A stretch of 29,420 nt of DNA, taken from the IMG/VR virus record IMGVR_UViG_3300045952_000078, positions 1 to 29,420 of that record; one strand, 5' to 3'. The notes beneath the pieces were generated by a model. The model saw nothing but the letters and a program-made list of their open reading frames with translations. It had not been told where the DNA came from and did no database searches. The position numbers and the translations under genes were made by a program. The DNA comes from a virus. Shown in pieces: positions 1-29,420 of the stretch; within the stretch, counting starts at the first letter, position 1, and each line of letters starts with the position of its first letter.

Positions 1-127
1 CGCGCCGAGGGTGCGCCGATTCGAGTCGGCGGGCTGCACTTCACGAGCGGCTCGCTCACGCCGAAGAACCTGGGCGTCATCCTGACCGCGACCGAGGAGA
101 TGCTGCGGCGCTCGACGATCGATCTCG
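1..127. repeat. Direct terminal repeat, left copy (circular contig join)
   Basis: Bases 1-127 are repeated identically at 29294-29420. The repeat lies inside the capsid coding sequence, and the reading frame continues across it. A 127-base exact end overlap is what a de Bruijn assembler leaves on a circular or circularly permuted molecule when its largest k-mer is 127, so it is most likely an assembly overlap and not a biological terminal redundancy. Confidence 0.95.
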
Positions 128-750
128 CCGCGTATTTCCAGAGGGCGATCATCGATGACACCGCCACGGCACTCGATGCGATCTTCATCGGCACCGGCGC
201 GGGCTCGGCGACGCAGCCGGCCGGGATTCGGAACTCCCTCGCGGCGGGCGACACGCGCGCCTCGACGGGCGCGACCGCGGCGGCGATCACCAACGATCTC
301 AAGGTGATGCTGACCGCGATGACGACCGCGAACATGGGCGGGACGAACACGAAATGGCTGATGCATCCGAAGAACTTCCTCGCCGTGTCGTGGCTGACGA
401 ACGCCGTCGGGACGAAACAATTCCCCGAGACCGCGAATAACAATCTCGGCGGCTACGGTGTCGTCACCTCGCTCGCGATGCCGGCGGACATCGTGCTCCT
501 CGTGGACTTCTCGCAGTTCAGCTTCGCGATCGGCAACCCGGCGTTCCTGCCGAGCAACGTCGCGACGCTGCACGAAGAGGACACGACGCCGCTGCCGATC
601 GCCTCGGCGGGCACGCCGAACGTCGTCGCCGCACCCGTGCGTTCGCTCTACCAGACGAACTCCTGGGCGCTGCGGATGCTGATGGACGCCGACTGGGCAA
701 AGATGCGAAACCCCGGCCCGGTTCAGGAACTCACCGCTGTTGCGTGGTAG
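1..750 (+). CDS. HK97-type major capsid protein, 3' part (continues from 28127-29420)
   Basis: This is the C-terminal 249 residues of the capsid protein whose 5' part is at the right end of the window. The frame runs unbroken from 28127 across the 127-base overlap to the TAG at 748-750. It resembles the phage capsid family of HK97 gp5 type: the segment around LGVILTATEEMLRRS and the later TKWLMHPKNF and MPADIVLLVDFS stretches correspond to the spine helix, P-domain and A-domain regions known for this fold. The ATG at 100 is an internal methionine, not the start. The whole fused protein is 638 residues, and the capsid portion from the internal ATG at 28688 would be 451. The next gene starts inside its last codons. 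Confidence 0.9.
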   Translation, partial: RAEGAPIRVGGLHFTSGSLTPKNLGVILTATEEMLRRSTIDLAAYFQRAIIDDTATALDAIFIGTGAGSATQPAGIRNSLAAGDTRASTGATAAAITNDLKVMLTAMTTANMGGTNTKWLMHPKNFLAVSWLTNAVGTKQFPETANNNLGGYGVVTSLAMPADIVLLVDFSQFSFAIGNPAFLPSNVATLHEEDTTPLPIASAGTPNVVAAPVRSLYQTNSWALRMLMDADWAKMRNPGPVQELTAVAW

Positions 751-899
751 CAAGACTCGTGCTCGCCGCGCTCGCTTTCGGCGCGGTGAGCGCGTGCATC
801 AGCGTGCGCATCGAGTCGCCGTGTGAAGTGGAAACCGTAATCGATTTCGGGGCGGTCGAGATCCGCACGTGCAAGCCGCACAAACCCGAGTCCTCTTAA
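744..899 (+). CDS. Small predicted lipoprotein (51 aa)
   Basis: The frame starts at GTG 744, overlapping the capsid stop, and ends at TAA 897-899. An alternative GTG start is at 759. The N-terminus is a short hydrophobic signal (MVARLVLAALAFGAVSAC) ending in a lipobox-like VSAC with Cys18, as in signal peptidase II substrates. The mature part is only about 34 residues, with two further cysteines at 27 and 43. A small lipoprotein in a phage of Gram-negative hosts suggests an outer-membrane spanin or a superinfection-exclusion lipoprotein, but the position between capsid and head genes is unusual for either. No family was recognised. The start has no strong ribosome site and probably depends on coupling to the capsid stop. 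Confidence 0.6.
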   Translation: MVARLVLAALAFGAVSACISVRIESPCEVETVIDFGAVEIRTCKPHKPESS

Positions 900-919
900 C
901 TGACAAGGAGGTTAGTGAC

Positions 920-1357
920 ATGCCGCAGACGTTTTATCTGAAGCTCGAACCGACGGGCCAGCCCGGCATCGTGAAAGCGACCGCGGTGGAAGCGCCGCCG
1001 GGAACGTGGGGGCCGGACAGCCCGATCATGGGCCATCCAATCGCCCCAGGCGGAACCCCTCCCGGCGGCATCTGGGGGCCGGACTCCCCGATTATGACCC
1101 CGCCGATAGTGATACCGCCGATCGACGCGCCGCCGTCACCGCCGGAGGCGAAACTCGTTGCGTTCTACCAGCCGACCGCGGCGCGCTGGATGTATGGGTA
1201 TCAGGCCGGCTCCGGCGCGGGGCCGAAGAAAGTCGATCCGGGCGATCCTTGCGAGCCGCCGGCGCCTCCGGGATTCGTGTTCGGCTGGTTCTACGTGCCG
1301 CAATTGAACGGGTGGGTGTGGGGCTACACGCGTGAGAGCGGAGCAGGGCCGAAGTAG
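920..1357 (+). CDS. Pro/Gly/Trp-rich repeat protein in head region (145 aa)
   Basis: I chose ATG 920 because AAGGAGG lies 8 bases upstream; an open frame to 869 has no comparable site. Two kinds of internal repeat are visible. WGPDSPIM occurs twice near residues 30-60 with Pro/Gly-rich spacers. A C-terminal pair, WMYGYQAGSGAGPK and WVWGYTRESGAGPK, lies near 92-106 and 131-145. The middle is proline-rich. Proteins of this make-up are found beside capsid genes in related siphophages, usually unnamed. A surface decoration or head-stabilising role is possible from position, but no fold was recognised. It lies in the rightward late operon between the lipoprotein and a small membrane protein. Confidence 0.8.
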   Translation: MPQTFYLKLEPTGQPGIVKATAVEAPPGTWGPDSPIMGHPIAPGGTPPGGIWGPDSPIMTPPIVIPPIDAPPSPPEAKLVAFYQPTAARWMYGYQAGSGAGPKKVDPGDPCEPPAPPGFVFGWFYVPQLNGWVWGYTRESGAGPK

Positions 1358-1420
1358 GTTCCCCCGGACGCGGACGCGCTTGCAGGTTGCGCGCCCGCGT
1401 CTTTTTGAAGGAGCGACGCA

Positions 1421-1612
1421 ATGATCGAGTTCCTGGTCTATCTGCTCGTTCTCTGTCTCGTGTTCGGAATGATCTATTACGCGATTGGATTGCTGCCGCT
1501 GCAGCCCCCCTTCAAGAACGTCGTCATGGTCATCCTGATCCTGATCTTCATCCTGCTGCTGCTCGGCGCGATATTCGGCGCGCTGCCGCTGCCCAAGTGG
1601 CCGCGCTACTGA
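1421..1612 (+). CDS. Small membrane protein with two transmembrane segments (63 aa)
   Basis: The product is almost entirely hydrophobic. One helix spans about residues 3-25 (IEFLVYLLVLCLVFGMIYYA) and a second about 32-54 (VVMVILILIFILLLLGAIFG), separated by a short PLQPPF turn, with a basic KWPRY tail. The start ATG follows GAAGGAGCGACGC, a good ribosome site. Two-helix proteins of this size include class II holins, so it is the best visible holin candidate in a genome with no recognised lysis cassette. However, small membrane proteins between capsid and portal genes are also common as uncharacterised phage proteins. The function is therefore inferred from topology only. Confidence 0.8.
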   Translation: MIEFLVYLLVLCLVFGMIYYAIGLLPLQPPFKNVVMVILILIFILLLLGAIFGALPLPKWPRY

Positions 1613-1623
1613 CGGAGGGCCGC

Positions 1624-1854
1624 ATGGCAATGACTTGCGTATGGGCGTTTCGGCGAATTCCAGAATTGAACAACGCGACGGGCTACGTCGAGTGCGACGA
1701 GGAACTGGCAGCGCAGCTCATCAGCGACGGACGCGTGCAGGACCCGCGAATCGGCGCAAACCTGTTCAAGCCCATCGAGGACGCCCCGCCCCCGCGGCCC
1801 AAACCTGAGCAGGACTACAACGACAAGGCGATGACGCCCAGGCGCAGACGCTAA
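1624..1854 (+). CDS. Small head-region protein (76 aa)
   Basis: The start ATG 1624 has GGAGGGCCGC directly upstream, and the stop TAA shares its last base with the portal ATG (TAATG). The frame remains open upstream to 1387, but that stretch overlaps the membrane-protein gene and is not used. The protein begins MAMTCVWAFRRI, has an acidic middle with ELAAQLISDGRVQDPRIG, and ends in a proline-rich and arginine-rich tail. The ISDGRVQDPR stretch resembles small uncharacterised proteins next to portal genes in siphophages. Coupling to portal translation suggests a head-assembly role. No catalytic motif was seen. Confidence 0.75.
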   Translation: MAMTCVWAFRRIPELNNATGYVECDEELAAQLISDGRVQDPRIGANLFKPIEDAPPPRPKPEQDYNDKAMTPRRRR

Positions 1855-3257
1855 TGGGATTGGTTGAGCGCCTCAAAGCGTGGTGGAGCGGTCCCGAGGG
1901 CAGCTACCGCGGCCCGGCCGTCGGCTATTCGCACTGGGGCAATGCGTTCCCGATCCCCTTCGGCGACGGCTACCAGGCGGGCCTCACGCTCGATCAGCGC
2001 AGCGCGCAGAGCGTGCCGATCGCCTACGCCTGCGTGATGGCGACGGCGAAAGCGGTCGCCACCTGCCCGGCGGCGCACAAGGTCGTTCTCGATTCCGGCA
2101 AGCACCAGACCTCGACGACCTCGCCGGCCTCGCGCGTGCTGCGGAAGCCCAACGCCTACCAGACCTGGCCGCAGTTCATCCTCGACTGCGTGGCGACGAT
2201 GCTCTTCGAGGGCGAGGCCTTCGTGCTGCTCCTGCGCGACGATCGCTACGCTGTCAACGCCATGCACTTGATGCCGCGGCGCGCCTGCTCGCCGTATATC
2301 GAGCCGCTGACCGGCGATCTCTACTACTCGATCGGCACGAACCCGATGCTGCCGGCGGAAATCGATGCGATGGCGCCCGCGCGCGACATCCTGCACCTGC
2401 GCCAGCACACGCCGCGCCATCCGCTGATCGGGGAATCCCCGTTGACCGCCGCCGCGCTCGCGCTCGGGGTGAATGTCGCGCTGGCAGGCAACCAGGCGGC
2501 GTTCTTCGCGAACATGAACCGGCCGAGCGGCGTGCTCTCGAGCCCCGAGCCGCTCACCAAGGACCAGATGAAGATGCTGCGCGAGGCCTTCGACGAGCAG
2601 TCACAGGGGCCGAACGCGGGGAAGATCCCGGTGCTCGGGCGCGGGCTCACGTTCTCGCAGATGGCGATCAGCTCGCAGGACGCCCAACTGATCGAGGCGC
2701 AGCGCATGTCGATCGAGGATGTTGCGCGCTGCTTCGGGGTGCCGCTGCCGATGGTGGGCGACCTCTCGAAGGCGACGTTGAACAACGTCGAGGCAATGAC
2801 GAACTTCTGGCTCGCGCACGGCCTGGGCTCGCTGCTGGAGAACCTCGAGCGCAGCTTCGATGCCGCGTTCAATCTGCCCGCCAACGAGTATGTCGAGTTC
2901 GACGAGCGCGCGCTCCTGCGCATGGACTACAAGTCGCGCATCGACGCGATCACCAAGGCGATACAGGGGGGCGTGATGTCGCCGAACGAAGCACGCGACG
3001 GCGAAGGGCTGCCGCCTGTGGCCGGCGGCAATACGCTTTTCCTGCAGCAGCAGATGGTCTCCATCGACATGCTGGCCGAGCTGCACGCGGCCGAGATCGC
3101 CTCGAAGAACCGGCCCGCCGCCGAGACGCCGCCTGCGCCCGATGACGAGGATGAAGAAGAGCCAGACCAGGACGACGAAGAGGAAAAGCGGGCCGACCCG
3201 CTGATCGCGAAGGCGCTTGTGGTCGATATGCGCTACAGCAAGAGGAAGGCGGCATGA
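1854..3257 (+). CDS. Portal protein, HK97 family (467 aa)
   Basis: This protein forms the dodecameric ring at the unique capsid vertex through which DNA enters and leaves. It matches the HK97-type phage portal family in length and in order of features. The N-terminal region contains SVPIAYACVMATAKAVATCP. A wing region follows with GEAFVLLLRDD and HLRQHTP. The conserved segment PLTKDQMKMLREAFDEQSQGPNAGKIPVLGRG and RCFGVPLPMVGD come next. The C-terminus carries the family-typical pattern GGVMSPNEARDGEGLPPVAGGNTLFL, then a strongly acidic tail (DDEDEEEPDQDDEEE). It starts by TAATG coupling to the gene before and ends by ATGA overlap with the next. Confidence 0.95.
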   Translation: MGLVERLKAWWSGPEGSYRGPAVGYSHWGNAFPIPFGDGYQAGLTLDQRSAQSVPIAYACVMATAKAVATCPAAHKVVLDSGKHQTSTTSPASRVLRKPNAYQTWPQFILDCVATMLFEGEAFVLLLRDDRYAVNAMHLMPRRACSPYIEPLTGDLYYSIGTNPMLPAEIDAMAPARDILHLRQHTPRHPLIGESPLTAAALALGVNVALAGNQAAFFANMNRPSGVLSSPEPLTKDQMKMLREAFDEQSQGPNAGKIPVLGRGLTFSQMAISSQDAQLIEAQRMSIEDVARCFGVPLPMVGDLSKATLNNVEAMTNFWLAHGLGSLLENLERSFDAAFNLPANEYVEFDERALLRMDYKSRIDAITKAIQGGVMSPNEARDGEGLPPVAGGNTLFLQQQMVSIDMLAELHAAEIASKNRPAAETPPAPDDEDEEEPDQDDEEEKRADPLIAKALVVDMRYSKRKAA

Positions 3258-3850
3258 TCGAGAAAGCGATCGCGGCGGCGCTCGAGCCGCTGCTGGACGA
3301 CCAGATTGCGACGGAGAAGCGCGTCGCCGAGCTCGAGAAGCGCGTCGCCGAGCTCCAGCTCCTGTCCGGTCCGCCCGGCGCGGGCATCGACGCCCCGCAG
3401 TGGGCGAAGGGCGCCGTCTACCGGAAGGGAACTGTCGTCCTCGCCAACCTCGGGCAGCACTTCGTCGCGCTCCAGGACACCGCGAGCCCGACCGACGAGC
3501 CCGAGCACTGGGCGCGGGTGGGCTCGGGCGGATTTCGCCATCGCGGCACGTTTGAGAAGGACGCCGTCTACGCCGACGGCGATCTCTTCATGGACAACTA
3601 CGGGACGTTCTGCATGGTGCATGGCGTCCCGGTGCTGCTCGCCGGGCGCGGTCCTGCCGGCAAGTCCGGCGAGCGTGGCTCGCAAGGCCTGCCGGGCACC
3701 AACGGGCGCGACGGCTCGACCATCATCGGCGCGCAGGCCGAGGGCTTCACGCTCGTCCTGGTGCAGCAGAATGGCGACGGCACGACCGACCACCTCGAGG
3801 CTGACTTCGGCCCGGCGTTCCACGAGGTGCTGAAGAGCGTGCTCCCGTGA
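3254..3850 (+). CDS. Collagen-like / coiled-coil head-region protein (198 aa)
   Basis: The start is the ATGA overlap with the portal stop. Residues 1-37 predict an alpha-helical coiled coil with a repeated KRVAELEKRVAELQ heptad. Two similar aromatic modules follow. The first (about 47-88) has the pattern W-x-kG-x-vYrkGtvV ending in EHWARV; the second (about 94-125) is GTFEKDAVYADGDLFMDN. These resemble the chitin/carbohydrate-binding WW-type modules of phage fibres. Eight Gly-X-Y triplets (GRGPAGKSGERGSQGLPGTN and on) follow at about 131-154, then a small C-terminal globular part. The layout of trimer coiled coil, binding module and collagen stalk suggests a trimeric fibre attached to the head or neck. 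Its place between portal and connector is consistent with a head fibre, which remains an inference. Confidence 0.85.
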   Translation: MIEKAIAAALEPLLDDQIATEKRVAELEKRVAELQLLSGPPGAGIDAPQWAKGAVYRKGTVVLANLGQHFVALQDTASPTDEPEHWARVGSGGFRHRGTFEKDAVYADGDLFMDNYGTFCMVHGVPVLLAGRGPAGKSGERGSQGLPGTNGRDGSTIIGAQAEGFTLVLVQQNGDGTTDHLEADFGPAFHEVLKSVLP

Positions 3851-4509
3851 CCGCGCCGATCCTGCTGCCTCTGGACAAGGTGAAGGAGATCCTCGGCCTC
3901 ACCGACACCGCGTCCGACGCCGCGCTGACCGCGGCGCTGCCGGTCGTCACCGCGATGTTCGAGAACTACTGCAAGCGCGGGCTCGCCTACGTCGCGGACG
4001 TGGTGGAGGAGCAGAGCATCGTCGCCGTCGAGCGCCTGCCGCTCTTCCGCTATCCGGTGGAAGTGGTGAGCGAGCTCCTGATAAACGGCATCGCCCAGGC
4101 GCCCGCGCCGGGCGCGCCGCAGGTCGATTCAGCGCACGGCTTCATCTACATCGGCGCGTGCGGCTGGTGGGGGCGTTATCCCGGCTATGCGGGATGGGGC
4201 TATCCGGGGAGTTTCGCGCGCGTCACCTATTCGGGCGGCTACGACCCGGACGAGGTGCCGGCCGACCTGGCCGACGCCTTTGCCCGGTGCTGCGCCGACT
4301 ACGGCGGGGTCACCTACGCGAGCGGCGGCGCCTCGAGCTCGGGCGCCGGCGCGCCGCTGAAGTCCCTCGGCCTGGGCTCGGGCGCGCTCACCGTCTCCTT
4401 CGACACGACGCAGGCCGCGAAGTCGAGCTACGACACTTCCAGCGTGCCCCCGATCCTCGCGCCGTATCTCTACACGATCGACGCCTACCGCGTGAAGGAC
4501 TACTGCTGA
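3847..4509 (+). CDS. Head-tail connector protein, gp6-like (220 aa)
   Basis: The start is GTG 3847, in a GTGA overlap with the preceding stop. The N-terminus LLPLDKVKEILGLTDTASDA followed by two helices (LTAALPVVTAMFENYCKR) and the VTYSGGYDPDEVPADLADAFARCCADY segment are typical of the phage gp6-like head-tail connector family, whose members ring the portal. The Gly/Trp/Tyr-rich loop near residues 98-125 and the Ser/Gly-rich stretch near 157-170 look like insertions relative to the usual 100-180 residue members. Gene order (portal, fibre-like protein, connector, closure protein) supports the call. It ends in a TGATG overlap with the next gene. Confidence 0.85.
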   Translation: MTAPILLPLDKVKEILGLTDTASDAALTAALPVVTAMFENYCKRGLAYVADVVEEQSIVAVERLPLFRYPVEVVSELLINGIAQAPAPGAPQVDSAHGFIYIGACGWWGRYPGYAGWGYPGSFARVTYSGGYDPDEVPADLADAFARCCADYGGVTYASGGASSSGAGAPLKSLGLGSGALTVSFDTTQAAKSSYDTSSVPPILAPYLYTIDAYRVKDYC

Positions 4510-4865
4510 TGGCGCTCCCGGCCGTCGATTTCGCAGGGATAACCGCAACCGCCCAGGAGGCGCTGGCGCTCTACGGCACGCCCGTAACTTTCACCGAGCA
4601 GGGCGCACCGAGCGGGCGCCAGGTGCGAACCGTGGCCTACCGGCAAACCGGGCCAGTGTCGCTATTGCAGGACCTGGGCAGCGAGCCTGCAAACGCGCTG
4701 CTATCGCCCGCCGATTTCATCGCGCCCAACCGCTTGCCGCAGCAGTTCGACACGCTCACGGTCGATGTCGGCGGTTTCAAGCGTATCTATTCCATCGAGC
4801 AGATACATCCGGTAGCGGCGCAGGATTACCTCGCGCTCATCACGGCAACGATCAGGGGCAATTGA
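4509..4865 (+). CDS. Putative head closure / head-tail joining protein (118 aa)
   Basis: It starts at ATG 4509, overlapping the connector stop as TGATG, and ends at TGA 4863-4865. Size, position and the beta-rich pattern (TPVTFTEQG, RQVRTVAYRQTG, DTLTVDVGGFKRIYSIEQIHP, YLALITATIRG) fit the small beta-barrel head-closure or adaptor proteins that follow gp6-like connectors in siphophages. Sequence similarity within that group is low, so the call depends mostly on gene order. No catalytic motif was seen. Confidence 0.65.
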   Translation: MALPAVDFAGITATAQEALALYGTPVTFTEQGAPSGRQVRTVAYRQTGPVSLLQDLGSEPANALLSPADFIAPNRLPQQFDTLTVDVGGFKRIYSIEQIHPVAAQDYLALITATIRGN

Positions 4866-5275
4866 TGAGCAGCGCCGTTGTCAGAAACTCTTTCCGCTTC
4901 GAGCTCGCTACCGCGTTCCCGGCGCTGCCGCAGTTTGAAACGCTCGGCGTTCGCATCGATAACAACACGCTGCCGGACCTGTGGGCGGCGACGGACTTTA
5001 TCCCCATCAGCGACCTCCCGATCTCCATCGGCGCGCCAGGCTGCCGGCGCGAGCTCGGCACCTTCCGCGCCTACGTGGTCGGGCGCACGGGCGCGGGCGA
5101 GAGCGCCATCATCGCGATGGCCGATCAGATCGCGGCGCACTTCCGCAACTGGCGCGAGCCCGTGGAACAGATCCGGGTGCAGAGCGTGATTCCGCCGGCA
5201 CCCTCCGAGTTTTCCGATGGACGATGGCTCATCTGCGCCGTCGATTTTGCGTTCGCTCACGATCATTTCGTATAG
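4865..5275 (+). CDS. Putative tail terminator / tail completion protein (136 aa)
   Basis: ATG 4865 overlaps the preceding TGA; a TTG three bases earlier is less likely. The fold pattern is an N-terminal strand-helix, a central GAPGCRRELGTFRAYVVGRTGAGESAIIAMADQIAAHFRNW and a C-terminal beta strand (GRWLICAVDFAFAHDHF). This matches tail terminator proteins (lambda gpU type and DUF4128-like), where a long helix carries the IADQIAAHF-type motif. The gene lies directly before the tail tube gene, which is the usual place. It ends at TAG 5273-5275, nine bases before the tube gene start. Confidence 0.7.
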   Translation: MSSAVVRNSFRFELATAFPALPQFETLGVRIDNNTLPDLWAATDFIPISDLPISIGAPGCRRELGTFRAYVVGRTGAGESAIIAMADQIAAHFRNWREPVEQIRVQSVIPPAPSEFSDGRWLICAVDFAFAHDHFV

Positions 5276-5284
5276 GAGAATGTC

Positions 5285-6265
5285 ATGCCTCTAAGTGCCG
5301 ACCTCGTGCGCGTCGCCTTCGTCGAATTGACCGGCGCGCCCCCTGCTGTCCCTGCCACGCCCGTGTTCACCGTCGCGCGCCTGACGGGCGAGGGCGTCGC
5401 CTTCGCGCCGACCGTCACGACCTCGAACGAGTTCGATGCGAGCGGCAACATTCGCGACTCGATCCTGACGGGCGGGGAATCGACCGGCGATCTCTCGCTC
5501 GAGATCTCGGATCACGCCGCATTCGAGGAATACCTGCGCGCGGTGCTCGGCGGGGACTGGGCGGCGGACGTCCTGGAGAACGGCCCGACGCTGCGCCAGT
5601 ATCTGCTGGAAAAGCTCTTCCCGGACATTCCGACCGCGGGCGCGGAGTCCTATCACCGCTTCGACAAGACCACGTTCGCCACGATGACGATCTCGATCGC
5701 GCCGGGCGAGCCGATCACCGGCACGGTCGGCACCATCGGCGGGCCGCTCTCGCTGGATACCGCCATCATCGCGGGCGCGACCTATCCCGACCCCGGCGTC
5801 GAGCCGGTGCTGGTCCCGCAGGACGTCGTGGTGTCGATCGGCGGCATCGCGGCCACCGCATGCTTCTCTGCGGTCGAGCTCTCGTTCGACACCGGGAGCC
5901 GCGCGATCCAGTGCATCGGCACCCTGGGCACGAAGGAAACGGTGCGCGGGCGCCTCGACGCAAAGATCAGCGCCACGCTCTACTACGCGACCGACACGCC
6001 CGTGCAGGCCTTGATCGATCAGTCCGAGTTCGCGGTGAGCGTTCAACTGAACGACGCGGCTGGCGCGCTCGAGTATCTCTTCGAGTATCCGCGCTGCAAG
6101 ATGATCGCCGCGCCGGTCGTAGCGAGCGGCACGAACACCGATGTCACTGCCGCAGTGGAAATTCAGGCGCTCTACAGCGACGTGGCCGGCTACACGGTGC
6201 AGGTCACGCGCGGACCCGCCGTCGTCGCGGCAGCAACGGCTGAGCCCGCCGTCGCCACGGCATGA
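5285..6265 (+). CDS. Major tail (tube) protein (326 aa)
   Basis: A good ribosome site (AGGAGAATGTC) precedes the ATG, the strongest in this part of the operon, as expected for an abundant structural protein. The protein is rich in beta strands, Thr, Ala and Gly, with pairs of similar halves (FAPTVTTSNEFDASGNIRDS, then TGDLSLEISDH, and later FSAVELSFDTGSRAIQCIG). This is the usual pattern of siphophage tail tube proteins. It is longer than lambda gpV (246 residues), which leaves room for an extra Ig-like or surface domain at the C-terminus (about 270-326, Val/Ala-rich). Downstream tail chaperone and tape measure genes support the assignment. Confidence 0.85.
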   Translation: MPLSADLVRVAFVELTGAPPAVPATPVFTVARLTGEGVAFAPTVTTSNEFDASGNIRDSILTGGESTGDLSLEISDHAAFEEYLRAVLGGDWAADVLENGPTLRQYLLEKLFPDIPTAGAESYHRFDKTTFATMTISIAPGEPITGTVGTIGGPLSLDTAIIAGATYPDPGVEPVLVPQDVVVSIGGIAATACFSAVELSFDTGSRAIQCIGTLGTKETVRGRLDAKISATLYYATDTPVQALIDQSEFAVSVQLNDAAGALEYLFEYPRCKMIAAPVVASGTNTDVTAAVEIQALYSDVAGYTVQVTRGPAVVAAATAEPAVATA

Positions 6266-6678
6266 GCAACCCGCGCGACAAGTATGGCGTCGATCGCGCC
6301 GCAGAGCGCCGGGGCAAGCCCGTGGTCGTCGATGACATGACCTTCACCGTGCGCTCGGCCTCGTCCGCCAACGTCGCCTATCGCTATGCGCTCTCGCAGG
6401 CCGCGTCACCGCGCCGCGAGGAAATGGTGAACGGCGGGGTGCGCGGCATGGAGCTCCTCGACGAGGCGCAGATCGAGGCCTTCGCCGATGCGGTGGTCCT
6501 CGGCTGGGAAGGCGTCACGAACGGCGACGGTCACGCGCTCGCGTTCACGCGCGAGAACTGCGTCCAGCTCCTGACCGACTGCCCGGTCATCTGGGACGCG
6601 GTGCGCGATGCGGCGCTCGATACCTCGCGCTTCAGACCCGTCGTCCAGGAGGACGGCGAACACCTGGGAAAATCCTGA
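6262..6678 (+). CDS. Tail assembly chaperone, gpG-like (138 aa)
   Basis: It starts in an ATGA overlap with the tube gene and ends at TGA 6676-6678. It precedes the tape measure gene and carries a slippery heptamer GGGAAAA at 6666-6672 in the correct phase (ctG GGA AAA), just before its stop. In lambda the equivalent pair, G and G-T, act as chaperones that coat the tape measure during tail assembly, and the G-T form arises by -1 slippage at GGGAAAG. The sequence is helical and acidic (MELLDEAQIEAFADAVVLGWEGV), as in other chaperones of this class. Homology is inferred from position and the frameshift signal. Confidence 0.85.
   Translation: MSNPRDKYGVDRAAERRGKPVVVDDMTFTVRSASSANVAYRYALSQAASPRREEMVNGGVRGMELLDEAQIEAFADAVVLGWEGVTNGDGHALAFTRENCVQLLTDCPVIWDAVRDAALDTSRFRPVVQEDGEHLGKS
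6666..6672 (+). promoter_or_regulatory. Programmed -1 ribosomal frameshift site (GGGAAAA)
   Basis: The heptamer fits X-XXY-YYZ with zero-frame codons ctG GGA AAA. It lies one codon before the stop of the gpG-like gene. Slippage by -1 leads into a frame open from 6672 to the TAG at 6990-6992. The lambda site is GGGAAAG at the same place in the G gene. Confidence 0.9.
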
Positions 6679-6992
6679 TCTGGCATGAGCAATACGGCGC
6701 GCACATCGGACGGCTCGAGCAGGCGGCGGCGCAGGGGAAGCGCGTGCCCGCGCTGGAAGCGCGCCCCGATGTGCCGCTCTGGCTCCTGCCGGCGGTCGAT
6801 GCCGTCCAGCAGATCGGCGTTCATGCGTCGTGGCGCGATGCGCGCGATTGGAGCGACTACTACGGGATAGAACTCGAATGGTTGTGGCCGGTGCTAGCCC
6901 GCGCGGCGCACATGCTCGACGAGCACAAGGAAAAGCAGAGGAAAGCGACCAGTGCAAGCACTCCCCGCAGCGCCCCTGATCGGAGTCATTAG
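6672..6992 (+). CDS. gpT-like frameshift extension of the tail chaperone (G-T product, 243 aa in total)
   Basis: This frame has no good start of its own. The first in-frame initiation candidate is GTG 6744, without a ribosome site. The frame is open from the slippery heptamer onward. The fusion would join 137 residues of the G-like protein to about 106 from this frame, beginning ILIWHEQYGAHIGRLEQAAA. The extension contains DWSDYYGIELEWLWPVLARAAHMLDEHKEKQRKA, a helical charged segment as expected for a T domain that recruits tail tube protein. The ratio of short to long product would be set by frameshift efficiency. Confidence 0.85.
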   Translation: MLIWHEQYGAHIGRLEQAAAQGKRVPALEARPDVPLWLLPAVDAVQQIGVHASWRDARDWSDYYGIELEWLWPVLARAAHMLDEHKEKQRKATSASTPRSAPDRSH

Positions 6993-7686
6993 CTCGACCC
7001 AGCGCGGCGCGGTCTACAAGGACATCCTGCAGGTCGCCCAGGCCGACTACCAGCACGTGCTGCGCTCGATCGCCTACGAGAACATCGCGGCGCAGGCCTC
7101 CCTCGGCAACAAGCCGACCGGGATGATGGTCGACAACCGGCGCAGCACCGACATCGAGAACGCCACGCGCGCGATCACCGTCTGGTTCGCCGACAGGAAG
7201 TCGATGGCCGATGCGATCATCGCCGCGCGCGACGCGCTCCAGCAGTTCGGGCGGCGCGTGACCGGGCAGACGCTCGGGGCGCTCCGCTTCTACTACAGCA
7301 CCGGGCCGGCCGGGAAGCCCACGCCCTGCGACCCGCAGGCGATCGTGCAGAGCGTGGCGAACCCGCACGCGCTCGACCTCTACGTGGCGCTGCCTCTGGC
7401 GCACGTGCGCGCCTGGCAGTGGTTCGGCAGGAGCGGTAGTCGCCTGCAGCGGCGCACCCGCAACCGGACGCTGGTGCGCTACGCCCGAGCGACGAAGACG
7501 AAGGCGCAGATGGTCTCGATGTCGGTGTTCGAGCAGGCGGCAAAGAGCGTGCAGCGGCGGTTCCGTGCGCTTGACGTTCTCAACATCTACCTGCAGGTCG
7601 CTAACCTGAACCCGAGCGGCCAGACAGCCGTCGATCGCATCCCGGCGATCAAGGTGCGCATGCGCGTGCGCGGGCGGGGACACTGA
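6952..7686 (+). CDS. Unidentified tail-region protein (244 aa)
   Basis: GTG 6952 starts inside the frameshift extension (41 bases of overlap). The stop overlaps the tape measure start as TGATG. I do not recognise a family. The sequence has an N-terminal helical part (VYKDILQVAQADYQHVLRSI), a mixed middle (TRAITVWFADRKSMADAIIAARDALQQFGRR) and a strongly basic stretch at about 163-190 with RLQRRTRNRTLVRYARATKTKA, then VFEQAAKSVQRRFRALDVLN. Lambda has no gene between T and H, so this is an extra tail protein or assembly factor. The basic C-terminal half could contact nucleic acid or an acidic partner, but that is only suggested by charge. Confidence 0.8.
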   Translation: MQALPAAPLIGVISSTQRGAVYKDILQVAQADYQHVLRSIAYENIAAQASLGNKPTGMMVDNRRSTDIENATRAITVWFADRKSMADAIIAARDALQQFGRRVTGQTLGALRFYYSTGPAGKPTPCDPQAIVQSVANPHALDLYVALPLAHVRAWQWFGRSGSRLQRRTRNRTLVRYARATKTKAQMVSMSVFEQAAKSVQRRFRALDVLNIYLQVANLNPSGQTAVDRIPAIKVRMRVRGRGH

Positions 7687-9695
7687 TGGCCGAGACCACG
7701 ACCCGGATCTACGAGCTCCAGGTCAAGCTCGCCCAGGACTCGCTCGCGCAACTGAAGAAGGTGCAGAGCAGCACGTCAGCACTGGAGAAGCAGTTTTCCT
7801 CGCTCGAGGCGGCGGTAGCCGGGTTCGGGCAGCAACTGCTCGCCGCCTTCTCGGTCGGCGTGATCGTCGCCTTCGTGGAGAAGAGCATCGACGCCGCCGC
7901 GGCGCTCGACGATCTCGCCGAGAAGACCGGTGCCAGCGTGGAGAATCTCTCCGAACTCCAGCAGGTCGCGCGCATATCGGGCACCGATATGGGCACGGTC
8001 GAGACCGCCATCACCAAGCTCAACAAGGCGCTGCACCAGAACGACGAGGAATCGAAGAAGGCGCAGGCGGCGCTGAAGGCGGTCGGGCTCTCGGTGGAGC
8101 AACTGCGCGGGCTCGATCCGGCGGAAGCCTTCAAGCAGATGTCGATCGCGTTCAACGGGTTCGCCGACAGCGGTGCGAAGAGCGCCGCCATCATGGCGAT
8201 CCTCGGCAAGAACGCCGCCGAAGTCCTGCCCTACATGCGGGACCTCGCGACCGAGACCGGGATCACCGCGAAAGTGACCGCAGAGCAGGCGGCGGCGTCG
8301 GAGGAATTGCAGAAGTCGATCCGCCGCCTGACCAATGACCTTCAGGAAACCGCCGCCGCGCTCGCGCGCGAGCTCGTCCCGTGGCTGCAAAAGACGATCA
8401 ATGAATTCAACGAGGCTACCCGCATCGCTGGCGGATTCTTTGCCGCACTGCAGATGCAGAGCAAGATTAATACGTTCCTGACGCCCGCCGAGAACCTGGC
8501 GAAGCTCAACAAGGAACTGGACAAGAACAACGAGATGACCGCGCGCGCCATCGCGCAGGGCCGCACCGGGTTGCTTCCCAACCTGCACGCGCAGAACGAG
8601 GAGCTCAGGAAGCGGATCGAATACGTCAAGTATCTGCAGCGGGAGGAGGCGCTAGCCCTGCTGCCGCCGTCGCAGCGCCGGACGACGGTCGCGCCACCCG
8701 CACAACTCGACTACACGCCGGCCGCCGCTGCCACGGGCGCGGGCAAGGCAAGGCGCGACGACGCCGAACGCGAAGCGCGCGAACAACTGCGCATGCTGCA
8801 GGAGGGCAACAAGTCGCTCGTCGAGTCCATCGAGCTCACGATTCAGCTCGAGCGCGCGCAGGGGCTCGCAGCGAACGGCGGCAAGAGCTGGACGCAGGTG
8901 CTCGAGGAGCAGAAAGCGAAGATCGACGACCTGACCGGGGTCACGGGCGCGGCGAAGCTCCTCGAGACCGTGGAAATGCTGGACGCGGCCTACTTCGAAG
9001 GGACCATCACGCTGCAGCAATACCAGACCGCGCTAGACAGGGTGAACGGAATACAGCGCAAGACGAGCGAGGACACCGCCAAGACGGCGAGCGACATGGA
9101 GAAACTGCTCGAGTCGCTCGGCGACAAGGTGGACGGCTACTCGAAGTCGATCTCCGATGCGCTCGTGGACTTCGCTTCCGGCGCGGACACCGCAGCGGAC
9201 TCGTTCGGCGACATGGCGAACTCGATCCTGCGCGATCTCGCGAAGATGGCGACGCAGATGATGCTCATCGAGCCGCTCATGGCCGGGTTCAAGGGCTGGC
9301 TGAAGAGTGGCGCTGGGGGCATCACCGCCAACGCGCTAGGCGGCGTCTACGACTCGCCCTCGCTCTCGAGGTATTCGAACGGCGTCTACGATTCACCGCG
9401 CGCGTTCACCTTCGCCAAGGGCGGCGTGTTCGCGGAAGCCGGCCCCGAGGCGATCATGCCGCTCTCGCGCGGCCCCGACGGCTCGCTCGGCGTCGATGCG
9501 AGCGGCGCGGGCGTCACCGTCAACGTCTACAACGAGACGCGCGCGCAGGTCGAGACGAAGAGCAGCCGCGATGTCAACGGGAACCGCATGATCGAGATCA
9601 TGGTGCGCGATGCCGTCAGCGCGGGATTCCGCTCGGGCGCGTTCGACGGCGTGATGGGCTCGACCTACGGCTTGAACCGCCAGGGAGCGCGCTGA
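7686..9695 (+). CDS. Tape measure protein, lambda gpH-like (669 aa)
   Basis: This protein sets tail length and is ejected ahead of the DNA. The N-terminal half is a long coiled coil (LQVKLAQDSLAQLKKVQSST onward) with a hydrophobic segment near residues 47-65. Further coiled coil follows through about 300-500. The C-terminus (about 560-669) has the lambda tape-measure C-terminal domain pattern: ANALGGVYDSP, FAKGGVFAEAGPEAIMPLSR, then DASGAGVTVNVYNETRAQVE. At about 0.15 nm per residue, a known rule for these proteins, the tail should be near 100 nm, shorter than lambda (853 residues). It is coupled by TGATG overlaps on both sides. Confidence 0.95.
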   Translation: MAETTTRIYELQVKLAQDSLAQLKKVQSSTSALEKQFSSLEAAVAGFGQQLLAAFSVGVIVAFVEKSIDAAAALDDLAEKTGASVENLSELQQVARISGTDMGTVETAITKLNKALHQNDEESKKAQAALKAVGLSVEQLRGLDPAEAFKQMSIAFNGFADSGAKSAAIMAILGKNAAEVLPYMRDLATETGITAKVTAEQAAASEELQKSIRRLTNDLQETAAALARELVPWLQKTINEFNEATRIAGGFFAALQMQSKINTFLTPAENLAKLNKELDKNNEMTARAIAQGRTGLLPNLHAQNEELRKRIEYVKYLQREEALALLPPSQRRTTVAPPAQLDYTPAAAATGAGKARRDDAEREAREQLRMLQEGNKSLVESIELTIQLERAQGLAANGGKSWTQVLEEQKAKIDDLTGVTGAAKLLETVEMLDAAYFEGTITLQQYQTALDRVNGIQRKTSEDTAKTASDMEKLLESLGDKVDGYSKSISDALVDFASGADTAADSFGDMANSILRDLAKMATQMMLIEPLMAGFKGWLKSGAGGITANALGGVYDSPSLSRYSNGVYDSPRAFTFAKGGVFAEAGPEAIMPLSRGPDGSLGVDASGAGVTVNVYNETRAQVETKSSRDVNGNRMIEIMVRDAVSAGFRSGAFDGVMGSTYGLNRQGAR

Positions 9696-10051
9696 TGCCC
9701 GCCAATCCGTGGCCCCCGAATATCAGCGAAGCGTTCACTTCCGACGCGTTCACCGAGACGCCGCAGGAAGTGACGATCCGCTCCGACATGGACACCGGGC
9801 CGCCCAAGGTGCGCCGGCGCTTCATCAACCCGGTTCGCACCTACGAGTGCAACATCGTGCTGCGCGATGCCGCCGAGTATCAGAGCCTGCGCGATTTCTA
9901 CTACATCACCTGCCAGGGCGGCACCGACACGATCTCGATGGCGCACCCGATCACGGGCGCGTCGCTGCTCTTTCGCTTCGCCTCGCCGCCCGTCTACACC
10001 GCGCTCGGCATCGCCTGGCGCGCGGCGTTCCGGCTCGAGCTCCTGCCGTGA
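9695..10051 (+). CDS. Minor tail protein, gpM-like (118 aa)
   Basis: This is a small protein directly after the tape measure, starting in a TGATG overlap. The sequence MPANPWPPNISEAFTSDAFTE, then RRRFINPVRTYECNIVLRDAAEYQSLRDFYYITCQGG, resembles the short distal-tail proteins that occupy the place of lambda gpM and link the tail tube to the tip complex. It is predominantly beta, with an aromatic DFYYITCQGGTD loop. Assignment rests on position and size; the family-level match is moderate. It ends in a GTGA overlap with the next gene. Confidence 0.75.
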   Translation: MPANPWPPNISEAFTSDAFTETPQEVTIRSDMDTGPPKVRRRFINPVRTYECNIVLRDAAEYQSLRDFYYITCQGGTDTISMAHPITGASLLFRFASPPVYTALGIAWRAAFRLELLP

Positions 10052-10521
10052 GGTCGCTTTCCGCCAACGCCGTAATACAGATCAATTCGCTCCAGAGCGG
10101 CGCGGCGTGGTTTTATCTGATCGAGATCACGCACCCGGAGCTCCCCGTTCCCTATCGCTTCGTCAACAATACCGAAGATATCGTCGCGCTCGGCGTCGTG
10201 TGGACCCGTTACGAGTTCAGGGTGACACTCGCCATCGACGACGGGCAGACCCTGCCGAGCGCGGAAGTCGAGTTCACCAACGTCGACCGCGTGCTGATCG
10301 ACGTGATACGCGGGCTCGCGAGCGCGCCGAGCATCAACCTGTATGCCGTGCTGTCGATGACGCCGGACGTGATCGAGCAGAGCCTCACCGACATGCAACT
10401 GATGGACATCAGCTACGACATGCAGACGATCAGCGGTCGCCTCGTGTCGGGCGACCTGCTGAACGCGCCCTATCCCGCGGACAGCTACGACCCCGCGCAA
10501 TTTCCGGGCATCTTTTTCTGA
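10048..10521 (+). CDS. Minor tail protein, gpL-like / DUF1833 (157 aa)
   Basis: GTG 10048 overlaps the preceding stop (GTGA). The pattern AWFYLIEITHPELPVPYRFVNNTEDIVALGVVWTRYEFRVTLAIDDGQTLPSAEVEFTNVDR is characteristic of DUF1833, the phage minor tail proteins found immediately before NlpC/P60 tail genes. C-terminal residues run DAPYPADSYDPAQFPGIF-like, a segment common near the end of this family. In lambda terms this is the gpL position, part of the baseplate hub that surrounds the J trimer. The stop overlaps the next start as TGATG. Confidence 0.85.
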   Translation: MRSLSANAVIQINSLQSGAAWFYLIEITHPELPVPYRFVNNTEDIVALGVVWTRYEFRVTLAIDDGQTLPSAEVEFTNVDRVLIDVIRGLASAPSINLYAVLSMTPDVIEQSLTDMQLMDISYDMQTISGRLVSGDLLNAPYPADSYDPAQFPGIFF

Positions 10522-10919
10522 TGCGCGACTTCACCCGCTACGTCGGCATTCCCTACAAGGACAAGGGCACCGACCCGGCGACCGGGCTCGACTGCTGGCA
10601 GCTCGTGCGTTACTTCTACGCCCAGGAGCTCGGCGTGACAGTGCCTGACTATATGGCGCTCTACGATTCCTCACTCGATCCGATCTCCTCGAGCGGCGCA
10701 ATCGTCAAGGCTATCCCTGACTGGCGGCCGCGCGAGGGCGAGCCTGTGTTCGGGGACGTGCTGGTGTTCCGTATCGCCAAAGGTCCCTGGCATTGCGCTG
10801 TCTATGTCGGAGACGGCCTCATGCTGCACATAGACGAGGGGCACAACTCGGTCATTGAGAAGGTGCAGAGCATCCGCTGGCGTGACCGCATCTACGGGAC
10901 CTATCGATGGAGGTCCTGA
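10521..10919 (+). CDS. NlpC/P60 tail cysteine peptidase, gpK-like (132 aa)
   Basis: The NlpC/P60 fold is visible: the catalytic Cys25 sits in GLDCWQLVRYFY, the GDVLVFR strand lies at about 79-85, and the catalytic His91 sits in WHCAVYVG. A further His103 (MLHIDEG) is the likely third residue. The substrate is expected to be peptide cross-links of peptidoglycan, cut locally when the tail tip crosses the cell wall. Lambda gpK also carries a JAB/Mov34 domain. This protein has only the peptidase half, which is the usual length for the short form. It is the only peptidoglycan-degrading enzyme recognised in the genome. It overlaps the J-like gene by 13 bases. Confidence 0.92.
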   Translation: MRDFTRYVGIPYKDKGTDPATGLDCWQLVRYFYAQELGVTVPDYMALYDSSLDPISSSGAIVKAIPDWRPREGEPVFGDVLVFRIAKGPWHCAVYVGDGLMLHIDEGHNSVIEKVQSIRWRDRIYGTYRWRS

Positions 10920-13900
10920 CGCAGCGTCTCGATAAGCGGCGCTCTCTCGGCTTTGCCGAGGAGGGGCTGACGTGCGCCGAGCTCGTCGATGGCTTCGCGC
11001 CGGCCGGGATCGACCGCGAATACGTGCTGTGCGCGATCAACGGCGTCCCGGTGCCGCGGCACCTGTGGGCGCACGTCACGCCGAAGGAGCACGCCCAGGT
11101 CATCGTCGCCATCGTGCCGGGCAAGGGCGGGGGCAAGAAGAACCCGCTCGCGCTGATCGCCTCGATTGCCATCGCCATCGTCGCGCCGATGGCGGCGGGC
11201 GCAATACTTGGGGCTTCGGGCGGCACGGTGCTCGCGTTCGGCATCACTGCACAAGCTGCGCTCGGCACGGCGATCGGCTTCGTCGCCAACATGGCGCTGG
11301 GGGCGATTTTCAAGCCCTCTCAGCCGTCGATCTCCGCGGCGAGCGCCTCGACGAGCTCGGCCTCGTCATCGCCGACCTACTCGCTGCAGGGGCAGTCGAA
11401 TCTGCTCGACCCCTACGGCCCGGTGCGGCGCATCTTCGGCACGCACCGCATCTATCCCGTCATCGCCGGCCGTCCCTACTCGGAAATATCGGGCGACGAC
11501 CAATACCTGACGACGCTCTACGACATCGGCGCGGGCGACTACGAGGTGAGCGACGTTCGCATCGGCGCGAGCCACATCGGCTACTTCCAGAACGCGAGCT
11601 ACTACGTCCACCGCAACACCAAGGCGCCGGGGCTCCTCTGGTATTGGGGCGCGCGCCACGAGGACGCCTACAGCCTGATCCTGAACGACGGCTGGAGCAC
11701 CGTCGACACGCAGCCCGACACGGCCTACTTCGTGGCGACGTTCGTCTTTCCGACCGGCATCGCCACGATCAACCGGGATACCGGCGCGCAGGGTCAGAAC
11801 ATCGTGCGCTTTCAGATCGAGTGGTCGCCCTACGGCTCGGGCGCCTGGTATCCGCTGCAGTCGGCGCACTACTGGCATTCGTCGCGCAACATCATGCCCG
11901 CCACTGATTCCGCGAATGTCGAGGTCACGGGCGGCGAGCTCCTGCGGCAGGAGGGCTCCTGGGGCAATCCCGACGACGGCGGCGACGGCGACCTGCGCGC
12001 CATGCGCCTTACTTCGACCACGACCGGCTACCCGCCCGGCACTCAGGTCCTGGAGCTGCGCTCGCAGTCGGTCCCGATGCCGTATGGCTCGACCTTCATC
12101 TACAACGGCACGACCTATACGATTCTCGGCAACGTCACGACCTCGCGCCAGACGCACAACATCTCTCCTCCGCTGCAAACCGAGTTCGTTACCCAGGTGA
12201 CGCACTACGAGGGCGAGGGCGAATGGCTGCAATACGATCCGCCGCAGACGGTGCTCGCCTATCACACGGCGACCAATACCTACGAGGTCCGCGATTCGCG
12301 CATCCAGCAGCTGGCGCTCTCGGTCACGGTGCGCCCGACCGCGGCGCACGTCGAGGGCCAGCGATTCTCGATCCGTGCGCGCCAGACCCAGGGCGCCGGC
12401 GACGAGCAGTTCACCTACGGCGACATGATCTTCGCGGGCGTGTCATCGATCAGCGGCACGGTGCCGGCGATCAACCTGCGAAACGAGCACACGCTCCTCG
12501 AGCTCCGCGTCAAGGCCAACGACCAGGTGAACGGCACGCTGGAGGATCTCTCGTGCTTCGCGCAGTCCTATCTGTGGGTAAGGCGCGCCGGCGCGTGGTC
12601 CTACGAGCTCTCGAGGAATCCGGCCTGGTGCCTGTGGGAAGTGCTGACCGGGAAGATGAACAAGCGCCCGGTCTCGCAGGCGAAGCTCGACCTCGCGAGC
12701 TTCGAGGCGTGGGCGAACTACTGCGACTCGATCCACCCGAGCACGGGAGACGCGCGGGCGCGCTTCGATCACGTCGTCGATTACTACACGACGCTCTTCG
12801 CTCTCGCGCAGACCATCAGCGCGGCGGGGCGCGCGACGCTCGCGCCGGGCGACGGCCTCTTCCGCGTCATCATCGACGAGCCCAAGACGACGCCCGTCCA
12901 GGTATTCACGCCGCACAACTCGATCGGCTTCAAGGGCTCGCGCACCTTCATCGAGGCGCCGCACGCCTTCCGCGCCAAGTTCATGAATAGCGCGAGCTGG
13001 AAGGTGGAAGAGTTCACCGTCTATAACGACGGCTACAGTCTGGGCAATTCAAGCGTATTCGAGGTGATCGAGCTCCCCGGCGTGACGCGCGAGGGCCAGG
13101 TGTGGTGCGACGCGCGCTACCGCATGGCGCAGGGCATCCACCGCCAGGAGGCCTGGACGCTCGAGGTCGATTGGGAAAACCTCATCTGCACGCGCGGCGA
13201 TCTCGTGCATGTCGCGCACGACGTGCCGAAGTTGGGCGGACTTCCATCGCGCATCAAGGACGTGCATTACACCGGGGGCGGGCTCGCCGACCAGTGGACG
13301 CTGACCGAGCCGGTGGACTTTGGCGGCAACCCCGGCGCCTTCGGCTACACGATCCGCTCGCTTAACGGCGTGATCCAGCAAGGCCAGTTCGGCGCGCAGT
13401 TGGACGCCTACACCGTCGCGCCCGCCGCGCCGATCGGCAACGTGCAGGTGGGCGATCTCCACGTGTGGGGCGAGATGGACCACATCACCTATCCGTTCCT
13501 GGTCGCCGCCATCGCGCCGCAGTCGGACGCCGCCGCGACGTTGACGCTCGTCCCCTACGCGGGCGGGGCGATCTTCGGCGCGGACCAGGGCGCGATCCCG
13601 CCATACGATCCGGTGGTCGATGACGATCTCTCGCTCATCGCGCCCCCGCCGATCCCGCGCGTGACGATCCTGCAGACGCTGGTCTATGCCGCGCGTAGAC
13701 CACTGCTGACGATCAGCTTCGACTGGCGGCAATACGTCGCGCCGACCTTCGTCAGCTACGAAATATGGCTCGACTGGGATTTGAACACGACGGGCGCCCA
13801 GGTGCTGCTCGGGAGGAGCGCGTCGCCGAATTTCGAGTGGATACACGCGATCGATGTCGCGACCATGCGCCACTACGTCGGCACGCGCTTCTGCGTGCGC

Positions 13901-15160
13901 GTGCTCGGGGTAAATTCCTTCGGCGCCAAGCGCACGCTCTCGGAGACGCCTGCAACCTGCGACACGATCATCGGCGACACGACGAAGCCCGCGCCGCCGC
14001 CGTATCTGGACCTGGATCTCAAGCGCGACACGATAACGCTCAACTGGGACCATCCTGCCGCGCCGGACGTGGACTATTACGAAGTCCGCTACTCGCCGTT
14101 GATCGAGGACGCGAGCTACGCGCAGTCAACGGTGCTCGCGCCGCAGATCGCCTACCCGACGCGCTCGATGGATGTGCCCACGCGCCTCGGAACCTACTTC
14201 ATCAAGTGCGTGGACACGAGCGGCAACCGCTCGGACGGCTTCGCCGCGGCCTTCACGCCCGGCGAGAACATCTGGCAGCTTAACGTCATCGCGACCTGGG
14301 ACGACAAGCCCGAGGGCTGGCCGGGATCAAAGGGCAATTTCGAGGTCGCGGGCGGAAGCCTCCGCACGATCGCGCTATCGGATGGCGTCTATCACCAGCG
14401 CGCCGAGTATTACTACGACGAGCTCTACGACGGCGGCGCGATCTATCAGACGCGCTTTACCTCGAAGATCGTCGCGGGCGGCGTGAGCTTCAATTCCATC
14501 ATGGCGCGCTGGGTGCCGCTCGCATCCGCTGCGCCGATCGCGGGCTCGGTCGTGCTGGACACGGGCGACGGGTCGAACATCGCCGAGCTGATCGACGTGT
14601 GGCATGAGATCAGATGGGTGGAGGTTGCCCGCGTAATGGCAGACTGGAATCCGCTCGCGAGCGCGACGCCTATCGGATTCGGCGAGTCGGAGTTCGGCCC
14701 GTGGCGGCGCTTCCAGGTCGGCGACTACATCGGGCAGGTGTTCCAGTTCCGCCTGATCGCTGAATACATCGGCCCGGATGCGGTCGCGGACGTGGGCGCT
14801 TCGATCGTGGGCGCGCAGATCGAGATCGACATGACCGACCGCATAGACGGCGTATACGACGTGGCGTGCCCGGTCGGGGGCATGCGCGTCATCTACGAGC
14901 CGGCGTTCAAGGAACGACCCGCGATTGCGATCACGAGCGACAGCGTGAGCGCGGGCGACCGGCACGTGATAACGAATTCAGACCGCAACGGCTTCGACAT
15001 CGAGTTCCTGAACGGGGGCGCATCGGTCGCGCGCCAGTTCGACTGGCTCGCCAAGGGCTACGGCGCGCAGAGCACCCGGATCGTCGAGGGGATGCTGCGC
15101 AGGCGTGCAGGCCCGCGGCGTCAGCCGGTCACGAGAGTCCTTACGAGGAGAGCAGCATGA
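10907..15160 (+). CDS. Tail tip / central fibre protein, gpJ-like with fused gpI-like N-terminus (1417 aa)
   Basis: This is the largest gene. Residues about 1-70 form a small beta-grasp-like part (GITREYVLCAINGVPVPRHL-type). A Gly/Ala-rich hydrophobic segment follows (about 80-140, NPLALIASIAIAIVAPMAAG), like lambda gpI, which is a separate protein in lambda. The J-type body follows with QSNLLDPYGPVRRIFGTHRIYPVIAGRPY. The middle contains the baseplate hub pattern (FDHVVDYYTTLFALAQTISAAGRATL). Fibronectin type III-like modules occur around residues 920-1120 (RDTITLNWDHPAAPDVDYYEVRYSP). The C-terminal part should form the distal fibre that touches the cell. The N-terminal I-J fusion is inferred from order and hydrophobicity. 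Confidence 0.92.
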   Translation: MEVLTQRLDKRRSLGFAEEGLTCAELVDGFAPAGIDREYVLCAINGVPVPRHLWAHVTPKEHAQVIVAIVPGKGGGKKNPLALIASIAIAIVAPMAAGAILGASGGTVLAFGITAQAALGTAIGFVANMALGAIFKPSQPSISAASASTSSASSSPTYSLQGQSNLLDPYGPVRRIFGTHRIYPVIAGRPYSEISGDDQYLTTLYDIGAGDYEVSDVRIGASHIGYFQNASYYVHRNTKAPGLLWYWGARHEDAYSLILNDGWSTVDTQPDTAYFVATFVFPTGIATINRDTGAQGQNIVRFQIEWSPYGSGAWYPLQSAHYWHSSRNIMPATDSANVEVTGGELLRQEGSWGNPDDGGDGDLRAMRLTSTTTGYPPGTQVLELRSQSVPMPYGSTFIYNGTTYTILGNVTTSRQTHNISPPLQTEFVTQVTHYEGEGEWLQYDPPQTVLAYHTATNTYEVRDSRIQQLALSVTVRPTAAHVEGQRFSIRARQTQGAGDEQFTYGDMIFAGVSSISGTVPAINLRNEHTLLELRVKANDQVNGTLEDLSCFAQSYLWVRRAGAWSYELSRNPAWCLWEVLTGKMNKRPVSQAKLDLASFEAWANYCDSIHPSTGDARARFDHVVDYYTTLFALAQTISAAGRATLAPGDGLFRVIIDEPKTTPVQVFTPHNSIGFKGSRTFIEAPHAFRAKFMNSASWKVEEFTVYNDGYSLGNSSVFEVIELPGVTREGQVWCDARYRMAQGIHRQEAWTLEVDWENLICTRGDLVHVAHDVPKLGGLPSRIKDVHYTGGGLADQWTLTEPVDFGGNPGAFGYTIRSLNGVIQQGQFGAQLDAYTVAPAAPIGNVQVGDLHVWGEMDHITYPFLVAAIAPQSDAAATLTLVPYAGGAIFGADQGAIPPYDPVVDDDLSLIAPPPIPRVTILQTLVYAARRPLLTISFDWRQYVAPTFVSYEIWLDWDLNTTGAQVLLGRSASPNFEWIHAIDVATMRHYVGTRFCVRVLGVNSFGAKRTLSETPATCDTIIGDTTKPAPPPYLDLDLKRDTITLNWDHPAAPDVDYYEVRYSPLIEDASYAQSTVLAPQIAYPTRSMDVPTRLGTYFIKCVDTSGNRSDGFAAAFTPGENIWQLNVIATWDDKPEGWPGSKGNFEVAGGSLRTIALSDGVYHQRAEYYYDELYDGGAIYQTRFTSKIVAGGVSFNSIMARWVPLASAAPIAGSVVLDTGDGSNIAELIDVWHEIRWVEVARVMADWNPLASATPIGFGESEFGPWRRFQVGDYIGQVFQFRLIAEYIGPDAVADVGASIVGAQIEIDMTDRIDGVYDVACPVGGMRVIYEPAFKERPAIAITSDSVSAGDRHVITNSDRNGFDIEFLNGGASVARQFDWLAKGYGAQSTRIVEGMLRRRAGPRRQPVTRVLTRRAA

Positions 15161-16299
15161 GCCAGTTCAATTTCGGCACCATCGACCCGAACGTCAAGAC
15201 CGGCACCGAGCTCGCTGCCGACTTGAACCAGTGGCGCGATGCGCTGCATACGACGCACGCGGGCGTAGCGCGCCCGGCCTATGCGACGCCGGGTCTTTTG
15301 TGGGTTGACCAGGCGAGCGCGGCGGATTGGCGGCTCAAGATGGCGACCGCGAGCGGTGATGTGCTGATCGGCTCGTTCAATTCGACGACCAACCAGCGCA
15401 ATGCAACGCTGTTTCCCGACGGCACGGTGGGGGCGCCGTCGATTGCGTTCGCCAACGAGCCGGGGCTGGGGTGGTATCGCTTTGATGGCGGCGATATGAC
15501 TTTGGCGGCGAGTAGCGCAAGAACCGCGCAGTTTTCAACCGGGAATCCCGTAGAGACAATTTTGTCTCTGTGGCCGCGAGCAAGCGGGGGATCGACATTG
15601 GCCCTTTCTGACACTCCGGGCGCGAATGGCTCGATATTCCAGATTTATGTGAACCCAACGGAATGCAGGGTGCATTCGTTTCCAATTGGCAGTGGCACGG
15701 CGAAACCGATTCACTACTACGCGCCGAGCCACAATTTCACGGGGCAGGTTATTTGTGACGGTAACCTTTTTGCGGGGACGGGCGGGAGCAATTTGGGGCT
15801 GGTCTCTACTGTGGCAGGCGAGCGGTCGCTGAGATTTCAGGCGGATGGCTGGCGGCTGCAATTCGATACCGCAAACGGAAGCTTGAGTTATCGCAATGCG
15901 GCAAACGTGCAATTGTTCGTTAGCGACGGCAATGGTGCGTTTATAGTCAAGACGCAGGGCTATAAACCCGGTGGGGGGCCGTGGGTGGACAGCTCCGACG
16001 GGCGCATTAAGGACGACATCGCTGACTATACGAGCGGGCTGGATGCGGTGCTGGCGTTGCGCCCCGTCACCTATAACTTCAAAGCCGAGACCGGGCGCGA
16101 TCCTTCGGTTAAATACGTGGGGCTGATCGGGCAGGAAGCCGAGTGCGCCATGCCAGAGATGGTGACGACGCGCAAGGACAAGCTGGGCGATCTGGAGTTC
16201 GATGACATGCGAACGCTGGACGCCAATGCGCTGACGTATGCACTCGTCAACGCGGTCAAGACTCTCAACGAGCGCATCGTCAAATTGGAGGGCGCATGA
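15157..16299 (+). CDS. Tail fibre with C-terminal S74 intramolecular chaperone (380 aa)
   Basis: The ATG follows GAGGAGAGCAGC and overlaps the J-like stop (ATGA). The N-terminal 60 residues (FNFGTIDPNVKTGTELAADLNQWRDALHTTH) are the attachment part seen in many phage fibres. The middle is a Ser/Thr/Asn/Gly-rich beta region. From about residue 285 the S74 peptidase domain appears: DSSDGRIKDDI holds the Ser-Lys type self-cleavage motif, followed by ALRPVTYNFKAETG, YVGLIGQEAECAMPE and ALTYALVNAVKTLNERIVKLE. In known S74 proteins this domain helps trimer folding and then cuts itself off. The middle of the gene (about 15480-15960) is visibly less GC-rich than its neighbours, suggesting exchange of the receptor-binding part. 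Confidence 0.9.
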   Translation: MSQFNFGTIDPNVKTGTELAADLNQWRDALHTTHAGVARPAYATPGLLWVDQASAADWRLKMATASGDVLIGSFNSTTNQRNATLFPDGTVGAPSIAFANEPGLGWYRFDGGDMTLAASSARTAQFSTGNPVETILSLWPRASGGSTLALSDTPGANGSIFQIYVNPTECRVHSFPIGSGTAKPIHYYAPSHNFTGQVICDGNLFAGTGGSNLGLVSTVAGERSLRFQADGWRLQFDTANGSLSYRNAANVQLFVSDGNGAFIVKTQGYKPGGGPWVDSSDGRIKDDIADYTSGLDAVLALRPVTYNFKAETGRDPSVKYVGLIGQEAECAMPEMVTTRKDKLGDLEFDDMRTLDANALTYALVNAVKTLNERIVKLEGA

Positions 16300-16475
16300 G
16301 CGACAAGCTGAACGGCACGATGAATGACCAGGAAGTGGCCTACATGGTGCAAGTTTTGACGACGCGCCCGCTCGGCGAGGCGTTGCCGCTGTGGCTGAAG
16401 CTCACGGGCCAGCAGCTCGCGCCGGTCGCGGCTCCCCCGGATAGCCCGAGCCGGCCGGGGGGGCCTGTGTGGTAG
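16296..16475 (+). CDS. Small protein after tail fibre (59 aa)
   Basis: ATG 16296 overlaps the fibre stop (ATGA), with TTGGAGGGCGC as a good ribosome site. The N-terminus (MSDKLNGTMNDQEVAYMVQVLTTRPLGEALPLWLKL) predicts two short helices; the tail is Pro/Gly-rich and ends in GGPVW. No family was recognised. Short proteins in this position can act as fibre assembly factors or attachment partners. It is the last gene of the rightward late operon, and its stop lies 2 bases from the stop of the convergent gene. Confidence 0.7.
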   Translation: MSDKLNGTMNDQEVAYMVQVLTTRPLGEALPLWLKLTGQQLAPVAAPPDSPSRPGGPVW

Positions 16476-16477
16476 GG

Positions 16478-16729
16478 CTACCCGGGTGCCGCCGATGCGT
16501 CCTGCGCGTCACCGTCGGAGCGCACGGGGCCATCGTAGGGCCTGGTAACCCACCAATCATCGGTCGTCTTTGCCATGCCGGCGGCGCGCATGTCATCCGG
16601 GGTCATGCAGCGACGGTCCACGCCAAAGCGCCCGACCCGGTGCATGTCGAAGGCGGCGTCCGAGTTGAAATACTCACCGCATCCCGAGCACTGGCAGCGG
16701 CTGTCGGTCAGCTTGCGGGTAGGTCTCAT
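16478..16729 (-). CDS. FDXHR-type putative zinc-binding phage protein (83 aa)
   Basis: I chose ATG at 16729; a TTG at 16741 is in frame. Cys14-x2-Cys17 (CSGCGEYF), the signature FDMHR at residues 27-31 with His30, and Cys41 in RRCMTPDDM make up the FDXHR zinc-binding pattern known from small phage proteins, usually followed by a DDWWV-like segment as here (57-61). The role of this family is not established. The gene reads leftward, convergent with the late operon. It lies on the opposite side of attP from the integrase, so after integration it would sit near one prophage end, cut off from the early-left promoter. One arm-type site lies just upstream of its start. Confidence 0.85.
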   Translation of the reverse strand: MRPTRKLTDSRCQCSGCGEYFNSDAAFDMHRVGRFGVDRRCMTPDDMRAAGMAKTTDDWWVTRPYDGPVRSDGDAQDASAAPG

Positions 16730-16733
16730 GATG

Positions 16734-16745
16734 ATTGCCAAAAAT
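16734..16745 (+). promoter_or_regulatory. Integrase arm-type site, outer left (ATTGCCAAAAAT)
   Basis: This copy of the repeated motif matches the three others over ATT.GCCAAAAAT. It is the least complete copy, lacking one T of the ATTTGCC part. It lies about 100 bases left of the attP core. Confidence 0.55.
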
Positions 16746-16767
16746 GAAGAAAGCGGCTTTTGATAAC

Positions 16768-16794
16768 ACTGGCCTTTTTTTGGCCGGTATTTTT
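16768..16794 (+). terminator. Hairpin followed by T-run, probable end of the rightward late transcript
   Basis: ACTGGCC (16768-16774), a T7 loop and GGCCGGT (16782-16788) form a 7-bp stem with one G-T pair. ATTTTT follows at once on the + strand, as in intrinsic terminators. It would stop late transcription before it crosses attP. The T-run overlaps an inverted arm-type site. Confidence 0.55.
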
Positions 16795-16803
16795 GGCAAA
16801 TCC
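16789..16803 (-). promoter_or_regulatory. Integrase arm-type site, inner left, inverted
   Basis: On the minus strand it reads GGATTTGCCAAAAAT, identical over 15 bases to the site at 16933-16947. Opposite orientation on the two sides of the core is common for arm sites of lambda-type integrases. Binding is inferred from placement. Confidence 0.7.
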
Positions 16804-16835
16804 TCGAAAACGCCTTGCGAATCAGTAAATGCGGA

Positions 16836-16885
16836 TGGGATTGTGATTCCAGGTGTTGTGGGTTCGAGTCCCATCAGCCACCCCA
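16836..16885 (+). other. attP: attP core: 3' part of a tRNA-His gene
   Basis: The sequence from the anticodon arm to CCA is that of a bacterial tRNA-His. It has anticodon loop TTGTGAT with GTG at 16843-16845, T arm GTGGG-TTCGAGT-CCCAT, acceptor strand CAGCCAC and CCCCA at 16881-16885. The D arm and 5' half are absent, and the 5' side of the anticodon stem already mismatches, which marks the left border of identity. Integration here would restore the 3' end of the host tRNA-His gene. The integrase gene ends 74 bases away. Confidence 0.9.
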
Positions 16886-16913
16886 AAATCAATGACTTAC
16901 AAGCGACGTTTTT

Positions 16914-16928
16914 GAATTTGCCAAAAAT
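16914..16928 (+). promoter_or_regulatory. Integrase arm-type site, inner right
   Basis: GAATTTGCCAAAAAT differs by one base from the two full copies. It lies 19 bases before the next copy, close to two helical turns, and about 30 bases from the tRNA end. Confidence 0.7.
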
Positions 16929-16932
16929 AATC

Positions 16933-16947
16933 GGATTTGCCAAAAAT
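16933..16947 (+). promoter_or_regulatory. Integrase arm-type site, outer right
   Basis: GGATTTGCCAAAAAT is the same 15 bases as the inverted copy at 16789-16803. It lies just past the 3' end of the integrase gene. Confidence 0.7.
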
Positions 16948-16958
16948 AAAGCCCTTAA

Positions 16959-18008
16959 TCAGCGCAGGGGCGTCACCTTCGAGACCCCTCTGCGGTAGTG
17001 CTTCTGCGCGGTCTTCACGGTGTCGCCCAGGAGCTCGGCGGCACGCTCGTCGCTCTCGGCGTCCGACCCGGACTTAGCCCGAATGTCGTGCTCGACGAAA
17101 CGCTCCCCGCCGTCCTTCATGTGCCGCTCCATCGTGCGATACCACTCGCTCTTGAAGGCCTTCTTGGTGAGCGCGCGCCCGGCATAAGCCTTCTCGGTTC
17201 TCCTCAGCATGAAGAGCGGCCGCGGCAGCGCAGCAACGCCCTCCGGGATTGCCGGACGCAGCGCCAGAATGGCGTTTATGACACGCCGCAATGACGGGCT
17301 CCACGCGACCAGGCGGTGCTTGCCGCGCTTGTTCTGGACGTAGTCGATCCCGCGCGCGGTCAGGTTCGCATCGGTCAGGCGCAGAAGGTTCCCCTGGCGC
17401 ATCGCCGTCAGGCGCTTCAGCATGATGTAGCAGCGCAGCCACCGCGGGCCGTGGCGCTCGAACTGGCGCAACTCCTCGGCCCTGACGTAGCGCACGCGCG
17501 GGCTCTCCCTGTTCCGGCGCACCCCATAGCATGGGTTAACCGTGACGTCGTAGCGGTCATCTCCCATGGCCCAACTGTAAGCCGAGGAAAGCAGCGCGAT
17601 CTCCCGGTTCGCTCGTATCGGCGCCGGCACCCCCTGCTTGTCGGTGCGCTTCCGGAGATAGCGGGCGGCGTGCTTGGAGTTGACGAGCCCGTATTGCATG
17701 CGCCCGAAGATAGCCTTCAGCATCTCGGCCTCGCCCAGGTTCGACTTGTGGGTTTCCATGCTGCGCCGGCCGGCGCGCACCTCGCCCTCGCAGTAGACGA
17801 GGAAGGAGTCGAGCATCTCGCCCACGGTTCCCTCGGCGGTAGCCTTCCCGGTGGAGAGCTCGACCCACTTCGCGCGGGCATCGCGGTCCCAGGTCTTGCC
17901 CAGCCGGGTCCACTCGTTGTTAGCCGGATTGCGCCAGAAATAAATGCCGCGATGCTCATACACGCCCTGCGGCAAATGGGCGTGCTCGGGCTTGCGCCTG
18001 CGTGCCAT
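16959..18008 (-). CDS. int: Tyrosine-family phage integrase (349 aa)
   Basis: The catalytic set is visible: Arg204 in RLTAMRQGNLLRL, Lys227 or Lys230 in the QNKRGKHR beta-hairpin, His307-x-x-Arg310 in EHDIRAKSG and the nucleophile Tyr338 in AQKHYRR. The usual second His/Trp position is Asp329 (LLGDT), a tolerated variation. Residues 1-60 carry a small basic and aromatic N-terminal part (GVYEHRGIYFWRNPANNEW) as in arm-binding domains of this group; about 61-165 is the core-binding domain. The ribosome site GGGAGG lies in the end of the DUF4224 gene, so the two are co-translated. The adjacent attP with arm sites fits a heterobivalent integrase. Confidence 0.96.
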   Translation of the reverse strand: MARRRKPEHAHLPQGVYEHRGIYFWRNPANNEWTRLGKTWDRDARAKWVELSTGKATAEGTVGEMLDSFLVYCEGEVRAGRRSMETHKSNLGEAEMLKAIFGRMQYGLVNSKHAARYLRKRTDKQGVPAPIRANREIALLSSAYSWAMGDDRYDVTVNPCYGVRRNRESPRVRYVRAEELRQFERHGPRWLRCYIMLKRLTAMRQGNLLRLTDANLTARGIDYVQNKRGKHRLVAWSPSLRRVINAILALRPAIPEGVAALPRPLFMLRRTEKAYAGRALTKKAFKSEWYRTMERHMKDGGERFVEHDIRAKSGSDAESDERAAELLGDTVKTAQKHYRRGVSKVTPLR

Positions 18009-18013
18009 GTTGT

Positions 18014-18256
18014 CTAATCCTCCCTGCCTTTGAGTCTATCGCGCCGGTCGAACATCGAAAAATCGGGCTCTGCGGCCTCGTCGTGGCTGGCGTCGTCCTG
18101 GCGCAGGTTCGGCACATCGTTCGCGGCGACCTTGACCTTTCCGCCCTTCCTGTAAATAAACCGGATGCCCAGCGCCTGCAGCCGCTTTGCCTGCGCCGGT
18201 GCCGTTCGGCGATCGGTCAGTTCGTAGACTTCCTCTGGAGTGAGGTAGAGCGCCAT
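18014..18256 (-). CDS. DUF4224 protein, probable excisionase-like partner of the integrase (80 aa)
   Basis: The N-terminus YLTPEEVYELTDRRTAPAQAKRLQALGIRFIYRKGGKVKVAANDV is a clear DUF4224 domain, which covers almost the whole protein. The family is short, predicted to hold a winged-helix-like DNA-binding fold, and is very often encoded directly before phage integrases. For that reason it is thought to act in excision or integrase control. The acidic C-terminus (DDASHDEAAEPDF) is variable. The gene ends 5 bases before the integrase start and begins 2 bases after the annealing protein stop. An excisionase role is inferred, not shown. Confidence 0.85.
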   Translation of the reverse strand: MALYLTPEEVYELTDRRTAPAQAKRLQALGIRFIYRKGGKVKVAANDVPNLRQDDASHDEAAEPDFSMFDRRDRLKGRED

Positions 18257-18258
18257 GC

Positions 18259-19179
18259 TCAGTCTGCCTGCTCTTCCTTGAGGGCCTTCAGCGTCTCCTC
18301 CAAGTCGGAATATTCGCTCGGCGTCAGATCCCCGAAATGTTCCTTGCCATACGCTTTCAGGCAATAGTCTTTGACCGTCGCACGGTCGAGCTTGTATTCC
18401 TTGACGAGTGCTTCCAGGCGCTTTTTCTGCGGCTCGGTGATGGTGCCCTGAGTCTGGGCCAGTTCGGCCGCGTCCATGCGCTTCAAAGCCGACCGGATAC
18501 CGGAGGGCAGGAGCGACCAAAGCGCCTTGAGCTCTTCGGGGTCGAAGCCAGAGGTGACGGCGAGGGCATATCCCTCGTCGGCCTTGTCCTCGGCAAACTT
18601 GCCTTTTATCTGCGCTGCCGTTGCCATGATGATCTCCTGCTTCGCGGCAGTTAGAGCGGCCAGCGCGCCGGTCGTCGGGCCGATCGGTGCCGAAGGCAGG
18701 CCCGTCTCGGCGCCGGGGATCGAGTCGACCTCGCTCTCGTCGAGCCAGCCCATCCCGCAGATCGAGAGCGTCACGCGGCGCTTGGCCTTGGTCTCGCATT
18801 TCATGAGAGCGTTGCTGCGCGCCTCGCCCTTCAGCCCGTCGATCGGCACGGCGCCGATCGCCTCGTCGTGCCGGCCGTCCTTGTCGGTCGCCGCCGCGGT
18901 CACCACGTAGCAGCCTTCTACGAGCTCGCGCGAGCGGATGCTGATCGACACCCCGTGTATCCGGCGCAGCTGGTCGGTGCAGTCGCGAAGCGCATAGAGG
19001 CGAAGCTTCCCGTTCAGCATGATGTATTCGAAGGGCTTTGTTAATGGGTTGAGACCCTGCGATTCGCACACCTTGCGGTAATACATGACGCGCTCTTCCG
19101 GCTTGAGCTTCGACAGGTCGCCCTGGATCAAGACCTGCTCGAGCACGGCGCCGCCGTCCTGTTTAGCGAGTGCTGACAT
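18259..19179 (-). CDS. Putative RecT-like single-strand annealing protein (306 aa)
   Basis: ATG 19179 is chosen because AAGGAG lies upstream; the longer open frame to 19278 lies under the preceding small gene. Residues near 30-60 read YYRKVCESQGLNPLTKPFEY, like the GLNP motif of RecT-family annealing proteins. LRLYALRDCTDQLRRIHGV and ALMKCETKAKRRVTLSICGMGWLDE follow. The C-terminal 55 residues (ITEPQKKRLEALVKEY onward) resemble the helical tail that many phage RecT/ERF-type proteins share. Such proteins pair complementary single strands in phage recombination. No exonuclease partner is adjacent. The family assignment is moderate; a purely uncharacterised phage family is the alternative. Confidence 0.65.
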   Translation of the reverse strand: MSALAKQDGGAVLEQVLIQGDLSKLKPEERVMYYRKVCESQGLNPLTKPFEYIMLNGKLRLYALRDCTDQLRRIHGVSISIRSRELVEGCYVVTAAATDKDGRHDEAIGAVPIDGLKGEARSNALMKCETKAKRRVTLSICGMGWLDESEVDSIPGAETGLPSAPIGPTTGALAALTAAKQEIIMATAAQIKGKFAEDKADEGYALAVTSGFDPEELKALWSLLPSGIRSALKRMDAAELAQTQGTITEPQKKRLEALVKEYKLDRATVKDYCLKAYGKEHFGDLTPSEYSDLEETLKALKEEQAD

Positions 19180-19339
19180 GATCGTTCTCCTTGTTCCAGT
19201 CGGGCGGGCATCCATGCGCTGCTGCGTAGCGGTCACGCTCGATGCGCTCCGCTTCGGCCAGGTCGAGCGCGCCGGCAATGCCGAATATCAGGAGGATCAG
19301 CGCGAGATGGAGCGCGGTGACGAGGCGCTCACGCATCAT
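19163..19339 (-). CDS. Small membrane-anchored protein (58 aa)
   Basis: This frame is nested between two larger genes: it overlaps the end of the 72-residue gene by 11 bases and the start of the annealing protein by 17. After MMRERL the segment VTALHLALILLIFGIAGALDL forms one transmembrane helix, followed by a charged, helical tail (AEAERIERDRYAAAHGCPPDWNKEN). The end of its coding sequence contains the ribosome site of the next gene, so translation is probably coupled. Similar one-helix proteins are common in early-left phage operons, with unknown function. Confidence 0.6.
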   Translation of the reverse strand: MMRERLVTALHLALILLIFGIAGALDLAEAERIERDRYAAAHGCPPDWNKENDHVSTR

Positions 19340-19547
19340 TACGCTTCATCCGCTCGGCCAGCATGGCGTCGGCGAACTTGAAGCACATCATCGACACCTT
19401 GTCGGTGCGCTCCACCATGCTCGCCCCGTCCTGCGGCCACGATGCGATATAGCCTTGCAGCGCGGCGGCGGCGAAGTAATCGCGCATCGACATGCCGCCC
19501 ATGAACAGGAGCACGTCTGGATTGTCGTGCTTGCTAGGGAGTGCCAT
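19329..19547 (-). CDS. Conserved phage hypothetical protein (72 aa)
   Basis: The segment GGMSMRDYFAAAALQGYIAS, then a helix ending FADAMLAERMKR, matches a widespread type of small phage and prophage protein with the MSLRDYFA...YxxADAMLxxR pattern. No function is established. It starts at the stop of the DUF3102-like gene (one shared base) and overlaps the small membrane protein downstream, so it belongs to the early-left operon. Confidence 0.8.
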   Translation of the reverse strand: MALPSKHDNPDVLLFMGGMSMRDYFAAAALQGYIASWPQDGASMVERTDKVSMMCFKFADAMLAERMKRNDA

Positions 19548-20470
19548 TATTCGAATACTCCGCCGAGCCGGTTCATCACCGCGAACGCCTCTGCGAAGCG
19601 TTCGCGCCGATCCTCCGGCGCCCGGTCGGGATGCAGGCAGTTCAGGATTAGGCGGAACTCGTCCCGCGTCATGAATCCCTTGAGACCCGCGAGAGCCTTG
19701 TCGTAGTTTCTTTCCTTGCGCTTGGCTTCCGCGATATCTGCGGTCATCTCTTCGATCAGGTGCGCCGTGTTGACCTTGACCTTCTCACGGACTGCCTCCT
19801 CCACGACGCCGTGGAATTCTTTCGCCAGCTTAGACGCTTCCGCGTCGATGGCGCGCTGCACGGCTTGCCTGCTCTTCGGGTCGAGCGTCGGCGGCTCGAC
19901 TTCCGGGGTGAACGTGCGCAGCCACGCATCACCGAATGCCTTGGCCTGCTCCGGGCTCGTCAGGCAACCCTTGTCGGGACCATCAGCGGCGATGCCGAAT
20001 GAGCGGAGCAGCTCCTCGACTTCGGCCTTGCGGTTGTTGCGAATGCCGCTGAACTGACGATCGGTTTTTGCGCCAAACCGGTCCCGAAGATAGGCGGACC
20101 AGCCCATGCGGCACGATTTCTGGGGCTTCGGCAGCAGGCCTAGTGCTCCGCGTATGCTGGTGGGGTTGTGCGCTTCCCACACCTCGCGGAACGATGCCAG
20201 GCGCATGTAGTTGCTGGCGCGATCTGCCACGACCTTCTGTTGCTTCCTCGAAAGACCGGACGCGTCCGGTCTTTGCCCGAACGCCTCTGCGCACCGGGCC
20301 AAGAATTCCCCGTGAGGCGTTTTCGGGTCGTGCTTCAACCCAATCAGCATGTCGCCGAGATCAGCGTAGGCGCCGACTGTTTGCTTTTCCATCTGTGTCG
20401 CGCGGTTATAAAGCTCGCGCACGTTGGCCCAGGTCGGGCGGTTCGGGTGGTCAAGAATTGTTGCGGTCAT
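19547..20470 (-). CDS. DUF3102-like protein with a C-terminal J-domain-like HPD motif (307 aa)
   Basis: The start ATG follows GGAGAGACGAAC. The N-terminal third (AYADLGDMLIGLKHDPKTPHGEFLARCAEAFG ... ASNYMRLASF) resembles DUF3102, a helical domain in phage and plasmid DNA-binding proteins. The middle is charged coiled coil (about 200-260, KLAKEFHGVVEEAVREKVKV). At 270-300, RDEFRLILNCLHPDRAPEDRRERFAEAFAVMN has the HPDR loop at 280-283 between two helices, as in J-domains that stimulate DnaK. It could recruit the host DnaK chaperone, as lambda replication does through DnaJ, but HPD-containing tails in phage proteins are not proven J-domains. Confidence 0.65.
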   Translation of the reverse strand: MTATILDHPNRPTWANVRELYNRATQMEKQTVGAYADLGDMLIGLKHDPKTPHGEFLARCAEAFGQRPDASGLSRKQQKVVADRASNYMRLASFREVWEAHNPTSIRGALGLLPKPQKSCRMGWSAYLRDRFGAKTDRQFSGIRNNRKAEVEELLRSFGIAADGPDKGCLTSPEQAKAFGDAWLRTFTPEVEPPTLDPKSRQAVQRAIDAEASKLAKEFHGVVEEAVREKVKVNTAHLIEEMTADIAEAKRKERNYDKALAGLKGFMTRDEFRLILNCLHPDRAPEDRRERFAEAFAVMNRLGGVFE

Positions 20471-20488
20471 GTTCGTCTCTCCGATGAG

Positions 20489-20517
20489 GCGGGCGCGCCG
20501 TCATCCGACGCGCCCGC
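20489..20517 (-). other. Strong intergenic hairpin between two leftward genes
   Basis: GCGGGCGCG (20489-20497) pairs perfectly with CGCGCCCGC (20509-20517) around an 11-base loop. No T-run follows on either strand, so it is not a classic terminator. It lies 19 bases before the start of the DUF3102-like gene and could protect or process the early-left mRNA. Confidence 0.5.
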
Positions 20518-20526
20518 TTACTGCTG

Positions 20527-20865
20527 TTACTCGTCTACCACTGCCGTCAGCAGCTTGCCGTTACGGCCGGTCTCAATCCCGCTGCGCTTCCAAACTTTTC
20601 TGACGCCTCGCGCCAGATCCATATTGGTCACACTCGGCGGGATGTACTGGCCGCGCTCTCTCAGCCTTTCGCGCACCACCTTGCCAGCGTCACAGCGGTC
20701 AGCCTGGTCGCTGCCGTTCTGTGTCTTCTGGCCGTTCAGGTAACGCGCGCAGGCTTCGAGCACCTCCTCATCGATAATCACCATCGCCACCAACTGAGTT
20801 ACCGTCAGTAGCGGTTTCGGTGCCGTCTCGATTCTAGTTTTCAACAACATTGCGACTTTATTCAT
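20527..20865 (-). CDS. Hypothetical early-left protein (112 aa)
   Basis: ATG 20865 is supported by CAAGGAGATTTGGCAA; the frame is open to 20901 without a better start. The sequence begins MNKVAMLLKTRIETAPKPLL and contains VAMVIIDEEVLEACARYLNG, then VVRERLRERGQYIPPSVTNMDLARGVRKVWKRSG. It is helical and moderately basic, with a possible winged-helix-like C-terminal half. No family was recognised. Position in the early-left operon suggests a DNA-related or host take-over role, without direct evidence. Confidence 0.75.
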   Translation of the reverse strand: MNKVAMLLKTRIETAPKPLLTVTQLVAMVIIDEEVLEACARYLNGQKTQNGSDQADRCDAGKVVRERLRERGQYIPPSVTNMDLARGVRKVWKRSGIETGRNGKLLTAVVDE

Positions 20866-20980
20866 TTGCCAAATCTCCTTGAATGAAGAAGCCCCAAGCA
20901 TTTGGTTGGAGGTTCATCAGGGAACCGCACTTGCCGGTGCGGCGCGGGACACGATGGACCGTCGTGAGCGCGGTTGCCAC
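20858..20980 (-). CDS. Possible very small protein (40 aa)
   Basis: A GTG at 20980 opens a frame that ends in TAA 20858-20860, inside the first codons of the next gene (ATGAATAA). The product MATALTTVHRVPRRTGKCGS and on has no recognised motif and no clear ribosome site. It fills an otherwise empty 145-base gap. It may equally be an untranslated leader. Confidence 0.25.
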   Translation of the reverse strand: MATALTTVHRVPRRTGKCGSLMNLQPNAWGFFIQGDLANE

Positions 20981-21010
20981 GGATGCCGCCGTGGTTCGGT
21001 TGGAACTTCC

Positions 21011-21202
21011 TTACTCGCGCCACTCCTTCGGCGTTGACATCATGAGCTCGCGCTCGAGCTCGCGCGCGAACGCGGACCAGTGGAGCATGAGCACGCGGAT
21101 GTCCTCGGCGAGTCGGCGCGCGTCCTCTCTAGGCAGGCTCGCCGGCAGGTGGATCGGCGGGACCAGGGTCGCGAAATTGTCGGTGCGCGGGGTGTCGCTC
21201 AT
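21011..21202 (-). CDS. Small early-left protein starting MSDTPRTD (63 aa)
   Basis: ATG 21202 is preceded by GAGGAGGCAGACGACG and gives MSDTPRTDNFATLV, the recurrent beginning of a class of small phage proteins found in many temperate siphophages. The rest is one long helix (REDARRLAEDIRVLMLHWSAFARELERELM), suggesting a coiled coil or dimer. The longer open frame to 21262 lacks support. The function is unknown. Confidence 0.75.
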   Translation of the reverse strand: MSDTPRTDNFATLVPPIHLPASLPREDARRLAEDIRVLMLHWSAFARELERELMMSTPKEWRE

Positions 21203-21263
21203 CGTCGTCTGCCTCCTCTGCTGGTGGCGCAGCTTCATCGCCAGGCCGCGGTTGCGGTGCATA

Positions 21264-21497
21264 TCAGCGTGTCGCCGTCGCCAGCACCAGCATGAGACCC
21301 AGCGTTTCCGCCCTTGCGCGGCTCATGCGCAGGCGCAGCCTGCGGCTACCCCTGCGCAGCACGATGTCGAGCGAGCCCGGCGCACGCGGCACGCGGGTGA
21401 CGCCCACGACGTTGTAGGCGTTGTCGAGCTCGCCCTGCGTGATGCGGGCAGGCGAGGCTTCGGTATTGCGGGGACTGCGGACTGCGGTTGTTGGCAT
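21264..21497 (-). CDS. First gene of the early-left operon, hypothetical (77 aa)
   Basis: ATG 21497 has a strong ribosome site (AAAGGAGGGCGTC) and lies directly behind the left promoter. The protein has a polar N-terminus (MPTTAVRSPRNTEASPARI), a segment QGELDNAYNVVGVTRVPRAPGSLDIVLRRGSRRLRLRMSR with alternating strands, and a hydrophobic C-terminal helix (AETLGLMLVLATATR). It is strongly basic. Being the first lytic-phase product, it takes the place where lambda encodes N, but no arginine-rich antitermination motif of the boxB-binding kind is evident. No family was recognised. Confidence 0.7.
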   Translation of the reverse strand: MPTTAVRSPRNTEASPARITQGELDNAYNVVGVTRVPRAPGSLDIVLRRGSRRLRLRMSRARAETLGLMLVLATATR

Positions 21498-21500
21498 GAC

Positions 21501-21520
21501 GCCCTCCTTTGATGGAGGGC
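21501..21520 (-). promoter_or_regulatory. Hairpin covering the ribosome site of the first early-left gene
   Basis: GCCCTCC (21501-21507) and GGAGGGC (21514-21520) are perfectly complementary around a 6-base loop. On the minus strand the downstream arm contains GGAGGGC, the ribosome site, 3 bases before the ATG. The expected start of PL transcripts (about 21514) would leave out the upstream arm, whereas longer read-through transcripts would form the hairpin. Confidence 0.6.
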
Positions 21521-21550
21521 ATTATGCGCAAAACTTTGCGTATTGGTCAA
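21521..21550 (-). promoter_or_regulatory. Early-left promoter (PL)
   Basis: On the minus strand -35 is TTGACC (21545-21550) and -10 is CATAAT (21521-21526), with an 18-base spacer. Each hexamer matches the sigma-70 consensus in 5 of 6 positions. Operator OL1 lies entirely within the spacer and OL2 abuts the -35, so bound repressor would block polymerase. Confidence 0.85.
21527..21540. promoter_or_regulatory. Operator OL1
   Basis: CGCAAA-AC-TTTGCG is a perfect inverted repeat with 6-base arms. It shares its core with the sites at 21550, 22388 and 22412. Confidence 0.85.
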
Positions 21551-21563
21551 GCAAAACTTTGCG
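21550..21563. promoter_or_regulatory. Operator OL2
   Basis: AGCAAA-AC-TTTGCG has perfect 5-base arms. Its centre is exactly 23 bases from that of OL1, about two helical turns, which would allow cooperative binding on one DNA face. Confidence 0.82.
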
Positions 21564-21664
21564 CATCACTGAAGGGACCAGCTCTCGGCAGGGTCGTCTG
21601 GTCGCGCCGGGCGGGCCGGAACCCTAGGCAGGCTGTATTCCGCCTATGGCCAAAGCCCGACCCT

Positions 21665-21895
21665 CTACTGGGGGACGAGTTTGCAGCCGCAATGCTTGCA
21701 CACGCTGGCGTCCTTCAGGACCAATTCCCGGCAGTCCGGGCATTTTACGTGTGTCCAAGCATTCGGCTTCTTATCGCGCGGACGGTTCATACGCACCGCT
21801 GAATAGATCAGGTGCGCCGGGATGGTAATGACGAGCATCACCGCCCCGAAAAGCAGGGCAATGACGTGAAGCAGGATGAATATCACGTGGCCCAT
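21665..21895 (-). CDS. Membrane-anchored zinc-ribbon protein in the repressor operon (76 aa)
   Basis: Residues about 4-34 are hydrophobic (FILLHVIALLFGAVMLVITI), enough for one long or a hairpin membrane segment. A basic linker (RMNRPRDKKPNAW) follows. Then comes a zinc ribbon, Cys52-x2-Cys55 and Cys66-x2-Cys69 (KCPDCREL ... VCKHCGCK). It starts 10 bases after the repressor stop on the same strand, so it should be made in lysogens. In lambda this place, between cI and OL, holds the rex exclusion genes. A role in superinfection exclusion or lysogenic conversion is therefore plausible but rests on position and membrane topology. Confidence 0.75.
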   Translation of the reverse strand: MGHVIFILLHVIALLFGAVMLVITIPAHLIYSAVRMNRPRDKKPNAWTHVKCPDCRELVLKDASVCKHCGCKLVPQ

Positions 21896-21904
21896 CGAAT
21901 GGGC

Positions 21905-22387
21905 TCACCGCCGAGGCGGTAACCCGAGAATGCGCTCGATGTTCTTGTCGGTCGGAACCTTTAACTTCTTAGCACTTCGCGCTCCTTCTCGCTGATCCTC
22001 ATTGGTGTTCTTCCCCATAGCCGTCTGTCCGCCCTCATCAGGTGGTCGGGTGTACTCAGTCTGAATCTTGGTGTCCATTTCCATTGCACGCAAAGCCCGC
22101 CGGAGCTCGGGGTGTAGCAGCATCCATGTTTCGCACTTGGGTAACTTCGCGGCCAATGCTTCGAGCTTATCGACAGTCGGGTAGCCCTGGCCTTTCTTGA
22201 TTGTCTTCGTGCGCCGCTCTGGATGGCGAAGGTTGCGCACTGTATTGGGTGACACTTTCGCCGCCTTGCCTAAGGCGTTGGCATTGGGATACTCGCAGTC
22301 AATCCGGTTCATGAAGTAACCCAAATTTTCCGCAATTATTTCTAATACGCCGCGCTTTTTCACCGAGAAAACGTTACTCGGTTGCAT
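21905..22387 (-). CDS. HTH repressor (CI-like), without peptidase domain (160 aa)
   Basis: The start is uncertain. ATG 22387 leaves the operators outside the gene and is preferred; ATG 22438 and GTG 22363 are alternatives, and an apparent extension to 22561 runs through the operators and the cro-like gene. Residues about 14-60 form a helix-turn-helix domain: LEIIAENLGYFMNRI, then NALGKAAKVSPNTVRNLRHPE with the recognition helix SPNTVRNL. A charged, low-complexity C-terminal part follows (GGQTAMGKNTNEDQREGARSAKK). There is no LexA/S24 Ser-Lys self-cleavage domain. The gene lies divergent from the cro-like gene across OR, as cI does. No strong ribosome site is seen. Confidence 0.8.
   Translation of the reverse strand: MQPSNVFSVKKRGVLEIIAENLGYFMNRIDCEYPNANALGKAAKVSPNTVRNLRHPERRTKTIKKGQGYPTVDKLEALAAKLPKCETWMLLHPELRRALRAMEMDTKIQTEYTRPPDEGGQTAMGKNTNEDQREGARSAKKLKVPTDKNIERILGLPPRR
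22362..22382. promoter_or_regulatory. Possible degenerate third right operator
   Basis: ACCGAG and CTCGGT are perfect 6-base arms around AAAACGTTA, with the operator-like AAAAC-TT core. The centre lies about 24 bases upstream of the next operator, close to the 23-base spacing of the others. It overlaps the first codons of the repressor. The match is weaker than for the other sites. Confidence 0.4.
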
Positions 22388-22410
22388 CGGCAAAAGTTTG
22401 CCGCTAAGAT
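22382..22410 (+). promoter_or_regulatory. Early-right promoter (PR)
   Basis: TTGCAT (22382-22387), a 17-base spacer and TAAGAT (22405-22410) make a moderate sigma-70 promoter with the expected transcript start near 22417. One operator fills the spacer and another covers the start region, exactly as expected for a repressed early promoter. The cro-like ATG follows at 22439. Confidence 0.7.
22388..22403. promoter_or_regulatory. Operator in the PR spacer
   Basis: CGGCAAA-AG-TTTGCCG is a perfect inverted repeat with 7-base arms, the most symmetrical of the set. It shares CAAAA..TTTG with the left operators. Confidence 0.85.
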
Positions 22411-22411
22411 G

Positions 22412-22425
22412 CTCAAAACTTTGCG
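22412..22425. promoter_or_regulatory. Operator over the PR start region
   Basis: CTCAAA-AC-TTTGCG has one perfect half-site identical to OL1 and one diverged half. Its centre is 23 bases from the operator in the spacer, the same distance as between OL1 and OL2. Confidence 0.75.
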
Positions 22426-22438
22426 CTTCGAGTAGCAT

Positions 22439-22648
22439 ATGGCTGACTTGTTGGTCGAAATCACGAGAGATCTGAAACGCCGCACTCCGAGCGAGCGGAA
22501 GTCGATCGCGGAGGCGGCTGGTGTGTCGGCCTCGATGGTCGAGCAGATCGGCCGCGGGCATTACAAATCCTGCCCCACCTACAAGAACATCACGGCCATT
22601 GCCAAGGCGATCAGGCGCAGCAAGCAGACAGGAGAGGCTGCTGCGTGA
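22439..22648 (+). CDS. Cro-like HTH regulator (69 aa)
   Basis: This is a small basic protein, first in the rightward operon and divergent from the repressor. Helices at about 18-40 (PSERKSIAEAAGVSASMVEQIGRG) form a helix-turn-helix, with SASMVEQI as the likely recognition helix; a second helical part is KNITAIAKAIRRSK. Size, single-domain structure and position after OR match Cro proteins of lambdoid phages, which compete with the repressor for the same operators. No strong ribosome site precedes the ATG. It ends in a GTGA overlap with the next gene. Confidence 0.85.
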   Translation: MADLLVEITRDLKRRTPSERKSIAEAAGVSASMVEQIGRGHYKSCPTYKNITAIAKAIRRSKQTGEAAA

Positions 22649-22872
22649 GCGAGCCGCTCAAGTCCATACACGTTCGCCTGTCGCCAGAGGCGCACAAGGT
22701 GCTCTCCGTCATCGCCGATATCGAGGACAAGGACAACGCCGAAATGGCGCGGCTCCTCCTCGAAGAATCCCTGCTTGGTCGAGTGCATACGGTCAGCATA
22801 GCCGCGCGCCGTTATCGCAGCGCGGGATTCAGCGGGATTCTCGGGGATCTTGAGGGAGGCAAGGGGAAATGA
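22645..22872 (+). CDS. Ribbon-helix-helix-like small regulator (75 aa)
   Basis: GTG 22645 overlaps the Cro-like stop and has GGAGAGG upstream. The N-terminal strand KSIHVRLS, the helix PEAHKVLSVIADIED and the second helix DNAEMARLLLEESLLG follow the Arc/CopG ribbon-helix-helix plan, whose dimers place the strand in the DNA major groove. The position directly after cro is that of lambda cII, so a role in the lysis-lysogeny choice is conceivable. The C-terminus (RRYRSAGFSGILGDLEGGKGK) is flexible. The function is inferred from the fold pattern and context. Confidence 0.7.
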   Translation: MSEPLKSIHVRLSPEAHKVLSVIADIEDKDNAEMARLLLEESLLGRVHTVSIAARRYRSAGFSGILGDLEGGKGK

Positions 22873-23092
22873 AACTCGCCTCTACTCTTTCGCCCCGGCC
22901 TATCCCGTGAACCGCGCGCCCAACAATCAGAAAGCCGCCGCCCGCTTTTTCGTGCGCATCGCGCAGCGCGGGCGCACGCAGGACAGGTTGCGCGATGACT
23001 ATTCGCTCCCGCTATTTCCGCTCGTTCTGATCCTCGAGGCGGACGGCACGCTTGCCGATGATGCGCGGCATTTGATCCCGGGGCCGGCATGA
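22850..23092 (+). CDS. Hypothetical early-right protein (61-80 aa)
   Basis: The start is uncertain. TTG 22850 gives 80 residues and overlaps the preceding gene. GTG 22907 gives 61 residues and shares bases with the stop of a 13-codon frame that begins at ATG 22869 behind a strong GGAGGCAAGGGGAA site, suggesting reinitiation. The common part (NRAPNNQKAAARFFVRIAQRGRTQDRLRDDYSLPLFPLVLILEADGTL) has a basic helix and a hydrophobic C-terminal segment. No family was recognised. It ends in an ATGA overlap with the nuclease gene. Confidence 0.6.
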   Translation: MREARGNETRLYSFAPAYPVNRAPNNQKAAARFFVRIAQRGRTQDRLRDDYSLPLFPLVLILEADGTLADDARHLIPGPA

Positions 23093-23484
23093 GCCTCGCA
23101 ACCCGCCAGGCGTGGCAGGCGCGGCTCTTCGGCGGCGAGGCCTCGCCCGGCCCGCGGCGCACCAACCGGCACCCGGAGCAGGGGGTGCTCAACGCCGTGC
23201 TCAAGGCACTGCGCCTGCATCCGGCGGTGTCCTGGGTCGTCAGGATGAACACGGGCTCCTGCAAGATGCCCGACGGCAGATACGTGCGCTTCGGCTTCCC
23301 CGGCTGCCCGGACATCCTCGGGCAGATGCGGGACGGGCGCCTGCTGGCGATCGAGTGCAAGTCCGCCCGTGGGCGCCTGACGGACGAGCAGGAATTCGTG
23401 CTCGCCAAGATCCGGGCCAACAACGGCGTCTCGGGCGTCGCGCGCTCGATCGCGGATGCGATCAAGATCGTGGAGGGCAGGTGA
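23089..23484 (+). CDS. VRR-NUC domain nuclease (131 aa)
   Basis: The PD-(D/E)xK nuclease signature is complete: Glu30 (HPEQ), Asp75 (PGCPDILG), Glu89-x-Lys91 (AIECKS) and Gln101 in the following helix (LTDEQEFVL). The pattern FGFPGCPDILGQMRDGRLLAIECKSARGRLTDEQ is typical of stand-alone phage VRR-NUC proteins, which act on branched DNA such as Holliday junctions or flaps. It probably resolves replication or recombination intermediates before packaging. It is directly before the replication gene, with only GTGA-type spacing, and begins at ATG 23089 overlapping the previous stop. Confidence 0.92.
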   Translation: MSLATRQAWQARLFGGEASPGPRRTNRHPEQGVLNAVLKALRLHPAVSWVVRMNTGSCKMPDGRYVRFGFPGCPDILGQMRDGRLLAIECKSARGRLTDEQEFVLAKIRANNGVSGVARSIADAIKIVEGR

Positions 23485-24177
23485 GTGCCAGATCGCCTGA
23501 TACGCGACGAGCTACTGGAGTCCGAGCGGTGGCTGCGCCTGAAGGACAACGCCGACCGGCTCGCATTCATTGCGCTCCTCCTCAAGGCCGACTCCTACGG
23601 GAATTTCAGCGCCGATTCGTTCCGCCTGATGCGCCTGTGGCGCGACTTCGGGATCAACAACGAACCGCATGCCTGCAAGACGCTGACGGAGCTGGCCGAC
23701 GCCGACCTGGTGCGCCTCTACGAGGTCGACGGGAAGGCTTATCTACACATTCCGCGATTCGGGCAGCGAGCGCGCTATTTCAAGCGAGTTTTCCCGATTT
23801 CGCCGTGGACAATCGAGCATAAACAAGAGGTTGCAAATAATTCACCTGTCTACAGTCAGGTGCGCACAGCAGAAGAGAAGAGAAGTGAAGTGAAGAGAAG
23901 TGAAGTGAAGAGAAGTGAAGAGAAGAAAAGAAGGGCGAAAAAGCCTGGCGCTAGCGCGCCTGTTTTTGTCCCACCGTCTTGGATACCTACCGAACAATGG
24001 AACGCATGGATTGAAATGAGGAAAGCAAGCAAGAAGCCCCCGACTTTGTTTGCCCTCCAGCTAGCAGTCGCCAAGCTTGAAGAGCTCAAAGCGCAGGGGC
24101 ACGCGCCCAGTGCCGTGCTCGCGCAGTCGGCTTTCAAGTGCTGGACCGACCTGTGGCCGTTAAAGGACAACGCATGA
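23485..24177 (+). CDS. O-like phage replication protein (230 aa)
   Basis: GTG 23485 begins directly after the nuclease stop. Residues 1-110 (SERWLRLKDNADRLAFIALLLKADSYGNF, RLWRDFGINNEPHACKTLTELADADLVRLYEVDGKAYLHIPRF) form the winged-helix N-terminal domain found in phage replication proteins of this kind. A charged linker made of three KRSEV-type repeats (about 133-150) follows. The C-terminal domain includes WIPTEQWNAWIEMRKASKKPPTLFALQLAVAKLEELKAQG and SAFKCWTDLWPLKDN. It is expected to bind the phage origin and recruit the host helicase. No P-like loader is adjacent. The linker is encoded by tandem repeats that could be the origin. Confidence 0.8.
   Translation: MPDRLIRDELLESERWLRLKDNADRLAFIALLLKADSYGNFSADSFRLMRLWRDFGINNEPHACKTLTELADADLVRLYEVDGKAYLHIPRFGQRARYFKRVFPISPWTIEHKQEVANNSPVYSQVRTAEEKRSEVKRSEVKRSEEKKRRAKKPGASAPVFVPPSWIPTEQWNAWIEMRKASKKPPTLFALQLAVAKLEELKAQGHAPSAVLAQSAFKCWTDLWPLKDNA
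23843..23862. repeat. Inverted repeat beside the replication-gene repeat array
   Basis: CACCTG and CAGGTG are 6-base arms around an 8-base centre that includes part of CTGT-CT-ACAG. It lies 18 bases before the tandem repeats, in a locally AT-richer stretch (GCAAATAATTCACC). Confidence 0.55.
23881..23925 (+). repeat. Three tandem 15-base repeats inside the replication gene
   Basis: AGAAGTGAAGTGAAG occurs at 23881-23895 and 23896-23910, and AGAAGTGAAGAGAAG at 23911-23925. Further purine-only sequence lies on both sides (about 23871-23935). Lambda-type phages carry iterons of their initiator in the middle of the O gene, so this is the leading candidate for the replication origin. A simple slippage-made linker is the alternative. 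Confidence 0.7.
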
Positions 24178-24467
24178 ACTGTCCGCGCTGTCACGCCACG
24201 CTCGAGCACGCGACCTACTGCACCGACTGCGGCTGGACGCGGCCGACGAAACCCGCCGAGGCACCGCAACTGCCGGGCATCCAACGCTGTGCCTACGTAG
24301 CGACGGAAAGCGGGGAGCAGTGCCACTACCCCGGCACGAACTGGAACAACCTACGAGGCGACGGACCTGGCTACTGCCGGGAGCACATACGTTCCGACAT
24401 ATCGTTTTCCCGAGCTACAGCGGTCGTAGTCGAGTCCCGTCGCTATCAACGAGAGCGTGATCCATGA
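24174..24467 (+). CDS. Zinc-ribbon protein (97 aa)
   Basis: It starts in an ATGA overlap behind AAAGGACAACGC. Two zinc motifs are visible: an N-terminal ribbon Cys3-x2-Cys6 ... Cys18-x2-Cys21 (CPRCHATLEHATYCTDCGW), then a second Cys/His set (QRCAYV, EQCHYPG, GYCREHI). Small proteins with such ribbons are common in the nin-like region of lambdoid phages, with mostly unknown roles. It belongs to a run of coupled small genes between the replication and terminase genes. Confidence 0.75.
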   Translation: MNCPRCHATLEHATYCTDCGWTRPTKPAEAPQLPGIQRCAYVATESGEQCHYPGTNWNNLRGDGPGYCREHIRSDISFSRATAVVVESRRYQRERDP

Positions 24468-24568
24468 GCAGGCTCGACGACGACGACAACACGGCATGGA
24501 TCTACCTCCTGCTGCTCGCGGTCGTGGTGCTCGTTCTCGCGTTCGTCCTGGCGTGGGTGCTCGCGTGA
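24464..24568 (+). CDS. Single-helix membrane peptide (34 aa)
   Basis: ATG 24464 (ATGA overlap) to TGA 24566-24568. After an acidic start (MSRLDDDDN) almost the whole rest is a transmembrane helix (WIYLLLLAVVVLVLAFVLAW). An acidic N-terminus outside and no positive tail would favour an N-out orientation, as in some pinholin-like or toxin-like peptides. Being in an early operon, a regulatory or host-directed membrane role is as likely as lysis. The next gene starts inside its last codon. Confidence 0.6.
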   Translation: MSRLDDDDNTAWIYLLLLAVVVLVLAFVLAWVLA

Positions 24569-24714
24569 TCCACGTGAAACGTTGGCTCGGCATCCGCCAT
24601 CTGCGCTACCTGTGGCACTCGTGGTGCTTCTACCGCTGGTGGCGTTACGCCAAGTGCCAGAGCACCGACGCCGACTTGAAATACCTGGACGACGTGTGGG
24701 AAGGACGCGCATGA
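24565..24714 (+). CDS. Small aromatic conserved phage protein (49 aa)
   Basis: GTG 24565 overlaps the preceding TGA, and the stop overlaps the HNH start (ATGA). The first half is unusually rich in Trp, Tyr, Arg and His (RWLGIRHLRYLWHSWCFYRW). The second half (TDADLKYLDDVWEGRA) matches the DLxYLDxIWxGxA ending of a small phage protein type seen in many siphophages. No function is known. A peripheral membrane or nucleic acid contact is possible from composition. Confidence 0.65.
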   Translation: MIHVKRWLGIRHLRYLWHSWCFYRWWRYAKCQSTDADLKYLDDVWEGRA

Positions 24715-25001
24715 CCGATCCCTTCTACCACTCCAACGCCTGGCGCGAGCTGCGCTACCTGTGCTTGAAGCGCGACCACTGGCACTGCACCGTGTGCGAC
24801 CGCAGCGTGCGGCTTAAAGGCAGTGCGCGAATCGATCACATCATCAACCGGCGCGAGCGTCCCGACCTGGCGCTCATGCTCTCCAACCTGCGCACCCTCT
24901 GCGCTTCCTGCGATAACAAGCGCCATGCCGAGAAGGGTGGACGTCACATCGAGCGACCCGAGCTCGCGCTCGACGGACTGCCGAAGTCATGGCGAACATG
25001 A
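24711..25001 (+). CDS. HNH endonuclease (96 aa)
   Basis: The HNH motif is complete: two zinc Cys pairs (CTVC and CASC), the catalytic His of RIDHIINR, Asn of LSNLRTLC and the final DNKRH. The N-terminal FYHSNAWRELRYLCLKRD is the usual lead-in of small phage HNH proteins. In HK97-type phages an HNH protein encoded near the terminase is needed for efficient DNA cutting at packaging. The position one gene before the terS-side gap fits that role. It starts in an ATGA overlap and overlaps the next HNH gene. Confidence 0.92.
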   Translation: MTDPFYHSNAWRELRYLCLKRDHWHCTVCDRSVRLKGSARIDHIINRRERPDLALMLSNLRTLCASCDNKRHAEKGGRHIERPELALDGLPKSWRT

Positions 25002-25795
25002 ATCTGTTCGGCAACGAGATCGCGCCGCGCCAGTGCGAATGGTGCAAGGCGCCGCTGCCAGCATGGGTGAACCGTCACTCGCTCAAACGATGCTGTTCGA
25101 TCGCGTGCGAGCGTGCGCTGCGGCGGGCGCGTGCTGGCGAGAATAGGCTGCAGCACTGCCCGACGTGCGGCGTCGCATTCTGTCGCTTGAAGTCGCAACA
25201 GGGCATCATCTACTGCACGCCCGAATGTCGCCCGGCACCAACGCCCAAGGTGCCCCCACCCCCGCCTGTCAGGAACCAACGTTCGTGCCGAACTTGCGAC
25301 GCCTTGCTGCCGCTCAGAGCGCCGTCGGCTAGGAGATATTGCGAGCCGTGTGCAATTGCAGCGCACAATGCAGTGCTAGATCGCGCACGCGCGCGTAGAC
25401 AGAAAGTGAAAGGCAGCGCCAAGAAGGCACGTCAGCGCGCGCGACTGGCTGGCGTCTTCTATGAACCGGGTATAAACGTGCGCAAACTGATGGCGTTAGC
25501 GTGGCGTAACGGCGTCCGCATCCGATGCTACTTGTGCGGGAAACGAATGACTGAGCGGCTGCTCAAGCTACCGCCAAACCATGACCGATATCCAACGCAC
25601 GAGCATATCGTTCCGATCAAAAAAGGTGGCGCACACAGTTTGGCGAATACATCGATCGCGCATCGCCTATGCAATAGCATGAAGAGCGACCGTATGCCCA
25701 GGCAAGGCGACCTCTTGGCTGCCAGTCTCACAACTGTGAGCGATGCACAGGCTAAGCCCACAGCACCCGCTGCGCGACAGGGGGAACTGCTGTGA
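24998..25795 (+). CDS. HNH endonuclease with three N-terminal zinc-knuckle units (265 aa)
   Basis: ATG 24998 continues the ATGA overlap style; ATG 24989 is in frame and would add three residues. Three Cys-pair units precede the nuclease: CEWCKAPL with CCSIAC, CPTCGVAF with YCTPEC, and CRTCDALL with YCEPC. A basic stretch (RARARRQKVKGSAKKARQRAR) follows. The HNH domain is at about 175-235: CYLCGKRM, THEHIVPIKKGG, SLANTSIAHRLCNSMKSDR. It could be a homing-type endonuclease or a packaging nuclease. Its partner directly upstream is also HNH, which is uncommon. The last gene before a 76-base gap. Confidence 0.88.
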   Translation: MNLFGNEIAPRQCEWCKAPLPAWVNRHSLKRCCSIACERALRRARAGENRLQHCPTCGVAFCRLKSQQGIIYCTPECRPAPTPKVPPPPPVRNQRSCRTCDALLPLRAPSARRYCEPCAIAAHNAVLDRARARRQKVKGSAKKARQRARLAGVFYEPGINVRKLMALAWRNGVRIRCYLCGKRMTERLLKLPPNHDRYPTHEHIVPIKKGGAHSLANTSIAHRLCNSMKSDRMPRQGDLLAASLTTVSDAQAKPTAPAARQGELL

Positions 25796-25871
25796 GTTTG
25801 GCGGGGGGGGAAAGTAAAAAACGTCGCCCGACGGCGACACCGGCGCGCGAAGCCTTGTTTTTTAAACAATT
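25796..25871 (+). other. Short intergenic region before terS with hairpin and palindrome
   Basis: It contains a run of 8 G (25803-25810), a perfect 6-bp stem GTCGCC-CGAC-GGCGAC (25823-25838) and the palindrome TTGTTT-TTT-AAACAA (25855-25869) just before terS. No convincing promoter hexamers were found. As the only gap in the early-late boundary, it may hold the late control point or part of a packaging site. Confidence 0.5.
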
Positions 25872-26327
25872 ATGAAAACCAGCCGCGGCAAGGGGACCAA
25901 TTCCGCCAGCTTCCTGATCGCACTGGCAGCGGAAAATCCGGTAGAGATTCCGAAAAACGTCGAATTGACGGCCGAGGAGGCGCAGTTATGGCCGCAATTC
26001 GCATCCGCGCGCGCGCGGGTGGATTGGCGTGAGTTCGACCTGATTCTGCTGGCGAAGATCGTCAAACTGGAGGCGGTCAACCGCAAAGACCAGAGGAAGC
26101 TCGACGAAACGAGCACGATCGTTGAGACCAGGAAAGGCACGCCGATCGTGAACCCGCTGATCGCCGTCATTGATTCGCGCACACGCTTGCAGCTCGCGAT
26201 CATCCGCACGCTCTCGCTCACTGCCGGCAAGGCGCCGGCCACGGTTCGCGGTCACGCGCTGCAGGCGCGCACGTTCAATCAGATGAAAAGCGACGATCCT
26301 GAGGATCTCTTCGCGACACCGCAATGA
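25872..26327 (+). CDS. terS: Terminase small subunit, P27 family (151 aa)
   Basis: This subunit recognises phage DNA and hands it to the large subunit. The pattern matches P27-type small terminases: the N-terminal MKTSRGKGTNSASF, then ELTAEEAQLWPQFASARARVDWREFDLILLAKIVKLEAVNRK, the central VETRKGTPIVNPLIAVIDSRTRLQLAIIRTLSL, and a short acidic tail. The VETRKGTPxxNP segment is diagnostic for the family. It lies directly before terL, with ATGA overlap, as usual. The start ATG has no strong ribosome site. Confidence 0.9.
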   Translation: MKTSRGKGTNSASFLIALAAENPVEIPKNVELTAEEAQLWPQFASARARVDWREFDLILLAKIVKLEAVNRKDQRKLDETSTIVETRKGTPIVNPLIAVIDSRTRLQLAIIRTLSLTAGKAPATVRGHALQARTFNQMKSDDPEDLFATPQ

Positions 26328-27934
26328 GCCGTGCGCTGCCGGCGTCTTTGCGCGCCGCGATCAAGAGCGGGCACGTCCCGCGCTTTCGCGACTGGCGCGC
26401 CCTGCCGACGCCGCAATTGACGCAGGGCGAGCGGGTGTGCCGCTTCATCGAGACGCAGATCCCGGTGCCCGAGGGGCCGCTCGTCGGTCGCGCGATGGCG
26501 CTCCTGCCGTTCCAGGAAGCGTTCATCCTGGCGCTCTTCGACGGCGAGGAGCGCGCTCGGAAGGCCATCCTGTCGGTCGGGCGCAAGAGCGGGAAGACCG
26601 CGCTCGTCGCGGCGCTGCTTCTCGCTTTCATGTTCATGAACGCGCTCACCTCGAGGAACTCGCGCATCAATTCCGCGGCGCTCTCGCGCGAGCAGGCGGC
26701 GCTCGTCTACGAATACATGGCGAAGTCGATCGGGCTCTCGCCGAGGCTCTCCACGTTCTCGAAAGTGACCGCGAGCGGGAAGCGCATCGTGGCGTTGAAT
26801 ACCGGCATCGAGTATCACGCGCTCGCCGCCGAGGCCGGCAAGGCGATGGGGCTCTCGCCCGCGGTCGTCGTGGGCGACGAGTGGGGCCAGGTCGTCGGCC
26901 CCTCGCACCCGTTCATCGATGCGATCCTGACCTCTCAAGGCGCGCACGATGCGCCGCTCGCGATCGTGATCTCGACGCAGGCGCCCTCCGATGCGGACTG
27001 GCTCTCGCTGCAGATCGATGACGCGACGCGCAACCCGCAGGCCGACGTCGTGTGCCATCTCTACACCGCCGACACGGCGCTCCCGCTGACGAGCCCGAAG
27101 GCGTGGGCGCAGGCCTGCCCCGCCATCGGGGAGTTCCGCTCGCGCAAGGACGTCGAGCTCCTGGCGCAGCAGGCCGTGCGCCTGCCCGAGGCCGAGGCGA
27201 GCTTCCGGAAACTGATCCTCAACCAGCGCGTGGCGCTGGAGCGGCGCTGGCTCGCGCCCTCGATCTGGAAGGCGTGCAACGCGACGCCCGACCCGGCGAT
27301 CTTCCGCGACGGGCGCACCGTCGGCGCCGGGCTCGACCTCTCGCAGAAGCACGACCTGACCGCGTGCGTGCTGGCGGCCCAGGACGACGGGGGCACGGTT
27401 CACCTGTGGCCGTTCGTTTTCACGCCCGAGCGGTCGCTGCACGAGCGGGAGCTCAGAGACCGTGCGCCCTACAGCGCCTGGGTGCAGAGCGGGCAGTTGA
27501 TCGCGGTGCCGGGGGCGACGCTCGACTACGACTGGCTCTTCCAGTTCCTGCGCATGCGCCTGGACGACCTCGAGATCCGCATCGACGTCTGCGCCTACGA
27601 CCGCTGGCGCATCACCGAGGCGCGGAGCGCCGCCGACCGCAACAACTTCGTCGTGAACGCCTGGAGCGAGGTCGGCCAGGGCATGCAGTCGATGAGCCCG
27701 CGCCTCGAATTCTTCGAGACGCTGCTCCTGCAGGAGCGCCTGCGCCACGGCGGGCATCCGCTGCTGAACATGGGCGCCGCCAATGCCGTCGTGGTGCAGG
27801 ACCCGGCGGGCAACCGCAAGCTCGACAAGGCGCAGTCGACGCAGAGGATCGACCCGCTGGTCGCCGCGGTCATGGCGGCGGGCGTTTTCATGGTGAGCGC
27901 GCCAGCGTTCGACGTTGCGGCGTTTATCGCCTGA
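26324..27934 (+). CDS. terL: Terminase large subunit (536 aa)
   Basis: This is the packaging motor ATPase and nuclease. Walker A is GRKSGKT at residues 86-92. Walker B is VVVGDEWG at 181-188, with Asp185 and catalytic Glu186; the coupling motif is VISTQAPSD at about 215-223. The nuclease domain shows Asp338 (GLDLSQKHD), Asp426 (CAYDRWR) and Asp510 (QRIDPLVAAVMA), the three acidic residues of the RNase H-like fold. The length is typical of the Terminase_1 group used by HK97-like and P27 phages. It ends 62 bases before the next possible gene. Confidence 0.96.
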   Translation: MSRALPASLRAAIKSGHVPRFRDWRALPTPQLTQGERVCRFIETQIPVPEGPLVGRAMALLPFQEAFILALFDGEERARKAILSVGRKSGKTALVAALLLAFMFMNALTSRNSRINSAALSREQAALVYEYMAKSIGLSPRLSTFSKVTASGKRIVALNTGIEYHALAAEAGKAMGLSPAVVVGDEWGQVVGPSHPFIDAILTSQGAHDAPLAIVISTQAPSDADWLSLQIDDATRNPQADVVCHLYTADTALPLTSPKAWAQACPAIGEFRSRKDVELLAQQAVRLPEAEASFRKLILNQRVALERRWLAPSIWKACNATPDPAIFRDGRTVGAGLDLSQKHDLTACVLAAQDDGGTVHLWPFVFTPERSLHERELRDRAPYSAWVQSGQLIAVPGATLDYDWLFQFLRMRLDDLEIRIDVCAYDRWRITEARSAADRNNFVVNAWSEVGQGMQSMSPRLEFFETLLLQERLRHGGHPLLNMGAANAVVVQDPAGNRKLDKAQSTQRIDPLVAAVMAAGVFMVSAPAFDVAAFIA

Positions 27935-27996
27935 TTCTCAATCGGTTGCGACGAAATGCTAATGTCGTGGCAAAAACGGTGTAGGATTTCGCTGTC

Positions 27997-28149
27997 ATGG
28001 GCGAGCGACAGCGTCCGAAAAAAGACCAGCGCGAAAAGCGCTTGCCCCCCTTTCCTCTGAAATTTGGCGACGGTTCGCTCACGCCCGTGAGCGGTAACTC
28101 CGGCCACGCAATGAGCGAGGCCGTGAATGCCAGAGACCGTCGAGTGTAG
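27997..28149 (+). CDS. Possible small basic protein between terL and the capsid fusion (50 aa)
   Basis: ATG 27997 follows GTAGGA at fair spacing, and the frame ends at TAG 28147-28149, overlapping the fused capsid gene by 23 bases. The N-terminus is very basic (MGERQRPKKDQREKRLPPFP). No family was recognised. Coupling to the downstream gene is possible. It could also be a leader without function. Confidence 0.4.
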   Translation: MGERQRPKKDQREKRLPPFPLKFGDGSLTPVSGNSGHAMSEAVNARDRRV

Positions 28150-29420
28150 CGCCACCAAGGAACTCCCTCTCTCCGTCGAGAAGGCAGCCGCGCCCGAGTT
28201 CGACGCGCGCTTCGTGCTCTCTGCCGCCTCGCCCGACCGCGTCAACGACACGATCGCGCCCGCCGCCTACAAGTCGCTGCTGGGCAAGCGTTACACCGCC
28301 TGCTGGGACCACAAGCACGACAAGGTCATCGGCTACTGGGACAACCTGAAGGCGATCGGCGACCGCCTCGTCGGCGACCTGAAGTGCATCCCGACGAGCG
28401 TCGGCCAGATGGCGAAGCTGTGCCTCGCCGAAGGCGTGCCGCTCTGCGCCTCGATCGGCTTCATCGGCAAGGGCGAGAGGAACGACAAGGGCGGCGTTCA
28501 CTTCACGCAGCTCGAGCTCGGCGAGGTGTCCCTCGTCATCTTCCCCGCGCACGAGCGCGCGGTGCAGATCGCCAAGTCATTCGGAATCACCCTGCCGGAC
28601 CCCGCTGGGCAAGTGCCCGCGAGCGGCGGCCCGGCTCCGCAGTTCGTCGCGGCAAGTGCCGCTCGCAGTCCCTCCAGGAGTCACAGCATGGGCAAGACCA
28701 TTTCCGAGCTCGTAGTCGAGACGCAAAGCGCGCAGGTGGCCGCGCGCGACAGGCTCGCCGAGCAGACCTCGAAGCTGGGCGAGATCGAATCCCCGACCAG
28801 CGATGAATTCATCACCCAGAAGGCGTTGGTCGATGAGCTCGACGCCGAGCTCCACGCGATCGACGGCAAGCTCGCGACCTTGAAAAGCAGTGAAACGAGA
28901 CTTGCTGCGGGAGCTCTCGCGACGAAGAGCGCGCAGGTCATCCGGCGCGACTCCGTGAAGGACACCGAACACCTGCTCGGCAAGCTCGCGCTCGTGACCT
29001 ACGAGGCGGCGTGCAAGTCGATGAAGATCGACGACGTGGTCGCGATCCGCTTCCCCGGCTCGGCCGCAATCGAGACGATCGTCAAGGCCGCGCAGAACCC
29101 GGCGATGACGAACGTGCCGGGCTACGCGCAGGAGCTGACGCGCATCGGCTACGGGCAGTTGATGGACATGCTGCGCGCCGAGGCGATCCTGCCGAAGTGC
29201 GTGCCCTTCGGGCAGCAGCACAGCTTCGAGGGCTACACCTCGATCACCTACCCGATCCGCAGCGGCACGCCCACGGATGCAGCGGGCGCGTTCCGCGCCG
29301 AGGGTGCGCCGATTCGAGTCGGCGGGCTGCACTTCACGAGCGGCTCGCTCACGCCGAAGAACCTGGGCGTCATCCTGACCGCGACCGAGGAGATGCTGCG
29401 GCGCTCGACGATCGATCTCG
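28127..29420 (+). CDS. Prohead protease-major capsid fusion, 5' part (continues at 1-750)
   Basis: ATG 28127 has GAGG upstream. Residues 1-155 are a prohead protease of the HK97 gp4 / S78 type: SPDRVNDTIAPAAYKSLLG, His62/His64 in WDHKHDKVIG, the catalytic Ser109 in CASIGF, and LGEVSLVIFPAHERA. A Pro/Ala/Ser-rich linker (about 157-187) leads without a stop into the capsid. Residues 188 to about 265 are coiled coil like the HK97 delta (scaffold) domain, followed by the shell domain with MTNVPGYAQELTRIGYGQLMD. Met188 has its own strong ribosome site. The complete product is 638 residues. Self-cleavage of the linker would be required to separate the parts. Confidence 0.92.
   Translation, partial: MPETVECSATKELPLSVEKAAAPEFDARFVLSAASPDRVNDTIAPAAYKSLLGKRYTACWDHKHDKVIGYWDNLKAIGDRLVGDLKCIPTSVGQMAKLCLAEGVPLCASIGFIGKGERNDKGGVHFTQLELGEVSLVIFPAHERAVQIAKSFGITLPDPAGQVPASGGPAPQFVAASAARSPSRSHSMGKTISELVVETQSAQVAARDRLAEQTSKLGEIESPTSDEFITQKALVDELDAELHAIDGKLATLKSSETRLAAGALATKSAQVIRRDSVKDTEHLLGKLALVTYEAACKSMKIDDVVAIRFPGSAAIETIVKAAQNPAMTNVPGYAQELTRIGYGQLMDMLRAEAILPKCVPFGQQHSFEGYTSITYPIRSGTPTDAAGAFRAEGAPIRVGGLHFTSGSLTPKNLGVILTATEEMLRRSTIDL
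28676..28690 (+). promoter_or_regulatory. Internal ribosome site and start within the protease-capsid gene
   Basis: AGGAG (28676-28680), a 7-base spacer and ATG 28688 lie in frame with the fusion. Initiation here would give a 451-residue capsid protein with delta domain and no protease, the same product as a separate gp5 gene. Confidence 0.75.
29294..29420. repeat. Direct terminal repeat, right copy
   Basis: Identical to 1-127. See the left copy; the two should be merged to one when the contig is closed. Confidence 0.95.

Follow-up and report, generated by a model that had tools for sequence, protein, structure and literature searches.

Between the -10 hexamer of the left lytic promoter (PL) of a temperate phage and the start codon of its first lytic gene lies an inverted repeat. 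We propose that it acts in cis as a translational lock on read-through RNA, and hold this reading with a probability of roughly 0.77. The promoter, its operators, the hairpin and its position, the gene order and the covariation of the two hairpin arms among phages were established by computation on the analysed stretch, which corresponds to IMG/VR record IMGVR_UViG_3300045952_000078, positions 1-29,420 (the window, 29,420 nucleotides), and on its relatives. In the proposed mechanism, the stretch from the -10 hexamer to the transcription start of PL would pair with the Shine-Dalgarno (SD) sequence of the first lytic gene and, in the extended stem of the window, also with its start codon. A polymerase arriving from upstream would copy both arms, and the hairpin would then hide the ribosome-binding site; the likeliest source of such RNA would be the repressor operon, read towards PL in the lysogen. 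RNA started at PL would begin where the 5' arm ends, without the arm itself, and would be translated freely. The lytic operon would be guarded at initiation by the repressor on OL1 and OL2 and at translation by the lock, and in some relatives an intrinsic terminator just upstream of PL may act as an added guard. Both the read-through in lysogens and the reduced translation of the resulting RNA are what we infer from this arrangement.

Lytic genes stay silent in a prophage despite repressor transcription aimed at them, and the usual answer to how this is achieved is the repressor together with terminators. That about 15 unrelated leaders have a covarying RNA lock of this kind suggests that the cost of leaky read-through is high enough for translation to be guarded as well. 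It also gives a simple predictive rule, a discriminator complementary to the SD or start codon, for which other phages and mobile elements can be screened.

PL, its operators and the hairpin in the window

PL is the best sigma-70-like site within 20400-23000, with 10 of 12 hexamer matches. The sequence-only reading had described a near-consensus promoter with OL1 in its spacer and OL2 23 bases away, and this description holds, with TTGACC and CATAAT separated by 18 bp and exact cores at both operators. The 23-bp operator spacing of OL is found again at OR, between two copies with one mismatch each. The features of the region are the following:

22439-22648, plus strand: cro-like HTH ORF, 69 aa
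22413-22424: OR operator TCAAAACTTTGC, one mismatch to the core
22390-22401: OR operator GCAAAAGTTTGC, one mismatch to the core
21905-22363, minus strand: repressor gene, co-directional with PL, start probably GTG 22363 or ATG 22387
21665-21895, minus strand: 76-aa ORF between the repressor and PL, with an N-terminal hydrophobic segment and a zinc-ribbon-like C-terminal end
21551-21562: OL2 operator core GCAAAACTTTGC, exact core match
21550-21545, minus strand: PL -35 hexamer TTGACC, abutting OL2
21528-21539: OL1 operator core GCAAAACTTTGC, exact, within the PL spacer
21526-21521, minus strand: PL -10 hexamer CATAAT, after an 18-bp spacer
21514-21520, minus strand: 5' arm of the putative lock, GCCCTCC, which is the discriminator (about -6 to +1); the stem continues into the -10 hexamer, to 21522
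21513-21514, minus strand: predicted PL start, from promoter spacing
21508-21513, minus strand: hairpin loop ATCAAA
21501-21507, minus strand: 3' arm of the putative lock, GGAGGGC, including the Shine-Dalgarno GGAGG; the stem continues to 21499
21264-21497, minus strand: first lytic ORF, 77 aa, start codon 21497-21495
21011-21262, minus strand: second ORF of the PL operon, 83 aa, beginning two bases beyond the final base of the first

The hairpin GCCCTCC-ATCAAA-GGAGGGC (21501-21520) has a perfect stem of 7 bp (-13.9 kcal/mol) over the ribosome site of the first lytic gene, as had been claimed from the letters, and the pairing is actually longer: it can be extended to 9 bp (-16.2 kcal/mol) and, in a fold of 9+4 bp (-21.4 kcal/mol), the AUGC that holds the start codon pairs with GCAU of the -10 region. 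The SD and the start codon of the first lytic ORF are both paired in the predicted fold of RNA started upstream. RNA from 21530, which includes the 5' arm, outfolds 200 of 200 shuffles (z -3.1), and RNA begun at 21513 has no unusual fold (z +0.8). The further claim that PL transcripts start inside the hairpin, and so without the 5' arm, fits the promoter spacing, with the start assumed to lie 6-8 nt after the -10 hexamer. In paired comparisons, SD and AUG together are predicted to be less accessible in RNA that reads through than in RNA begun at PL (p=0.0001, Wilcoxon test); for the window SD alone the predicted contrast is modest (0.60 to 0.37 unpaired).

An intrinsic terminator at 21501-21520 was considered and rejected, the stem being followed by GTCATG, without a U-tract. 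The minus strand of the window showed no intrinsic terminator in the interval from the repressor operon to PL, which makes read-through plausible. The window gave no Rfam match at the gathering score and two sub-threshold matches only. In minus-strand read-through RNA, OL1 and OL2 (21528-21562) would pair as a 16-bp stem adjoining the lock, which is probably a by-product of operator symmetry.

The repressor of the window had no direct Pfam or PHROG match, but an HMM built from its relatives assigns it and the protein annotated as repressor in Bordetella phage vB_BaM-IFTN4 to one family (E 7e-13). For the first lytic ORF no family match was found; its G+C by codon position is 0.67/0.60/0.82. 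A small gene encoding a membrane or lipoprotein-like product often sits between repressor and PL (21665-21895 in the window, and in L067, L085 and L093); it is a candidate lysogenic-conversion or exclusion gene that would be transcribed with the repressor. The PR of the window (22390-22438) has poor -35 and -10 hexamers compared with its relatives, with the operators kept.

Relatives of the cassette and their promoter types

Protein searches, made with the first ORF and with the repressor, had a near-copy contig, IMGVR_UViG_3300045944_000167, as their sole match and gave nothing in phages or genome contigs; the near-copy is 100% identical over 17267-26387 and provides no independent evidence. 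Searching viral contigs directly for the hairpin pattern returned 41 stretches, the sister contig among them; very long contigs accounted for most of these. Pattern scans for the operator pair were a far better handle than protein homology, giving 66 places, with the window counted and its copies left out. In the genome collection, the sole match to the strict cassette was L050, on the Gallionella MAG contig JANLID010000045.1, which has PL on one side of the repressor and PR on the other; scanning 399 genomes from a single order for the pattern returned only this known match. Repressor searches in phages and plasmids added, as close relatives, Bordetella avium phages only. The IMG/VR matches L056-L064, two sets of near-identical contigs, were set aside since they apparently fit the half-relaxed operator pattern by chance.

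The cassette has two promoter types, PR, which fires cro with almost no leader, and PL, which lies downstream of a co-directional repressor gene. PL promoters divide in turn into those with a short leader and an SD (18 loci) and those with a long leader, a sorting made by eye from gene order, context and leader length and not from pairing, with some hairpins already noticed beforehand. The repressor gene is upstream and co-directional in 15 of the 18 short-leader PLs, whose leaders are at most 66% identical to one another.

In most of the 32 PR promoters (L069-, L070-, L078+, L079+, L083-, L087-, L099-, L105+ and others) an ATG lies 6-7 nt past the -10 hexamer. The predicted +1 is an A in 20 of the 32, nearly always that of the cro ATG, and, as judged from these sequences, cro-type genes appear to be transcribed leaderless from PR. 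The pyrimidine-rich discriminator is absent at PR (50% pyrimidine, versus 81% at PL of the same cassette). In the long PL leaders of L070, L078, L079, L081, L087, L088 and L102, which have 24-bp operator spacing, an exact boxA-like GCTCTTTAACAA is located 27-132 nt after the operator, and the long leaders of L107 and L080 have a boxA-like element with two mismatches; no boxA-like GCTCTTTAACAA was found within 600 nt in the 18 short-leader PLs. These long boxA leaders are probably of the antitermination type, a second design of the same promoter.

Covariation of the arms and alternative explanations

The discriminator zone of each short-leader PL (p+38 to p+49, where p is the first base of the distal operator) was paired with its own SD/start zone and with the zones of the other phages, so that permuted partners preserve the pyrimidine richness of the discriminators and the purine richness of the SDs. 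In the 18 short-leader PLs, pairing with the own partner averages -10.6 kcal/mol versus -8.06 kcal/mol for permuted partners (z -4.8, with 0 of 100,000 permutations as good), and the mean stem is 6.7 bp versus 5.4 bp. In an 8-nt sliding scan that began 30 bp before the operator and ended 57 bp past its first base, the signal appears only at p+39 to p+49, between the -10 hexamer and +1 (z -4.2 and -6.15 at two central windows), and no other offset is comparable. Scanning the target instead gives the strongest windows at 15 to 3 bases before the start codon, with the peak over the SD, and a secondary, weaker signal around codons 5-7 (z -3.3).

Stems of 6 or more contiguous pairs are formed in 13 of the 18 short-leader PLs, versus a permuted mean of 6.7 and maximum of 11. 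In 12 of these 13 the end of the 5' arm falls at about -1 to +2 relative to the predicted start, and the 3' arm covers the SD and/or the start codon; the exception is L093, whose 6-bp stem is mainly over its -10 and upstream of its SD and does not fit. Because the arm ends there in nearly every strong case, PL RNA would be unable to contain it, and upstream RNA would have to. Stems of 5 bp only are found in L045, L047, L050, L065 and L067. Most stems cover the SD; the start codon is covered in L069 and L089 and by the 5-bp stem of L045. In the window, L050, L071, L085 and L094, the 5' arm takes in the end of the -10 hexamer. The loops are 6-27 nt long, with sequences differing among phages. 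A held-out set consisted of loci first found through PR only and then searched for PL, several of them with 24-bp operator spacing. Three of its four short-leader PLs fit the rule, L104 with TCCCTCC/GGAGGGA, L082 with TTCTCCC/GGGGGAA and L083 with CTCCC/GGGAG; L098 does not, as its hairpin would be mostly within the native transcript. The combined test gives z -6.06 (n=22), and z -5.4 without the window.

Since the leaders are at most 66% identical, they do not carry a single inherited hairpin, and recurrence of the same arrangement with different sequences in relatives indicates that the hairpin of the window is not a chance one. The probability of a compositional origin, in which discriminators that are pyrimidine-rich for promoter reasons and purine-rich SDs give functionless hairpins, is very small. 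Discriminators of PL are indeed 81% pyrimidine, those of long-leader PLs without a nearby SD are pyrimidine-rich as well, and permuted partners already average 5.4 bp; however, the permutation that keeps composition still yields z -4.8 to -6.1, and the stems TCTCTCCGT/ACGGAGAGA, GTGCTCCC/GGGAGCAC and TCCATCTC/GAGATGGA exceed generic SD complementarity. An inverted repeat acting only as DNA, either the site of a second regulator or a quasi-palindrome perfected by template-switch mutation, is also improbable. Template switching can perfect imperfect inverted repeats and could yield covariation without selection, but it leaves unexplained the exact placement of one arm at the start site and of the other at the SD; in addition, sequences and loop lengths (6-27 nt) vary among phages, unlike a protein site, and the 3' arm tracks the SD or start codon while the 5' arm tracks the start site. 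Action of the hairpin in the native PL transcript, as a 5' stem-loop for stability, a thermometer or an attenuator, would place the start further upstream. The start is assigned by promoter spacing alone, and the hairpin of L098 would lie inside native RNA; against this, RNA from PL would have no room for the full 5' arm in the several phages where the arm overlaps the end of the -10, and the missing U-tract speaks against a terminator, so that this explanation is given little credence.

A variant keeps the same lock and has it silence mainly RNA other than the repressor transcript, namely host or other phage transcripts entering the prophage, or RNA from an upstream promoter that is active early in infection. 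Locks of the IS10 type are directed at transcription from outside, and a terminator between the repressor genes and PL in some relatives should already stop most repressor RNA. Intrinsic terminators lie directly upstream of PL in L048, L053, L069, L085 and L089, which suggests that read-through is selected against; the same terminators suggest that read-through from the repressor genes matters, and the nearest co-directional upstream genes are the repressor and one small gene. This variant is considered rather unlikely. Repressor bound at OL could itself block read-through, which would make the lock redundant. The lock against read-through from the repressor operon, as initially proposed from the window sequence, is supported by sequence and comparative evidence, including arm covariation, the specificity of the interval, the upstream co-directional repressor and predicted accessibility. 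It is also fairly likely that, throughout a whole group of temperate phages, the untranscribed discriminator of the lytic promoter serves as an anti-Shine-Dalgarno or anti-start-codon, joining a promoter element and a read-through-specific lock in one sequence, and that long-leader relatives, often with a boxA leader, dispense with the lock.

Comparison with known systems

In phage T4, genes e, soc, 49 and I-TevI have a hairpin over the ribosome-binding site in early or middle read-through RNA, and the late promoter starts downstream of the 5' strand (PMC3014915). For gene e, the late promoters are located at the 5' strand and their RNA lacks it, with expression from the long RNA being ~100-fold lower (PMC3014915). 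The likeness consists in the SD and/or AUG being held in a helix of longer transcripts and, going by the predicted fold and promoter spacing, the window element would work like the gene e lock in both structure and promoter position. In contrast, T4 is lytic and its lock separates early from late expression, while the phage described here is temperate, with the lock at a repressor-controlled early promoter, where it apparently separates lysogenic from lytic transcription and is known as covarying arms across unrelated leaders.

The transposase mRNAs of IS10 and IS50 are protected from outside transcription since their promoter starts within an inverted repeat and only outside transcripts fold over the start. 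PL shares with them a start placed inside an inverted repeat, which in the insertion sequences consists of transposon end sequences and here is the discriminator of a phage operon promoter. In the open-access papers that were searched, no such lock was found at a repressor-controlled lytic promoter of a prophage; most subscription papers were outside this search, and an earlier description is possible.

The layout resembles that of lambda: two promoters point outward, each with a pair of operators, and the repressor gene that separates them is read towards PL; in the window it comprises the operators, repressor homology and a cro-like HTH protein, with poor PR hexamers. In lambda, a nut leader separates N from a distant start, and the gene read leaderless is cI from PRM, whereas here it is predicted to be cro from PR. 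Among the close relatives are the Bordetella avium phages vB_BaM-IFTN4/5/8, which share the operator cassette at both promoters, PL and PR, and have a homologue annotated as repressor; the published paper on them does not mention operators or promoters. They differ in that their operators are spaced 24 bp apart and their PL leader is long and contains a boxA, in contrast to the short, putatively locked leader of the window.
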